Positions 1 to 64,000 of a stretch of DNA of 64,000 nt are shown one piece after another. This DNA is from Tepidanaerobacter acetatoxydans Re1. Its GTDB lineage: Bacteria; Bacillota; Thermosediminibacteria; Thermosediminibacterales; Tepidanaerobacteraceae. The stretch lies in assembly GCF_000328765.2 (NCBI RefSeq), contig NC_019954.2, forward strand, positions 1,306,501-1,370,500, in the 5' to 3' direction. The notes under the pieces were generated by a model that was not told the origin of the DNA, made no database searches, and saw only the letters and a list, made by a program, of their open reading frames with translations. The stretch's first letter is position 1, and the number at the start of each line of letters is the position of its first letter. Position numbers and translations under genes: made by a program.

Positions 1-1229
1 TTCCTCTCTTCATTCCAGAATCTCTTCTTCAAAAAGAAGCCGAACATGTAGAAGGTTTTGCTCCGGAAGTGGCTTGGGTTACTCACGGAGGAAACGAAAA
101 GCTAGCCGAACGTTTGGCGGTAAGACCTACTTCCGAAACTATAATATGTAATATGTATTCTAAATGGATAAAATCCTGGCGAGACCTGCCAGTTCTAATA
201 AATCAATGGTGTAATGTAGTTAGATGGGAAAAAAGCACGAAGCCATTTTTACGTACTGCTGAATTTTTGTGGCAAGAGGGGCATACAGCACACAGGACTA
301 AAGAAGATGCCGAAGAAGAAGCTTTAAGGATGCTTGAAGTTTATAGAGATTTCGTAGAAACAGATTTGGCACTACCCGTAATAAAAGGTGAAAAGTCAGA
401 TAATGAAAAATTTGCCGGTGCTTCTAAGACATATACTATAGAAGCATTGATGAGTGACGGAAGAGCTCTTCAAGCGGGAACATCTCATAATTTAGGCCAG
501 CATTTTGCTAAAGCTTATGATATTACTTTTTTAGATCAGGACGGCCAGCTTAAGTATGTTTGGCAGACATCATGGGGTATTACTACTCGATTAATTGGTG
601 CCATTGTTATGGTCCATGGCGATGACCGTGGTTTAAAAATTCCTCCAACTATAGCACCTATACAAGCAGTTATTGTACCGATTTTTGGCAGACAAACTGA
701 ATTAGTGTTAAATAAAACCAATGAAATTTTTACTAAACTTAAAAGTGAAGTAAGAATTGAGCTTGATGATCGCGATGAATATACGCCAGGATGGAAATTT
801 AATGAATGGGAAATGCGGGGAGTTCCGGTTCGTATTGAGATAGGTCCAAAAGATATTCAAAGACAGCAGGTGGTTCTTGTGAGAAGAGACACAGGAGAAA
901 AATTTACTGTAAGTGAATCTGAGTTACTGCCCCGCTTAAAAACCCTATTGGATGAAATACAAGAAAACATGTTTAATCAAGCTAAAAGATTCATGCGGGA
1001 AAACATCAGGAAAGTTGATAATTTTGATGAGTTTAAACAAATAATAGATACGAAAAGAGGTTTTATAAAAACACATTGGTGCGGAAATCCAGGATGTGAA
1101 AAATATGTAAAGGAAGAAACCGGAGCCACTCTCAGGTGTATCCCTTTTTCTGAACAATCAACTTTAGGACGATGCATAGTATGTAATAAAGAATCGAATA
1201 TTATTGCTTATTTTGCAAAATCCTATTAA
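1..1229 (+). CDS. proS: Prolyl-tRNA synthetase, 5' end cut by window
   Basis: Class II aminoacyl-tRNA synthetase that charges tRNA-Pro in the cytoplasm. The reading frame is open from base 3, so the 5' end lies outside the window and 408 codons are visible. Class II motif 2 lies in the FLRTAEFLWQEGHTAH stretch and motif 3 near the GDDRGLKIPP stretch. The C-terminal part carries a Cys cluster (CGNPGC, later C-x2-C) and ends in AKSY. This is the shorter archaeal/eukaryote-like ProRS with a zinc-binding C-terminal domain and no bacterial editing insertion. The identification is firm; only the N-terminus is missing. Confidence 0.95.
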   Translation, partial: PLFIPESLLQKEAEHVEGFAPEVAWVTHGGNEKLAERLAVRPTSETIICNMYSKWIKSWRDLPVLINQWCNVVRWEKSTKPFLRTAEFLWQEGHTAHRTKEDAEEEALRMLEVYRDFVETDLALPVIKGEKSDNEKFAGASKTYTIEALMSDGRALQAGTSHNLGQHFAKAYDITFLDQDGQLKYVWQTSWGITTRLIGAIVMVHGDDRGLKIPPTIAPIQAVIVPIFGRQTELVLNKTNEIFTKLKSEVRIELDDRDEYTPGWKFNEWEMRGVPVRIEIGPKDIQRQQVVLVRRDTGEKFTVSESELLPRLKTLLDEIQENMFNQAKRFMRENIRKVDNFDEFKQIIDTKRGFIKTHWCGNPGCEKYVKEETGATLRCIPFSEQSTLGRCIVCNKESNIIAYFAKSY

Positions 1230-1376
1230 AAAATAGCATTATAAAAAATTCCCTATTTAACTTTATGAGTAAATAAAACTAGAAATATTTAATTATTTTG
1301 TTAAAGCTTTTTAAAATCTTAGTTAGTAAATTTGTGTTTGCCAGACAAATTAAATTGCAAAGGGTGATTTACACCT

Positions 1377-2015
1377 ATGAAAATTGCTGTGGTAATACCT
1401 GCATACAATGAAGAAAAAACCATAGGTAATGTTTTAAAACCCTTGTCAACCCACAAACTAATAGATGAAATTATTGTTATAAGTGACGGCTCGAGTGATA
1501 ATACTGCAAAAATAGCCAAATCTTATAAGGCTTGCGTAATTGAGCTTGAGAAAAATCAAGGAAAAACAAATGCTGTCTTAATAGGCGTTAAAAATACGGA
1601 TGCGGATATAATCCTAATGCTAGATGCAGACTTAATAGGCTTGAAGGATGAACATATTACGAGCCTTTTACAGCCTATTATTGATAAAAAAGCTGATATG
1701 ACTATAGGGATATTTAAATCCGGGAGAGGAGCTACTGATTTAGCCCAAAAAATCGCACCATTTCTTTCGGGTCAGAGAGCTATATCAAGATCAGTTTTTT
1801 ATAAACTTGAAAAACACAATGTAAAAGATTATGGTATTGAAATGGCACTTACTTTAATGGCCGAGAAAGAAAAAGTAAGGGTTCAGCGAGTTTATCTTCC
1901 TAATTTAACTCATGTAATGAAAGAAGAAAAAAGAGGTGCTTTTTTAGGCTTTATATCCAGAATAAAAATGTATGTGGATATAATATCTAGTGCTATAAAA
2001 TTCAAATTTAATTAA
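1377..2015 (+). CDS. Family 2 glycosyltransferase (GT-A fold)
   Basis: A 212-residue soluble protein starting MKIAVVIPAYNEEKTIG, the nucleotide-sugar-binding start of GT2 enzymes. A DGSSDNT stretch follows, and LMLDADLIGL holds the probable metal-binding DxD. There is no C-terminal membrane anchor, and it is shorter than dolichol-phosphate mannosyltransferase-like GT2 proteins. The acceptor and sugar cannot be predicted. It lies between proS and polC, which are often close together in Bacillota, so it is probably an insertion relative to the common order. The 147 bp upstream holds nothing I can identify. Confidence 0.8.
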   Translation: MKIAVVIPAYNEEKTIGNVLKPLSTHKLIDEIIVISDGSSDNTAKIAKSYKACVIELEKNQGKTNAVLIGVKNTDADIILMLDADLIGLKDEHITSLLQPIIDKKADMTIGIFKSGRGATDLAQKIAPFLSGQRAISRSVFYKLEKHNVKDYGIEMALTLMAEKEKVRVQRVYLPNLTHVMKEEKRGAFLGFISRIKMYVDIISSAIKFKFN

Positions 2016-2052
2016 AATAATTTTTTCTTTTTTGATGTAGAGGGATTATAGT

Positions 2053-5000
2053 ATGATCAACCTTAAAAATATATTTAAAGAAGAGGATTTAAAAATATTT
2101 GAAGCTGAAGAAAAGAGATTGTTAACAAATATTATATTAGAGAACATAGTTGTTTCAAGGGAAAAGAAAGACTTAGATATTTTTTTACTTTCAGAACACG
2201 TTTTAACCGAACAAATATTAATTAAAATAAAAAATATATTATTGTCTCATTTGCCGCATACTAATAATATTTTGTTTCATTGCGTCAAAGTAGATAATAA
2301 AAATAAAGCTCAAGCGCTAGTTACAAAAGTATGGAAAGACCTTTTAGAACACATATTTACTGAAGCTCCGGCATCACAAATGTGGATGCTTAACAGCTAT
2401 TGGGAATTAAATGAAAAACATCTGAATATTTATGTTGAACCTAGCGGAATAGAGTTTTTAAAAGAACGTAAGGTATGCCCTATTATAGAAAATTTTTTCA
2501 CAGGTTTAGGGTATCCTTTAAAAGTTGTTTTTAAAGAAAAGACTGAGGAAAGTATAAAAGAAAACACATATGACATTTATGAAGAGGAAAAAGAAATAAT
2601 AGAGTCTATCCTCAAAGAAAATGAATTTAAAGGTAATGGAATTGATGATGATAACTTATCTCCAAATATAATTGGAAGAATAATTTCAGGCAATTCAACT
2701 CCTATAGGTGATTTTATTAGTGAAACTAACGATATTATCTTTTCTGGCGAGGTCTTTAATATTGAAAAACGTGAATTAAAAAATAAGACAATAATGCTTA
2801 CATTTGGTTTAACTGACTATACTGGTTCAATTTTAGTAAAAATATTTCTTTCAGGTGAACAAAAATCCTTAGAATTTAGATTTAAAGAAGGCCTTTGGTT
2901 AAAAGTTCGCGGGAAAATAGAAAAGAGTAAGTACAGTCAGGAGTATGAATTGATTCCGTTTGATGTTAATATTGACAAAAAGCCTGAAAGGATGGATACA
3001 AAACCTGAAAAAAGGGTTGAATTACACTTACATACACGATATAGTTCTATGGATGCCTTATGTTCACCGACAGAGGTTATTAAAATGGCTAAAAAGTGGG
3101 GACATAAGGCAGTTGCCTTTACTGATCACGGTGTATTGCAATCTTTCCCCGAAATATATGAGGCTTCAAAAAAAATCGGCATAAAGCCGATTTATGGGGT
3201 TGAAGCATATATATTCGATGATGAGAATCCTGTTATAATATCGCCTCCGGATAAACCAATCAAAGATGTGACATTTGTAGTTGTTGATATAGAAACAACC
3301 GGACTTTGTTTTGATAATGATGAGATTATAGAAATAGGTGCTGTAAAGATACTTAATAATGAGATTATTGATAGGTTTAGTTCCTTTATAAAACCCCAAA
3401 GACTCATCCCGACTAATATTATAAATCTCACAGGAATAACAAATGATATGCTAAAAACCGCAAGGCCTATTGAAAAGGTTCTTCCATCCTTTATGGAATT
3501 CTTAGGTGATGGAGTATTTGTGGCTCATAACGCAGAATTTGATTCTGGATTCATAAGAAGGGAAGCATCTAAGCTCGGAATTCCCTTCAAAAATAATATA
3601 CTGGATACTTTAGCTTTAGCCCGAATAATTTTTTCCAAGTTAAAAAACCACCGATTAGATACTTTGGCAAAAGAATTAAATATAAAAATGGGATCTCACC
3701 ATAGAGCTATTGATGATGCAAAGACTGCAGCGCTTATATTGCAGGAGCTCCTCATAAAGGTAAATGAAGCAGGTATAAATAATCTTTCTCAAATAAATGA
3801 TATTTATAAATTAAAAAAGGGCGCAACAAACCTAAGTTCTTATCATGCTACGATTCTTGTAAAAGACAATATTGGTTTAAAGAATTTATATAAACTTGTA
3901 TCTGTATCACATTTAGATTTTTTCTATAGGCATCCTCGTATACCAAAATCTTTACTTAGAACTTATAGAAAAGGTTTATTAATTGGAAGCGGATGCCAAG
4001 CAGGTGAGCTGTTTCAGAGCTTGCTCCATTTTTGTAGCTATGAAAAAGTCAAAGAAATATCAGGGTTTTATGACTTTTTGGAGATTCAACCACTACACAA
4101 TAATGCCTTTTTAATCGATGGCGGGTATGCAAGCGGAATGCAAAGACTCGAGGAACTGAATCGTAAAATATATGATATAGGGAAAAATTCAGGAAAGCCT
4201 GTAGTAATGACTGGTGATGTGCACTTTGCTAATCCCGAAGATGAAATACTTAGAAAAATTCTTCTAAATGCTCAGGGATTCCAAGATGCTGACAAAGAAT
4301 CGAGATTATATTTTAAAACTACTGATGAAATGTTAAACGAATGCAAATATCTTGGAACAGAAATAGCAAATGAAGTAGTTATAAAAAATCCAAATATTAT
4401 AGCAGATGAAGTAAATGACGGGATTGTACCGTTTCCAGACGGACTATATCCGCCTAAAATTGCAGGCGCTGAACAAGAAATCATTGACATGACTTATCGG
4501 CAAGCTAAGAAACTTTACGGCGAAAAATTACCTCCTATTGTTGAAAAAAGGATAAAACATGAATTAAATTCTATTGTTAATAATGGCTATGCTGTAATAT
4601 ATCTTATAGCACATAAGCTAGTAAAAAAATCTATGGAAGATGGGTATCTTGTTGGATCCAGAGGGTCAGTAGGTTCTTCTCTGGTTGCTACCATGTGCCA
4701 AATTACGGAAGTTAATCCATTGCCGGCTCATTATTTATGTCCGATATGCCAAACGTCTATATTTGAAGAAGATAAGCAAGAAATAGTGGGTCCGGATTTA
4801 CCTGATAAAAATTGCCCCAAATGTGGAAGTCGTATGAAAAAAGAAGGTTTTAATATCCCTTTTGAGGTATTTATGGGTTTTGAGGGAGATAAAATCCCTG
4901 ATATTGACTTAAACTTTTCAGGAGAATATCAGTCAAAAGCTCACAAGTATACTGAAGAATTATTTGGAGAGCATCATGTATTTAGAGCTGGGACTGTTTC

Positions 5001-6321
5001 AACCATAGCACAAAAAACAGCTTTTGGCTTTGTTAAGGCATACTTAGAAGAAAAACGTATGCAGCTACCCAATATCGAGTTAACCCGTCTTTCTGCTGGG
5101 ATTACGGGCGTTAAACGGACGACAGGTCAACACCCCGGAGGCCTAATAATAGTTCCAAAGGATAAAGAAATCTTTGAATTTACACCAATACAACATCCCG
5201 CCGACGACAAGGGTTCAGGGGTTATTACAACTCATTTTGAATATCATTCTATCAGCGATCGACTGCTAAAACTAGATTTATTAGGTCATGATGATCCTAC
5301 AGTCATTAAAATGTTAGAGGAAGAAACAGGTATAAACGTGCAAGAAATACCTTTAGATGATGCAGAAACTATGAAAATCTTTTCATCTCTTACACCATTA
5401 AACTTGGATCCAAAGGTTTTAGGAACATCAGTGGGAACACTGGGAGTTCCCGAATTTGGGACCAGGTTTGTTAGGCAAATGCTCGAAGATACGCGTCCGA
5501 CTTCATTCTCAGAACTGGTTAGAATAAGCGGTTTATCACATGGCACGGATGTATGGCTTAATAATGCACAAAACATTATAAAAAATAATATTGCAACATT
5601 AAAAGATGTAATTGCTACCAGGGATGACATAATGATATATTTAATAAACAAGGGAATTAATTCTAAAACAGCCTTTAACATTATGGAAGACGTAAGAAAA
5701 GGTAGATGCCTGAAACCGGAATACGAAAAACTATTAATGGAAAATAGTAATATAGATTCATGGTTTATTGAATCATGCAAGAAAATTAAATATCTTTTTC
5801 CAAAGGCTCATGCCGTAGCCTATGTAGTGATGGCTTTTAGAATTGCATATTTTAAAGTGCATTTTCCAGAAGCCTTTTATGCAACTTATTTTACTGTTAA
5901 GGCAGACGATTTTGATGCTGAACTAATTTTACAGGGCCCTAAAAAAATTATGGAAACAATGAATGAAATTGAAAAGAAAGAAAAAGAGGCCACCGCTAAA
6001 GAAAAAAATATTTTTACACTGTTAGAAGTAGCTCATGAGATGTATATGAGAGGTATCCAATTTGTTCCCATAGATTTATATAAGTCAGATGTGAAAAGAT
6101 TTAAAATAACAAAAGACGGTATATTGCCACCTTTATCGGCATTGCAAGGCTTAGGGATTACAGCGGCTCAGAACATAAAAAAGGAAAGAAACAAAGGAAG
6201 ATTTACTTCAATTGATGATTTACAACAAAGGACAAAGATAACTAAAACTGTTGTCCAGATTTTGAAGCAAAATAGCATATTAAACGGCCTTCAGGAAACT
6301 GATCAAATAAGTTTGTTTTGA
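2053..6321 (+). CDS. polC: DNA polymerase III PolC-type alpha subunit
   Basis: Replicative DNA polymerase of low-GC Gram-positive bacteria, 1422 residues, normal for PolC. In order: N-terminal region, OB-fold (about 230-310), PHP domain beginning with HLHTRYSSMD near residue 323, an inserted DnaQ-like 3'-5' exonuclease (VVVDIETTG near 409), then the polymerase core. The core contains a Cys4 zinc motif (CPIC...CPKCG, about 896-930) and the catalytic PDIDLNFSGEYQ segment near 948. The PHP domain interrupted by the exonuclease is diagnostic of PolC rather than DnaE. ATG with AGAGGGA upstream. The rimP promoter begins immediately after the stop codon. Confidence 0.97.
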   Translation: MINLKNIFKEEDLKIFEAEEKRLLTNIILENIVVSREKKDLDIFLLSEHVLTEQILIKIKNILLSHLPHTNNILFHCVKVDNKNKAQALVTKVWKDLLEHIFTEAPASQMWMLNSYWELNEKHLNIYVEPSGIEFLKERKVCPIIENFFTGLGYPLKVVFKEKTEESIKENTYDIYEEEKEIIESILKENEFKGNGIDDDNLSPNIIGRIISGNSTPIGDFISETNDIIFSGEVFNIEKRELKNKTIMLTFGLTDYTGSILVKIFLSGEQKSLEFRFKEGLWLKVRGKIEKSKYSQEYELIPFDVNIDKKPERMDTKPEKRVELHLHTRYSSMDALCSPTEVIKMAKKWGHKAVAFTDHGVLQSFPEIYEASKKIGIKPIYGVEAYIFDDENPVIISPPDKPIKDVTFVVVDIETTGLCFDNDEIIEIGAVKILNNEIIDRFSSFIKPQRLIPTNIINLTGITNDMLKTARPIEKVLPSFMEFLGDGVFVAHNAEFDSGFIRREASKLGIPFKNNILDTLALARIIFSKLKNHRLDTLAKELNIKMGSHHRAIDDAKTAALILQELLIKVNEAGINNLSQINDIYKLKKGATNLSSYHATILVKDNIGLKNLYKLVSVSHLDFFYRHPRIPKSLLRTYRKGLLIGSGCQAGELFQSLLHFCSYEKVKEISGFYDFLEIQPLHNNAFLIDGGYASGMQRLEELNRKIYDIGKNSGKPVVMTGDVHFANPEDEILRKILLNAQGFQDADKESRLYFKTTDEMLNECKYLGTEIANEVVIKNPNIIADEVNDGIVPFPDGLYPPKIAGAEQEIIDMTYRQAKKLYGEKLPPIVEKRIKHELNSIVNNGYAVIYLIAHKLVKKSMEDGYLVGSRGSVGSSLVATMCQITEVNPLPAHYLCPICQTSIFEEDKQEIVGPDLPDKNCPKCGSRMKKEGFNIPFEVFMGFEGDKIPDIDLNFSGEYQSKAHKYTEELFGEHHVFRAGTVSTIAQKTAFGFVKAYLEEKRMQLPNIELTRLSAGITGVKRTTGQHPGGLIIVPKDKEIFEFTPIQHPADDKGSGVITTHFEYHSISDRLLKLDLLGHDDPTVIKMLEEETGINVQEIPLDDAETMKIFSSLTPLNLDPKVLGTSVGTLGVPEFGTRFVRQMLEDTRPTSFSELVRISGLSHGTDVWLNNAQNIIKNNIATLKDVIATRDDIMIYLINKGINSKTAFNIMEDVRKGRCLKPEYEKLLMENSNIDSWFIESCKKIKYLFPKAHAVAYVVMAFRIAYFKVHFPEAFYATYFTVKADDFDAELILQGPKKIMETMNEIEKKEKEATAKEKNIFTLLEVAHEMYMRGIQFVPIDLYKSDVKRFKITKDGILPPLSALQGLGITAAQNIKKERNKGRFTSIDDLQQRTKITKTVVQILKQNSILNGLQETDQISLF

Positions 6322-6322
6322 G

Positions 6323-6351
6323 TTGCATTCGACAAGTTGCTGTGTTATAAT
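6323..6351 (+). promoter_or_regulatory. SigA-type promoter of the rimP-nusA-infB operon
   Basis: TTGCAT (6323-6328), a 17-bp spacer and a perfect TATAAT (6346-6351), starting two bases after the polC stop codon. It is well placed to drive rimP and the downstream translation operon. Expected transcription start is near 6358. Confidence 0.75.
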
Positions 6352-6394
6352 TTAAAGGGTAGTAAACGGACATTATTTATTGAGGTGAAACTTG

Positions 6395-6414
6395 GAGTGG
6401 GTAAATTCCCACTC
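6395..6414 (+). promoter_or_regulatory. Hairpin in the rimP operon leader
   Basis: GAGTGGG (6395-6401) pairs perfectly with CCCACTC (6408-6414) around a 6-nt loop, followed by TTTAAT. It sits about 40 nt into the predicted transcript and over 110 nt before rimP. The T-run is weak, so this could be a partial attenuator, an RNA-stabilising stem, or a protein-binding site; rimP-nusA operons are autoregulated in several bacteria. Function is inferred only from position. Confidence 0.45.
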
Positions 6415-6528
6415 TTTAATATTATAAGACTAATTCTTCATTTTATAAGAATGTTTTTCTATTACTAATGTCATTTTAATTTATGCCAAACTAAATAAAA
6501 CTTTTGGTTTTACAGGAGTGATTATACT

Positions 6529-7002
6529 ATGCTGAAAGATGAATCTATGAAGAAACTATGGAATTTGGGTTATAAAGCCGTTGAAGCAGCAGGGTTTGAA
6601 TTAATCGATATGGAATTTGTAAAGGAATCTGGAAATTGGTATTTAAGATATTATATTGATAAGCCTGGTGGGATAACCATTGATGATTGTCAGACTGTGA
6701 GTGTAGAAGTTGGCAGACTTCTTGATATTGCTGATCTAATACCATGCAGTTATATTTTAGAGGTATCTTCTCCAGGGTTAGAAAGACCGATAAAAACGGA
6801 CAAGGATTTTTTAAGATACATCGGTTCATTTGTAGAAATTAAAACCTTTGAAAAGATTGGTGATAAGAAGGTTTTCACGGGGATTTTAGAGGATTATTCA
6901 AACAATACTGTTACTGTTAAGAATGGAGAATGTTATTTAATTCCGAAAGAAAAGATATCATCAGCTAAGTTAAAATTCAAATGGGACGGGGATCGAAAAT
7001 GA
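6529..7002 (+). CDS. rimP: Ribosome maturation factor RimP
   Basis: 157-residue 30S maturation factor that helps assemble the small subunit. The N-terminal alpha/beta domain contains the conserved stretch LEVSSPGLERP (about 78-88), a RimP hallmark, followed by a small SH3-like C-terminal barrel. Start ATG 6529 is preceded by CAGGAGTGA. It is the first gene of the transcript from the promoter at 6323 and overlaps nusA by 4 bp (ATGA), suggesting translational coupling. Confidence 0.95.
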   Translation: MLKDESMKKLWNLGYKAVEAAGFELIDMEFVKESGNWYLRYYIDKPGGITIDDCQTVSVEVGRLLDIADLIPCSYILEVSSPGLERPIKTDKDFLRYIGSFVEIKTFEKIGDKKVFTGILEDYSNNTVTVKNGECYLIPKEKISSAKLKFKWDGDRK

Positions 7003-8072
7003 ATATAGAATTTATCGAAGCATTGGCACAAATAGAAAAAGAAAAAGGCATATCAAAAGACATTCTATTAGATGCACTTGAAGCATCATTAATATCTGCT
7101 TACAAAAAGAATTATGGTTCTTCTCAAAATGTATCTGTCAGTATCGATAGAGATACGGGGGAAGTAAAAGTATTTTCTAAAAAGGTAGTTACGGACGAAG
7201 TAAAAGATACACTCCTTGAAATTGATATTAATGAAGCATACACATTTAACCCAACTGCAAAAATCGGTGATGTTATTTCCATAGAAGTAACTCCAAAAAA
7301 ATTTGGCCGAATAGCTGCACAAACAGCAAAACAGGTTGTAATGCAAAGAATACGAGAAGCTGAAAGGGACTTAATATTTGAAGAATACTCTGGGAGAGAA
7401 ACCGATATAGTTACAGGTATAGTTCAAAGATTTGACAAAAAAAATGTTATAATTGATTTAGGTAAAACTGAAGCTATTCTTCCTACTGGAGAGCAAATAA
7501 GCTCTGAGGAGTATGTTCAAGGTAATAGAATAAAAGTTTATATACTTGAAGTTAAGAAGACTACCAAAGGCCCTCAGATAACTGTTTCACGATCTCATCC
7601 CGGACTTGTAAAAAGGTTGTTTGAATTAGAAGTGCCCGAGATTTATGAAGGTATTGTAGAAATTAAGGGAATAGCTCGAGAAGCTGGTTCTAGAACAAAA
7701 ATAGCCGTATACTCAAAAAATGAAAACATTGATCCGGTAGGTGCTTGTGTCGGTCCCAAAGGATCAAGAGTCCAGTCAATTGTGGATGAACTTAATGGGG
7801 AGAAAATAGATATAATTAAATGGGATAAAGATGTGGCTGAATTTATTTCAAATGCCTTAAGTCCCGCAAAAGTGTTGAATGTTATTGTAGAAGAGAATAC
7901 TAAAACAGCAAGAGTCACTGTATCAGAAAGTCAGTTATCATTAGCTATTGGAAAAGAAGGCCAAAATGCAAGACTTGCTGCAAGGTTAACCGGTTGGAAA
8001 ATAGATATAAAGAGCAAGGATGGCAATTTTAATGCCAGTGATGATTTGAGAGGTGACGAAAGTGAAACGTAA
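6999..8072 (+). CDS. nusA: Transcription termination/antitermination factor NusA
   Basis: 357 residues, the short NusA typical of Bacillota without the C-terminal acidic repeats. Domains: N-terminal RNAP-binding domain (1-125), S1 domain (about 130-200), and two KH domains, with GPKGSRVQ and GKEGQNARLAARLTGW as the conserved KH stretches. I place the start at ATG 6999, which follows GGACGGGG and overlaps the rimP stop, rather than at an in-frame ATG 18 bp upstream. It modulates pausing and termination by RNA polymerase. Confidence 0.95.
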   Translation: MNIEFIEALAQIEKEKGISKDILLDALEASLISAYKKNYGSSQNVSVSIDRDTGEVKVFSKKVVTDEVKDTLLEIDINEAYTFNPTAKIGDVISIEVTPKKFGRIAAQTAKQVVMQRIREAERDLIFEEYSGRETDIVTGIVQRFDKKNVIIDLGKTEAILPTGEQISSEEYVQGNRIKVYILEVKKTTKGPQITVSRSHPGLVKRLFELEVPEIYEGIVEIKGIAREAGSRTKIAVYSKNENIDPVGACVGPKGSRVQSIVDELNGEKIDIIKWDKDVAEFISNALSPAKVLNVIVEENTKTARVTVSESQLSLAIGKEGQNARLAARLTGWKIDIKSKDGNFNASDDLRGDESET

Positions 8073-8328
8073 GAAGGTTCCGATGCGTATGTGCATTGGG
8101 TGCAAGGAAATGAAACCAAAAAACGAATTAATAAGAATAGTTCGTACTACTGATGGTAAAATTGAAATAGATCCTACAGGTAAAAAATCTGGCCGTGGAG
8201 CCTATCTTTGCAAAAATGATAAATGCATTGAAGCATCGATGAGGGAGAACCAACTTTCTAAAGCCTTGGATTTTCGCGTAACAAAAGAAATGGTTTTAAA
8301 CATCAAGGAGGAATTATTAAATTCATGA
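8062..8328 (+). CDS. rnpM: YlxR/RnpM-type RNA-binding protein
   Basis: 88-residue basic protein of the YlxR family, recently described in Bacillus as an RNase P modulator. MRMCIGCKEMKPKNELIRIV and the GRGAYLC stretch are the family signature. Start: GTG 8062 sits 6 nt after GAGAGGTG; an in-frame GTG at 8053 falls inside that ribosome binding site and is unlikely. It overlaps nusA by 11 bp and ylxQ by 4 bp, in the conserved nusA-ylxR-ylxQ-infB order. Confidence 0.9.
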   Translation: MKRKKVPMRMCIGCKEMKPKNELIRIVRTTDGKIEIDPTGKKSGRGAYLCKNDKCIEASMRENQLSKALDFRVTKEMVLNIKEELLNS

Positions 8329-8654
8329 AATCCGATGAAGTCTTTTCTATATTAGGCATTACCCAAAAGGCAGGCAAGTTAATATCAGGCCTGGATTGTG
8401 TGGAAAGAAGCGTTAATGCCAATAAAGTTTTTTTGATAATTATATCCAAGGATATATCGGAAAACACCCAAAAAAAAATCAAGGAATTAAGCACCCGCAA
8501 AAATATAGCTATGATTTCGTGGGGAATTTCTGATGAATTAGGTAGAGCAATCGGCAAGAAAAAAAGAAAGGTGATTGGGATTACTGATAAAGGTATAGCA
8601 AAAGAAATATCTAGGCGTATTAATCTTTTAACGGGGGTGGGGGATATTGACTAA
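8325..8654 (+). CDS. ylxQ: YlxQ, L7Ae-family ribosomal-like protein
   Basis: 109 residues of the L7Ae/L30e/Gadd45 RNA-binding fold ([21 protein letters not shown] start, typical YlxQ). Family members bind kink-turn RNAs; the specific target here is not visible. Start ATG 8325 overlaps the preceding stop as ATGA and is served by AAGGAGGAA. The 3' end overlaps infB by 8 bp. Confidence 0.88.
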
Positions 8655-10644
8655 ACTACGTGTATATGAATTAGCCAAGCAATTAGGAATTTCCAGTAAA
8701 AAACTCATTACGATTTTAGAAGATTTAGATGTAACTGTAAAAAATCATATGAGCACAATTGACGAAGATACAGCAAAACTAGTTATTGAACTAATTGAAG
8801 AAGAATCAGGAAAAGGTAAGAAGAAATCTGCTCAATCATATGATACTAAAAAAAGCGAGATTACCAGTACGAAAACTGAGGATAATAATAAAAACGAACG
8901 AAAAGTAATAACTATTCCCAGAAAAATAAGTGTTAAGGACTTAGGCGTTCTTATGGGAATTGAACCAGTTAAAATAATAAAGAAACTCATGGATTACGGT
9001 TTGATGGTAAACATTAATGCAGAAATAGATTTTGAATCAGCAAAGAAACTTGCCAGTGAGTTTGAATTTGACGTTACTGAAGAAAAAGAAGATGGTCAAG
9101 ATCTATTAATAAAAGAGGAAAGTGATGATCCTAAAGACTTAAAACCTCGTCCCCCAGTTGTAACGGTAATGGGTCATGTTGATCACGGCAAAACATCTCT
9201 ACTGGATGCTATAAGGCAAACGAGTGTTACAAAGCAAGAAGCAGGCGGTATTACTCAACATATAGGTGCTTCAGAAGTTGAAGTTAATGGAAAAAAGATT
9301 GTATTTTTAGATACCCCAGGGCATGAAGCTTTTACAGCTATGCGAGCCAGAGGTGCAAAAGTAACTGATATAGCAATATTAGTAGTAGCAGCGGATGATG
9401 GTGTAATGCCGCAAACTGTTGAGGCTGTAAATCATGCTAAAGCAGCAGGTGTTCCCATTATTGTTGCAATAAATAAGATTGATAAACCTGCAGCAAATCC
9501 GGACAGAATAAAACAACAGTTAGCGGATTATGGTTTAATTCCTGAAGAATGGGGTGGAGATACAATTTTTGTAAATGTTTCCGCAAAAGCAAAAACAGGG
9601 ATAGACCAACTTTTAGAAATGGTTCTATTAGTGGCTGAAATGTCTGAATTAAAGGCTAACTACAACTGTAAAGCTCGTGGGGTTATAATAGAAGCCAAGC
9701 TGGATAAAGGTCGTGGCCCTATTGCTACCGTTCTGGTTCAAAGAGGAACCTTAAGAGTTGGTGACGGAATAGTTGCAGGTACATCTTATGGGAAGGTAAG
9801 GGCATTGTTTAACTCTCGCGGTAAAAGAATAAAAGCAGCAGGGCCTTCAATGCCTGTGGAAGTGCTGGGATTGTCTGAAGTGCCAACTGCTGGCGATATT
9901 TTAATAGCCGTATCAAGCGAAAAAGAAGCTAAGTCAATTGCTGAAGAGCAAAAGAATCTTCAAAAAGAACCAGAATATAATACACCTAAAAAAATATCAT
10001 TGAACCGACTATTTGAAAAGCTTCAAAAAGGCGAAGTAAAAGATTTGAATTTGATAATAAAAGCTGATGTACAAGGTTCGATTGAGGCGATTAAACAAGC
10101 TTTAGAAAAGTGCTCGAGCGATCAAGTTCAAGTTAAGATAATTCATGGTGGTGTGGGGACAATTACTGAAAGTGATGTAATGCTTGCATCAGCTTCGGAT
10201 GCAATAATTATTGGTTTTAATGTGCGACCTGATTCTAATGCAAAAAAGATGGCAGAAAAAGAACAAATCGATATAAGAACTTATAGAATCATTTATGATG
10301 TTTTAGACGATATTCAGCTAGCCATGAAGGGAATGCTTGAACCGGAATACGAGGAAGTAGTAATGGGCAGAGCAGAAGTTAGAGCATTATTTAAAGTTCC
10401 TACAATTGGTGTGGTAGCTGGGTGTTTTGTTACAGAAGGAAAAATTACCAGAAATTCACAAATCCGTGTAATACGTCAAGGAATTGTAATTCACGAAGGT
10501 AAGATAGCTTCCTTAAAGCGATTTAAGGATGATGTAAGAGAAGTTATGAGCGGATATGAGTGTGGTATCGGTCTTGAAAAATTCAATGATATAAAAGAGC
10601 AGGATGTTCTTGAGGCTTTTGTAATCAAACCGGTTAAGAGCTAA
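8647..10644 (+). CDS. infB: Translation initiation factor IF-2
   Basis: 665-residue GTPase that brings fMet-tRNA to the 30S subunit and promotes subunit joining. N-terminal IF2_N helical modules (about 1-60 and 90-150, separated by a charged linker) precede the G domain: G1 GHVDHGKT (about 174), G3 DTPGHEA (about 222), G4 NKID (about 275). Beta-barrel domains II to IV follow. TTG start at 8647, overlapping the ylxQ stop codon. The linker is short compared with enterobacterial IF-2, as usual in clostridia. Confidence 0.97.
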
Positions 10645-10668
10645 TATTAGTATGAGGTGAATACTAAA

Positions 10669-11040
10669 GTGGACTTTTCTAGGAACGAAAGAATTGCAGA
10701 AGAAATTAAAAAAGGTATTAGTGAAATAATAAATAGTGATTTAAAAGATCCGCGCATTGAAGGGTTGATATCTGTTACTAAAGTTAAGGTAACAAAGGAT
10801 CTTGGGCACGCTACAGTGTTTATTAGTTTTTATGGCGATAAAACAAAAAGAGATACTACTTTTGATGTAATTCAGAATGCAAAAAATTTTATAAGGCATG
10901 AATTAGCAAGTAAAATCAGAATAAAGTATATGCCTGAGTTATCCTTTAGAATAGATGAGTCTATTGAATACGGGATTCATATTAATAAATTACTAGAAGA
11001 AATTAAAAAACAGAAACAAGAAGAAAAAGAGGATAAATAA
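10669..11040 (+). CDS. rbfA: Ribosome-binding factor A
   Basis: 123-residue KH-like 30S maturation factor. It shows conserved NERIAEEIKKGISEII near the start, DPRIEGLISVTKVKVT, and the RIKYMPELSFRIDESIEYG segment. I choose GTG 10669, 8 nt after TGAGGTGA; the GTG at 10657 lies within that ribosome binding site. Follows infB by 24 bp and precedes nrnA by 1 bp, so it is in the same operon. Confidence 0.94.
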   Translation: MDFSRNERIAEEIKKGISEIINSDLKDPRIEGLISVTKVKVTKDLGHATVFISFYGDKTKRDTTFDVIQNAKNFIRHELASKIRIKYMPELSFRIDESIEYGIHINKLLEEIKKQKQEEKEDK

Positions 11041-11041
11041 C

Positions 11042-12025
11042 ATGGATATTGTTGATGTTACTGCCTTTTATGAGGCTATTAAAAACAATAACAGTTTTAT
11101 AATCACCTCACATATTGATCCAGATGGAGATAGTATAGGTTCTGTACTTGCATTGACTCTTGCTTTATTGAAAAAAGATAAAAAGGCAGTGCCGGTAATC
11201 AATGATGATATCCCTAAAAAATATGAGTTTTTGTCGGGAAGTAATTTAATTACAAAGAGAATTTCAGGTAATTATGACGCGTTAGTTGCTGTAGATAGTA
11301 GCGATGTTGAACGACTTGGTTTTAGAGAAGGCTTAGATAGATATGCAAATGTCATAATAAATATAGACCACCATAAAAGCAATACTAACTTTGGCAACTT
11401 AAACATAGTTGATAGCAATGCTTCTTCAGCTGGAGAAATTATATATGGGTTATTAGATGGCGAAATTGAAATAGATTATGATATTGCTCTTAATATTTTC
11501 ACATCTATTGTTACCGATACTGGTTCTATGAGATATTCTAATACTACATCTTTGTCATTAAGGATTTTAGCAGATTTAGTAGATAAAGGCGTAAAACCGA
11601 ATTATGTGAGTCGCCAAGTTTTTGAAAAAAGAAGTATCAGTTCTATCAATTTACTGAAACTAGCATTAGATACTCTTGAATTATCGGCTGATAATAAAGT
11701 AGCAAGTATCTATATTACAAAAGAAATGCTTGAAATTACCGGAGCCTTAGAGGAAGATATAGATGGTATCATTAATTATGCTAGAGAAATTGAAGGTGTG
11801 GAAGTAGCTGTACTTTTTAGAGAAAAAGAGGAATCACTTACAAAAGTTGGATTTAGGTCAAACGAGTGGATGGATGTAAGTAAGATAGCGGAAAAATTTA
11901 ACGGAGGTGGCCATTTAAGAGCCGCAGGTTGTATTATGAAAGTTCCTTTAGAAAAAGCCCGTAAAATTGTTTTAAACACAGTAAGGATGTATATAATGGA
12001 GGGGTTTGGTGAAAGGTGTAATTAA
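11042..12025 (+). CDS. nrnA: DHH-family oligoribonuclease / pAp phosphatase NrnA
   Basis: 327 residues. The DHH domain shows ITSHIDPDGDSIGS, AVDSSD, and the NIDHHKSN motif (the DHH signature). The C-terminal DHHA1 domain carries GGGHLRAAG. NrnA degrades 2-5 nt RNAs and dephosphorylates 3'-phosphoadenosine 5'-phosphate with Mn2+. Its place between rbfA and truB is the usual one in Bacillota. Overlaps truB by 17 bp. Confidence 0.93.
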   Translation: MDIVDVTAFYEAIKNNNSFIITSHIDPDGDSIGSVLALTLALLKKDKKAVPVINDDIPKKYEFLSGSNLITKRISGNYDALVAVDSSDVERLGFREGLDRYANVIINIDHHKSNTNFGNLNIVDSNASSAGEIIYGLLDGEIEIDYDIALNIFTSIVTDTGSMRYSNTTSLSLRILADLVDKGVKPNYVSRQVFEKRSISSINLLKLALDTLELSADNKVASIYITKEMLEITGALEEDIDGIINYAREIEGVEVAVLFREKEESLTKVGFRSNEWMDVSKIAEKFNGGGHLRAAGCIMKVPLEKARKIVLNTVRMYIMEGFGERCN

Positions 12026-12911
12026 TGTATTAAAACCTGCGGGAATGACATCTCATGATGTTATAAATCATTTAAGAAGATTGTTAAAGATTAAAAAAAT
12101 AGGTCATAGTGGAACTTTAGACCCTGCTGCCACCGGAGTGCTACCTGTTTTTATCGGTAAGGCAACAAAGGCTATAGAATTTTTTATGGAAGATGACAAA
12201 GAATATATATCTGAAATGCGTTTGGGAGTTACTACGGATACTGGCGATTTTCAAGGAAATATTATAAAGATTTATAATGGTCCTTTTAACATTGGAAAAA
12301 TTAAATTTGAAGAAGTTCTTAAAGAATTTACTGGAGAAATTATGCAAATACCACCTATGTATTCAGCCGTGCATTATAAAGGAAAAAAATTATATGAATT
12401 GGCACGTCAAGGAATAACGGTAGAACGAAGACCTAGAAAAATATATATATATTCCATAGATTTACTTGAATTTGACGAAAAATCTGCTATTATTAATGTG
12501 GCTTGTTCAAAGGGCACATATATAAGAACTCTTTGTGAGGATATCGGCAATAAACTTGGCTGTGGAGCATGCCTTTCAGATTTGATTAGGACACGATCTG
12601 GGTCTTTTAAAATAGAAGATTCATTAACTCTTGAAGAGATTCAACAAAATCTTATAAATAATACATTTGAAAAGGTTTTAATCCCAATAGATCAGTGTTT
12701 GCAAAATATGCCCATGGTCATATTAAATCGAGAAGATAATATTTTTTTTATAAAAGGTAAAGTGTTATATGGCGATTTCGATTATCTAAGAGTGTATCTA
12801 GATAAATTTATTCGTGTTTATAACTTTAAAGAATTTTTAGGCATTGCAGTTGTGAAAGAAATCAAAAACCGAATTGCACTACAAGTATTTAAATCTTTAA
12901 AGCAGGATTGA
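12009..12911 (+). CDS. truB: tRNA pseudouridine-55 synthase
   Basis: 300-residue TruB that isomerises U55 of the tRNA T-loop. The catalytic motif GTLDPAATGVLPV contains the nucleophilic Asp, and INVLKPAGMTSHDV is the conserved N-terminus. A C-terminal PUA-like region is present. GTG 12009 is 4 nt after GGAGGGG; TTG 12006 is possible but too close. Overlaps nrnA and is followed 9 bp later by ribF. Confidence 0.94.
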   Translation: MKGVINVLKPAGMTSHDVINHLRRLLKIKKIGHSGTLDPAATGVLPVFIGKATKAIEFFMEDDKEYISEMRLGVTTDTGDFQGNIIKIYNGPFNIGKIKFEEVLKEFTGEIMQIPPMYSAVHYKGKKLYELARQGITVERRPRKIYIYSIDLLEFDEKSAIINVACSKGTYIRTLCEDIGNKLGCGACLSDLIRTRSGSFKIEDSLTLEEIQQNLINNTFEKVLIPIDQCLQNMPMVILNREDNIFFIKGKVLYGDFDYLRVYLDKFIRVYNFKEFLGIAVVKEIKNRIALQVFKSLKQD

Positions 12912-12920
12912 GAGAAGCAT

Positions 12921-13847
12921 ATGAAAATATACCATGAATTGTCATCTTTACAAATAGCGAATTGCACAGCTTGCGGCATTGGAAACTTTGACGGTATACA
13001 TAAAGGCCATCAAAAATTAATTAAAGAATTATTACGATCTTCTCAATTAAGGAATATCGATTCCTTAATTTTTACTTTTGAACCACACCCATCAAAAGTC
13101 TTATCTTCGGATAACAATGTAAAATTTATAATGACACCAAATCAAAAACAGCAAATAATGAAATCCTATGGAATAGACCACTTCATTTTGGCGCCTTTCA
13201 CTTTGGAATTTTCCAGGATAAATTATAAGGATTTTATATACGATATATTAATCAATAAATGTAACGCAAAGGTCATAGTTGTCGGTTATAATTATAGATT
13301 TGGATACAAGAGTGAGGGTACGGCTCATACCTTAAAAGAGATATGCCATAAAGAAGGCATTGATACAATTATCATTCCACCTGTAAAATATAAAGGGCAA
13401 ATTATTAGCAGTACTTTTATTCGAAACCTAATAGAAAAAGGCGATATGAAAAGCGCTGCTGAATTTTTAGGGCGTCCGTTTACCGTTGAAGGTTTTGTGC
13501 AACATGGAAACGGTATAGGTAAAAAGCTAGGTTTTCCTACTGCAAATATTTTACCAGAACAAGAACTCATACTGCCTCCCAGAGGAGTATATGCAGTTCT
13601 TGTACGTTGGAAAGATAATATATATAAAGGAGTGGCAAATCTAGGTATAAAGCCAACCTTTAATGGCGATAGTATATGGCTTGAGACGCATTTATTTAAT
13701 TTTAGCAAAAAATTATATGGTGAAAAACTCGAGGTTATGTTTATTGACAATTTGCGTCGGGAAATTAAATTTAATACAGCCGAAGCTCTCGCAATGCAAA
13801 TACAAAATGACTTTATAAGGGCTATGGAAATTTTAAAATTAATTTAA
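12921..13847 (+). CDS. ribF: Bifunctional riboflavin kinase/FAD synthetase
   Basis: 308 residues. The N-terminal nucleotidyltransferase domain (about 15-180) has GNFDGIHKGHQKLI and the STFIRNLIEKGD stretch. The C-terminal riboflavin kinase domain (about 185-305) has GKKLGFPTANI and the GVANLGIKPTF stretch. It makes FMN and then FAD. Last gene of the nusA-type operon; rpsO behind it has its own promoter. Confidence 0.95.
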   Translation: MKIYHELSSLQIANCTACGIGNFDGIHKGHQKLIKELLRSSQLRNIDSLIFTFEPHPSKVLSSDNNVKFIMTPNQKQQIMKSYGIDHFILAPFTLEFSRINYKDFIYDILINKCNAKVIVVGYNYRFGYKSEGTAHTLKEICHKEGIDTIIIPPVKYKGQIISSTFIRNLIEKGDMKSAAEFLGRPFTVEGFVQHGNGIGKKLGFPTANILPEQELILPPRGVYAVLVRWKDNIYKGVANLGIKPTFNGDSIWLETHLFNFSKKLYGEKLEVMFIDNLRREIKFNTAEALAMQIQNDFIRAMEILKLI

Positions 13848-13848
13848 A

Positions 13849-13877
13849 TTTACTTTTCTTGCATGTTATGATAAAAT
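13849..13877 (+). promoter_or_regulatory. Candidate promoter of rpsO
   Basis: TTTACT (13849-13854), 17-bp spacer, TAAAAT (13872-13877), directly after the ribF stop codon. Expected start near 13884, giving a roughly 90-nt structured leader before rpsO. Confidence 0.55.
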
Positions 13878-13895
13878 CTATTTGCGATATATGAA

Positions 13896-13944
13896 CCCTT
13901 GCTCGGTTAATTGAGGTCTCCAACGATTTACTGGGCAATCGGGG
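13896..13944 (+). promoter_or_regulatory. Structured rpsO leader, possible S15 autoregulatory element
   Basis: CCC (13896-13898) can pair with GGG (13942-13944), enclosing two hairpins: CTC/GAG (902-904 with 913-915) and CGATT/AATCG (924-928 with 937-941). This is a small three-way junction just before the rpsO ribosome binding site. S15 is known to repress its own translation by binding three-way-junction or pseudoknot leaders, with different folds in different phyla. The fold is worked out by hand; S15 binding is inference. Confidence 0.45.
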
Positions 13945-13973
13945 ATTTTATAGAATAAGGAGGTGAATGCAAT

Positions 13974-14243
13974 ATGGCATTGGTCAAGGAAACTAAACAG
14001 GCAATAATAAATGAATACAAAATTCACGAAACCGACACTGGTTCTCCGGAAGTTCAAATTGCTATGTTAACACACAGAATAAACCAATTAACCGAACATT
14101 TAAAGCAGCACAAAAAAGATCATCATTCTCGCAGAGGCTTGCTTAAAATGGTCGGTAAGAGACGTGCTTTGCTTAATTATTTAAAAGAGAATGACTTGGA
14201 ACGTTATAAAAATCTTATTGAAAAATTAGAGTTAAGGAAATAA
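13974..14243 (+). CDS. rpsO: 30S ribosomal protein S15
   Basis: 89 residues, exact family length. The conserved stretches [13 protein letters not shown] and [18 protein letters not shown], followed by [11 protein letters not shown], identify the primary 16S rRNA-binding protein S15. ATG follows AAGGAGGTGA. Flanked by its own promoter and leader and by a strong terminator, so it can be a monocistronic unit, in the conserved rpsO-pnp order. Confidence 0.98.
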
Positions 14244-14279
14244 AGCGGGGTTTCCCCGCTTAAATTTTATTTTTTTTAT
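14243..14279 (+). terminator. Intrinsic terminator after rpsO
   Basis: AAGCGGGG (14243-14250) pairs with CCCCGCTT (14254-14261) across a 3-nt loop, followed by a T-rich tail containing seven consecutive Ts. Confidence 0.85.
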
Positions 14280-14399
14280 TAAAACTCAATTATGAAGTTT
14301 AAATTGCCTTTTTATTTTAAAAGAAGGAAATACTAATTTTAGTGTCGAATAAAATCATTATTAAAAAGTTAAAAAAATCAAATAAAGGAGGATTATTTC

Positions 14400-16502
14400 T
14401 TGCCAGAATTTAAAACAGAAATAGGTGGTCGTAAATTAATCATAGAAACAGGCAAAGTGGCTCAGCAAGCCAATGGTTCAGTTATGATTAGATATGAAGA
14501 TACTGTGTTATTAGTGACGGCTACAGCTTCTAAAAAGCCCCGAGAAGGTGTAGACTTTTTGCCGCTTACTATCGATTATGAAGAGAAATTATATGCCGTA
14601 GGTAAGATTCCCGGAGGTTTTATTAAAAGGGAGGGAAAACCCAGTGAAAAGGCCATCCTTTCGGCACGCTTAATTGATAGGCCGTTGAGACCTTTATTTC
14701 CCAAAGATTTTAGAAATGATGTACAGGTAATTGCTACCGTTTTATCAGTAGACCAAGACAATACTCCTGATATTGTTGCTATTAATGGTGCATCATGTGC
14801 ATTGTGTATCTCGGATATACCATTTGAAGGTCCTGTCGGAGCAGTATCAGTAGGCTTAATTGATGGCAAATATGTAATAAACCCTACAGTGTCTGAAGCT
14901 GAAAAAAGTCGTCTCAGACTGGTAGTAGCCGGAACTAAAGAAGCAGTACTTATGGTTGAAGCTGGTGCCGATGAAGTATCCGAAAATGAAATGTTAAGTG
15001 CCATCCTCTATGGCCATGAGGAAATTAAAAAGATTATAGCTTTTCAAGAAGAAATAATTAATGAAATCGGTAAAACTAAAATGGAAATAACTGCGGAAGA
15101 AATTGATGATGAGTTAGAAAAATCGGTTCGCGAATTTGCAACTGAAGATATATTAAAAGCCATTAGAATTTATGATAAGCAAGAGCGAGAAGCTTATATT
15201 GATAAGATAAACGAAGATACTTTGCTGCATTTTCAAGACATTTATCCGGATACGGAAAAACAAATAACTGATGTATTATATGATATCCTAAAAGAAGAAG
15301 TAAGAAAGATGATTTCATATGAAGGCATTAGACCCGACGGCAGAACACCCAATCAAATAAGGCCGATTTCTTGTGAAGTAGGGATTTTACCTAGGACTCA
15401 TGGCTCAGGCTTATTTACGCGCGGACAAACACAGGTTCTTACAGTAGCAACTCTCGGAGCTTTAGGTGATGTTCAGATTTTGGATGGTCTAGGTATTGAA
15501 GAGTCAAAAAGATATATGCATCATTATAATTTTCCGCCATATAGCACAGGTGAAACAAAAGTTATTAGAGGACCGGGGCGAAGAGAAATAGGTCATGGTG
15601 CCTTGGCCGAAAGAGCTCTTGAGCCAATGATTCCCTCAGAGGAAGATTTTCCATATACCATAAGATTAGTTTCAGAAGTTTTAAGCTCTAACGGTTCCAG
15701 TTCGATGGCAAGCGTATGCGGTTCAACACTTGCATTAATGGATGCCGGTGTACCTATAAAAGCACCTGTTTCAGGTGTAGCTATGGGCTTAATTAAGCAA
15801 GGGGATAAAGTTACAATTTTGACCGATATACAGGGTATGGAAGATTTTTTAGGCGACATGGATTTTAAAGTTGCAGGAACAAAAAATGGTATTACTGCAA
15901 TTCAGATGGATATTAAAATAAAGGGAATTGATGAAGATATACTGAAAAGTGCCTTGCAGCAAGCAAGGGAAGGCCGTCTATTCATTATGGACAAGATGCT
16001 GTCGGTAATCCCTGAACCTAGAAAAGAATTATCTGCCTATGCTCCAAGAATATTTACGATTACTGTAGACCCGGATAAAATCCGAGACATTATAGGTCCG
16101 GGAGGGAAAACTATTAACAAGATAATTGCAGAAACAAATACAAAAATTGATATCGAAGACGATGGGAAGGTCTATATATCTGCACCTGAAGAGTCAGCGG
16201 GAATTAAAGCAATGGAAATAATTGATAAGATTACACAGGATGTTGAAGTGGGTCGAATATATATGGGTAAAATAATGCGTACGACTAATTTTGGAGCTTT
16301 TGCGGAGATATTGCCAGGGAAGGAAGGCCTAATTCACATTTCGAAGTTATCCAAAGAGAGAGTAAAACGGGTAGAAGATGTAGTAAAAGTTGGTGATGAG
16401 ATCCTAGTAAAAGTAACTGATATTGATAAACAAGGTAGGATTAACTTATCGCACAAAGATGCTCTTAATGAAACACAAACTAAAAAAAGCATCGAAGCAT
16501 AA
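14400..16502 (+). CDS. pnp: Polyribonucleotide nucleotidyltransferase
   Basis: 700-residue PNPase, a 3'-5' phosphorolytic RNA exonuclease. Two RNase PH domains (about 1-220 and 310-550) flank an alpha-helical linker. A KH domain ([14 protein letters not shown], about 560) and an S1 domain (about 620-690) follow. TTG start at 14400 with AAAGGAGG upstream. The second RNase PH domain keeps the catalytic GDMDFKVAG stretch. Own terminator directly at the 3' end. Confidence 0.96.
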
Positions 16503-16531
16503 ACCGAATAATATCGGTTTATGTTTTTTTA
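16499..16531 (+). terminator. Intrinsic terminator after pnp
   Basis: A perfect 10-bp stem CATAAACCGA (16499-16508) / TCGGTTTATG (16515-16524) with a 6-nt loop and a run of seven Ts. The left arm includes the pnp stop codon. Confidence 0.85.
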
Positions 16532-16599
16532 TGTCATAAAATATCTTTTTCAAAATACTATTTATGTAGAAACATAAAAGTAGAGAGGAAGGATATTTT

Positions 16600-17313
16600 A
16601 TGAAGTTTTATATATTTAAGTTACCAAGAAAAACTTTTGGCATCATTTCTTTTTTTATTCTTACATTAGCATGGACTTTATTAAAAATACCATCTTCAGA
16701 TATTCAAACCCTTGGCAAGTATGAGCCTATTTATGAAGGAAGAAATGATAAAAAGATAATAGCCTTTACATGTAATATTGCATGGGGCAATGAATATATA
16801 CCACCATTACTAGAAGTTTTTAGTGACAATGATATAAAAGCCACATTTTTCATAGAAGGCAGGTGGGCTGAAAATTATCCCGATCTATTAAGACTGATCC
16901 ATAATAAGGGACATGAAATTGGGAATCATGGATACAGTCATGCTCATCATAAACAGCTCTCCTACGAAGAAAATCTGAATGAAATAAAAAAAGCTGAATC
17001 AATTATTCAAGAAATAACAGGTAAAAAGACAACCCTTTTTGCACCTCCATATGGAGAGTTTTCAGATTTAACCGAGAAAGCAGCTAATGCAATGAACTAC
17101 CACATGATAATGTGGACCATTGATACCATCGATTGGAAAAAGCCAGGAGTAGATTATATAATTAATAAGGTTCTGGATAATGCTGGTAATGGCAAAATTG
17201 TACTGATGCATCCTACCGAAGAGACTGTCAGAGCAATGCCAACAATTATTGAAAATCTACATCAACAGGGATTTAAAATTACTACGGTTGGTGAATTGTT
17301 GTCGGAAGAATAA
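16600..17313 (+). CDS. YlxY/PdaB-like polysaccharide deacetylase, catalytic motif altered
   Basis: 237 residues: an N-terminal hydrophobic segment (about 12-30, signal anchor) and a NodB-homology domain (about 50-237), so probably on the outer face of the membrane. The metal-binding pair is present (H110 and H114 in NHGYSH), as are the FAPPYGEF and LMHPT motifs. Motif 1, normally FD-x2-WG in this branch with the Asp as general base, reads TCNIAWG here, with Asn59 in place of Asp. Location right after pnp matches ylxY of Bacillus. It may act on peptidoglycan or be catalytically impaired. Confidence 0.82.
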   Translation: MKFYIFKLPRKTFGIISFFILTLAWTLLKIPSSDIQTLGKYEPIYEGRNDKKIIAFTCNIAWGNEYIPPLLEVFSDNDIKATFFIEGRWAENYPDLLRLIHNKGHEIGNHGYSHAHHKQLSYEENLNEIKKAESIIQEITGKKTTLFAPPYGEFSDLTEKAANAMNYHMIMWTIDTIDWKKPGVDYIINKVLDNAGNGKIVLMHPTEETVRAMPTIIENLHQQGFKITTVGELLSEE

Positions 17314-17336
17314 CTATAGTAAGATAAGAATAAAAG

Positions 17337-17365
17337 TTGAAATCTAACTATATTTCATGTATACT
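17337..17365 (+). promoter_or_regulatory. SigA-type promoter upstream of the racemase gene
   Basis: TTGAAA (17337-17342), 17-bp spacer, TATACT (17360-17365), ending 32 bp before the racemase start codon. Confidence 0.65.
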
Positions 17366-17397
17366 TTACTTGATAAAACAATAGAAGGGTAATAATC

Positions 17398-18603
17398 ATG
17401 GCAAATCCGACTTCTTGGCTATACGTAGATTTGAATACAATATCAGAGAATATTAAAACTATAAAAAATTATATTGGCGCAACTCGATTATTGGTAGTAG
17501 TTAAGGCTAATGCTTATGGGCACGGGATGTATCCTGTTGCCGCATGTGCCGTAGAGAGTGGAGCCGATTATTTGGGTGTATCTTCTTTAGAAGAAGGTAT
17601 TTTTTTGCGAAAAAGCGGGATAAAGGAACCAGTGCTTGTTTTTAATACTATACTGCCCGAACAAGCTGAAGATGCATTGAATTATGACTTAACAGTTACT
17701 GTTTGTTCTTTTGATACTGTACAAGCCCTTAATGATGCAGCCGCAAAAATGAATAAAAAAGCTTTCGTACATGTGAAGATTGATACAGGGTTAGGAAGAT
17801 TTGGCGTATTACCTGAACATGCTGTTGAAATGGTTCATATAATAACAGCTAATTTCAAGAACATTTACATTGAGGGAATTTATACACATTTTTCCTTGGC
17901 AACAAACGAAAGTATTACCCGTAAACAATTTAACATATTTTTATCAATTATAAAAGAATTAGAGCATCAAGGCTATAAAATACCCTTAAAGCATGTATGT
18001 AATAGCACTGCAATGTTAAATTATGCCGAGATGCATTTGGATATGGTCAGAGTGGGGAACTTAGTATATGGGTTATGCCCCTCAAAAAATCTAAAAATAA
18101 GTAATCCTTCAAAAATCTATTCCAAAATAATCTTTTTAAAAACCTTGCCTAAAGGGCATTATGTCGGCTATGGCAATAGATTTAAAACTCGAAGGCATAC
18201 TACAGTGGCTATAGTGCCTTTCGGCTATTATGACGGTCTTGAGCTTTTTATCTCTCAGCCTAATGGGATTTGGGACAGTCTTAAAAATCTTATCAAACAG
18301 ATTTTAGCAAGTTTTGGGGTAATCACTGCCAATAGAACCGTAAAGGTGAATGGTATTCAATGCAATATATTAGGCAAAATAAGTATGCAAAGTTGTATAG
18401 TCGATGTCACAGATATAAAAGATAAAGTGTTTATCGGTGATGTTGTAGAACTTAGTGCCAGACGAATAAACTTATCGCATAGTATTGCTAGGGTTTATCA
18501 TAAAGCGGATAATATTTTTTTAGTAGACAAGGCTGTTTCGGATGAGGATGAAGTAAATTTATCACACGGAACCGGACAAAGGAGCGAAACATCAATTGTG
18601 TAA
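17398..18603 (+). CDS. alr: Alanine racemase family protein (divergent)
   Basis: 401-residue PLP enzyme of the Alr fold; canonical Alr interconverts L- and D-alanine for peptidoglycan. The PLP lysine is K36 in [10 protein letters not shown], the [11 protein letters not shown] segment is present, and the second catalytic Tyr is probably Y277 in GYYDG. Differences from standard Alr: the usual MD pair of the substrate region reads MQ (GKISMQS), the C-terminal Tyr-Glu-Ile motif before RVPRVY is replaced ([12 protein letters not shown]), and a 20-residue tail follows. It may be a true Alr or a racemase of another amino acid. Overlaps dut by 8 bp. Confidence 0.78.
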
Positions 18604-19048
18604 CAAAATAAAGATAATAGTATGTAAAGTTGAAGGGGCAGAAGATATTCCTTTGCCTCAGTATATGACTTCTGGAGCTGCAGGAATGGATTTGGCAGCT
18701 AATGTTTCCGAAATTACATATTTGGAGGCAGGAGAATTTAAAGTTATCCCTTGCGGAATAAAAATCGAAATTCCGACTGGATTTGAAGCTCAAATCCGCC
18801 CCAGGAGCGGCTTAGCCGTAAATCATGGCATTACAGTGCTCAATAGTCCGGGAACTATTGACTGTGACTATAGAGGAGAAGTAAAAGTTATTTTGATTAA
18901 CCACGGCAAACAAAAATTCGCAATAAAGAGAGGTGACAGAATAGCTCAGCTCGTAATTGCCAAAGTAGTAGAAGCTGAAATCTGCCAAGGCCGCAATCTG
19001 TGTGAAACGGAAAGAGGGAACGGTGGATTCGGGCACACTGGTATGTAG
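18596..19048 (+). CDS. dut: dUTP diphosphatase
   Basis: 150-residue trimeric dUTPase that hydrolyses dUTP to dUMP. All five motifs are visible: [10 protein letters not shown] (1), RPRSGLA (2), [10 protein letters not shown] with the catalytic Asp (3), [10 protein letters not shown] (4) and the C-terminal [10 protein letters not shown] (5). TTG start at 18596, inside the end of the racemase gene, with AAAGGAG upstream. Confidence 0.95.
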
Positions 19049-19114
19049 TGAGTATGTAGTAAGTTTGCATTTTTTTACTTCTCAGGTCATAAAATATGGT
19101 TGGGAGGTAAAAAA

Positions 19115-19408
19115 ATGAAACTAAGTGAATTGAGCGGAAAGGAAATAATCAATCTTTACAGTGGAGCAAGACTTGGAATACTTGGGAATTCAGATTTGGT
19201 TTTAGACGAAGTTTCCGGTAAAATAATTTATTTACTGATACCTAAAAAAAATTCGTGGTTTTTTACTTTTACCTTGAGAGATCGGAGCTATACTGAAGTA
19301 GTATGGGATTCGATTAAAAAAATAGGGCCGGATATTGTTATTATTGATGTGGAAGACTACAATCATAAAAAATATGATGATTTAAGAAAAAGCAAAAATT
19401 ACACTTAA
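19115..19408 (+). CDS. YlmC/YmxH family PRC-barrel protein
   Basis: 97 residues. MKLSELSGKEIINLYSGARLG is typical of the PRC-barrel YlmC/YmxH group found in spore formers; function is poorly known. I choose ATG 19115, 5 nt after GGGAGGT; an in-frame TTG at 19100 lies before that ribosome binding site. Sits between dut and the RNase J gene, as ymxH-like genes often do in clostridia. Confidence 0.8.
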   Translation: MKLSELSGKEIINLYSGARLGILGNSDLVLDEVSGKIIYLLIPKKNSWFFTFTLRDRSYTEVVWDSIKKIGPDIVIIDVEDYNHKKYDDLRKSKNYT

Positions 19409-19429
19409 GTTGTTGGAGGTGTTTTGTTA

Positions 19430-21103
19430 TTGTCAAAAAATGAACAAGACAAATTACTTATCATTCCCTTGGGTGGGATGGGTGAGATAGGTAAAAATAT
19501 GACAGTTATTCAGTATGGTAAAGAGATTTTGCTAATCGATTCGGGTTTAATGTTTCCCGAAGAGGAAATGCTTGGAATAGACATAGTAATTCCGGATATA
19601 ACATATCTTATTGAAAATAAAGAGTATATAAAGGGTATTCTAATAACACATGGACATGAAGACCATATTGGAGCACTCCCTTATGTACTTCAACAGATAA
19701 ATGCCCCACTATATGGAACAAAATTGACTTTAGGTTTGGTTGAAGGCAAGTTAAAGGAAACAAGGCTTAATAAAAAAAATATATCGATGAACGTAGTAAA
19801 GCCGCCAACTACTATCAATATAGGCAGTTTTGCTGTGGATTTCATCAGGGTAAATCATAGTATCCCAGATGCAGTTGGATTTGCAATTCATACACCTGTT
19901 GGCATAATTTGTCATACGGGGGATTTTAAATTAGATCAAACTCCTGTAAATGGCGAAAAAGCAGATCTTCATAAATTTGCAGAATTAGGTTCAAAGGGTG
20001 TACTTGCACTTTTGTCCGACAGCACTAATGCAGAGCGCGAAGGATATACTATGTCAGAGAAGGTAGTAGGTCATACCATTGAAGATATATTTAAAACAGT
20101 TACAGGTCGAATTATAGTAGCGACTTTTGCGTCAAATATACATCGAATTCAGCAGATTTTTGATGCCGCATATAAGAACGATAGGAAAGTGGCCGTAGTA
20201 GGCAGAAGTATGGTGAATGTGGTGAATATTGCGCTGGACTTAGGTTATCTTACCATACCCAAATCTTTATTGATGGATTTAGATGAACTAAACCGTTTGC
20301 CAAAAGAAAAAGTCGTAATAATTACCACAGGGAGTCAGGGTGAACCTATGTCTGCATTAACTCGAATGGCCATGTCTGAGCATAAAAAAGTTGAGATAAT
20401 GCCTGAAGACACAGTGCTTATTTCTGCAAGTCCCATTCCGGGAAATGAAAAATTCATAGCTAGAACGATAGACCATTTATTTAAAAAGGGTGCAAATGTT
20501 ATATACGAAGCAATATCCGGTGTTCATGTTTCAGGTCATGCAAGTCAAGAAGAATTAAAACTAATGCTGAACCTTGTAAGACCCAAATTTTTCATACCTG
20601 TTCATGGAGAATATAGGCATCTTGTCCATCATTCGCATTTAGCTATGGAAGTTGGCATTCCTTCAGAAAATATTTTCATCGTTGAGAACGGTAGAATTTT
20701 AGAATTTACTAAGGATTCATGCAAAATGGCAGGGAGGGTTACTGCCGGTAAGGTTCTTGTTGACGGTTTAGGTGTAGGGGATGTAGGAAATATAGTATTA
20801 AGGGACCGCAAACAACTTTCACAAGATGGTATTTTGATTGTTGTAGTAGCCATAGACAAGGAAACAGGTGAAGTTGTTTCAGGTCCGGATATAATCTCAA
20901 GAGGTTTTGTATATGTAAGAGAGTCTGAAGAACTTATGGAACAAGCTCGCGAAAAAGTTAAACAAGCTTTAAGAAAATGTCAGGAAGAAAATATTAGTGA
21001 ATGGTCTACAATAAAGTCTCAAGTAAGGGAACATTTAGGCAAGCTCTTGTTTGAACAGACTCGCAGAAGGCCCATGATATTACCTATTATTATGGAAGTA
21101 TGA
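19430..21103 (+). CDS. rnj: Ribonuclease J
   Basis: 557-residue metallo-beta-lactamase/beta-CASP RNase with 5'-3' exonuclease and endonuclease activity in mRNA decay. The HxHxDH motif is THGHEDHIGALP, the later metal ligand lies in CHTGDFKLD, and the beta-CASP segment includes IIVATFASNIHRIQQ and GSQGEPMSAL. Start TTG 19430 is 8 nt after GGAGGTG (TTG 19424 is too close). It is not possible to say J1 or J2. Together with RNase Y and PNPase in this window it gives the Bacillota-type RNA decay set. Confidence 0.93.
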   Translation: MSKNEQDKLLIIPLGGMGEIGKNMTVIQYGKEILLIDSGLMFPEEEMLGIDIVIPDITYLIENKEYIKGILITHGHEDHIGALPYVLQQINAPLYGTKLTLGLVEGKLKETRLNKKNISMNVVKPPTTINIGSFAVDFIRVNHSIPDAVGFAIHTPVGIICHTGDFKLDQTPVNGEKADLHKFAELGSKGVLALLSDSTNAEREGYTMSEKVVGHTIEDIFKTVTGRIIVATFASNIHRIQQIFDAAYKNDRKVAVVGRSMVNVVNIALDLGYLTIPKSLLMDLDELNRLPKEKVVIITTGSQGEPMSALTRMAMSEHKKVEIMPEDTVLISASPIPGNEKFIARTIDHLFKKGANVIYEAISGVHVSGHASQEELKLMLNLVRPKFFIPVHGEYRHLVHHSHLAMEVGIPSENIFIVENGRILEFTKDSCKMAGRVTAGKVLVDGLGVGDVGNIVLRDRKQLSQDGILIVVVAIDKETGEVVSGPDIISRGFVYVRESEELMEQAREKVKQALRKCQEENISEWSTIKSQVREHLGKLLFEQTRRRPMILPIIMEV

Positions 21104-21127
21104 CAAATCCTTTGTCATACTTCTTTT
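21095..21127 (+). terminator. Intrinsic terminator after RNase J gene
   Basis: A perfect 13-bp stem GAAGTATGACAAA (21095-21107) / TTTGTCATACTTC (21111-21123) with a 3-nt loop and TTTT tail. The left arm contains the last codons and stop of the RNase J gene. Confidence 0.85.
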
Positions 21128-21184
21128 GCATATTTATTGTAAAAGATTCAAAGAATAAAATAAACATTTAGGAAGGATGATTTA

Positions 21185-21907
21185 ATGTTACAATATGATG
21201 TTTTTTCCTGTAATGAGATTTCTGCTAAAAATCAAAACATGCAGACATCTGAAGATACTGCAACTGAAACACTACAGCAATTGGGCCAGCTTGAAATACC
21301 GAAGATGGAAAGTAACTTCTATTCAATTACTATAGTAGGACAAATTGAAGGCCATATAGTGCTACCGCCGCAGAATAAAACTACTAAATATGAGCATATT
21401 ATTCCACAATTGATAGCTATAGAACAAAATCCGAAGATTAAAGGCTTATTAGTTATACTAAACACTGTAGGTGGTGATGTTGAGGCAGGGCTTGCTATTG
21501 CAGAAATGATTGTAGGTATGACAAAACCCACAGTATCTTTAGTTTTAGGCGGAGGGCATAGCATTGGTGTACCTATAGCGGTGGCTAGTGATTACTCTTT
21601 CATAGCCGAAACTGCTACTATGACTATTCATCCTATACGGCTTACAGGGCTTGTGATAGGCGTCCCACAAACATATGAATATTTGGATAAAATGCAGGAC
21701 CGAGTCATAAAATTTATTGTTGAACATTCTAAAATTGGTGAAGAATCCTTTAGAGAGTTGATGTTTAGCACAGGTAAACTTGCTCGAGATATAGGAACTG
21801 TGTTAGTAGGTTCAGATGCCGTAAAATGTGGATTAATTGATGAGGTTGGAGGAATTGGTGCTGCCATAAAAAAATTAGAAGAAATAATTAAACTAGTTAA
21901 CAATTAA
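21185..21907 (+). CDS. tepA: ClpP-like serine protease TepA/YmfB
   Basis: 240 residues with a Clp/crotonase fold, cytoplasmic. Family signature: an oxyanion-type stretch [10 protein letters not shown], probable nucleophile Ser in GGGHSIG, His in TIHPIR, and Asp in [12 protein letters not shown]. The first 45 residues are low-complexity and polar. TepA proteins lie before ftsK/spoIIIE in spore formers, as here, and have been linked to translocation of exported or spore proteins. AGGAAGGATGA precedes ATG 21185. Confidence 0.85.
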
Positions 21908-21927
21908 ATGTTTATGAGGTGATTTTA

Positions 21928-22143
21928 TTGCTGTTATATACAACAATGCCTTTAGAAATCGTTCTTGATGGAATATATAAAGAGCATGAATATAAAGAGA
22001 TTGATACTAATGGAGTAAAATTGATTGTAGAATGTATAGGGATAAATCAAGGTAAGATAGTAAGGCTTATCAGTAGCAACCCTCAGGATTTTTTAAATCC
22101 AAACTTTTTTCCAGGGAAAATAATAACATTTTCTCTTCAATAG
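21928..22143 (+). CDS. ylzJ: YlzJ-like small protein
   Basis: 71 residues beginning LLYTTMPLEIVLDG, the YlzJ-like family start. YlzJ lies between tepA and ftsK in Bacillus as here. Function unknown; no membrane segment. Start TTG 21928 is 5 nt after AGGTGA; the earlier in-frame GTG 21919 is part of the ribosome binding site. The stop codon abuts a terminator hairpin. Confidence 0.75.
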   Translation: MLLYTTMPLEIVLDGIYKEHEYKEIDTNGVKLIVECIGINQGKIVRLISSNPQDFLNPNFFPGKIITFSLQ

Positions 22144-22161
22144 ACCTTATGGTCTTTTTTT
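22142..22161 (+). terminator. Short intrinsic terminator after ylzJ
   Basis: AGACC (22142-22146) / GGTCT (22151-22155) with a 4-nt loop and a run of seven Ts. The stem is only 5 bp, so read-through into ftsK is likely. Confidence 0.6.
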
Positions 22162-22223
22162 ATATAACAAGAAAGGATTTTTTGAAGATATGGAGAATAA
22201 TAAAATTACTGAGGTGTAACGAA

Positions 22224-24404
22224 ATGGCAAAATCAACACAAAATATTAAAAATACAAAAAGCGATATTCAGTGGGAAATTAACGGACTTCTTTTAATTTC
22301 ATTTGGAGTGCTTGGGATTTTTTCAATATATACCAATGCCGTTGGCGCAGTAGGAAACTTTATAAGTAAAAACTTCAAGGGATTTGCAGGTCAAGCTGCT
22401 GTATTAATCCCTATACTAGTAATTCTTGCAGGAGTGTACTGCTTATATTATAAGAAAAAACCAAATATATCCTTCCGAACAATTGGACTTCTTATTATTT
22501 TTACAGTAACGGTCTTATTGATCCATTTAAAACCTCATGCAAACATGATCGAAAAGAATTTTATAAATCGATTGAGAACAAGTGCTGATATAGGCGTTGA
22601 AGGAGTTGGTGGTGGGATTTTAGGCGAAATAGGTTTGTCATTCCTAATAAGTATTTTTGGCACTACCGGATCTACGATACTGATGATTACTTTTGTAATT
22701 ATAGGTATTATCTTGATTACCGGAAAGCCGCTAACGGGTTTAATACAAAAAATAAAGCCATCTATTAAAAATAAGAACATTCCAATAAACCCACCATCTC
22801 AAAATAAAAATATAAAAGTTATAACTAATATGATTGATGAATCTTCTGTTTGCGAAAACGATAATAGGGGAATAGAAGAAGATGCCATTTTAAAAAACCG
22901 GGAAGAAAATCAAACTAAAAAGTTGGAAAAAGATAGAGAAGTTAAGGAAGAACCAATTATTATAAATGGCGACAATGACGAGGAAAAAAAATACAAACTA
23001 CCTCCCGTATCTTTGCTGCATAAAAATACTATCAAACAAGGTGGTTTCAGTGAAAAAGAATTATTAAACAGTGCACAAACACTCGAAAACACATTAGAAA
23101 GTTTTGGCTTACAGGCGAAGGTAATACAGGTTAATTGCGGCCCAACTATTACGAGGTTTGAAGTGCAGCCGTCTCCAGGCACAAAAGTTAGCCGAATTGT
23201 TAACTTAGCAGATGATATAGCTTTAAGCTTGGCTGCCTCTGATGTTAGGATAGAAGCTCCTATTCCCGGAAAAGCAGCAATTGGTATAGAAGTTCCAAAC
23301 AAAGCTAAATCTCCTGTATATTTACGAGACGTACTAGAATCGACAGAATTTCGTACATCCATATCCAAATTGACTATAGCGTTGGGTAAGGACATAGGTG
23401 GAAATCCTATGGTTACAGATTTGTCAGAGATGCCTCATCTTCTAATTGCAGGAGCAACCGGTTCAGGCAAAAGTGTTTGTATAAATTCAATTATTTCCAG
23501 CATTTTATACAAAGCTTACCCTAATGAGGTAAAGTTTATGATGATAGATCCAAAGGTTGTCGAATTGGCAGTATATGATGGTATACCACATTTATTAACT
23601 CCTGTAGTCACAGATGCTAAAAAGGCTGCTGTGGCACTAAATTGGATGGTAACAGAAATGGAAAGAAGGTACCAAGCCTTTGCGAAAGAAGGTGTCCGAG
23701 AAATAGCAAGGTATAATGAAGTAAACAATGAAAAGCCAATGCCTAAAATATTGGTAATAATTGATGAATTAGCTGATTTAATGATGGTTTCTCCACGGGA
23801 AGTCGAAGATAGCATATGCCGGCTTGCTCAGATGGCAAGAGCTGCCGGTATACATTTGGTGGTGGCTACTCAGAGACCCTCTGTAGACATAATAACAGGT
23901 CTGATTAAGGCTAATATTCCATCTAGAATTTCCTTTGCTGTCTCTTCACAAATAGATTCTAGAACCATACTTGATATATCCGGTGCCGAGAAACTACTTG
24001 GTAAAGGAGATATGCTTTTCTTTCCAGTTGGGGCATCTAAGCCAACTAGAATTCAAGGGGCTTATATATCAGAAGAAGAAGTTGAAAATTTGGTAGATTT
24101 TAGCAAGAAACAAAGAGAACCTAAATACGAAAAAAATCTTTCCGACTTTAATGAAATAGAGGTTGATAATAAAAGGCATGAAGAATCTGATGAGTTATTC
24201 CATGAGGCTGTATCATTGGTGTTGGATAGCGGTCAGGCTTCTATTTCTATGTTGCAACGGAGGTTAAGAATAGGATATGCCCGTGCGGCAAGACTTATCG
24301 ATGAAATGGAGGAATGCGGATTTATAGGCGGATATGAAGGTACTAAACCTAGGGAAATCTTAATTACCAAAGAATATTTCGATGAATACATTAATAACCA
24401 ATAA
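22224..24404 (+). CDS. ftsK: FtsK/SpoIIIE DNA translocase
   Basis: 726-residue hexameric DNA pump for chromosome segregation, at the division or sporulation septum. Four transmembrane segments (about 25-180), a charged linker (about 190-270), the motor domain with Walker A GATGSGKSVC (about 410) and Walker B VIIDELADLM, and a C-terminal winged-helix gamma domain (from about 655) that reads DNA polarity sequences. ATG 22224, 7 nt after GAGGTG, is preferred over an upstream in-frame start that would add a 25-residue extension overlapping the terminator region. Confidence 0.95.
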   Translation: MAKSTQNIKNTKSDIQWEINGLLLISFGVLGIFSIYTNAVGAVGNFISKNFKGFAGQAAVLIPILVILAGVYCLYYKKKPNISFRTIGLLIIFTVTVLLIHLKPHANMIEKNFINRLRTSADIGVEGVGGGILGEIGLSFLISIFGTTGSTILMITFVIIGIILITGKPLTGLIQKIKPSIKNKNIPINPPSQNKNIKVITNMIDESSVCENDNRGIEEDAILKNREENQTKKLEKDREVKEEPIIINGDNDEEKKYKLPPVSLLHKNTIKQGGFSEKELLNSAQTLENTLESFGLQAKVIQVNCGPTITRFEVQPSPGTKVSRIVNLADDIALSLAASDVRIEAPIPGKAAIGIEVPNKAKSPVYLRDVLESTEFRTSISKLTIALGKDIGGNPMVTDLSEMPHLLIAGATGSGKSVCINSIISSILYKAYPNEVKFMMIDPKVVELAVYDGIPHLLTPVVTDAKKAAVALNWMVTEMERRYQAFAKEGVREIARYNEVNNEKPMPKILVIIDELADLMMVSPREVEDSICRLAQMARAAGIHLVVATQRPSVDIITGLIKANIPSRISFAVSSQIDSRTILDISGAEKLLGKGDMLFFPVGASKPTRIQGAYISEEEVENLVDFSKKQREPKYEKNLSDFNEIEVDNKRHEESDELFHEAVSLVLDSGQASISMLQRRLRIGYARAARLIDEMEECGFIGGYEGTKPREILITKEYFDEYINNQ

Positions 24405-24497
24405 ATTTTCTAAGAAGGGCCAAATATATTAAATCAAAGTGTCATTTTATCTTAAATTTAAATTTGAAAAAGATCAGAACAGGAGGGGGCGGAAAAA

Positions 24498-25382
24498 CTG
24501 AGCTATGACATTAATAACATCAAAACTCCAACAGAACTTGGTACGTATTTAAAAAGCGCTAGAGAACAAGCAAATATATCTATGGAACAAATACAAAAAG
24601 AAACAAAAATAAGAACAAAATACTTAACGGCTATTGAAAATGGTGATTTTTCCGTGATACCAGGTGGTGATGTTTATGTTAAAGGCTTTCTAAAAAATTA
24701 TGCTGATACCATAGGCCTTGATTCCAGTGTAGTTATTGAACTTTATAAAAAGGTAACTGGTAAAGAAAATGAAAATGAAAATGAAAATGAAAATGAAAAT
24801 GATGAAACAGACTCGACTGCTTCATTAACACAAGATTCGGCAAAGGTGGACGATTTATCCGGTAAACCAAAGCATAAAATCGTTAGCATTGCTGTCCTAT
24901 TAGTAATATTTTTGATATTAGCAGTGACATTTATAAAAGCATTTAAGCCAAAGCATTCTCAGCATGAAACAAAACCACCTATGTCTCAAAGCTTACCTGA
25001 AGATGAAACCAACAAACCAGATGTTGAAGATACTACACATAGTATAGAAGACTTAAATGATGTAGAGGATACAAAGGATGCAGAAGTAATAGTAGAGGTA
25101 ACAGAAGATTCAAAGCAGCAAACAGTATATGTTGTTGATGATGATTTTGTCGAAGTAACCATGAATGTTACAGACGGCAGATGCTGGATTTCTGTTATAA
25201 AAGACGGTATTGCCGACTTTGAAGGAACTTTAAATACAGGAGAAACGAAAACATGGAGAGCAGAAAAAGATATTAGTATAAGAATAGGCAACCCTCCTGT
25301 GATTAATTTAGTGATTAACGGTAAAGACTTTGGAAGGCCTACGGGAGAAACCCGAAACTTTATTTTCAAGAGAAGAACTTAA
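24498..25382 (+). CDS. RodZ-like HTH membrane protein, probable CTG start
   Basis: 294 residues: N-terminal Cro-type HTH (TPTELGTYLKSAREQANISM onward, about 10-75), an acidic low-complexity linker with six Glu-Asn pairs, one transmembrane helix (about 128-150), another acidic linker, and a C-terminal DUF4115-like beta domain (about 215-294) outside the membrane. This matches RodZ/YmfM, which links MreB to the wall machinery. The HTH starts well before the first ATG (24582). The only in-frame start near the strong AGGAGGGGG (24481-24489) is CTG 24498, 8 nt downstream. Usual place after ftsK. Confidence 0.82.
   Translation: MSYDINNIKTPTELGTYLKSAREQANISMEQIQKETKIRTKYLTAIENGDFSVIPGGDVYVKGFLKNYADTIGLDSSVVIELYKKVTGKENENENENENENDETDSTASLTQDSAKVDDLSGKPKHKIVSIAVLLVIFLILAVTFIKAFKPKHSQHETKPPMSQSLPEDETNKPDVEDTTHSIEDLNDVEDTKDAEVIVEVTEDSKQQTVYVVDDDFVEVTMNVTDGRCWISVIKDGIADFEGTLNTGETKTWRAEKDISIRIGNPPVINLVINGKDFGRPTGETRNFIFKRRT
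24765..24800 (+). repeat. Six tandem GAAAAT hexanucleotides
   Basis: Six perfect copies of GAAAAT in frame inside the RodZ-like gene, encoding (Glu-Asn)6. Unit length is a multiple of three, so copy number changes would lengthen or shorten the linker without a frameshift. Confidence 0.95.
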
Positions 25383-25408
25383 AAAGTTCTTCTCTTGATT
25401 TTATTTTA
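25366..25408 (+). terminator. Strong intrinsic terminator after RodZ-like gene
   Basis: A perfect 15-bp stem TCAAGAGAAGAACTT (25366-25380) / AAGTTCTTCTCTTGA (25384-25398), 3-nt loop, then TTTTATTTTAT. Overlaps the stop codon. Confidence 0.85.
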
Positions 25409-25471
25409 TATTTCACTTTTAGTTCCAATACGGGATTATAAGTGAATAAAAAATTAGTGAACTTATATATC

Positions 25472-25500
25472 TTTACACATAGTTGTAAAATAAGTATACT
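25472..25500 (+). promoter_or_regulatory. SigA-type promoter of rimO
   Basis: TTTACA (25472-25477), 17-bp spacer, TATACT (25495-25500), in the 157-bp gap between the previous terminator and rimO. Confidence 0.65.
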
Positions 25501-25539
25501 ATTAATGTATAATTTTGCTGTATTATCAGGAGGAGAAAA

Positions 25540-26865
25540 TTGGCGATAAAAATAGGTTTCATATCATTAGGCTGCGATAAAAATCTTGTTGATTCGGAAT
25601 ATATGCTGGGTATACTTAAAAAACATAATTACACCATCACAAATAATGAAAATGAAGCACAAATCATAATAATTAATACTTGTGGTTTTATTAAAGAGGC
25701 TAAACAAGAGTCTATAGATACGATTCTAGAAATGGCTCAACTTAAAAAACTCGGTAAATGTAGATTGCTTATAGCTACAGGGTGCCTTGCTCAGCGGTAT
25801 AAAAGCGAGTTATTGACAGAAATACCTGAGCTTGATGCAGTTATAGGCACGGGTGATTTTGATAAAATATGTGAAGTAATTCAACAACTAGATTCAAATA
25901 AAATTAACCTTACCAATAATTATAGTTTCATTGATTATGATGTTCATAGTCGTGTAAGAATTTATCCTTATACTTCTTTTGTAAAGATAGCCGAGGGATG
26001 CGATAATTATTGCTCATATTGTGCGATTCCATTTATAAGGGGCTCATATCGAAGCAGAAAGATTGAAGCTATCAAAGAAGAAGTTAAAATTCTTGTTGCT
26101 CAAGGAGTTAAAGAAATAAATCTTGTGGCTCAGGACACCACAAACTATGGAGTTGATATTTATGGACGACCGTCACTTCCTGAATTATTGCAAGAACTTA
26201 TAAAAATAGATGGAGAATACTTGATAAGGATTTTATATGCATATCCAACAAATATTAATAAGGAACTATTAGATGTAATGCTGAGCAGTAAAAAAATAGC
26301 GAATTATCTAGATATACCTTTACAGCATTTTAATGATAGGATTTTACGACTTATGGGCAGACCTACTAATAGCCAATCCATAATTACACTCATAGATAAT
26401 ATAAGAAGCAGGTTGCCTGAAATAACTTTAAGAACAACTTTTATAGTTGGCTTTCCTACTGAAACAGAAGCTGAATATGAGCAACTGCTTGACTTTATAA
26501 GGGAATATAAATTTGATAAGGTAGGAGTTTTTAAGTATTCTCAAGAAGAGGATACTGTTGCAGCTGCACTTATGCCACAGATATCTGAGAAAATTAAGCA
26601 GAAAAGATATAACAAACTAATGAAGGTTCAAAACTCTATTTCAAAAATAAAAAATCAAAGATTCAAAGGAAAGATTCTTAATGTATTGATCGAAGGCTAT
26701 GATCAGGCAAATCAAATATTTATTGGTCGTTCTGAAAATGATGCTCCTTTTGTTGATGGAATAGTTAAAGTTTTATGCGGTAACGGCAACTGTGAATTAG
26801 GTCAAATATATCCAGTAAAGATTCTAGAAACTTATGAATATGATTTATTAGGAAAATTGCAGTAG
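25540..26865 (+). CDS. rimO: Ribosomal protein S12 methylthiotransferase
   Basis: 441-residue radical SAM enzyme that adds a methylthio group to the conserved Asp of S12. N-terminal UPF0004 domain with three Cys (SLGCDKN, NTCGF, TGCLAQRY), radical SAM motif C-x3-C-x2-C (CDNYCSYC, about 150-157), C-terminal TRAM domain. The CDKNLVDSE start and the TGDFDKI stretch mark RimO rather than MiaB, whose gene is separate at 57.4 kb. TTG start with AGGAGGAG. Confidence 0.93.
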   Translation: MAIKIGFISLGCDKNLVDSEYMLGILKKHNYTITNNENEAQIIIINTCGFIKEAKQESIDTILEMAQLKKLGKCRLLIATGCLAQRYKSELLTEIPELDAVIGTGDFDKICEVIQQLDSNKINLTNNYSFIDYDVHSRVRIYPYTSFVKIAEGCDNYCSYCAIPFIRGSYRSRKIEAIKEEVKILVAQGVKEINLVAQDTTNYGVDIYGRPSLPELLQELIKIDGEYLIRILYAYPTNINKELLDVMLSSKKIANYLDIPLQHFNDRILRLMGRPTNSQSIITLIDNIRSRLPEITLRTTFIVGFPTETEAEYEQLLDFIREYKFDKVGVFKYSQEEDTVAAALMPQISEKIKQKRYNKLMKVQNSISKIKNQRFKGKILNVLIEGYDQANQIFIGRSENDAPFVDGIVKVLCGNGNCELGQIYPVKILETYEYDLLGKLQ

Positions 26866-26942
26866 GGAATCTAAGTTACCGCGTTATTGGCTTAATATCT
26901 TTGTAAAAAAAGTTCAGATTGTCCATTTAAAATAAAAACTAG

Positions 26943-26970
26943 AAGGCATTGCTAAAAGATGCCTTTTTTT
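26943..26970 (+). terminator. Intrinsic terminator after rimO
   Basis: AAGGCAT (26943-26949) / ATGCCTT (26959-26965), 9-nt loop, then Ts. A perfect TATAAT-like box (26997-27002) follows before the next gene but has no convincing -35 partner. Confidence 0.8.
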
Positions 26971-27036
26971 CAAAGGACAATTAAAAAATGGTATGCTATA
27001 ATAATATTATGTAAACAATTGTGAGGTGAACGTTTA

Positions 27037-27573
27037 TTGAGTCATGATAGATACAAGATTTTTCGAATAATAGTTATTTCTATCATCTTCTTGCTATTAA
27101 TGTTAGCATTTCAATGGTATTATACTAAAAATGTCATGACAAAAACTTTAGAAAAGGAATTACTTCAAAATAGGTATGTAAGTAATATCAAAATAAAAGA
27201 AGGGAAAGAAAAAATTACTGTAGATGTTACTTTTAAAAATGTGGATAATTTAATGGAGGCTTACAGTACAATACACGGTATAATGGAACACCAGTTAAAA
27301 GGTCGACCGTTTGAATTAGAAATTGTTAATCAAGCTAATAAAGTGATAAGTGACTTATATAATAATGAGGTACAGTTTATCATATATGAAGCTTTGCAAA
27401 CTGGAAAGTTTACTGAGATGAAAGCTAGGCTTGATGAGATACAATATGCCAAAACAAAAAACACAACATTAGAGCCAGTAGAAATTAAAGTGTTTATAGA
27501 TTTAGATAATCTTTATTTACAGATAAAAGTTAACGAGTCTAGTTTTTATAAGGTAATTAGTCGAGAAGCATAA
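27037..27573 (+). CDS. Unknown single-pass membrane protein next to FtsH-like protease
   Basis: 178 residues, not recognised. One transmembrane helix near the N-terminus (about 9-28, preceded by basic residues), then an alpha/beta-looking domain of about 145 residues, probably outside the membrane. It has a short basic stretch (KIKEGKEKITVDVTFKN) and no Cys. TTG start with GAGGTGAAC. It lies 22 bp before the FtsH-like gene in the same transcript. Since that protease nearly lacks the extracytoplasmic domain of normal FtsH, this protein may serve as its partner; that is inference from size, topology and position. Confidence 0.7.
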   Translation: MSHDRYKIFRIIVISIIFLLLMLAFQWYYTKNVMTKTLEKELLQNRYVSNIKIKEGKEKITVDVTFKNVDNLMEAYSTIHGIMEHQLKGRPFELEIVNQANKVISDLYNNEVQFIIYEALQTGKFTEMKARLDEIQYAKTKNTTLEPVEIKVFIDLDNLYLQIKVNESSFYKVISREA

Positions 27574-27595
27574 GGGGAATAGGAGGAGAAGAGAA

Positions 27596-29071
27596 TTGCT
27601 GCTTGAATTTGGAATTGGCTTAGGAATAGCCTTTTTGGCATTTCTTTTAATAAATGGTATAAATGTGCTGCCGATAATTATCATGATAGGTTTTGCATAT
27701 ATGCTATTTAACATTTTAGACAGAGGAAATTTAATGAAAAATCCGGCAAGAATTATTTCTAATACTCAAGACATAACCTTTGACAAAATTGGCGGGCAAG
27801 AAGTAGCTAAAAATGAGCTGTTGGAAGCGCTAGACTTTATTAAGAACTTTGATGAAGCAAAAAAAATGGGGATTCGCCCTCTTAGAGGAATAATGTTAGT
27901 AGGAGCTCCCGGTACAGGTAAAACTCTCATGGCAAAAGCTGCTACATCATATATAGATTCAATTTTTGTTTCTGCCTCAGGAAGCGAATTTATAGAGATG
28001 TATGCCGGTGTCGGTGCACAGCGGGTTAGACAATTATTTGAAGTAGCACGTAATATGGCTAAGAAAGCATCTAAAAAACACGGTGTTGTTTTTATAGATG
28101 AAATTGAAGTCATAGCGGGTACACGAGGCAGAAATGCCAGTCATCTAGAATATGATCAAACATTAAACCAATTATTAGTTGAAATGGACGGCATTTCTTC
28201 TCATGATGATATAAATTTACTCGTTATCGCTGCAACAAATCGGCCAGATATCATTGATCCTGCACTGATGAGACCGGGCAGGTTTGACCGTATTGTAAAA
28301 GTGGATCTTCCAGATAAAGATGGAAGGCTTGAAATACTGAAATTGCATACTAAAGATAAACCACTCGATATTGATGTGGATTTAGAACAAATAGCAAAAG
28401 AAACATTTGGATTTTCTGGGGCTCATTTGGAAAATCTTTGCAATGAAGCAGCTATTTTTGCAATGAGAGAACAAAATAAAAAGATTAGTCAAAAAAATTT
28501 CATAGAGGCAATTGACAAGGTTATCATGGGTGAAAAACTTAATAGAAAGCCAACTGAAGATGAACGTAAACGAATTGCAATTCATGAGAGCGGCCATGCC
28601 TTAGTTAGTGAACATTTTAATCCTAATTCAGTTTCAACTATAACTATTACTTCCAGAGGTCAGGCTCTTGGATATATAAGGCAAACACCAGAAGATGATA
28701 TATATCTTTACACAAAACAGTATTTAGAATCACAGATAGCGGTAGCCTTAGCTGGAGCGGTAGCCGAAGAAAAATTGTTAGGAGACAGCAGTACAGGAGC
28801 ATCCAATGATTTTGAACAGGCTGTAGATTTAGCGAAAAAGATAATATTTTCTGGCATGTCTGAATTAAGTGTAGTAGATAAGGATTCACTACCTTCGGAA
28901 AAACTTCATAAAGTCATTTCAAACATATTACTGCAACAAAAATCAATAGTTGAAAATATCATAGAAGAAAAACAAGATGTTTTAAAATTAATTGTTGATT
29001 ATCTAATGGAAAATGAAAAAATAGATGGTAACAATTTTAGAAAACTACTGCTAAAATCTCAAGTAGCATAA
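27596..29071 (+). CDS. FtsH-like membrane AAA+ zinc protease, minimal loop
   Basis: 491 residues. Two hydrophobic segments in the first 45 residues with only a few residues between them, then the AAA+ module: Walker A GAPGTGKT (from G103), Walker B VVFIDEIE, second region of homology with TNRPDIIDPALMRPGRFD. The M41 peptidase domain has HESGH (H330) and the GASNDFEQA segment with the third zinc ligand. All catalytic parts are present. Typical FtsH is over 600 residues and has a roughly 70-100-residue extracytoplasmic domain between two helices; this one has almost none. TTG start after AGGAGGAG. Confidence 0.85.
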   Translation: MLLEFGIGLGIAFLAFLLINGINVLPIIIMIGFAYMLFNILDRGNLMKNPARIISNTQDITFDKIGGQEVAKNELLEALDFIKNFDEAKKMGIRPLRGIMLVGAPGTGKTLMAKAATSYIDSIFVSASGSEFIEMYAGVGAQRVRQLFEVARNMAKKASKKHGVVFIDEIEVIAGTRGRNASHLEYDQTLNQLLVEMDGISSHDDINLLVIAATNRPDIIDPALMRPGRFDRIVKVDLPDKDGRLEILKLHTKDKPLDIDVDLEQIAKETFGFSGAHLENLCNEAAIFAMREQNKKISQKNFIEAIDKVIMGEKLNRKPTEDERKRIAIHESGHALVSEHFNPNSVSTITITSRGQALGYIRQTPEDDIYLYTKQYLESQIAVALAGAVAEEKLLGDSSTGASNDFEQAVDLAKKIIFSGMSELSVVDKDSLPSEKLHKVISNILLQQKSIVENIIEEKQDVLKLIVDYLMENEKIDGNNFRKLLLKSQVA

Positions 29072-29330
29072 AATTATTTCAAAAAAATATTTATTCTTTT
29101 TCTGCGGATTAAAAAAGGAAATCATGTAAAAAACTAGAATAATGTATTTGATATAGTTTTTATTTTACTATTTAATTTAAATCTACCGCAGAAACCTTCT
29201 TTTTTAATTTGTGTCAGCACATAGTGTATTAACATCATAGCAGTATGTTGATGTCTTAGGCTGAATTTGACTTTTTACAATAAAATCAAATCGACAATAA
29301 ATAAACTATTTTTATTTGAGGTGACATTAT
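29072..29330 (+). other. 259-bp gap with a long-range inverted repeat
   Basis: No gene found. A perfect 9-bp inverted repeat TTTCTGCGG (29099-29107) / CCGCAGAAA (29186-29194) encloses 78 AT-rich bases, followed by CTTCTTTTTT, which could be a long terminator-like fold. Nearer cinA, TTTACA-N17-ATAAAT is a weak promoter candidate. Confidence 0.4.
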
Positions 29331-30575
29331 TTGAAAGCTGAAATAATAGCTGTGGGTACTGAACTTCTTTTGGGACAAATACCTAATGTAAATGCTCAAA
29401 TTATATCTAAAGCTTTGCAAGAAATTGGCATAGATGTTTATTACCATACGTGCGTTGGAGATAATCAGGATAGATTGAGTGATGTTTTCAAAACAAGTTT
29501 TGCTCGCTCGGATATTATCATTTTAACCGGAGGATTAGGTCCTACCAAGGATGATTTAACTAAAGAAACTGTATCCAATTTTTTAAATCTCCCACTTAAA
29601 GCGGATGAGCATTCCCTAGATAAAATAAAGAGCTTTTTTGCTCATAGAGGAAAACCTATTGCTGAAAATAATTATAAACAGACCCTAATTCCTGAAGGAG
29701 CTTCTGCTATAGAAAATAAAAACGGAACTGCTCCCGGAGTATTGCTTAACAATAACGGAAAAATAATTGTTATGCTGCCAGGCCCACCTGCAGAAATGGA
29801 ACCCATGCTTAAAGAAGTTGTTATTCCATATCTTTCAAAAATGTGCAATGCTACTATTTTTTCAAGAGTCTTAAAATTTTATGGTATTGGAGAATCAGAC
29901 CTTGAAGAAAAGCTGCAAGATTTAATAGCTCAGCAAACTAATCCAACCATTGCTCCTTTAGCAAAAATGGGTGAGGTTACTGTAAGATTGACGGCAAAAG
30001 CCAAAAATAGGATTGAAGCACAGGAAATTATAAAGCCTGTGGAAGATGAAATAATAAAAAGAATTGGTAGCTTTTTATATGGATTTGATGATGATTCAAT
30101 AGAAAAAATAGTAGCACAATTATTATTTAACTTCAATAAAACTATTTCTATAGCAGAATCATGTACAGGTGGTTTAACGGCTCATAAACTTACTAATATA
30201 CATGGAATATCACAACGGTTTGACAGAGGTATTGTTTCTTATAGTAATAGAGCAAAACATGAATTGCTTCAAGTTAAGCTGGATACTATCAGAAAATATG
30301 GTGCTGTAAGTGAACAAACAGCTAAGGAGATGGCTAAAGGCGTAAGGCTTTCTTCTGGCTGTGATATTGGAGTATCAATAACGGGTATAGCCGGTCCTGA
30401 TGGTGGCACTCATGAAAAACCCGTTGGATTAGTATATATCGGCTATTCTGATTCTAAAACTACATATGTTGAACAACACTTTTTTAATGGAAGTAGGATA
30501 AATATTAAGGAACGTTCTGCTAGCAGTGCATTACATTTAGTAAGGAAAATGATACAAGGCTTAATAAGCGATTAA
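29331..30575 (+). CDS. cinA: CinA family protein / NMN amidohydrolase
   Basis: 414 residues: N-terminal molybdopterin-binding-like (COG1058) domain with MKAEIIAVGTELLLGQ and TGGLGPTKDDLTKE, and C-terminal CinA domain with the catalytic AESCTGG motif and SITGIAGPDGG. The C-terminal domain of such proteins deamidates NMN in pyridine nucleotide salvage. TTG start 29331 after GAGGTGA. cinA close upstream of recA is conserved in Gram-positives. The pgsA gene usually found before cinA in Bacillus is absent here. Confidence 0.93.
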   Translation: MKAEIIAVGTELLLGQIPNVNAQIISKALQEIGIDVYYHTCVGDNQDRLSDVFKTSFARSDIIILTGGLGPTKDDLTKETVSNFLNLPLKADEHSLDKIKSFFAHRGKPIAENNYKQTLIPEGASAIENKNGTAPGVLLNNNGKIIVMLPGPPAEMEPMLKEVVIPYLSKMCNATIFSRVLKFYGIGESDLEEKLQDLIAQQTNPTIAPLAKMGEVTVRLTAKAKNRIEAQEIIKPVEDEIIKRIGSFLYGFDDDSIEKIVAQLLFNFNKTISIAESCTGGLTAHKLTNIHGISQRFDRGIVSYSNRAKHELLQVKLDTIRKYGAVSEQTAKEMAKGVRLSSGCDIGVSITGIAGPDGGTHEKPVGLVYIGYSDSKTTYVEQHFFNGSRINIKERSASSALHLVRKMIQGLISD

Positions 30576-30629
30576 ATAAAGCGAAGCTTTAGGTATAGAG
30601 AATTTTCCTTTTTTCAGGAGGATATGAAA

Positions 30630-31178
30630 GTGAGATGCTTTATATCTATTGAGTTAGAATCTTCAATTAAGAACAACATAAACGATTTTATCTTACAAAA
30701 TAATTTAAAGAAAATTTTTAGCGGTATAAGATGGACAAAACCTGACAATCTCCATATTACTCTTGCATTTTTAGGTGATATTTCCGCAGATGAAATTTCG
30801 GATGTAAAGAAGATATTAACAGAAATAGCACAAAATCATATGCCGTTTTATATCGAATTATCAGGCTTAGGTTTTTTCCCTAATCTTAAACACCCTAGGG
30901 TGTTATGGATTGGTATTAAAGAGCAATTGAATCTTTTGAAACTGAAAGATGACATAGATAAGAAACTAGATGTTTTTGACATCTCTTATGACAAGAAGCC
31001 ATTTTCACCTCATTTAACTATAGGAAGAATAAGGGATACTTTAAAAATCGAACCCAAGGCTGTAGCAGAACTGGAATTTAAAGGTTCCTTTTTAGTCACA
31101 GAAATATATCTAATGAAAAGCGATTTATCTCCTACTGGAGCAAACTATACTAACTTATATAATGTGAAACTTGGCTGA
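30630..31178 (+). CDS. thpR: RNA 2',3'-cyclic phosphodiesterase (LigT/ThpR)
   Basis: 182-residue 2H phosphoesterase. Both catalytic H-x-T-x motifs are present: HITLAFLGD and HLTIGRIRD. Members open 2',3'-cyclic phosphates on RNA ends. I choose GTG 30630, 8 nt after AGGAGG, giving the usual RCFISIEL start; ATG 30624 is only 2 nt from the ribosome binding site. Lies between cinA and recA. Confidence 0.88.
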   Translation: MRCFISIELESSIKNNINDFILQNNLKKIFSGIRWTKPDNLHITLAFLGDISADEISDVKKILTEIAQNHMPFYIELSGLGFFPNLKHPRVLWIGIKEQLNLLKLKDDIDKKLDVFDISYDKKPFSPHLTIGRIRDTLKIEPKAVAELEFKGSFLVTEIYLMKSDLSPTGANYTNLYNVKLG

Positions 31179-31188
31179 AATAACTTTC

Positions 31189-31217
31189 TTGACTTGATTC
31201 ATTTATATTAATATAAT
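31189..31217 (+). promoter_or_regulatory. recA promoter
   Basis: TTGACT (31189-31194), 17-bp spacer, perfect TATAAT (31212-31217). Starts 10 bp after the thpR stop codon and is the best match to the SigA consensus in the window. Confidence 0.85.
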
Positions 31218-31225
31218 ATATTAAA

Positions 31226-31237
31226 GAACATATGTTT
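31226..31237 (+). promoter_or_regulatory. LexA (SOS) box upstream of recA
   Basis: GAAC-ATAT-GTTT matches the Gram-positive LexA consensus GAAC-N4-GTTC at 7 of 8 fixed positions. It begins 8 bp after the -10 box, over the expected start of transcription, where bound LexA would block initiation. Confidence 0.75.
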
Positions 31238-31249
31238 GGAGGTTTATAA

Positions 31250-32287
31250 ATGGCTGAAAAAGAAAAAGCTTTAGAAATGGCTATTACTCAAATTGAAAGG
31301 CAATTTGGCAAAGGTTCGATAATGAAATTAGGAGAAGCTGCAGCAAGATTTAATATAGAAGCTATTTCTACCGGCGCTCTACCTTTGGATATTGCTTTAG
31401 GTGTAGGTGGAGTTCCTAGAGGTAGGGTGATAGAAATATTTGGTCCTGAATCTTCAGGGAAAACTACTGTAGCACTGCATATAATTGCCGAAGCACAGAA
31501 GGGCGGAGGCACGGCCGCATTTATTGATGCTGAACACGCACTTGATCCCACTTATGCAAAAAATCTAGGAGTGAATACGGATGATTTATTAATATCTCAG
31601 CCCGACACAGGTGAGCAAGCATTGGAAATAGCAGAAACTCTTGTCCGAAGTGGAGCTGTTGATGTTGTAGTTATTGATTCGGTGGCAGCTCTTGTTCCAA
31701 AGGCTGAAATAGAGGGCGAAATGGGAGATGCACACGTGGGCTTGCAAGCAAGACTTATGTCTCAAGCCTTAAGGAAACTGTCAGGGGCAATCAGTAAATC
31801 TAATACGGTAGCTATCTTTATAAATCAGCTCAGGGAAAAGGTAGGTATAATGTTTGGAAATCCTGAAACTACTCCGGGAGGCAGAGCTCTAAAATTTTAT
31901 TCTTCAGTGCGTTTAGATGTAAGAAGAATTGAAACACTAAAACAAGGCGAGGAAATGCTCGGAAATAGGACGAGGGTTAAGGTAGTAAAAAATAAAGTTG
32001 CTCCTCCGTTTAAACAGGCAGAGTTTGATATAATTTATGGCGAAGGAATATCAAGAGAAGGATGCGTGTTAGATTTTGCTGTAGAAGAAGGCCTTATTCA
32101 AAAAAGCGGTGCATGGTACTCGTATGGAAAAGAAAAAATTGGTCAAGGTCGGGAAAATGCCAAACAATATTTAAGAGAGCATCCGGAAATTTTACAAGAT
32201 GTAGAGTTGCAAGTAAAACAAAAACATAATTTGATTAAATCTGAATCAACTAATGAAAAGGATGCTAAATCTAAAGAAGGAGCTTAA
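31250..32287 (+). CDS. recA: Recombinase RecA
   Basis: 345-residue recombinase that forms filaments on single-stranded DNA, drives strand exchange and triggers LexA self-cleavage. Walker A GPESSGKT (residues 65-72), Walker [14 protein letters not shown]2 region with [15 protein letters not shown]. No intein, normal length, lysine-rich tail. ATG after GGAGGTTT. The start of the SbcD-like gene follows its stop by 1 bp, so the nuclease genes should share its SOS control. Confidence 0.98.
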
Positions 32288-32288
32288 T

Positions 32289-33284
32289 ATGAGAATCCTT
32301 TTTTTTACCGACACCCACATCCGCGGCACTAATCCACAAAACAGGACAGATAACTTTTTGGAGACTTTGTATCAAAAAATAAGAGAAGTTTTTGATATTG
32401 CTCAAAAAAATAACGTTGATGTGCTGTTGCATGGTGGAGATATTTTTGATCGGCCAGATATTGCACCTTCCTTAGCTCGGGAATTTGTGCTTTTGATAAA
32501 TAAATATTCTTTACCTGTTTACGCCGTAGCAGGTAATCATGATATATATGGACAGAATCCGCTCACTTTAAACCGAACTATGTTAGGTCTGTTAGACGGA
32601 GCTGATGTTGTTAAGTTAATAAAACCTGGCGAAAAACTATATTTCATGGCAGACGATAAAAAAATACAACTCACAGGTCAGCATTATTATTATGGCATTG
32701 ATGCTGATGATGAAAAAAAAGGTTATATAATAAAAAAAGATCCAGGTTCTGATATTGCTATACATATGGTTCATGGAATGCTTTTAGAAAAACCATTTTT
32801 TGAAGGTATGGCATATACGTTAATTGATAACATACTTGAAACTGAAGCTGATATAACTTTGAGCGGTCATTACCATACTGGTTTTGGCACCAAATGTATT
32901 AATGAAAAATACTTCATAAATCCGGGAAGCTTAGTGAGAATCAATAATAGTTTAAATGAGCTTTTGAGAATTCCTAAAGTGATAATTTTGGATATTGAAG
33001 ATGAAATAAAAGTACAAGAAGTCTATCTTAAGAGTGCGATGCCGGGTGAAGATGTGCTGGATCGGTCGAAAGTTGAAGCATTGGCCTTCAGAGATAAAAA
33101 ACTTTCAGAGTTTATACAAAGTGTTTATTCAACGGGTCAGTATGATACTTTTGATATTAATCGCATTATAGAACAGATTTCAAAACAAGAAAACTTAAAA
33201 GATGAAGTAGTCCAAGAAGCCTTGAAGAGAATCGGCAGAGCTCAAGAGCTATTAGGGAGTGAAAGTAACCTAGAGGTGAATTGA
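32289..33284 (+). CDS. SbcD/Mre11-like metallophosphoesterase
   Basis: 331 residues. Motifs of the calcineurin-like nucleases in order: FFTDTHIRG (1), GGDIFDRP (2), GNHDIYG (3), HMVHGM (4), and SGHYHTGFG (5), so the two-metal site looks complete. A C-terminal helical region could form the ATPase-binding part. ATG 32289 follows AAGGAG inside the end of recA. Directly followed by the two halves of a Rad50/SbcC-like ATPase, so it is most likely the nuclease of an SbcCD/Mre11-Rad50-like complex for DNA ends. Confidence 0.85.
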   Translation: MRILFFTDTHIRGTNPQNRTDNFLETLYQKIREVFDIAQKNNVDVLLHGGDIFDRPDIAPSLAREFVLLINKYSLPVYAVAGNHDIYGQNPLTLNRTMLGLLDGADVVKLIKPGEKLYFMADDKKIQLTGQHYYYGIDADDEKKGYIIKKDPGSDIAIHMVHGMLLEKPFFEGMAYTLIDNILETEADITLSGHYHTGFGTKCINEKYFINPGSLVRINNSLNELLRIPKVIILDIEDEIKVQEVYLKSAMPGEDVLDRSKVEALAFRDKKLSEFIQSVYSTGQYDTFDINRIIEQISKQENLKDEVVQEALKRIGRAQELLGSESNLEVN

Positions 33285-33285
33285 T

Positions 33286-34728
33286 TTGGGGTTAATAAAA
33301 AGCCTTAAACTGAAAAATTTTCAATCACATAAAGAAAGCCAAATTGATTTTGATGAGGGCCTTACGGTAATATTAGGTCAGACGGACCAAGGTAAAAGTG
33401 CTATTATAAGAGCTCTGAAGTGGGTTTTATACAACGAACCGCGAGGAACGGATTTTATAACAGCAGGTTCTAAATTTTGTCAAGTTACCTTAGAGATGGA
33501 AGATGGTTCAATAATAATGCGGGAACGAGATGGTCAACGAAATCGATATATATTAGTACAAAATGGGCAAGAGCAGGTTTTTGAGGGATTTGGCAATAGT
33601 GTTCCTTTGGAGATAACAAGCGCTCATGGCATACCAAAGATAAATATTGACAGAGACGCTACTTCAGCGGCAAATCTTGCAGAACAACTTGAAGCTCCCT
33701 TTCTTATATCAGAAAGCGGAAGTAATAGGGCTAAAGCATTAGGCAGACTTGTTGGAATTCATATTATTGATGCTGCACAGAGAACTACTCTAAAAGATAT
33801 ATTTGATGCTGAACAACGGCGCAAAGTGCTATACAAGAATATAGAGAACTTAAATAATGAACTTCTATCATATCAAGATATTGATACAATAGCAGAAAAA
33901 ATATCTAATCTTAATGATGCTTTGAAAAAATTGAAACAAAACAAAATTAGTTTGGCAAAATTAATACAGATGCGCCAAGAGCTTGAATCGGTGGATTGTG
34001 AAATTGAAAAAAATAAAAGTATATTGCTTAAACTTGATTTTATAGACAGAATGGAAACTAATGTTACGTTAATCGATGCATTATATGTTAAGCATCAATA
34101 TTTATTTGGGTTAACAAGGAAATTAAAGCAAGTCATCGATTCTGAAAAAATTGAACAAGATATTATAAGTGTTACACAAAGTCTTGCATTAATAGAGAAT
34201 TCTTATTTCACTATTTTAGAGTTAAATAAAACATTAAGTCAATTGATAAGTTTTAATAATAATTTTAAAGATAATGACAAAAGCTTAAAACATGTAAACA
34301 TAATCTTAGGCAAAACTCAGGATGTTTTTAATGCAGAAAAAAAATTATTAGAATCACAAAAATTGATGGAAATAGCAAAAAAATATTTATTAATATATAA
34401 TCAATGGGAACTAGTAAACCAACAACTTGATTTTCAAAAGAAAGTAGTTGGTAAATATGGTCAACTAGAAAAAACTGAACAGTATTTAAATAGTTTAACC
34501 CAAAAATTGTCTGAGCTATTTTTGTTACAAGATACAAAGAAGTCAATGATAAATCTGGAATTATCAATAAAAAAGGGTAATGATTATTTACAAAAAGTTT
34601 TAAACAGCCTAAATAAAATGGCAAAAGAGTATAGTAAAATATTAGAAAAATTTGCGATATGTCCTACATGCTTAAAACCTATAGATGAAAAAACAACTCA
34701 AAAAATAGTTTTAGATATACTAAATTGA
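33286..34728 (+). CDS. Rad50/SbcC-like ATPase, N-terminal half ending at the zinc hook
   Basis: 480 residues. Starts LIKSLKLKNFQSHKESQIDF with Walker A GQTDQGKS (G31-S38), the N-terminal lobe of an SMC/Rad50 head, then a long coiled coil (about 175-450). It ends shortly after CPTC (C459, C462), the form of a Rad50 zinc hook. It has no Walker B or signature motif; those are in the protein encoded at 35002. TTG 33286 is 6 nt after AGAGGTGA. The gene ends cleanly with its own stop and the next gene has its own ribosome binding site, so this looks like a stable gene split and not a frameshift. Confidence 0.82.
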   Translation: MGLIKSLKLKNFQSHKESQIDFDEGLTVILGQTDQGKSAIIRALKWVLYNEPRGTDFITAGSKFCQVTLEMEDGSIIMRERDGQRNRYILVQNGQEQVFEGFGNSVPLEITSAHGIPKINIDRDATSAANLAEQLEAPFLISESGSNRAKALGRLVGIHIIDAAQRTTLKDIFDAEQRRKVLYKNIENLNNELLSYQDIDTIAEKISNLNDALKKLKQNKISLAKLIQMRQELESVDCEIEKNKSILLKLDFIDRMETNVTLIDALYVKHQYLFGLTRKLKQVIDSEKIEQDIISVTQSLALIENSYFTILELNKTLSQLISFNNNFKDNDKSLKHVNIILGKTQDVFNAEKKLLESQKLMEIAKKYLLIYNQWELVNQQLDFQKKVVGKYGQLEKTEQYLNSLTQKLSELFLLQDTKKSMINLELSIKKGNDYLQKVLNSLNKMAKEYSKILEKFAICPTCLKPIDEKTTQKIVLDILN

Positions 34729-34756
34729 TTTATTTAAGAGGTAAGAGGTGAGGAAG

Positions 34757-34999
34757 ATGGATCCGGAAAAAGAAATTCATGAATTAAAACAAAAAATAGA
34801 TAAGGCCAAGGCTATGAGATACAAAGCAGAAGCACGTTTGGAAGAACTGCAAAAACAAAGGCAACTTATTCTTGATGAACTAAATAAGCTAAATGTAAAA
34901 CCTGAAAATTTAGATATGGAGATCGAAAAAATTAGCAACGAAATCAAAGATTTATTAAAAAAGACAAAAGAGTTACTTCCTGAAAACTTAGAGGTGTAA
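34757..34999 (+). CDS. Small coiled-coil protein between the split ATPase halves
   Basis: 80 residues, almost entirely heptad-like and highly charged (KEIHELKQKIDKAKAMRYKA and similar), with no Cys and no recognised family. Start ATG 34757 is 5 nt after AGAGGTGA; an in-frame GTG at 34748 lies in the ribosome binding site. It lies 28 bp after the N-half and 2 bp before the C-half gene. By position it may supply coiled coil or bridge the two ATPase halves; this is inference. Confidence 0.7.
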   Translation: MDPEKEIHELKQKIDKAKAMRYKAEARLEELQKQRQLILDELNKLNVKPENLDMEIEKISNEIKDLLKKTKELLPENLEV

Positions 35000-35001
35000 A
35001 T

Positions 35002-35676
35002 ATGATTGAGGATCTAGATGGGATTATAGCTACTATTGAAAAATATACTCAGCAACTAATTATAGAATATAGTGTAAAAAAAAGCATTAAAGAAAAGCTT
35101 GAAAATGAGTTAACTATTAAACAAAACGAGCTTGAACAAGCAACAAATCTAATTGATATATTAGAGCAGGTTAGATTTCTTCTGCAGCGAACATCCGAAT
35201 ATGCCCGAGAACAAATAAAACAACAAATCGAAATGTTAGTTACTCACTGTTTGCAATTCGTTTTTGGCCCAAATCTTGAATTTGAAATTGAACTGAATGA
35301 GGTACGTGGTAAAGCGAATGCCGAATTTTATGTTATATCAACTTACGATGATGTAAAAATTAAAACGAAACCCCAAGATGCGAGGGGGGGCGGAATTGTT
35401 GATGTTATATCGTTAGCACTTAGGATAGCAGTTATTCAAAGTACTAATGCATATAAAGAAGGACCTCTGATTTTGGATGAACCTGCTAAACATGTCAGCA
35501 ATGAATATATAGGCAATGTGGCACAATTATTGAAACAAATAAGCGATATTTTTCACCGCCAGGTAATTATGGTAACTCATAATCAGTACTTAAGTGAAAT
35601 AGCTGATCTTGCATATAAAGTAGAATTAAAAAATGGAGTTAGCGAGGTTGTGGTATACAATAGATTAGAACAGTAG
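35002..35676 (+). CDS. Rad50/SbcC-like ATPase, C-terminal half
   Basis: 224 residues. Coiled coil (about 1-90) leads into the C-terminal lobe of an ABC/Rad50 head: a signature-like ARGGGIVDVISLALRIA (A127 on; usual LSGGE replaced by RGGG), Walker B PLILDEPAKHVS (D159, E160) and an H-loop VTHNQYLSE. It has no Walker A, so it can hydrolyse ATP only with the protein encoded at 33286. ATG with AGAGGTG. A terminator follows, ending the recA-nuclease unit. Confidence 0.82.
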   Translation: MIEDLDGIIATIEKYTQQLIIEYSVKKSIKEKLENELTIKQNELEQATNLIDILEQVRFLLQRTSEYAREQIKQQIEMLVTHCLQFVFGPNLEFEIELNEVRGKANAEFYVISTYDDVKIKTKPQDARGGGIVDVISLALRIAVIQSTNAYKEGPLILDEPAKHVSNEYIGNVAQLLKQISDIFHRQVIMVTHNQYLSEIADLAYKVELKNGVSEVVVYNRLEQ

Positions 35677-35684
35677 ATTCTGCT

Positions 35685-35707
35685 AACAGTGTATACTGTT
35701 TGTTTTT
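35685..35707 (+). terminator. Intrinsic terminator of the recA-nuclease operon
   Basis: AACAGT (35685-35690) / ACTGTT (35695-35700), 4-nt loop, then TGTTTTT. Modest stem. Confidence 0.6.
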
Positions 35708-35708
35708 C

Positions 35709-35737
35709 TTGACATGGTTATCAAAAAAGTATAAAAT
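35709..35737 (+). promoter_or_regulatory. SigA-type promoter upstream of rny
   Basis: Perfect TTGACA (35709-35714), 17-bp spacer, TAAAAT (35732-35737). Expected transcription start near 35744, 160 nt before the rny start. Confidence 0.65.
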
Positions 35738-35743
35738 TAACAT

Positions 35744-35859
35744 GTAATGAAACCTTATTCTACTTCAGTCGGATTGGTTTGGGGGCGCGATTGTAAATTA
35801 AATTAGAGCAAACATTATCTCTATTTAATTAATAAAAGCCGAGTTCCCCTCGGTTTTTA
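35744..35859 (+). ncRNA. Candidate small RNA or attenuator leader before rny
   Basis: From the predicted start to a terminator at 35835-35859 is about 115 nt with no clear gene. It has an AT-rich hairpin (AATTAAATTAGAG with CTCTATTTAATT, one bulge, about 35798-35832) and then the intrinsic terminator CCGAG (35839-35843) / CTCGG (35849-35853) plus five Ts. A promoter followed by a terminator could give a short stable RNA or an attenuator controlling rny. A 19-codon ATG frame (M-K-P-Y...) lies inside but has no ribosome binding site. I do not recognise the RNA. Confidence 0.4.
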
Positions 35860-35902
35860 TTGTTTTATGTTAATTGTTATATGTTACAGGAGGTGAAATA
35901 GT

Positions 35903-37441
35903 ATCGACGGTGTAAATATAATAGCTATTCTAGCTACTGGATTAATAGCTTTGGCTGTAGGATATTTTATTCGAAAATACATTGCTGAAGCTAAAATAAA
36001 TTCGGCAGAAGAATCAGCAAAAAAAATTGTGGAAGATGCTGAAAACAAAGCCGAATCCATTAAACGAGAAGCTCTTGTGGAAGCAAAGGAAGAAATACTA
36101 AAACTTAAGAACGAAGCTGAAAAAGAGCTGCGCGAGAGACGAAATGAACTGCAACGTTCTGAGAGAAGATTGATTCAGAAAGAAGAAGGAATTGATAAAA
36201 AAATTGAGGCTATTGAAAAAAAAGAAGAAGCAATAACTAAAAAGCAAAATGAAATCAGTCAAATTCATGAAAAAGTTAATGAATTATATTCTCAGCAGAT
36301 TGCAGAACTTGAGCGAATTTCATCATTAACTACTGAGGAAGCTAAAGAATTCTTACTAAATAAAGTTAAGGACGAGATACGTCACGATGCAGCTATAATG
36401 ATTAAAGAAATTGAAACACAAGCAAAGGAAGAAGCACAAAAAAGGGCAAAAGAAATTATTTCATATGCAATTCAAAAATGTGCTGTAGATCAAGTTGCAG
36501 AAACTACTGTTTCAGTTGTAGCTCTGCCCAATGATGAGATGAAAGGACGTATTATCGGAAGAGAAGGCCGAAATATTAGAGCATTAGAAACCCTTACTGG
36601 AGTAGATCTTATTATTGATGATACCCCAGAAGCGGTTATTCTTTCTGGATTTGATCCAGTAAGGCGTCAAGTAGCTAAGATTGCTTTGGAAAAACTTATT
36701 TTAGATGGAAGAATCCACCCCGCAAGGATTGAAGAAATGGTTGAAAAAGCTCAGAAAGAGGTTGAGAGCATAATTAGAGATGAGGGCGAAAAAGCAACAT
36801 TTGATACCGGCATTCATGGTCTCCACGGTGATCTCATAAAATATCTTGGAAAATTATATTATAGGACAAGTTATGGCCAAAATGTATTGCATCACTCTAT
36901 AGAGGTTGCACACTTAGCCGGGGCTATGGCAGCGGAACTGGGAGTAGATGTTAAACTTACAAAAAGGGCCGGTTTATTGCATGACATAGGAAAAAGTGTT
37001 GATCAAGAGACAGAGGGTCCCCATGCGTTATTAGGAGCTGAATTGGCAAAAAAATATGGTGAATCTTTCGAGGTAGTAAATGCTATAGCATCTCATCATA
37101 ATGATGTTGAACCTCAGACTGTAGAAGCAATATTAGTTCAGGCAGCGGATGCAGTATCGGCTGCAAGACCTGGTGCCAGAAGAGAAACTTTGGAAGCATA
37201 TATAAAACGCTTAGAAAAACTTGAAGAAATAGCTAATTCATTTTCCGGCGTAGAAAAGTCCTATGCAATACAAGCAGGACGTGAAATTCGAATTATGGTA
37301 AAACCCGAGGACGTTGATGATCTAGGTGTTTTAGAAATAGCTAGAAACATTGCTAAAAAAGTAGAAGATGAATTAGAATATCCCGGGCAGATTAAAGTAA
37401 ATGTCATAAGAGAAACTCGGGCTACAGAATATGCAAAATAA
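35903..37441 (+). CDS. rny: Ribonuclease Y, apparent ATC start
   Basis: 512-residue membrane endoribonuclease that starts mRNA decay. N-terminal transmembrane helix (about 5-25), long charged coiled coil (about 30-190), KH domain ([15 protein letters not shown]), and HD domain ([25 protein letters not shown]). The first usual start codon, TTG 35951, would delete most of the helix. The frame is open back to 35897 and the helix is encoded there. AGGAGGTGA (35888-35896) is followed 6 nt later by in-frame ATC 35903, and there is no ATG, GTG or TTG in this frame between. Length then matches other RNase Y proteins (about 520). Confidence 0.9.
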
Positions 37442-37466
37442 AGTGCGCAGCTTTGCGCACTTTTTT
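37440..37466 (+). terminator. Intrinsic terminator after rny
   Basis: AAAGTGCGCA (37440-37449) / TGCGCACTTT (37454-37463), 4-nt loop, then Ts. Perfect 10-bp GC-rich stem. Confidence 0.88.
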
Positions 37467-37511
37467 AAAACTCATAAGGGAGTATTAAAATAAATGCAGG
37501 AGCTGAAATAA

Positions 37512-38297
37512 TTGAAGGTACTAAGGATATTTATGATTGGAGATATAGTAGGCAGACCAGGAAGAACCATAATTAGAGAAAAGCTATTATTTTTAAGAAA
37601 GAAATACGAAGTAAATTTTATTATTGCAAATGGTGAAAATGCCGCAGGAGGAAACGGTATAACAGAAAAAATTGCTCAAGAGCTTTTTATAAGTGGCGTT
37701 GATTTTATAACCACAGGCAATCATGTCTGGGATAATAAAGATATTTTTAATTTTATAGATACGGAAAATAGGATAATAAGACCAGCCAATTATCCGAATA
37801 GTCCAGGAAAAGGTTATCAGATAGTTCAAATTGGGGCAGGCACGAAAATCGGTATTTTAAATATTTCGGGCAGAACGTTTATGCCTCCTCTTGACTGCCC
37901 ATTTAAAACAGCCGATCTAATAATACAAGAGATGAAAAACATGACAAAGGTAATTGTAGTGGATTTCCATGCGGAGGCTACTTCGGAGAAAATAGCTATG
38001 GGATGGTATCTTGATGGCCGAGTTTCTTTAGTTGCTGGAACTCACACCCATGTACAAACTGCTGATGAAAGGATACTTACTAATGGAACAGCCTATATAA
38101 CTGATATTGGAATGACAGGTCCGTGCAATTCAGTTCTAGGCATAGAGAAAGAAAGAATCATAAACAAATTTATATCTCAAATGCCGGTGAGATTTGAAGT
38201 TGCCAAAGGACCTGCTGAAATAAATGGAATAATTGTAGATATAGATGAATCAACAGGAAGAGCTTTGAAAATTCAAAGAATTAGGGAATCAACATGA
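37512..38297 (+). CDS. ymdB: YmdB-type metallophosphoesterase
   Basis: 261-residue TIGR00282-type phosphodiesterase; the Bacillus homologue hydrolyses cyclic nucleotides and affects biofilm and motility choice. Metal-site motifs: IGDIVGRPG, ANGENAAGG, GNHVWDN, DFHAEATSEK, GTHTHVQTAD. TTG 37512 follows CAGGAG. The rny-ymdB-spoVS order is conserved in spore formers, though here a terminator separates rny from it. Confidence 0.93.
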   Translation: MKVLRIFMIGDIVGRPGRTIIREKLLFLRKKYEVNFIIANGENAAGGNGITEKIAQELFISGVDFITTGNHVWDNKDIFNFIDTENRIIRPANYPNSPGKGYQIVQIGAGTKIGILNISGRTFMPPLDCPFKTADLIIQEMKNMTKVIVVDFHAEATSEKIAMGWYLDGRVSLVAGTHTHVQTADERILTNGTAYITDIGMTGPCNSVLGIEKERIINKFISQMPVRFEVAKGPAEINGIIVDIDESTGRALKIQRIREST

Positions 38298-38397
38298 AAT
38301 TAAAATATTCCCTTAAAACTTTTTCAAAAAACAAGGATTTTTCATTAAAATATAGAATAGAATATTAAAAGCAAATTATGCAGGGAGGAATTAAACA

Positions 38398-38658
38398 ATG
38401 GAAGTGTTAAAGGTATCAGCTAAATCCAATCCAAATTCGGTAGCAGGAGCACTGGCAGGTGTCCTACGGGAAAGAGGGGGAGCCGAAATTCAAGCGGTTG
38501 GTGCGGGAGCATTAAATCAAGCTGTAAAAGCCGTAGCTATTGCGAGAGGATTTGTTGCCCCTAGCGGTGTAGATTTGATTTGCATTCCAGCTTTTACTGA
38601 CATTGAAATTGACGGTCAAGAAAGGACAGCAATAAAACTGATTGTTGAACCTCGTTAG
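38398..38658 (+). CDS. spoVS: Stage V sporulation protein S
   Basis: 86 residues, the exact size of this highly conserved Alba-like protein: VLKVSAKSNPNSVAGALAGV and GAGALNQAVKAVAIARG are diagnostic. In Bacillus, loss blocks stage V of sporulation. ATG after GGGAGGA. It supports assignment to a spore-forming lineage, although spoVS also occurs outside spore formers. Confidence 0.96.
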   Translation: MEVLKVSAKSNPNSVAGALAGVLRERGGAEIQAVGAGALNQAVKAVAIARGFVAPSGVDLICIPAFTDIEIDGQERTAIKLIVEPR

Positions 38659-38685
38659 TTCGGATGATTTAGTTCAAGGTTTAAC

Positions 38686-38761
38686 TTGACAGCTTACAAA
38701 AAATTATAAATTTATTTATTCAATAAATAATAAGAACAATGAGTTTTTAGTTTGACAGCTT
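38686..38761 (+). repeat. Paired TTGACAGCTT elements around a palindrome
   Basis: TTGACAGCTT occurs at 38686-38695 and 38752-38761. Between them lies a perfect inverted repeat TTATTTATT-C-AATAAATAA (38712-38730). The TTGACA parts look like -35 boxes, but neither has a well-spaced -10 box. Function unknown. Confidence 0.5.
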
Positions 38762-38803
38762 TTATAAAGATTGTGTTTATTAATATAATTTTTACAGGTA
38801 CCA

Positions 38804-38850
38804 GCGGCATTTAGCTTTATTAAGCTTGAATGCCGCCTATATTTATTTTA
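38804..38850 (+). terminator. Strong hairpin between spoVS and the PHP gene
   Basis: GCGGCATT (38804-38811) pairs with AATGCCGC (38829-38836), with an inner AGCTT/AAGCT stem and TATT loop, followed by an AT-rich tail without a clean T-run. Likely a terminator of the spoVS transcript, or a structured RNA end. Confidence 0.5.
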
Positions 38851-38890
38851 AAAAATATTAGTTTTTCTTTACAAATGCGGAGGCTTATAC

Positions 38891-39715
38891 ATGTGCATAG
38901 ATCTTCATATTCATACAACTTTTTCAGATGGGTTACTTACACCTGAACAAGTTGTTAACAAGGCTATAAAGCTTAATTTAAAAGCCATAGCAATTACAGA
39001 TCATGATACTGTTGATGGCATAAGGCCAGCATTAAATAAGGCAAAGAACTATACAGAATTTGAAATTGTTCCGGGCGTTGAATTGAGCACAGATTGGAAT
39101 AGTGAAGAAGTACATATTTTAGGATATTATATTGATTATAATGATTCGAACTTAAAGACAGTTCTCTTAAGTTTCCAACAAAAGAGAATGAAAAGGGTTG
39201 ATAAAATTATTGCAAGGCTTAAAAATATGGGCATTGATATATCTATTGAGGATGTATGCGCTAAATCAAAGGGATCTTCTTTAGGAAGGCCTCATATTGC
39301 TTTAGTGTTAGTAGAAAAAGGTTATGTCTGCTCAGTTCAAGAGGCATTTAAGGATTACCTAAGCAAGGGAAAACCTGCATATGTGCCAAAAGAAAAGTTA
39401 ACTCCTTTTAGTGCTATTGATATAATAAAGCAAAGCAGCGGTATCCCAGTCCTTGCTCATCCGGGGCTACTGGAAGACGACAGTATTATTAATGAATTGA
39501 TTTCCTATGGAATTATGGGTATTGAGGTGATTCATAAAAACCATAACAAGGCTCAAGTAGATTACTACACTCGGTTAGCTCTTGACAATAATTTATTATT
39601 GACCGGAGGTTCGGACTCTCACGGAGAAACCCCCCTTCTCTTAGGAAGTTTCGATGTCCCCTTGAATTATTTCTATAAATTAAAAGCAATAAAAAAATTT
39701 CTACAATATGAGTAA
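38891..39715 (+). CDS. PHP-domain phosphoesterase (TrpH/YciV type)
   Basis: 274 residues. PHP metal-site motifs: DLHIHTTFSDG, ITDHDTVDG, PGVELST, LAHPGLL, and GGSDSHG. The best-studied relatives are 5'-3' exoribonucleases and 3',5'-nucleotide bisphosphate phosphatases (RNase AM/YciV group). The substrate here is not shown. ATG 38891 after GCGGAGGC. Stands alone between spoVS and the kor cluster. Confidence 0.85.
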   Translation: MCIDLHIHTTFSDGLLTPEQVVNKAIKLNLKAIAITDHDTVDGIRPALNKAKNYTEFEIVPGVELSTDWNSEEVHILGYYIDYNDSNLKTVLLSFQQKRMKRVDKIIARLKNMGIDISIEDVCAKSKGSSLGRPHIALVLVEKGYVCSVQEAFKDYLSKGKPAYVPKEKLTPFSAIDIIKQSSGIPVLAHPGLLEDDSIINELISYGIMGIEVIHKNHNKAQVDYYTRLALDNNLLLTGGSDSHGETPLLLGSFDVPLNYFYKLKAIKKFLQYE

Positions 39716-39847
39716 TATATGTATTTATGCAGGATTATTAATACTTGTGTCGAATTATTATTAAATCAAAACAAAGAGTAACTATCCGATAGATATTATA
39801 TTAATTTAGACAATTACAAAAATAGAATTACACAGGAGTGAGACAGC

Positions 39848-40054
39848 TTGGCTGAGAAGAGTATAAGAATTTCAATTGATGAAAAGGCTTGCAAAAAATG
39901 CGGTTTATGTATAGCATTTTGTCCTATGAAAGTCTATCTTTCTGAAGGCGGAAAGCCAATAATAGTCAATCAAAACGCTTGCAATAATTGCAAATTATGT
40001 GAATTAAGATGTCCTGACTATGCTATAATAGTCGGAGGTGAAAATGTTGACTAG
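39848..40054 (+). CDS. korD: 2-oxoacid:ferredoxin oxidoreductase, ferredoxin-like delta subunit
   Basis: 68 residues with two 4Fe-4S motifs: CKKCGLCIAFCP and CNNCKLCELRCP. It relays electrons from the KorAB catalytic core to ferredoxin. TTG 39848 after AGGAGTGAG. Overlaps korA by 11 bp. First gene of the korDABC order. Confidence 0.9.
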   Translation: MAEKSIRISIDEKACKKCGLCIAFCPMKVYLSEGGKPIIVNQNACNNCKLCELRCPDYAIIVGGENVD

Positions 40055-41195
40055 AAAAATCATGCTCATGCAAGGTAACGAAGCTTGTGTTGAAGGGGCT
40101 TTAGCAGCAGGTATGCGTTTTTTTGCAGGGTACCCGATAACGCCTTCCACTGAAATCGCCGAAATTGCAGCTGAAAAGCTTCCGAAGGTAGGAGGGAAAT
40201 TTATACAAATGGAAGATGAATTAGCTAGCATGGGAGCAGTAGTAGGAGCATCACTTGCAGGCCTGAAGGCTATGACTGCAACAAGCGGACCAGGTTTTTC
40301 ATTGAAGCAAGAAAATATTGGATTTGCTTGTCTTACTGAAGTGCCTTGTGTTGTAGTAAATGTCCAAAGAGGAGGGCCGAGCACGGGCCTGCCAACATTA
40401 CCGGCTCAAGGTGATGTTATGCAAACCAGATGGGGAACACATGGCGATCATCCGATTATAGTTATATCTCCATCTTCAGTAAGAGAAGTATATGATATGA
40501 CAATAAGGGCTTTTAACTTATCGGAGAAGTATAGAGTTCCTTGTATCTTACTCATGGACGAAGTTGTGGCACATATGAGAGAAAGAGTAGAATTACCAGA
40601 GGAATCATGTATCAATATAATAAATCGAAAGAAGGTTAAATCAACTTTATCTGACTATAAACCATATATGGATTATGATGGTGATGGAATTCCACCTATG
40701 GCAAATTTCGGAGACGGAACACCTTTTCATGTTACAGGACTAATTCATGATATTTCCGGATTTCCATCTACTAATCCAAAAGTTACTGAGGATTTGCTAA
40801 ACAGATTGATGAACAAGATTAATAATAATATCGGTGATATTATTGAATATGAAAAGCTGTATGTGGAAGATGCCAAAACTGTTATAGTGACTTTTGGTTC
40901 TACGGCACGTTCAGTGTTAAGTGCAATAAGAATTTTAAGGCAAGAGGGATTTAAAATTGGAATGCTAAGATTGAAAACCATATGGCCTTTTGCGCATATA
41001 GCTATTGAAGAATTGATGCAATCATCCGCTAATACCCTAATAGTGGCTGAGATGAACTATGGTCAGTTGTTGGAAACGGTTAAAGCATCCGCTGAAGGAG
41101 CTTTTAGAATATATGGTTTGAATAAATATAATGGAGAGCTGATTACGCCACAAGAGGTTATAGATAAAGTCCGGGAGGTGGCTGAATATGCGTAA
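40044..41195 (+). CDS. korA: 2-oxoglutarate:ferredoxin oxidoreductase alpha subunit
   Basis: 383 residues: pyrimidine-binding domain (MQGNEACVEGALAAG, GYPITPSTEI) and transketolase C-terminal-like domain. With KorB it converts a 2-oxoacid plus CoA to acyl-CoA, CO2 and reduced ferredoxin. 2-Oxoglutarate as substrate is inferred from the adjacent glutamate dehydrogenase and succinyl-CoA-using mutase; 2-oxoisovalerate or others cannot be excluded. ATG 40044 is 5 nt after GGAGG. Overlaps korB by 8 bp. Confidence 0.88.
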   Translation: MLTRKIMLMQGNEACVEGALAAGMRFFAGYPITPSTEIAEIAAEKLPKVGGKFIQMEDELASMGAVVGASLAGLKAMTATSGPGFSLKQENIGFACLTEVPCVVVNVQRGGPSTGLPTLPAQGDVMQTRWGTHGDHPIIVISPSSVREVYDMTIRAFNLSEKYRVPCILLMDEVVAHMRERVELPEESCINIINRKKVKSTLSDYKPYMDYDGDGIPPMANFGDGTPFHVTGLIHDISGFPSTNPKVTEDLLNRLMNKINNNIGDIIEYEKLYVEDAKTVIVTFGSTARSVLSAIRILRQEGFKIGMLRLKTIWPFAHIAIEELMQSSANTLIVAEMNYGQLLETVKASAEGAFRIYGLNKYNGELITPQEVIDKVREVAEYA

Positions 41196-42015
41196 AGAAT
41201 TAGAAAAGTATTTTAGAAAAGATAAACTTCCACATATATGGTGTCCCGGTTGTGGGCATGGTATCATAACCGGAGCCGTTGTTCGTGCTATCGATAATCT
41301 AAAACTAGAGCAGAATAAAATATGTATAGTATCTGGAATTGGTTGTTCTTCTAGAGCTCCAGGATATTTAAATTTCAATACTTTGCATACAACTCATGGC
41401 CGTGCTCTAGCTTTTGCTACCGGTATTAAAATGGCAAATCCTGAACTAAAGATTGTTGTGCTTACAGGTGATGGGGACTGTTCGGCGATAGGCGGTAATC
41501 ATTTTATTCATGCAGCTCGAAGAAATATTGATATTACTACAGTAGTTTTTAACAACAGTATTTATGGCATGACTAGCGGACAATATTCCCCTATGACACC
41601 TAAGGGAGCATTTGCAACTACGGCACCATACGGAAATATAGATAGAAACTTTGATTTATGCAAATTGGCTCAGGCTGCTGGAGCTACTTATGTAGCAAGA
41701 GGAACGGTTTACCATGTTCCGCAACTAATAAGATTGATTGAAAAAGCTCTGAAACATAAAGGCTTTTCGCTAATAGATGCAGTAGATATATGTCCAACAT
41801 ATTTTGGCCGTAGAAACAAAATGGGGTCGCCCGTAGTTATGATGGAAAAAATTCATGATATGTCAATCACGGCAAGAACTGCGGCAAAATTGTCACCTGA
41901 AGAGCTTTCCGAAAAAATTGTTATTGGAGAATTTTATGAAGAACAAGCTCCCGAATATACAGAAGAATACGCAAGAGTCATAAAAAAGGCTCAAGGGGGA
42001 AGACAAAATGAATGA
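41188..42015 (+). CDS. korB: 2-oxoglutarate:ferredoxin oxidoreductase beta subunit
   Basis: 275-residue thiamine-diphosphate subunit. CPGCGHG near the start provides Cys ligands for a 4Fe-4S cluster, with a further Cys in GIGCSSR. GDGDCSAIGGNH is the ThDP/Mg motif. ATG 41188 after GGGAGGTGG inside the end of korA. Overlaps korC by 8 bp, so the three subunits should be translationally coupled. Confidence 0.9.
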   Translation: MRKELEKYFRKDKLPHIWCPGCGHGIITGAVVRAIDNLKLEQNKICIVSGIGCSSRAPGYLNFNTLHTTHGRALAFATGIKMANPELKIVVLTGDGDCSAIGGNHFIHAARRNIDITTVVFNNSIYGMTSGQYSPMTPKGAFATTAPYGNIDRNFDLCKLAQAAGATYVARGTVYHVPQLIRLIEKALKHKGFSLIDAVDICPTYFGRRNKMGSPVVMMEKIHDMSITARTAAKLSPEELSEKIVIGEFYEEQAPEYTEEYARVIKKAQGGRQNE

Positions 42016-42541
42016 AAGAATAGAAATAAGATTAGGGGGCTCTGGAGGACAAGGATTGATTTTGGCAGGTATTATATTGGCTGAAGCTGCTATTCTTGAC
42101 GGTAAAAATGCCGTGCAATCACAATCTTACGGTCCGGAAGCCCGTGGAGGAGCTAGCAGATCAGAAGTTATAATAAGCAATACGAGTATTGATTATCCGA
42201 AAGTGTCTAAACCGGATGTCTTTCTTGCATTAACCGAAGAAGCGATGAATAAATATAAAAACGATCTAAAAGAAAATGGGCTGCTTATTATAGATGTTAG
42301 CATGAAAAAACCAAAGGATTCTTATAAGATTCTTAGCATTCCAATATTAAAGACTGCCCAAGAAAAAATTGGTAAGGTCATTGTTGCTAATATAGTTGCT
42401 TTAGGAGTATTAATACAAGCTACTGAGGTGGTTTCAAAAAAATCCATAGAAAAAGCTGTATTAGACAGAGTTCCACAAGGCACTGAAGAATTAAATAAAA
42501 TGGCTTTATATAAGGGGTTTGAATTGGGGAAGTCTAAATAA
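42008..42541 (+). CDS. korC: 2-oxoglutarate:ferredoxin oxidoreductase gamma subunit
   Basis: 177 residues; RLGGSGGQGLILAG at the start is the gamma-domain signature, followed by SYGPEARGG. Structural and CoA-binding part of the Kor complex. Followed 30 bp later by the glutamate dehydrogenase gene, which links amino-acid entry with oxoacid oxidation. Confidence 0.92.
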   Translation: MNERIEIRLGGSGGQGLILAGIILAEAAILDGKNAVQSQSYGPEARGGASRSEVIISNTSIDYPKVSKPDVFLALTEEAMNKYKNDLKENGLLIIDVSMKKPKDSYKILSIPILKTAQEKIGKVIVANIVALGVLIQATEVVSKKSIEKAVLDRVPQGTEELNKMALYKGFELGKSK

Positions 42542-42571
42542 ATATTTAAAAAAAAGAAAGGAGTTTTATAA

Positions 42572-43837
42572 ATGTCTAAAACTATAAATCCAGTTGAATC
42601 AGTTCAAAAAGAAATTAAATTTGCATGTGAAAAGCTTGGGCTAGAGGATTCCTTCTATGAACTACTAAAAGAACCTGAAAGAGTGCTTATAGTCCAAATT
42701 CCCGTAAAAATGGATGATGGTACAATAAAAACCTTTACGGGATATCGAGCGCAGCATTGTACTATTATGGGACCAGCGAAAGGCGGATTTAGATACCATC
42801 CAGATGTATGTTTAGATGAAGTAAAAGGTTTATCCATGTGGATGACATTCAAATGTGCTGTTGTTGGAATCCCTTATGGTGGAGCTAAAGGAGGAGTTTG
42901 TTGCAATCCTGCCGATTTATCAAAAGGGGAACTTGAAAGACTAACTCGCGGCTATTTAAGGGCAATCAATACAGTAGTAGGACCAGAAAAAGACATTCCA
43001 GCACCAGATGTAAATACAAATGCTCAAATCATGGCTTGGTTCATGGATGAATTCAGCATGTTAAAGGGTTATAATGTTCCTGGCGTAGTTACGGGAAAAC
43101 CAATTTCATTAGGCGGTTCTCAAGGAAGAACTCAAGCAACCGGATTCGGTGTAACAGTGGCCGTCAAAAAAGCATGTGACGCAATGAATATGGATATGAC
43201 TAATGCTAAGATAGCTATCCAGGGCTTTGGCAACGTAGGTAGTTATACATCTTTGTACTGCAGTAAAAATGGAGCAAAAATTGTTTCTATAGGAGAATGG
43301 GATAAAACAATAGGAACATATGCACTTTATAATGAAAATGGTCTTGATATAGAGAAACTATTCGATTATAAAGCTGAAAATGGTACTATTGTAAACTTCC
43401 CCGATGCAAAAAGGATAAGCCTTAACGATTTTTGGGCTTTGGAAAATATTGATATACTTATCCCGGCAGCTCTTGAAAATGCAATAAATGAAAATAATGC
43501 ACCAAAAATAAAAGCTAAAATTATAGTTGAAGCAGCTAATGGTCCTACTACACCTGAGGCTGATAAGATCCTTGCCAAAAAAGGAATTCCTATATTCCCT
43601 GATATTCTTTGCAATGCTGGCGGTGTTACTGCATCATATTTCGAATGGGTCCAAAATTTAATGAGCTTTTATTGGACTGAAGAAGAGGTTAATAGTAAAT
43701 TAGAGCCTATTTTAATAAACGCCTTTGATGATGTTTATAATATGCATAAACATAATAATGTAAGTTTGAGGCAAGCAGCTTACTTAGTGGCAATTAAACG
43801 CATCGCAGATAATATGAAAATGAGGGGTCGAATATAA
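42572..43837 (+). CDS. gdhA: Glutamate dehydrogenase (Glu/Leu/Phe/Val family)
   Basis: 421-residue hexameric dehydrogenase, the common length of clostridial catabolic GDH. The catalytic region has GPAKGGFRYHPDV with two Lys, KCAVVGIPYGGAKGG, and PAPDVNT. The Rossmann domain has IQGFGNVGS. It deaminates glutamate to 2-oxoglutarate. Coenzyme choice cannot be read safely. Strong AAAGGAG. Its product is the presumed substrate of the KorDABC enzyme encoded just upstream. Confidence 0.93.
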   Translation: MSKTINPVESVQKEIKFACEKLGLEDSFYELLKEPERVLIVQIPVKMDDGTIKTFTGYRAQHCTIMGPAKGGFRYHPDVCLDEVKGLSMWMTFKCAVVGIPYGGAKGGVCCNPADLSKGELERLTRGYLRAINTVVGPEKDIPAPDVNTNAQIMAWFMDEFSMLKGYNVPGVVTGKPISLGGSQGRTQATGFGVTVAVKKACDAMNMDMTNAKIAIQGFGNVGSYTSLYCSKNGAKIVSIGEWDKTIGTYALYNENGLDIEKLFDYKAENGTIVNFPDAKRISLNDFWALENIDILIPAALENAINENNAPKIKAKIIVEAANGPTTPEADKILAKKGIPIFPDILCNAGGVTASYFEWVQNLMSFYWTEEEVNSKLEPILINAFDDVYNMHKHNNVSLRQAAYLVAIKRIADNMKMRGRI

Positions 43838-43846
43838 TAAATTATT

Positions 43847-43872
43847 TATCCCCGCTGTTCAAAGCGGGGATA
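43847..43872 (+). terminator. GC-rich hairpin after glutamate dehydrogenase gene
   Basis: Perfect 10-bp stem TATCCCCGCT (43847-43856) / AGCGGGGATA (43863-43872) with a 6-nt loop, but no T-run follows. More likely an mRNA-processing or stability stem, or a weak terminator, than a full stop. Confidence 0.5.
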
Positions 43873-43997
43873 TTACAGATTAATCTTGCATAATAGACTT
43901 AGTGCTATATTTTAAACATTATTTATTCTATTGCCTTTTTCTAGAAAGTACTATACTATATTTAGAGAAGTTTAAGAAAATACGGGAGGGCAGTATT

Positions 43998-45677
43998 ATG
44001 GCAGATAAAGAGTCCCTCGGCAATCTTGCTAAGCATAAAAAAGAATGGGAAGAGAAAATACTGAACAAAGTTTTAGACAAAGGACATGAAAGATATGAAG
44101 AGTTCTTAACCGGATCAGATATTGAAGTTGAAAGATTGTATACAGAATTAGATATACAAGAATTAGATTATTTAAGGGATTTAGGTTTTCCGGGTGATTA
44201 TCCTTATACTCGCGGAATATATCCCACTATGTATAGAGGCCGACTATGGACTATGCGTCAATATGCGGGTTTTGGAACTGCCGAAGAATCTAATAAAAGG
44301 TATAAATTTTTACTATCACAAGGTCAAACTGGCCTAAGTGTAGCTTTTGACCTGCCAACGCAGATGGGATATGACTCAGACCATCCATTATCAAGAGGTG
44401 AAGTTGGAAAAGTTGGCGTAGCAATTGATTCATTAAAGGATATGGAAATTCTTTTTGAAGGAATTCCTTTAGATAAAGTGAGCACTTCAATGACAATCAA
44501 TGCACCGGCTGCTATACTACTGGCCATGTATATATCTCTTGGGGAAAAACAAGGTATAGCACCTGATAAGCTTTCTGGTACTATTCAAAATGACATATTA
44601 AAGGAGTATGTAGCAAGAGGTACATACATTTTCCCGCCTGAACCATCAATGCGACTTATTACAAACATTTTCGAATTTTGCTCAATACATATGCCCAAAT
44701 GGAACACTATTAGCATTAGTGGATATCACATACGCGAAGCTGGAGCAACGGCCATCCAAGAAGTAGCTTTTACGCTTTCTGATGGTATAGCCTATGTTGA
44801 AGCTGCCTTAAAGGCAGGTCTTTCAATTGATGATTTTGCGCCAAGACTTTCATTTTTCTTTAATGCACATAATGATTTATTTGAGGAAGTAGCTAAATTC
44901 CGAGCAGCAAGAAGGTTATGGGCTAAAATTATGAAACAGCGATTCAAAGCACAAAATCCAAAGTCAATGATGCTCAGATTTCATACCCAAACTGCAGGTT
45001 CTGCTTTGACGGCTCAACAACCGGATAATAATATTGTTAGGGTGGCTATACAAGCATTAGCCTCTGTCTTAGGAGGTACTCAATCACTTCATACCAACTC
45101 AAGAGATGAAGCTTTAGCATTACCTGCGGAAGATTCTGTGAGAATAGCTCTCAGGACGCAACAAATAATTGCTTACGAAAGTGGAGTTACTGAAACTATT
45201 GATCCATTAGCAGGCTCTTATTATATAGAATACTTGACAAATACCATAGAACAAAAAGCTCAAGAGTATATCGAAAAAATAGATAAGCTTGGTGGTGCAC
45301 CTAAAGCTATTGAAAAAGGATTTATGCAGCAAGAGATTCAGAATAGTGCTTATGATTATCAAATGGCAATTGAATCAGGCAGAAAAATTGTTGTAGGCGT
45401 AAATAAATTCCAGGTTGAAGAAGAGCCGGTTAAAGGCTTACTTAGGGTAAATCCTGCTGTTGGCAAATTACAGGAAGCAAGAATTGACGAATTGAAAGCA
45501 TCAAGAGATAACTTAGCAGTAGAGGCAACATTGAAAGAACTTACCGATTGTGCAAAAACAGAAAAAAATCTTATGCCTGTAATAATCAAATGTGTTAAAG
45601 CATATTGCACTTTAGGAGAAATATGCAATATTCTACGTGATGTTTTCGGTGAATATAAAGCTTCTATGAATATATGA
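43998..45677 (+). CDS. mcmA: Methylmalonyl-CoA mutase, large (catalytic) subunit
   Basis: 559 residues, the substrate-binding TIM barrel without the B12 domain, as in two-gene mutases. [20 protein letters not shown] and [13 protein letters not shown] keep the Tyr and Arg that in the Propionibacterium enzyme bind the carboxylate of methylmalonyl-CoA; the Arg is not kept in isobutyryl-CoA mutase. SISGYH holds the active-site His. Start ATG 43998 after GGGAGGG; the frame is open 96 bp further up but that part is not conserved-looking. Interconverts succinyl-CoA and (R)-methylmalonyl-CoA. Confidence 0.93.
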
Positions 45678-45688
45678 GGAGTGATTCC

Positions 45689-46108
45689 ATGACAGATGCT
45701 AAACCTATAAGGGTATTAATAGCTAAGCCAGGGCTTGACGGTCATGATAGAGGAGCCAAAGTTATAGCAAGAGCTTTAAGAGATTCTGGTATGGAAGTTA
45801 TTTATACTGGCCTTAGGCAGACTCCTGAGCAGATAGTTGAAACTGCTATCGAGGAAGATGTTCAAGTGATAGGGCTTTCTATTCTTTCCGGCGCTCATAA
45901 TTTTCTTTTTCCTAAAATAATGGAATTATTAAATGAAAAAAACGTTCAAGATATTTTAGTAATAGCTGGAGGGGTTATTCCCGATGAAGATATTCCATTG
46001 CTGAAGGATGTAGGTATTAGAGAAATATTTACTCCCGGCACTCCTACATCGGACATTGTAAATTTTATAAAAAATAATGTTAAAAACAATGTCGATGATA
46101 AAGATTAA
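45689..46108 (+). CDS. mcmB: Methylmalonyl-CoA mutase, B12-binding subunit
   Basis: 139-residue cobalamin-binding domain. DGHDRGAK gives the DxHxxG motif with the cobalt ligand H19; GLSILSGAH and AGGVIPDED complete the B12 pocket. ATG 45689 after GAGGAGTGA; an upstream in-frame start at 45674 overlaps mcmA and the ribosome binding site. Works with the large subunit encoded 11 bp upstream. Confidence 0.94.
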
Positions 46109-46132
46109 TAATATTTGGAAAGGCATATTTTT

Positions 46133-47086
46133 ATGGATATTACACAAGGAGTTTTAAATGGTGATAAGAGGAGCATTGCAAAACTTATTACACTTATTGA
46201 AGAAAGATCTCCTAGAGCTAATGAGATTCTCAAAAAATTATTTAAATTTACAGGCAATGCTATAACTATAGGCATAACAGGGCCGCCCGGTGCCGGCAAG
46301 AGTAGTATTATAAATCAACTAGCTAAAAAATTCCGAAATAAAAATAAAAGGGTAGGGATTATTGCTATAGACCCAACTAGCCCTTTTACTGGCGGAACTC
46401 TTTTGGGAGACAGAATTAGGATGCAAGATTTGACTTTAGATGAAGGTGTATATATACGTAGTATGGGAAGCCGAGGTAAACTCGGGGGACTTTCGCAAGC
46501 ATCCTATGATGCTGTCAAGGTTCTCGATGCTGCCGGAATGGATTATATAATAATTGAAACTGTTGGTGTGGGTCAATCAGAAGTTGATATAATTAAGTTA
46601 GCAGATATTGTAGTATTAGTTTTGGTTCCAGGTATGGGTGATGATGTACAGGCTATCAAAGCTGGTGTCATGGAAATCGGAGACATTTTTGTTGTCAACA
46701 AATCTGATATGGATGGCTCCGATCGACTAGTAAATGAGATAAGAATGAACTTGGAATTAAATCCAAAAAAAAGTTCCTTTAAACCGCCTATAATAAAAAC
46801 TGTTGCAACAACTGGCGAAGGTATAGAAACACTTGATGAAACTATTATTCGTGTTTATCAAGAGTTAGTTAGTAATGATATCCTTATTAATAAGAGAAAG
46901 CAACATGTACAGCAAGAATTGCAAGAACTGATTAAGGACCTGTATTTGAAAAGAATTAATTCCTTGTTTCCTACTGAAATCATAGCATATACTGAAAAAA
47001 TATTAAAAAAGGAAATCGATCCTTACTCTGCGGCTAATGCAATCCTTAAGAAGGAGGGAAAAAATAAGAATGATAGAAAAGATTGA
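46133..47086 (+). CDS. meaB: Methylmalonyl-CoA mutase GTPase chaperone MeaB/ArgK
   Basis: 317-residue G3E GTPase that loads and protects B12 in the mutase. P-loop [36 protein letters not shown] and the NKSD guanine motif. ATG 46133 is 9 nt after GGAAAGG; TTG 46115 is too near to that site. Its end overlaps the epimerase gene by 17 bp. Confidence 0.93.
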
Positions 47087-47468
47087 TCATATAGGGATTG
47101 CTGTTAAAAGTATCCAAGAATCAATGAAAGTATATACAGAAATTCTAGGTCTTGAAATTACAGAGATTGAAACAATTGAGGAACAAAAAGTTAAAACCGC
47201 TTTCATTCCTATAGGTGAAAGCGAAATAGAATTATTAGAATCAACAGCAGATGATGGCCCAATAGCAAAATTCATAGAAAAACATGGAGAGGGTGTTCAA
47301 CACATAGCTTTAAAAGTGGATAATATTGACCGAAAACTCTCAGAACTCAAACGGAAGGATGTAAGGCTTATCGACGAAAAACCAAGAATGGGAGCAGGTG
47401 GTGCAAAAATAGCATTTATTCATCCCAAAGATACAAAAGGAGTCTTAATAGAATTATGCGAAAGATAA
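47070..47468 (+). CDS. mce: Methylmalonyl-CoA epimerase
   Basis: 132-residue glyoxalase-fold metal enzyme. [11 protein letters not shown] holds the first metal His, [11 protein letters not shown] the second, and the C-terminal VLIELCE the Glu ligand. It converts (R)- to (S)-methylmalonyl-CoA, linking the mutase to the decarboxylase. ATG 47070 after AAGGAGGGA inside the end of meaB. Confidence 0.93.
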
Positions 47469-47480
47469 GGAGGAATAAAA

Positions 47481-49034
47481 TTGGAAACTATTGAAACAAA
47501 AATTAAAATCTTAGAGCAAAAACGCAAGACAATAGAAATGGGCGGTGGAGAAAAGCGCATACAAAAGCAGCACGAAAGCGGCAAACTTACTGCACGAGAA
47601 AGAATAGAAAAACTTTTAGATAAGGATAGCTTTATAGAAATTGATGCATTTGTAGAGCACCGCTCAATTCAATTTGGCATGCAAGAAACCAAAGTTCCCA
47701 GCGAAGGTGTAATCACAGGCTATGGAACAATCGATGGCAGATTAGTCTTCATATTCGCCCAAGATTTTACAACAATAGGCGGATCCCTGGGAGAAATGCA
47801 TGCCGCAAAAATTTGCAAGGTTATGGATATGGCAGCAAAAATGGGTGCCCCTTTTATTGGCCTTAACGACTCTGGTGGAGCAAGAATTCAGGAAGGTGTT
47901 GATGCACTAAAAGGTTTTGGCGACATATTCTACAGAAACACCCTATCCTCTGGAGTAATACCGCAACTATCAGTAATACTGGGGCCATGCGCCGGAGGAG
48001 CCGTATACTCTCCAGCCTTAACCGACTTCGTGTTTATGGTATCCGGTATAAGCAAAATGTTCATTACTGGTCCTCAAGTAATAAAAGCCGTGACAGGTGA
48101 AGAAGTCAGTGATGAAGAACTTGGTGGAGCTGCTGCCCACAACCAAAAAAGCGGAGTAGCACACTTTATCAGTCAAAATGAACAAGAATGTTTTGACCAA
48201 ATAAAAAAACTTCTATCATATATACCTTCAAACAATCTAGAAGATCCACCATATAAACCAACTACCGATAACCCGACAAGAACAGTACCGGAACTTGATA
48301 GCATAGTTCCAGCGGATCCAAACAAGCCATATGACATAAAAGACGTCATAAACCACATAGTAGATGATGGTGACTTCTTTGAAGTACAACCACTCTATGC
48401 ACCAAATCTCATAATAGGTTTTGCAAGACTTTCAGGTCACAGCGTAGGAATCCTGGCAAACCAGCCAAAACATCTTGCTGGCTGCTTAGACATAAACGCT
48501 TCTGACAAAGCTGCCCGATTTATACGATTCTGCGATGCATTTAATATACCACTTGTAACGTTTACCGATACTCCCGGATATCTGCCCGGAGTAAACCAAG
48601 AACATGGAGGTATAATACGGCATGGTGCAAAACTACTGTACGCATATTCCGAAGCTACAGTGCCAAAACTCACCGTCATAACGAGGAAAGCATATGGAGG
48701 CGCTTACATAGCCATGTGTTCAAGACACTTAGGAGCAGACCAAGTTTTTGCATGGCCTACAGCCGAAATAGCCGTTATGGGTCCTGATGGAGCAGCTAAT
48801 ATTATCTTCAAAAAAGAAATAGAAGCATCTGAAGACCCAATAAATACAAGAAAACAAAAAATCGAAGAATATCGGGATAACCTTGCTAACCCTTACCAAG
48901 CAGCCGCTCGAGGTTATATTGATGATATAATAGTGCCATCCACAACAAGGGCAAAACTTACATCAGCGCTTGAAATGCTGATGTCAAAAAGCGAAAAAAG
49001 ACCGGCTAAAAAACACGGCAATATTCCTGTATAA
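47481..49034 (+). CDS. mmdA: Methylmalonyl-CoA decarboxylase alpha subunit (12S carboxyltransferase)
   Basis: 517-residue acyl-CoA carboxyltransferase. Two crotonase-fold halves with oxyanion stretches: GGARIQEGVDAL and GPCAGGAVYSPA in the first, TPGYLPGVNQEHGGIIRHGA and KAYGGAYIAMCSR in the second. Moves CO2 from (S)-methylmalonyl-CoA to biotin. Homologous to propionyl-CoA carboxylase beta and 12S transcarboxylase; the pump subunits downstream favour the decarboxylase role. TTG with AAGGAGGAA. Third positions use more C than the mutase genes just upstream. Confidence 0.9.
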   Translation: METIETKIKILEQKRKTIEMGGGEKRIQKQHESGKLTARERIEKLLDKDSFIEIDAFVEHRSIQFGMQETKVPSEGVITGYGTIDGRLVFIFAQDFTTIGGSLGEMHAAKICKVMDMAAKMGAPFIGLNDSGGARIQEGVDALKGFGDIFYRNTLSSGVIPQLSVILGPCAGGAVYSPALTDFVFMVSGISKMFITGPQVIKAVTGEEVSDEELGGAAAHNQKSGVAHFISQNEQECFDQIKKLLSYIPSNNLEDPPYKPTTDNPTRTVPELDSIVPADPNKPYDIKDVINHIVDDGDFFEVQPLYAPNLIIGFARLSGHSVGILANQPKHLAGCLDINASDKAARFIRFCDAFNIPLVTFTDTPGYLPGVNQEHGGIIRHGAKLLYAYSEATVPKLTVITRKAYGGAYIAMCSRHLGADQVFAWPTAEIAVMGPDGAANIIFKKEIEASEDPINTRKQKIEEYRDNLANPYQAAARGYIDDIIVPSTTRAKLTSALEMLMSKSEKRPAKKHGNIPV

Positions 49035-49051
49035 GGAGGAAATTTGAAATT

Positions 49052-49408
49052 ATGACAACTATACAAGTCTTTCAGGAATCACTTAAAACATCTGTCTTTG
49101 GCATGTGCCTTGTCTTAGGAACATTATATATACTATCTCTCATTTTAGAGCTCATGAGATTAGTATTTGAATCTAAGACAAACGTAAAAAAAAATGAAAC
49201 AGCTTTAAAAGATCAAACATCAGAACAAATACAAACTGTCGATACAACAGACGATACTGAACTCATCGCAGTTATCGCTGCAGCTATTGCAGAATACCTA
49301 CAAACCCCTGTATCAACTTTAAAAATTAGTGCCATACGTCAAATCCATGAAAAAACTCCCATATGGGGTATTGAATCCAGAATATACAACATCAACAATA
49401 AATTTTAG
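49052..49408 (+). CDS. mmdD: Decarboxylase pump gamma/delta subunit (OadG/MmdD type)
   Basis: 118 residues: one transmembrane helix (about 15-38), a polar linker, and a C-terminal segment (about 68-85, ELIAVIAAAIAEYL) as in MmdD/OadG proteins, which assemble the membrane decarboxylase. Ends in a short tail. AAGGAGGAA upstream; between mmdA and the biotin carrier gene. Confidence 0.82.
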   Translation: MTTIQVFQESLKTSVFGMCLVLGTLYILSLILELMRLVFESKTNVKKNETALKDQTSEQIQTVDTTDDTELIAVIAAAIAEYLQTPVSTLKISAIRQIHEKTPIWGIESRIYNINNKF

Positions 49409-49446
49409 ATAGAGAATAAAATAAAAGGAAGGAGAAGTACAAAAAA

Positions 49447-49833
49447 ATGAAAAAATACAAAATAACCGTAAATGGAAAAACTTATGAAGTAGAGGTAGAA
49501 GAAATAGGTGCTCAGAACTTTATACCTACCCAAACAGCAAATGCTCCTACATCACCGGAAGTGACACAACAACCTAAGCCTCAACCGCAACCTAAGCAAA
49601 AAAACTCAGGCACTGTCGGTAAACAAAAAATTACTTCACCTATGCCAGGCACGATTATGTCAATTAACAAAAAACCTGGGGGTAAAATACAAAAAGGTGA
49701 TGTAATAATGATACTTGAAGCCATGAAAATGGAAAATGAAATCATCGCCCCAGAAGATGGCGTTATAACCTCCATTGATACAAGCGAAGGAGCCTCAGTA
49801 AATACAGGCGATATTCTTGCAACATTTGAATAA
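49447..49833 (+). CDS. mmdC: Biotin carboxyl carrier subunit
   Basis: 128 residues. A short N-terminal beta part (1-30), a Pro/Gln-rich flexible linker (about 31-55, repeated Lys-Pro-Gln), and a biotinyl domain (about 58-128) with EAMKMEN, biotin on K94. It shuttles carboxyl-biotin between the carboxyltransferase and the membrane pump. AAGGAGG upstream. Confidence 0.93.
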   Translation: MKKYKITVNGKTYEVEVEEIGAQNFIPTQTANAPTSPEVTQQPKPQPQPKQKNSGTVGKQKITSPMPGTIMSINKKPGGKIQKGDVIMILEAMKMENEIIAPEDGVITSIDTSEGASVNTGDILATFE

Positions 49834-49868
49834 ATCCCATTTGAATAAATCAACGGAGGAGAGAAATC

Positions 49869-50984
49869 GTGCTCGAACAAATAATAAAATTTTTCATGAA
49901 AACTGGTTATGCAAACATAACTTTAGAACAAGCTATCATGATATTGATAGCCTGTTTCCTGATGTATCTTGCTATAGTAAAAAAATATGAACCATTGCTG
50001 CTGGTACCTATTAGTTTTGGCATGTTGCTTGCTAATATACCTCAGGCAAACCTTATGGCTAAAGGCAACTTTCTATATTGGATATATCAAGGAGTAAAAC
50101 TCAATATATATCCACCTCTCATATTCATGGGAGTAGGAGCCATGACCGACTTTGGTCCACTTATAGCCAATCCAAAAAGCTTGTTGCTGGGAGCTGCTGC
50201 TCAGTTCGGAATTTTTACTAGTTTTTTAGGCGCAGGCCTTCTTGGATTTAACTTCAAAGAATCTGCTTCTATAGGAATAATAGGCGGGGCAGACGGACCG
50301 ACAGCCATATTCCTTACAAGTCAGCTTGCTCCACATCTATTAGGAGCGGTAGCAGTAGCTGCTTATTCATATATGGCATTAGTCCCCATCATACAGCCGC
50401 CTATAATGCGGGCGCTTACTACAAAAAAAGAGCGCCAAGTAACTATGGAGCAGCTAAGACCCGTATCTAAAACAGAAAAAATCATATTTCCAATAATAGT
50501 AACTATATTAGCAAGTTTTTTAGTTCCAGATGCCACGGCTTTAGTAGGTTGTCTGATGTTGGGCAATTTGTTTAGAGAATGTGGTGTAGTCGATAGACTA
50601 TCTAAAACAACTCAAAACGAACTTATAAATATCATTACCATATTTCTTGGTACCACTGTTGGAGCTACTGCCAGTGCAGAAAATTTTCTGCAGTGGGGAA
50701 CTATTAAAATACTTTTGCTAGGTCTTGCAGCCTTTTCAGTAGGAACAGCCTCAGGAGTACTCTTTGGTAAACTCATGTATGTTTTATCAGGAGGAAAAGT
50801 AAACCCACTTATAGGTTCTGCTGGTGTATCTGCAGTTCCTATGGCAGCAAGAGTATCTCAGGTAGTGGCACAGGAAGAAAAACCCGGCAACTTTATTCTG
50901 ATGCATGCTATGGGCCCTAATGTAGCAGGTGTTATTGGTTCAGCTATAGTTGCAGGTATGTTGCTTTCAATGTATGGTGGTTAA
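49869..50984 (+). CDS. mmdB: Na+-transporting carboxybiotin decarboxylase beta subunit
   Basis: 371-residue integral membrane protein with roughly nine hydrophobic segments. [20 protein letters not shown] is the conserved re-entrant motif with the Asp essential for Na+ and carboxybiotin chemistry. [14 protein letters not shown] and [14 protein letters not shown] are further conserved family segments. It decarboxylates carboxybiotin and exports Na+. GTG start after GGAGGAGAG. May serve both MmdA and the 5S-type protein encoded next. Confidence 0.92.
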
Positions 50985-51068
50985 AATTGTTTAAATAGTG
51001 TTGTTCACTGGATATTTATGATTATCTTTCAGATGTAATGATAAATGATTTTAGAAAGGAGATTAAAA

Positions 51069-52472
51069 TTGCAGCAAAAAAAAGAAGGAAAAGTTGGAAT
51101 AACCGATACTATTTTAAGAGATGCACATCAATCACTTATAGCTACAAGGATGAAAACAGATGAAATGCTGCCAATCGCTGAAAAGCTTGATCAGGTAGGC
51201 TACTATTCTTTAGAAATGTGGGGCGGAGCTACATTTGATAGCTGTATCCGTTTTTTAAACGAAGATCCATGGGAAAGACTTCGTAAAATAAAACAAATAG
51301 TTAAAAAAACTCCCTTGCAAATGCTTTTGAGGGGACAGAACCTTTTAGGGTATCATCACTATCCTGATGATGTAGTAGAAATGTTTGTAAAGAAATCTGT
51401 AGAAAATGGCATTGATATTATACGAATCTTTGATGCACTAAATGATATTAGGAACCTAAAAAAGGCTATTGAGGTAACAAAAGAAACCGGGGCACATGCT
51501 CAGGGAACAGTAGTATATACTATAAGCCCTGTTCATAATAATGACTACTATGTAAATATGGCTAAACAATTAGAAGAAATGGGAATTGATTCCCTCTGTA
51601 TAAAAGATATGGCAGGTCTTTTAGCACCATATGATGCTTATGAACTGATTTCTCGATTAAAAAAAGAAATCAAAATACCAATACAGCTTCACAGTCATTA
51701 TACAAGTGGTATGGCTTCAATGACCTATCTAAAAGCGATTGAAGCTGGAGTAGATGTTATAGATACGGCCTTATCGCCTTTTGCCTTAGGAACGTCGCAA
51801 CCCCCTACAGAAACTATGGTAGCCGTATTGAGGAATACCCCTTATGACACAAAGCTAGATCTGGAATTCATTTCGAGTATATCCGACTACTTTAAACAAG
51901 TGAGGGGAAACTATAAAATTGATAGTATTATTACAATGGTTGATACTATGGTGCTTAATTATCAAATACCTGGTGGTATGCTATCCAATCTTACCAGTCA
52001 ACTAAAACAGCAAAATGCTCTTGACAAGCTTCCAGAAGTGTTAAAAGAAGTTCCAAGAGTAAGAGAAGATCTTGGGTATCCGCCTTTAGTTACACCTACA
52101 AGCCAAATAGTAGGCACTCAAGCGGTAGTTAATGTGCTTACCGGAGAACGATATAAGATGATTATAAATGAGGTAAAAAATTATGTTAAAGGGCTATATG
52201 GCAAATCACCCGCTCCTATTAAAGAAGAAATAAAACAAAAAATAATAGGAGATGAAGAAGTAATTGAATGCCGCCCTGCTGATCTGCTTGAACCCGAGCT
52301 GGAAAAATATTTTAAGGAAATCTCTTATTATATAGAACAAGAAGAAGATGTTTTAACATATGCTCTTTTCCCTCAGATAGCCCTGAAGTTTTTTCAAGAG
52401 CGTCAAGCAAAAAAATATAAAATTGACAGCAACTTGGTAAATAAAGATCAGTTTGACGTCTATCCTGCATAA
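51069..52472 (+). CDS. Oxaloacetate decarboxylase alpha / 5S transcarboxylase-type subunit
   Basis: 467 residues of the HMG-CoA-lyase-like carboxyltransferase family (OadA, PycB, 5S). TDTILRDAHQSL, the SLCIKDMAGLL segment with the carbamylated Lys, and the metal motif LHSHYTSGM are intact. Unlike OadA and PycB it has no biotinyl domain at the C-terminus, so it must use a separate carrier, most likely K94 of the protein encoded at 49447. It moves CO2 between biotin and pyruvate/oxaloacetate. TTG 51069 after AAAGGAG; 84 bp after mmdB. Confidence 0.87.
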   Translation: MQQKKEGKVGITDTILRDAHQSLIATRMKTDEMLPIAEKLDQVGYYSLEMWGGATFDSCIRFLNEDPWERLRKIKQIVKKTPLQMLLRGQNLLGYHHYPDDVVEMFVKKSVENGIDIIRIFDALNDIRNLKKAIEVTKETGAHAQGTVVYTISPVHNNDYYVNMAKQLEEMGIDSLCIKDMAGLLAPYDAYELISRLKKEIKIPIQLHSHYTSGMASMTYLKAIEAGVDVIDTALSPFALGTSQPPTETMVAVLRNTPYDTKLDLEFISSISDYFKQVRGNYKIDSIITMVDTMVLNYQIPGGMLSNLTSQLKQQNALDKLPEVLKEVPRVREDLGYPPLVTPTSQIVGTQAVVNVLTGERYKMIINEVKNYVKGLYGKSPAPIKEEIKQKIIGDEEVIECRPADLLEPELEKYFKEISYYIEQEEDVLTYALFPQIALKFFQERQAKKYKIDSNLVNKDQFDVYPA

Positions 52473-52544
52473 TAACGATTTGTTCGAAAGTATATTATTT
52501 ATATATTTAGCATATACTTGATACATCTACCACATAATACCCTA

Positions 52545-52576
52545 AAAATACCCTATAAAACAGGGTATTTTTTTTA
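52545..52576 (+). terminator. Intrinsic terminator of the propionyl-CoA island
   Basis: AAAATACCCT (52545-52554) / AGGGTATTTT (52562-52571) with a 7-nt loop and a run of Ts. Closes the catabolic cluster. Confidence 0.85.
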
Positions 52577-52603
52577 TAATCAACAAAATTGGAGGCAACT
52601 AGT

Positions 52604-52792
52604 TTGGATGAAAGTATACAAAATTTAAATTCAAAAGTCGAAAAACTCGAAAGTAAAATAGCCTCTCTTTGTCTTGGGCGTAGGATTCTTATGGATCTAT
52701 TGATTGAACAGGAGAATATAAAAAATTATGAAATCCAGAAACTAAAATTAGAAATCAAAAGATTAAATCGAATTATCAAAAAACGTCATTGA
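52604..52792 (+). CDS. Small coiled-coil protein, unknown
   Basis: 62 residues, not recognised. Nearly continuous amphipathic helix with heptad-like Leu/Ile spacing and high charge (KVEKLESKIASL, QKLKLEIKRLNRIIKK). It begins at TTG 52604, 8 nt after GGAGG. No membrane segment. It stands alone between the terminator of the catabolic island and the VanW gene. Confidence 0.6.
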   Translation: MDESIQNLNSKVEKLESKIASLCLGRRILMDLLIEQENIKNYEIQKLKLEIKRLNRIIKKRH

Positions 52793-52913
52793 TTGATTAA
52801 TAGTTTGAATATGACATCTTACTCACGTTTTTTATAAAAGATAGTATTTTTTAATTTTGCTGCTTATATATTATACATAAGAAGTAAAAGATTTAGATAA
52901 TAAGGTGATTATT

Positions 52914-54281
52914 TTGTGGAAAAAAATTATCCTTGTTTTTTTTCTTTTATTTTTATGTGTAATAATAATTATTATATTACATGATTATAATAATCCACTA
53001 ATTCCTTCTGGCCTATATATTGCTGATATAGATATAGGAGGTTTAACAAATGATGAAGCTAGAAATATATTTCATAAATTAACTGAAGAAAAAATAAATA
53101 ACTCTATAATTCTTACTTTTTATGATAAGCAGTGGATTTTGAAAATATCTGAATATGTTGAAATAGATGCGGATGAGAGTATAGAGAATATGGCATCCTA
53201 TGTAAAAAATATTAAAAAAAAAGGTGTAATAAAAGGATTTATTTATCGCCAACGGCTAAAAAAGTCTCCTTTGCGTATAGAGCCAATTATTAAATATAAA
53301 CAAGATAAATTGGCACAGCTTTTTGATGAAATTAACAAAGTTATAATGGTTAAACCTATAAATGCTGTATTTAAAACCGATAATGATATAGTGCACATAA
53401 TTACTGATGTTAAAGGACAAATTTTAGATGAAGATATGTTAAAAGAGAAAATCAAAGAGGCTATATGGACTAAAAATCAGACATTAGTAATTCCAGTAAA
53501 AGTATGGAATGCAGAAATGACAAAAGAAGATTTAGAAAAGATGGGGATTAGGGTAAAAATAGCAGAGTATTCAACTGAGTTTGATAAAACATTAAAAAAT
53601 AGAACGGAAAATATAAAAGTCGCAAGTGAAATGCTTAATGGCTGTATAATTTCACCCGGAGAGACATTTTCCTTTAATAAGGTTGTAGGTGAACGCACTA
53701 GTGATAAGGGATATAAAAAAGCACCTGCCTTTATTAATAATGAGGTTATTTACGACATAGGAGGCGGTATCTGTCAGGTTTCTAGCACCTTATATAATCT
53801 TGCTTTATTGACAGACCTTGAAATAGTCGAAAGAATGAACCATTCTCTACCGGTAGGCTACGTTCCTTTAGGGAGGGATGCTACAGTTAGTTATGGTACT
53901 ATAGATTTAAAATTCAAAAATAATACGGGTGGATATCTCTTGTTAACGTCGGAGATTACGAATGATAAGCTAATTGTAAAATTTTTTGGTAATAAAAAGA
54001 TCGATAAATATGTAGAATTATTTTCTGAAACGATAAAAACTATTCCATCGCCTATCATCATTAAAAAAGATTTCAATTTAGAAAAAGGCGAAATCAGGAT
54101 AGAACAAGGGAATGCAGGTTATGTAGTTAATCTCTGGAAAAGATATGCTAATGAAAAAAACGAACACAAAGTTCTAATTTCTAGTGATACTTATAACCCA
54201 ACACCCACATTACTGTATGTAGGCGAGAAAGTTAAAGAAATTACAGACGATAAAAATATAAACGCAACAATAATTCCATAA
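52914..54281 (+). CDS. VanW family protein with peptidoglycan-binding-like domain
   Basis: 455 residues: an N-terminal transmembrane anchor (about 3-24), a PG_binding_4-type region (about 35-200), and a VanW domain (about 215-350) with SPGETFSFNKVVGERT and GGGICQVSSTLYN. A C-terminal G5-like beta part follows. Likely extracellular and wall-associated; VanW genes occur with some vancomycin-resistance clusters but most, like this one, are not linked to resistance. TTG 52914 after AAGGTGA. The last 58 codons lie inside the left copy of the IS-flanking repeat, so the gene stays full length. Confidence 0.85.
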   Translation: MWKKIILVFFLLFLCVIIIIILHDYNNPLIPSGLYIADIDIGGLTNDEARNIFHKLTEEKINNSIILTFYDKQWILKISEYVEIDADESIENMASYVKNIKKKGVIKGFIYRQRLKKSPLRIEPIIKYKQDKLAQLFDEINKVIMVKPINAVFKTDNDIVHIITDVKGQILDEDMLKEKIKEAIWTKNQTLVIPVKVWNAEMTKEDLEKMGIRVKIAEYSTEFDKTLKNRTENIKVASEMLNGCIISPGETFSFNKVVGERTSDKGYKKAPAFINNEVIYDIGGGICQVSSTLYNLALLTDLEIVERMNHSLPVGYVPLGRDATVSYGTIDLKFKNNTGGYLLLTSEITNDKLIVKFFGNKKIDKYVELFSETIKTIPSPIIIKKDFNLEKGEIRIEQGNAGYVVNLWKRYANEKNEHKVLISSDTYNPTPTLLYVGEKVKEITDDKNINATIIP

Positions 54282-54389
54282 CAAATTGAAAAAGTAATTT
54301 GTTATGGACCGAAAGAGTATGTTTTTTAGCTTTTTTAAAGTTTTGATACTGATAGATCATTTAATCTTTAACTGAGTTTATGTTATAAT
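54108..54389 (+). repeat. 282-bp direct repeat, left copy
   Basis: Identical at every base to 56351-56632. It covers the 3' end and stop of the VanW gene, a 12-bp hairpin (54276-54307), and a promoter-like region ending exactly at TATAAT. Interpreted as a long target-site duplication made by the insertion sequence between the copies. Confidence 0.95.
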
Positions 54390-54393
54390 CTCA

Positions 54394-54406
54394 TCTTTGA
54401 CAGTTG
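54394..54406 (+). repeat. IS left terminal inverted repeat
   Basis: TCTTTGACAGTTG; perfect inverse of 56335-56347. Confidence 0.85.
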
Positions 54407-54417
54407 CGAGACAACAA

Positions 54418-54455
54418 AACTCTGGAACGCCTTGCAAATAAGGCATTTCAGAGTT
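54418..54455. terminator. Bidirectional-looking stem-loop at IS left end
   Basis: AACTCTG (54418-54424) / CAGAGTT (54449-54455) with an inner GCCTT/AAGGC stem. T-rich sequence lies on both sides. It would end the transposase transcript and also stop read-through from the VanW gene. Confidence 0.6.
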
Positions 54456-54465
54456 TCTTGATTTT

Positions 54466-56214
54466 TTAAATTTTGCGTAATATCTTTTTCTTTTTCGTAT
54501 CTTTTAATATTTTTTTCATTTCCCTTAAACTGACTATTTCAGTATCTGTTCTAAATCCAAATACTTCATGTAAGATATCTGTTAAGTCAGTCCTTGTGTA
54601 TGTTGGAATATACCCTTCAGTAGGAATGTAATTGAAATCCATATTCCTTAAGCTATGAATTATCTCAGAGCTTGTAAATTCTTCGCTTAGATATTTTTCA
54701 AGATATCTATATATAACTATTGCAAGAAAACATGTAGTAAAATGTGCTTGTATTCTATCATCACGACTTAAATAAACAGGTCTAGCTTTGAATTCGCTTT
54801 TCATAATTCTAAAACATTCCTCTATTTCCCAACGTCTATGATTAATCTTTGTAATAATACTGGCATCTTCATCTAAGTTGGTACATACAGCATAAAACCC
54901 ATCATACATTTCTTCTTTTGCTATTGCATCTTGATTTATACTATAGATTACTTTATCAGCTATTTCACCATCCTTTGTAACATTAGTGGATGATATGAAT
55001 CGTTTAAAATCATTTTGATTTTTCTTATTAACACTCTTTGGTCTTTCTTCAATTAATTTAGAGGCACGTTCTAACTGTCTATTCCTAATCTGCCTTTGAT
55101 AATCTCTGTATTTAAGAGAATATGTGACAATGAGTTTCTGTTCTAACCCATCCTCTTTAATCCAACGTTCCTTGTAAAAAGTCTTTGATTTATATTCTTC
55201 ATAGTTGTCCTCATCTTTATCAAGTAGACTGATATCATATAATTTATTTACACCAGGAAGATGCCAGCCCGTAGGGTCAAGAGCCCACTGCTTTAAATAT
55301 CTCTTTAATTTTTTAACTGATTGGGTTGTAATAAAAGCTCTATCCTTTTTATCATTAAATCTACGATTTTCTATTGAAGATAGTCCAGCATCTGTACAAA
55401 CAATAAATTTTGATAGTTCAAAATCTTTAAGTATCTTTTCTTCTAAAGGCTTTAGTGTAATTTGTTCATTTGTGTTACCACTATGAATGTTAAATGCGAG
55501 AGGAATACCATCTCCATCCATGAATAGTCCCATTCCCACAATAGGATTAGGTTTATTCTCTTTACTAGGACCATATTGTTTAAAACCATCCTCTTGCTCT
55601 ATTTCAAAAAAGTAATTAGTACAGTCATAGTAAAGAACATGGTCATTTCTCTTAAAAATAGATAAACTATTTTTGTAGAGCTCTGATTGAATAAAATCAG
55701 TTTCTTTAGCGATTACCTCTAATGCCCTATAAACATGTTGCAATTCGAAATCAGGTTGTTCAATCAAGCACTTTGATTCTTGATAGGTGTTAAGTTTTGA
55801 GGATGGAAAAAGAATTCTACCGTAAATTAACCTAGAAAGAATGGAATCAAGATTGTAAGTAAATTTATACTTAGTAGAAATATCTTTGCAAATTTTATGT
55901 AATCCCAACTGATGATATATTTGCTGTAAGAATAGATATCCACCATTGAAGGACCTTTGAACACCTTTTTCGATTCTCTTTGACTGGCTATACTTTACAA
56001 TCACGTCTCTTTTTTGTTCTTTTTCTTTTTTGTTCAATTCTTTGATATATTCTTTAGCCCATTCAATAGGATCCTGACCATTTAATTTTTCTTCTAACTC
56101 TTTAACAGTACCAAGTTTTTCTACAACTCTAGTTGAATGTTTACCATTTTCGTAAATTGACTCTATTACATAAAGTGATGTAGAATTTTTAGATTTTGAA
56201 ATAGATAATCTCAT
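54466..56214 (-). CDS. IS1634-family transposase
   Basis: 582-residue DDE transposase of the IS4-like IS1634 group. Catalytic triad candidates: D in YYDCTNYFF (about 197), D in VCTDAGLSS (about 274) and E in RRWEIEECFRIMKSEF (about 464), where Arg and Lys around the Glu fit the Y/R-E-K pattern. Intact frame, strong AAGGAGGAAAA before ATG, and its own promoter. With the perfect flanking repeats this suggests a recent and probably still functional copy. Confidence 0.9.
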   Translation of the reverse strand: MRLSISKSKNSTSLYVIESIYENGKHSTRVVEKLGTVKELEEKLNGQDPIEWAKEYIKELNKKEKEQKRDVIVKYSQSKRIEKGVQRSFNGGYLFLQQIYHQLGLHKICKDISTKYKFTYNLDSILSRLIYGRILFPSSKLNTYQESKCLIEQPDFELQHVYRALEVIAKETDFIQSELYKNSLSIFKRNDHVLYYDCTNYFFEIEQEDGFKQYGPSKENKPNPIVGMGLFMDGDGIPLAFNIHSGNTNEQITLKPLEEKILKDFELSKFIVCTDAGLSSIENRRFNDKKDRAFITTQSVKKLKRYLKQWALDPTGWHLPGVNKLYDISLLDKDEDNYEEYKSKTFYKERWIKEDGLEQKLIVTYSLKYRDYQRQIRNRQLERASKLIEERPKSVNKKNQNDFKRFISSTNVTKDGEIADKVIYSINQDAIAKEEMYDGFYAVCTNLDEDASIITKINHRRWEIEECFRIMKSEFKARPVYLSRDDRIQAHFTTCFLAIVIYRYLEKYLSEEFTSSEIIHSLRNMDFNYIPTEGYIPTYTRTDLTDILHEVFGFRTDTEIVSLREMKKILKDTKKKKILRKI

Positions 56215-56238
56215 TATGAATTTTCCTCCTTCCCTTTA

Positions 56239-56267
56239 ATTATAACATATTACTCAATATTACTCAA
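56239..56267 (-). promoter_or_regulatory. Transposase promoter
   Basis: Read on the minus strand: TTGAGT (56267-56262), 17-bp spacer, TATAAT (56244-56239). The spacer and -35 region contain two tandem copies of TATTACTCAA (56249-56268, + strand). Confidence 0.65.
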
Positions 56268-56334
56268 TAAATATTTTTAAAAATTGACAAAAAAATAAAG
56301 CCTTTTCAATGGCTTTAGAGATTATTTTATTATT

Positions 56335-56347
56335 CAACTGTCAAAGA
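56335..56347 (-). repeat. IS right terminal inverted repeat
   Basis: CAACTGTCAAAGA on the + strand, perfect complement of 54394-54406. Confidence 0.85.
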
Positions 56348-56350
56348 CCC

Positions 56351-56524
56351 GGGAATGCAGGTTATGTAGTTAATCTCTGGAAAAGATATGCTAATGAAAA
56401 AAACGAACACAAAGTTCTAATTTCTAGTGATACTTATAACCCAACACCCACATTACTGTATGTAGGCGAGAAAGTTAAAGAAATTACAGACGATAAAAAT
56501 ATAAACGCAACAATAATTCCATAA
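56351..56524 (+). pseudogene. Duplicated 3' fragment of the VanW gene
   Basis: 57 codons plus stop of the VanW gene, created by the duplication. The frame continues upstream into the IS to an ATG at 56309, giving a possible 71-codon fusion, but there is no ribosome binding site and no reason to think it is made. Confidence 0.85.
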
Positions 56525-56603
56525 CAAATTGAAAAAGTAATTTGTTATGGACCGAAAGAGTATGTTTTTTAGCTTTTTTAAAGTTTTGATACTGATAGAT
56601 CAT

Positions 56604-56632
56604 TTAATCTTTAACTGAGTTTATGTTATAAT
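56604..56632 (+). promoter_or_regulatory. Promoter-like region of the uracil-DNA glycosylase gene
   Basis: TTAATC (56604-56609), 17-bp spacer, perfect TATAAT (56627-56632). The last base of the -10 box is the last base of the duplicated block, so the left copy (54361-54389) carries the same boxes facing into the IS. Confidence 0.55.
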
Positions 56633-56665
56633 ATAGCATAGAATATAATAAAAGAGGGATTTCAT

Positions 56666-57427
56666 GTGCTTGAAAGCAAAATTAAAGAATCTTTTACAAC
56701 AGTAGAAATCAGTCTACCCGATATTATAAAACTACTGTTAGATTTAAAAGATGAATTTAATATACAAAATTCAGATGTCGATACTATAGTTAAAGCTGTA
56801 AAGCTTGATAATGAAAAATCTAAAAAACAAAGAGATTATTTATACAACAGGATAAAAGAACACATAAATACATGTCAGAGCTGTCTTCTCTATGCGCAGG
56901 AAAACCATACTCATAAGGTAGCAGGTGAAGGGGCTTTAAACTCGCCATTGGTTTTAATTGGCGAGGGCCCTGGCTTTGATGAAGATAAGCAGGGTCGTCC
57001 TTTTGTTGGACGAGCAGGGCAATTACTTACAACTATATTAAATAAAATGGATATTCGGCGAGAAAAGGTTTACATAACTAATGTAATAAAATGCCGACCG
57101 CCGCAGAATAGAACACCATTGCAAAAAGAGATTAAAGCCTGCTCTAAAAATTTAGAACTTGAGCTTTCTCTTATTCAACCTAAAGTTATAATTGCTCTTG
57201 GTGCCGTTCCGTTGAACTATTTCAAGTCTGGTAGCAGCATTATGAGGGAACGAGGACAATGGATAAATTCCAGAGATTACTGGATTATGCCAACATTTCA
57301 TCCTGCATATATTTTGCGTCAGCATGGGAAAACACTAAATAAGGTTAAGTGGTTAGTATGGCAAGATTTTAATGAAGCTGTAGCAAAGGCAAAAGAAATG
57401 TGTCCAGAATATGATTTTAGTAGTTAG
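56666..57427 (+). CDS. udg: Family 4 uracil-DNA glycosylase
   Basis: 253-residue iron-sulfur UDG that removes uracil from DNA. Motif A GEGPGFDEDKQGRPFVGRAG, motif B near the end in TFHPAYILR. Four Cys for a 4Fe-4S cluster: two in CQSC (about 70) and two in the CRPPQNR...KAC region. An N-terminal 60-residue extension is polar. GTG 56666 after AGAGGGA. Heads a group of DNA and tRNA repair and modification genes. Confidence 0.9.
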   Translation: MLESKIKESFTTVEISLPDIIKLLLDLKDEFNIQNSDVDTIVKAVKLDNEKSKKQRDYLYNRIKEHINTCQSCLLYAQENHTHKVAGEGALNSPLVLIGEGPGFDEDKQGRPFVGRAGQLLTTILNKMDIRREKVYITNVIKCRPPQNRTPLQKEIKACSKNLELELSLIQPKVIIALGAVPLNYFKSGSSIMRERGQWINSRDYWIMPTFHPAYILRQHGKTLNKVKWLVWQDFNEAVAKAKEMCPEYDFSS

Positions 57428-57450
57428 GTATAGAAGAAGGAAGTGAAACT

Positions 57451-58764
57451 ATGAAATATAAAATATTAACTTGGGGCTGCCAGATGAATATTCATGATAG
57501 TGAAATTATTTCAGGTGTCATGCAAAAGATGGGATACTGCCCAGCAGATACACTCCAAGAATCTGATGTAATCATATTGAATACTTGCTGTGTTAGGGAA
57601 AATGCCGAGAGAAAGGTATATGGACGAATAGCACAGTTAAAGCAATTCAAATCAAAAAACCCCAATTTGATTCTTGCGGTTTCTGGTTGTATGGTGCAAC
57701 AACCACATGTAGTTGAATATATATCAGAAAAATTACCCTATGTGGATATCTTATTTGGTATAAAAAACGTTCATAAGTTACCTGAACTTATTGAAAGTAC
57801 AAGACAAACAAACTTACCGGTAATAGATATATCTGGAGATTCTATGATTGATGAAAATCTACCAATTAAGCATACAAATGATGCGAAAGCCTGGGTAACA
57901 ATTACTTATGGATGTAATAATTATTGCAGCTATTGTATTGTTCCATACGTAAGAGGCAAGGAGGTAAGTCGGAGACCTGATGATATTTTAAGAGAGATTG
58001 AAACCCTTGCTAATAATGGTTTTATTGAAATTAATCTATTGGGTCAAAATGTAAATTCTTATGGCAAGGATCTGAATATACCTGTGACTTTTCCTGAGCT
58101 TTTAAGGAGGGTAAATGATGTTGATGGTATTAAGCGCATAAGATTTATAACTTCTCATCCGAAAGATTTATCGAATGAACTTATATTGGCAATGAGGGAT
58201 TGTAAAAAAGTTTGCGAACATATTCACCTGCCGGTTCAGTCTGGAAGTAATCAAATTTTATCTAAGATGAACCGAAAATATACCAGGGAGCATTATATAG
58301 AATTGATATATAAGCTACGAGATGCTATTCCTAATATTGCTATTACCACTGATATAATTGTAGGCTTTCCAGGAGAAACGGAAAAAGATTTTCTTGATAC
58401 GCTTGAATTAGTAAAAGCAGTAGAGTTTGACTCAGCCTTTACTTTCATGTATTCTAAACGTAAAGGAACTCCCGCGGCGAAAATGGCGGATCAAATTGAT
58501 AATGATATAAAAAAAGATCGACTTAATAGATTGATGCAATTACAGGATGCCATTACAGAAAGTAAAAATAATAGATTAAAAGGAACTATACAGGAAGTAT
58601 TAGTTGAAGGAGTCAGCAAAGGTAATATTAACAGGTTATCTGGCCGAAGCCGAACCAACAAGTTGGTAAATTTTGATGGTTCGGAAAAATTAATAGGCAA
58701 ACTTGTAAATGTAAAGATTATTGAGCCGCATACATGGTCTTTGCTTGGCGAAATTGTAGAATGA
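57451..58764 (+). CDS. miaB: tRNA-2-methylthio-N6-dimethylallyladenosine synthase
   Basis: 437-residue radical SAM methylthiotransferase acting on i6A37 of tRNA. N-terminal Cys triad (TWGCQMNIHDSE, NTCCVRENAE, SGCMVQQ), radical SAM CNNYCSYC, C-terminal TRAM domain. The GCQMN start separates it from RimO. MiaA, which makes its substrate, is encoded at 63256. The 3' end is close to mutS (23 bp). Confidence 0.95.
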   Translation: MKYKILTWGCQMNIHDSEIISGVMQKMGYCPADTLQESDVIILNTCCVRENAERKVYGRIAQLKQFKSKNPNLILAVSGCMVQQPHVVEYISEKLPYVDILFGIKNVHKLPELIESTRQTNLPVIDISGDSMIDENLPIKHTNDAKAWVTITYGCNNYCSYCIVPYVRGKEVSRRPDDILREIETLANNGFIEINLLGQNVNSYGKDLNIPVTFPELLRRVNDVDGIKRIRFITSHPKDLSNELILAMRDCKKVCEHIHLPVQSGSNQILSKMNRKYTREHYIELIYKLRDAIPNIAITTDIIVGFPGETEKDFLDTLELVKAVEFDSAFTFMYSKRKGTPAAKMADQIDNDIKKDRLNRLMQLQDAITESKNNRLKGTIQEVLVEGVSKGNINRLSGRSRTNKLVNFDGSEKLIGKLVNVKIIEPHTWSLLGEIVE

Positions 58765-58787
58765 GGTTTTCAGGGGGCTTTTTTTAT

Positions 58788-61397
58788 ATGGATACTCCGA
58801 TGATACAACAATATAAAGAGATTAAAGACAAATATCGTGATTATATAGTTTTTTTTCGTCTTGGCGATTTTTATGAGATGTTTTTCGACGATGCTTATAT
58901 TTGCTCAAAAGAACTGGAAATTACTCTTACATCCAGAGATTCTGACAATAAAGTACCTATGGCCGGAGTTCCATACCATGCTGCTGATCAGTATATAGCT
59001 AAACTCGTTGCTAAAGGTTACAAAGTTGTCATATGTGAACAAGTTGAAGATCCAAAACTTGCAAAAGGTATTGTCAAGCGAGAAGTAGTTAAAATTGTAA
59101 CTCCGGGAACAATCACTGATTTAAATGCTCTCGAGGAAAATAAAAATAACTATCTTGGATGTGTTTTTAAGAATAAACATGAATTCGGTCTTGCTTTTGT
59201 AGATCTGATGACTGGAGAATTTGATATAACGAATTTAAAATCATCTTATCCATATCATGAAATAATAAATGAAGTTAGTCGATTTAGCCCTCGAGAGTGT
59301 TTAGCGAATCATGAATTGTCCCAGGAAAAATCCTTAAATAGAAAATTAAAAGAAAATCTAAAATTATGTTTTACTTTTAGAGATGCGACATATTTTGATG
59401 AACAATCAGCTTTAATTTTATTAATGTCACAGTTTGGTGAAGAAAAAATTAAAAAATTAGAAAATAGGAAGCCGGCTTTGATAGCTGCCGGAGCTTGCTT
59501 AAGATACCTAAATGAAACGCAAAAGCTAAACTTATCTCATATTAATTCTATTTCGTTTTATGAAAATCACGACTTTATGGTTTTGGATTTTATTTGTAGC
59601 AAAAACCTCGAAATTACCGAAAACTTGCGAGATAGAAAAAAAACCGGGAGTCTTTTATGGGTAATGGATAAAACTTCTACAGCTATGGGAGCACGGCTGC
59701 TCAGGAAATGGCTTGAACAACCTTTGCTCGATATCTTAAAGATTAAGCAAAGGCAGGATGCAATAGAAGAATTATTTAATGATTTTTTCTTACGCTCAGA
59801 TTTGAAAGAGCAGTTAAAAAATATTTACGATATAGAGCGATTAAGTGGAAAATTAGTCTGCGGAAATGCTAATGCTAGAGATCTATTAGCAATAAAAAAT
59901 ACTATAAAGTCATTGCCTCAAATAAAGCATATTCTTACTCGATGCAATTCTAAGCTTTTGCATCAAATATATGAACAACTTGACCCGTTAGAAGATATAT
60001 GTTTGTTATTGGAGAAATCTATCTTTGAAGATCCTCCGCTAACAATCAAGGAAGCAAATGTTATTAAGGATGGATATAATTCGGAAATAGATATGCTCAG
60101 AAAAGCATCTAGAGAAGGTAAAGCATGGATAGCTGACCTAGAAAGAAAGGAGCGAGAAAGCACAGGGATAAAATCATTAAAAATTGGTTTTAATAAGGTC
60201 TTCGGCTACTATATTGAAGTAACTAAATCTAACCTCTCAATGGTTCCGGAAAATTACATTAGAAAACAAACATTAGCTAATGCTGAACGTTATATTACGG
60301 AAGAATTAAAAGAATATGAATCGCTTATACTCAATGCAAATGAGAAACTTCAGGAATTGGAATATAACTTGTTTTGTGAAATAAGAGATCAACTGATTAA
60401 AGAAATTCCCAGACTTAAACAAAGTGCTTATAATTTATCTCTATTAGATGTTCTATTATCATTGGCTGAAGTTTCGTATAGTAATAATTACATAAAACCC
60501 GAAGTAAATTTAAGTGATGAAATAAACATAATAGATGGTCGGCACCCCGTTGTTGAACTTACTCAAAAAGAAGAATTGTTTATACCTAATGATACACAAA
60601 TAGATTGCAGTGATAACTTAATCTCAGTTATAACCGGACCTAATATGGCTGGTAAATCCACTTACATGAGGCAAGTAGCATTAATTGTATTAATGGCTCA
60701 AATAGGTTGTTTTATACCCGCAAAAAAAGCCAAAATTGGCATCGTCGATCGCATTTTTACACGTATAGGAGCATCAGATAATTTAGCGTTGGGGCAAAGT
60801 ACTTTTATGGTAGAAATGACAGAAGTAGCTGACATTCTTAATAATGCTACTAATAAAAGCTTATTGATATTAGATGAAGTGGGACGAGGGACCAGTACTT
60901 TTGATGGCTTATCTATAGCCTGGGCGGTTATTGAATATATACAGAAAAACTTGAAAGCTAAAACCCTTTTTGCTACTCATTATCATGAATTAACAGCTTT
61001 AAAAAAACTAAAAGGTGTCAAAAACTATAAAATTACTGTTAAGGAAAAGGGTGATGATGTTATATTTTTAAGAAAAATTGTTCCAGGAGAAGCAGATAAA
61101 AGTTACGGAATACAAGTAGCTAAATTAGCAGGAGTTCCTAATGCTGTAATTAACAGAGCTAGAAAAATCTTGGTTGATTTAGAGCAAAACCAAACCCAAA
61201 CCCAAGGTGAACTGGCAATATCGCATATTGCTGCCTGCAGTGATAAAAGTTCACAAAGCACCAATGAATACCAGTTAAATTTAAGTGCCTTGAAAAATGA
61301 GGAAATAATAGAACAAATTAAATCCGTAAATATAGACACTATCACTCCTTTGGAGGCTTTGAATTTTTTGTTTTCAATCAAAAAGCAGTTGGTCTAA
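58788..61397 (+). CDS. mutS: DNA mismatch repair protein MutS
   Basis: 869-residue mismatch sensor. Mismatch-binding domain with the RLGDFYEMFFDDA motif, whose Phe and Glu contact the mispair, then connector, lever and clamp domains. ATPase with Walker A GPNMAGKST (about 616), Walker B LLILDEVGRGTSTFDG, and TLFATHYHEL. Start ATG 58788 gives MDTPMIQQYKEIK, like other MutS1; the frame is open further up into miaB but that part is not conserved. Confidence 0.96.
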   Translation: MDTPMIQQYKEIKDKYRDYIVFFRLGDFYEMFFDDAYICSKELEITLTSRDSDNKVPMAGVPYHAADQYIAKLVAKGYKVVICEQVEDPKLAKGIVKREVVKIVTPGTITDLNALEENKNNYLGCVFKNKHEFGLAFVDLMTGEFDITNLKSSYPYHEIINEVSRFSPRECLANHELSQEKSLNRKLKENLKLCFTFRDATYFDEQSALILLMSQFGEEKIKKLENRKPALIAAGACLRYLNETQKLNLSHINSISFYENHDFMVLDFICSKNLEITENLRDRKKTGSLLWVMDKTSTAMGARLLRKWLEQPLLDILKIKQRQDAIEELFNDFFLRSDLKEQLKNIYDIERLSGKLVCGNANARDLLAIKNTIKSLPQIKHILTRCNSKLLHQIYEQLDPLEDICLLLEKSIFEDPPLTIKEANVIKDGYNSEIDMLRKASREGKAWIADLERKERESTGIKSLKIGFNKVFGYYIEVTKSNLSMVPENYIRKQTLANAERYITEELKEYESLILNANEKLQELEYNLFCEIRDQLIKEIPRLKQSAYNLSLLDVLLSLAEVSYSNNYIKPEVNLSDEINIIDGRHPVVELTQKEELFIPNDTQIDCSDNLISVITGPNMAGKSTYMRQVALIVLMAQIGCFIPAKKAKIGIVDRIFTRIGASDNLALGQSTFMVEMTEVADILNNATNKSLLILDEVGRGTSTFDGLSIAWAVIEYIQKNLKAKTLFATHYHELTALKKLKGVKNYKITVKEKGDDVIFLRKIVPGEADKSYGIQVAKLAGVPNAVINRARKILVDLEQNQTQTQGELAISHIAACSDKSSQSTNEYQLNLSALKNEEIIEQIKSVNIDTITPLEALNFLFSIKKQLV

Positions 61398-61409
61398 GGA
61401 GAATATAAA

Positions 61410-63251
61410 ATGGGGAAAATTAATATTTTAGAACAGGATATTGCTTCTCAGATAGCAGCCGGTGAAATTATAGAAAGACCGGTTTCAGTTGTCAAAGAAT
61501 TGGTAGAAAACTCTATTGACGCAGGGAGTAAGAATATTATTGTTGAAATTGAAAAAGGCGGTAAAAAAAGCATACGAGTCATTGATGATGGTGAAGGTAT
61601 ATCCAGAGATGATATAAGATTAGCTTTTGAGCGTCATGCTACTAGTAAAATAAATGTAATTGAAGATATATTCCACATAAATACCCTTGGATTTAGAGGC
61701 GAAGCACTGGCTAGTATTGCCGCAGTTTCGAATCTTTCAGTTACAACAAAGACCAGAAATGAACCAATAGGCACTATATGCAAAATAAGTGCCGGTGTAA
61801 TTGAAGATGTTAGTGAAACAGCTTCTAAAAATGGTTGTCTGATTGAAGTTAAAAACTTATTCTTTAACACTCCCGCCCGACTTAAGTTTTTAAGCAGTGA
61901 CACACATGAGAATTCTCGAATTACTGATTTAATTACAAGATTTGCCATGGGTAACATAAATATATCCTTTAGGCTTATAATTGATAAAAAAGAACTATTT
62001 TACAGTAGCGGTAATGGTGATTATAGAGAAGTTATTGCAAAAGTGTATGGCATGGACTTAGCAAAACAGATTTTATATATAGAAAAGGCTTTTGATAATG
62101 GTAAAATATGGGGTTATATATCAAAACCAAGCTTTAATCGCGGAAATCGTACCGGTCAGACATTTTTTGTGAATAATCGTTTTGTCAAGGATTTGGGATT
62201 GACCTTTTGCCTAGAAAGGGCATATAAGACGATGATACCTATAAGGCGCTTTCCGATAGCAATTATTTTCATAGATATTGACAATTCGCTAGTTGATGTC
62301 AATGTACATCCATCTAAGATGGAAATAAAATTTCAAAATGAAAATCAGGTTCATCATGCACTGTTTCATGCTATAAATGAAACTCTTAAGAATCATGTGT
62401 TAATTCCAAAAGAAACCCTTAGTATATCACCAGTTAAACAGTCACAGCAGCAGATAAGTATTGAAACGCAAGTAGAATTAACCAGCGATGGATTGCCGGA
62501 TAATGAATACGATGTCAGTGATAGCAGCAATATAAATAACCAAACCGCAGCTACAAAAGAGTTTGTAAGAGAAGCTTATACTGTTATAGATGTAGATGCT
62601 ATAAAAAATAAAGAACATCTACAAAACGACTCCTATATACCAATAGAATCAGATGAAACAATGCAAATTATAAAAAAATATGAATTTCAAAAGATTCTTG
62701 GTCAGCTATTTAACACATATATTGTTGTAGAAAGTAAAAATAGGTTTTATTTAATAGACCAACATGCAGCTCATGAGCGAATATTATATGAGTACTATTC
62801 TAAAAAATATGCTAAACAACTATCAAATTCTCAAACTTTAGCTGCACCATATGTTTTATATCTTTCTGCTCAAGAAATGATGCTTTTAGATAACTATAAA
62901 GAAGATATCTTGAAAATTGGTTTTGATTTTTCGATTTTTGGCTCTGATTCTATTTTAATTCGTTCAGTTCCGTATATATTTAATAAACCGGTCGATCCTA
63001 TAACACTTCGTGATGCTCTTGATCAATTAAGTAGTAACGAATACGCTAGATATCCGTCTAAAGAGAGGTTGATAATTTCGATGTCGTGTCATGCTGCCAT
63101 AAAAGCAGGGGATGTTTTGTCACCGATAGAAATTCAAGAATTACTTGATCAATTGAAAAAAACTGAAGTTCCTTATACTTGCCCGCATGGTAGGCCCACA
63201 ATAATTGATATAACTTTAAATGAATTGCAAAAGAAGTTTAAAAGGATATAA
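61410..63251 (+). CDS. mutL: DNA mismatch repair protein MutL (endonuclease type)
   Basis: 613 residues. GHKL ATPase domain with IAAGEIIERPVSVVKELVEN, DDGEGI and TLGFRGEALASI. A variable linker (about 340-415) leads to the C-terminal dimer domain with DQHAAHERILYE (from D450), the metal-dependent endonuclease motif of MutL in bacteria without MutH, and CPHGRP near the end. AAGGAG before ATG. Confidence 0.96.
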   Translation: MGKINILEQDIASQIAAGEIIERPVSVVKELVENSIDAGSKNIIVEIEKGGKKSIRVIDDGEGISRDDIRLAFERHATSKINVIEDIFHINTLGFRGEALASIAAVSNLSVTTKTRNEPIGTICKISAGVIEDVSETASKNGCLIEVKNLFFNTPARLKFLSSDTHENSRITDLITRFAMGNINISFRLIIDKKELFYSSGNGDYREVIAKVYGMDLAKQILYIEKAFDNGKIWGYISKPSFNRGNRTGQTFFVNNRFVKDLGLTFCLERAYKTMIPIRRFPIAIIFIDIDNSLVDVNVHPSKMEIKFQNENQVHHALFHAINETLKNHVLIPKETLSISPVKQSQQQISIETQVELTSDGLPDNEYDVSDSSNINNQTAATKEFVREAYTVIDVDAIKNKEHLQNDSYIPIESDETMQIIKKYEFQKILGQLFNTYIVVESKNRFYLIDQHAAHERILYEYYSKKYAKQLSNSQTLAAPYVLYLSAQEMMLLDNYKEDILKIGFDFSIFGSDSILIRSVPYIFNKPVDPITLRDALDQLSSNEYARYPSKERLIISMSCHAAIKAGDVLSPIEIQELLDQLKKTEVPYTCPHGRPTIIDITLNELQKKFKRI

Positions 63252-63255
63252 GAAT

Positions 63256-64000
63256 ATGCATAAAAAGTTTCTAGTTGTTATTGTGGGACCTACGGCAGTA
63301 GGAAAAACCGAGATTGCTATAGAAGTAGCTCAAAAAATTGATGCGGAAATAATTTCTGCTGACTCAATGCAAATATACCGCTATATGGATATTGGAACAG
63401 ACAAGCCTTCATTAGAAGAACGAAAGAGAATACCACACCATATGATTGATATTGTGGATCCTGACGAAGAATTTAGTGCAGTTGACTTTCAGGTTGAGAC
63501 AAAACGACATATTCAGGATATCTATCAACGACATAAAATACCATTGCTTACAGGAGGAACTGGATTCTATATAAATTCCGTATGCTACGATTACACATTT
63601 TCTCAGGTGGGAAAAGATACTGCATTAAGAAGGCAATTACAAAATGAGGCTCAAAAACGAGGTAATGAGTACCTCTACGAAGAACTTACAAGACTAGATC
63701 CAAAAGCAGCAAAAAAAATACATCCTAACAATTTGCGTAGGGTGATTCGAGCATTAGAGGTATGTTTAAAAACCGGAATTCCATTTTCCTACTATGAGGA
63801 AAAGACTAAAAAGCAGCAAAGTGCTTATGATTTACTTATGTTTGGCTTAACAATGCCTAGAGAAGAATTATACCAGCGTATTAACAGACGAGTATTTTCA
63901 ATGATCGAAAATGGTCTGGTGGATGAGGTACAACAACTTTTGAAAATGGGATATAGTAAAAATTTAAATTCCATGCAAGGTTTAGGCTATCGCCAGATTA
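63256..64000 (+). CDS. miaA: tRNA dimethylallyltransferase, 3' end cut by window
   Basis: 248 codons visible, open to the window end. VGPTAVGKTEIAIEVA is the P-loop, SADSMQIYRYMDIGTDKP the substrate-binding segment, and LTGGTGFYINS a further family motif. It adds the dimethylallyl group to A37 of tRNA, the step before MiaB. ATG 63256 lies 4 bp after the mutL stop, with AAAGGA inside mutL. Confidence 0.95.
   Translation, partial: MHKKFLVVIVGPTAVGKTEIAIEVAQKIDAEIISADSMQIYRYMDIGTDKPSLEERKRIPHHMIDIVDPDEEFSAVDFQVETKRHIQDIYQRHKIPLLTGGTGFYINSVCYDYTFSQVGKDTALRRQLQNEAQKRGNEYLYEELTRLDPKAAKKIHPNNLRRVIRALEVCLKTGIPFSYYEEKTKKQQSAYDLLMFGLTMPREELYQRINRRVFSMIENGLVDEVQQLLKMGYSKNLNSMQGLGYRQI

Follow-up and report, generated by a model that had tools for sequence, protein, structure and literature searches.

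A probable split Mre11-Rad50 (SbcCD-type) complex encoded behind recA and in phages

Introduction

Rad50 is regarded as a single long polypeptide folded back on itself at its hook. Here we describe four adjacent genes that, read as a whole, very probably encode a split Mre11-Rad50 (SbcCD-type) complex: a phosphoesterase (MP), the N-terminal and C-terminal halves of a Rad50-type ATPase (N and C), and a small helical hairpin protein (S) encoded between the two halves. The window, meaning the whole stretch of 64,000 nucleotides that was analysed, belongs to a Thermosediminibacterales genome consisting of a single contig of 2.76 Mb. Among named organisms, the nearest relative found is Tepidanaerobacter sp. 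EBM-38, whose C is 98% identical. The literature searched, in which coverage of subscription journals was thin, yielded no account of a split Rad50.

The locus behind recA

The gene order in the window is recA-MP-N-S-C, followed by rny, with the following features.

31189..31217, + strand: TTGACT-17-TATAAT ahead of recA, promoter-like by consensus match alone (11 of 12 bases)
31226..31237, + strand: LexA-box-like GAACATATGTTT directly after the promoter-like site, the sole exact match within the window
31250..32287, + strand: recA, first gene of the presumed operon
32289..33284, + strand: MP, SbcD/Mre11-like metallophosphoesterase of 331 aa with motifs DTH, GGDIFD, GNHD, HGM and GHYHTG
33286..34728, + strand: N, N-terminal half of a Rad50/SbcC-type ATPase, 480 aa, TTG start
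34757..34999, + strand: S, helix-loop-helix protein of 80 aa, its gene directly before C in nearly all loci
35002..35676, + strand: C, C-terminal half of a Rad50-type ATPase, 224 aa
35830..35862, + strand: intrinsic terminator-like site, the sole one found on this strand between recA and rny

MP, N, S and C are intact reading frames, each with its own ribosome-binding site, as originally predicted. Only a 1-base gap separates the recA stop from the MP start, and an alternative GTG start at 34748 would lengthen S to 83 aa. A promoter-like site and GAACATATGTTT stand upstream of recA, and 14 of the 19 relatives compared have a similar GAACnnnnGTTY site there; together these suggest that recA-MP-N-S-C is likely an SOS-type operon under a putative LexA site.

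That the halves are the remains of a recently broken sbcC, a single gene cut by frameshifts or stops and now decaying or mis-sequenced, is hardly credible. N and C together do correspond roughly to a short Rad50, and both lie in the same frame within the window. However, the same split boundaries recur in about 100 distinct loci, spanning 45 genera and many phages; the reading frames start properly, a conserved gene separates the halves, active-site residues are strongly conserved, and the fusions are derived. This conservation refutes both recent breakage and a sequencing frameshift, the latter already dismissed in the original prediction. Close relatives of the window locus, which would be fused had a single gene recently broken, are all split, and the sole all-in-one fusions are derived ones.

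Two halves of a predicted Rad50-type head

The motifs of the ATPase are shared between the two halves as follows.

33376..33399, + strand: Walker A GQTDQGKS, N residues 31-38
34660..34671, + strand: zinc-hook motif CPTC, N residues 459-462, 18 residues before the C-terminus
35383..35394, + strand: altered ABC signature RGGG, C residues 128-131, serine replaced by glycine
35464..35484, + strand: Walker B PLILDEP with catalytic Glu160 of C; D159 and E160 present in 144 of 144 sequences
35578..35580, + strand: H-loop His193 of C, conserved in 136 of 144 sequences

The motifs first read from the letters are all in place: G31-S38 and C459/C462 in the 480-aa N, and D159/E160 and H193 in the 224-aa C, which has no Walker A. 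N matches PF13476 (AAA_23) at 3.7e-19, archaeal Rad50 profiles over positions 1-260, and phage family phrog_16465 at 2.2e-70 over nearly its full length. C matches phage family phrog_15167 at 8.9e-56, also nearly full length, as well as the final part of Rad50 profiles. For both halves, the solved structures related by sequence are archaeal Rad50s. Curated Rad50/SbcC cut-offs lie well above these scores (63 bits for N against 847 for NCBIfam Rad50).

Structure prediction supports, computationally, the closing of N and C into one composite Rad50-type head. The AlphaFold model was of a single chain (N, the read-through linker and C; 114 aligned sequences, mean pLDDT 80.9, pTM 0.57), which the shared frame of the two genes allows; the 91-aa linker is part of neither protein, and the N-S-C alignment A8 was likewise built with in-frame read-through rows. 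In this model, the linker is disordered (pLDDT < 50) and the lobes, mostly at pLDDT 85-98, close into one head that superposes on P. furiosus Rad50 with Z 27.9 and an rmsd of 3.1 A over 295 of 311 residues. Rad50 folds are matched at Z 25-28, SMC heads at Z about 28 and E. coli SbcC at Z about 24, so the joined N and C are predicted to have the Rad50/SbcC head fold. An ATPase whose lobes assemble in trans had been proposed, with S completing the arm: the first part is supported by the joined-chain model, and the share given to S is not supported as worded.

The split system resembles Rad50/SbcC (archaeal Rad50, E. coli SbcC, T4 gp46) in its composite ABC head, Walker A and B, Q- and H-loops, CxxC hook and adjoining nuclease gene. 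It differs in having two chains cut just past the hook, an extra subunit S, a signature changed from serine to glycine, and an arm made up of ~45-residue units, to which C adds a short helix, and it scores far below curated cut-offs. In the P. furiosus Rad50 catalytic-domain crystals (1f2t, 1ii8), the A and B chains are also separate, like N and C; those chains, however, are a laboratory construct made from one natural chain, whereas N and C are natural separate proteins.

The RGGG motif, previously called signature-like, can now be placed more exactly: it aligns with the Rad50 LSGG, and its missing serine is a family trait. The aligned position reads R/N-G-G-G, with glycine in place of the Rad50 serine in about 142 of 144 sequences. 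C thus departs from the serine-bearing Rad50/SbcC signature (LSGGE), which a relative in the same class with full-length SbcC does carry. Substitutions of the signature serine have been reported as harmful in Rad50 of P. furiosus, yeast, human and T4 (PMC7247530), which suggests that ATP-driven engagement of the split head may differ or be weaker.

The phosphoesterase

MP matches PF00149 (Metallophos) at 8.6e-18 and the phage SbcD-like family phrog_100 at 2.1e-17. Phosphoesterase motifs I-V are present across its family, with the D, H, GD, GNHD, HG and GH columns invariant or nearly so (alignment A3), and the alignments show the catalytic residues of both MP and C to be intact. Like SbcD/Mre11, MP combines metallophosphoesterase motifs with a C-terminal helical tail, and in some relatives it is fused to N or to N and C. 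Unlike SbcD/Mre11, it forms a family of its own, scoring 41.3 bits where curated SbcD membership (TIGR00619) requires 77.65, and it is encoded directly behind recA, unpaired with a full sbcC. MP relatives at 29-37% identity also occur on large plasmids of Paenibacillus, Brevibacillus, Geobacillus, Alkaliphilus and Jeotgalibacillus.

The arm and the small protein

The arm lies almost entirely in N.

33757..34650, + strand: N arm, residues 158-455, six helices, several of ~45 residues, with short breaks

In model numbering, the helices run over 157-193, 198-246, 253-296, 299-342, 346-389 and 393-454, followed by the hook. The long coiled coil originally described for N is thus a helical arm, refined to a row of ~45-residue helices separated by short breaks. 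CxxC is found near the C-terminus in 132 of the 141 N sequences examined, being absent from armless fusions, from Microbacterium phage Magritte and from fragments, and the chain usually stops 5 to 25 residues beyond it; by this motif, the CPxC of N qualifies as a putative zinc hook.

Arm length differs among relatives in ~45-aa steps, with C and S nearly constant in length. Walker-A-to-hook distances cluster near 383, 428 and 473-483, and hydrophobic autocorrelation over 73 divergent N arms peaks at lag 47. No Pfam family reports these ~47-residue helical units in N arms. A Rayleigh test for a 45-aa period of arm lengths gave 54 as the best period, with a p-value made meaningless by relatedness and the small number of clusters; the stepped lengths are drawn solely from the distance clusters and the lag-47 peak.

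The single chain and antiparallel two-stranded arm with apical hook of Rad50/SbcC are not seen here: nearly all relatives have two genes, and the arm helices are unequal. In the model, C contributes one helix of about 90 residues, partly within the head. The N arm holds ~290 helical residues against ~155 in S and C together, some of the latter also within the head, so the original suggestion that S completes the arm as a second strand is not supported. Since the N arm helix far exceeds what C and S can pair with, the arm would double back on itself, pair with that of a second N chain or stay partly single-stranded.

S itself is predicted to consist of two helices of 42 and 25 residues, a helix-loop-helix upheld by a second model, and it matches phage family phrog_18563 at 5.1e-05. 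Some distant phage loci give no match to the S model; in these, a coil-like reading frame of 75-90 aa usually lies directly before C. The S gene accompanies N and C in nearly all loci and, by genome search, was undetectable in all three genomes whose MP-N-C fusion has neither coil nor hook; on these grounds, S seems reasonably likely to belong to the arm or hook region as a subunit. It is rather unlikely that S is instead non-structural, acting as a regulator, assembly chaperone or DNA-end adaptor beside a real N-C ATPase. S is indeed short, and no homology between it and the N arm was seen with hhalign (probability 3%, which also leaves S as a copy of an arm unit unsupported), but it is a two-helix coil whose gene stands just before C wherever the S model matches. 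Its loss from detection in the three genomes also speaks against this alternative, although none of these points tells a structural arm partner from a regulatory one.

One MP-N fusion (L202:4645-6960) runs 138 residues past its hook, CPLC, in a locus where no separate S gene was found. This segment may hold S fused behind the hook, but the S model did not bear this out: it scored 7-10 bits there, no better than coil control segments, which reached 9.6.

With S as an arm or hook subunit, the system may tentatively be described as a three-subunit Rad50, combining a two-chain head with a serine-free GGG, a one-chain arm of stepped length that has no partner strand, and a dedicated hairpin subunit S on which the arm or hook would depend and which is lost with the arm.

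Distribution and gene order

A sample of 398 genomes from the phylum (267 genera) contained 65 with C, spread over 45 genera. Of 26 genomes of the class, 19 have C, and S lies directly before it at every such locus. The order recA-MP-N-S-C occurs in Thermosediminibacterales and Tissierellia, and extends to rny in Tepidanaerobacter, Thermosediminibacter, Thermovorax, Fervidicola, Anaeromonas, Thermohalobacter and Anaerosalibacter. Phages have N-S-C-MP, or more fully N-(x)-S-C-(x)-MP in phages and prophages of Bacillus, Paenibacillus, Brevibacillus and others. The search for this gene order in other genomes, suggested at the outset, thus finds the same set conserved in the class, the phylum and phages. 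Outside the sampled phylum, what is known of its spread comes from phages, plasmids and a handful of named Bacilli contigs.

Individual loci vary. Bacillus phage vB_BboS-125, for example, carries MP, N, S and C, with MP (326 aa; L028:8965-9945, NC_048735.1 about 22423-23403) lacking annotation in the GenBank record. An AP2-domain protein is encoded between its N and S (L028:7125-7697), and many other phages have extra sequence there. In Magritte, the N and C halves lie tens of kb apart in the linear record (L029:1839-2891, L083:284-934); its N is short and has no CxxC, and no S-like gene lies directly before C, a single case that agrees with co-loss of S and the arm. A lone C stands behind a folD-like gene in a Clostridia MAG (L048:7824-8489), with MP, N and S not found nearby. 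Some genomes (G094, G131 and G311) possess the split module in two distinct copies (L123/L149, L131/L132, L150).

Fusions and origin

In a midpoint-rooted tree of MP, the N head and C, the recA-linked loci form one clade of 27 loci (support 0.91-0.95). Other chromosomal loci with MP first adjoin it, and phage clades lie around both; with midpoint rooting, a direction from phage to chromosome can only be suggested.

Two kinds of fusion were found. MP is fused to N, with C separate, in six viral contigs (769-805 aa), including L194, and L190 also has an MP-N fusion. A single-chain MP-N-C fusion of 684-700 aa occurs in three genomes of one family (L111-L113); it consists of MP, N-head and C-head, with coil and CxxC absent. 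The fusions tie MP, N and C together as one unit. The MP-N-C fusions are nested within split loci that bear S (support 0.991), which indicates that the fusion derives from the split form and that S went along with the arm and hook.

The viral contig L194 is a candidate for Bacillus phage 0305phi8-36, both being 218,948 long (PMC12474458). Yoshida et al. (2011) described an Mre11/Rad50 fusion in this phage in which one P-loop segment was not observed (PMC3175470). The missing half was left unidentified in that study; in L194, C lies about 1 kb downstream with S before it, and C is read as the P-loop segment missing from that fusion. The fusion proteins of Yoshida et al. also differ from those in L111-L113, where coil and hook are wholly lost.

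Relation to full-length SbcC

Searches of the source genome with PF13476, TIGR00618 and TIGR00619 detected no full-length SbcC, a search raised with the original prediction, and no second SbcD; TIGR00618 gave no match at E 1e-8, and the remaining PF13476 matches above the family cut-off fall in SMC-, RecN- and RecF-sized frames. Within the class, a full-length TIGR00618 match is present in none of the split genomes versus three of seven non-split ones. In the wider sample, full-length SbcC occurs in 2 of 53 split genomes versus 23 of 53 without the split set (Fisher p 1.4e-6, a guide only, as the genomes are related). The two genomes with both (G120, G397) carry the phage order N-S-C-MP (L124, L130).

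Since full-length SbcC is rare in split genomes, the split set seems to stand in for SbcCD. This replacement is a correlation across related genomes made with an SbcC model of modest sensitivity, which recovered 10 of 14 control genomes at the threshold used and found no match in 30 of the 53 split-negative genomes.

It is improbable that the module, instead of substituting generally for SbcCD, is a chromosomally retained nuclease of phage type that serves counter-defence or replication. Phage and prophage versions do surround the chromosomal clade in the midpoint-rooted tree, and phage copies lie within replication and recombination clusters. In the window lineage, however, the module is fixed between recA and rny across two large groups; it is absent from class genomes with full-length SbcC, and it follows recA behind a promoter-like and a LexA-like site.

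Proposed mechanism

In a split SbcCD-type complex, the ABC head would be divided between the halves: lobe I would come from N, along with the modular helical arm and its CPxC hook, and lobe II from C, which bears the signature, Walker B and the H-loop and would add one short helix to the arm. By analogy with the Rad50 family, two composite heads would sandwich two ATP, two hooks would be joined through zinc, and an MP dimer at the base of the arms would cut DNA ends, hairpins or blocked ends upon ATP use. Gene order and co-loss suggest that S would be an arm or hook subunit, needed only where arm and hook are present. The module would do the work of SbcCD in genomes without full-length SbcC, and in the window lineage DNA damage probably induces it along with recA.

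Conclusions

If this reading is right, Rad50 is also built from parts in nature, by free-living bacteria within a repair operon and by phages. The range of forms, from modular long arms to a natural armless and hookless single chain, would provide test molecules for the role of the arm and hook in DNA-end processing. The conserved serine-free signature would call into question whether ATP-driven engagement of the heads requires this serine.
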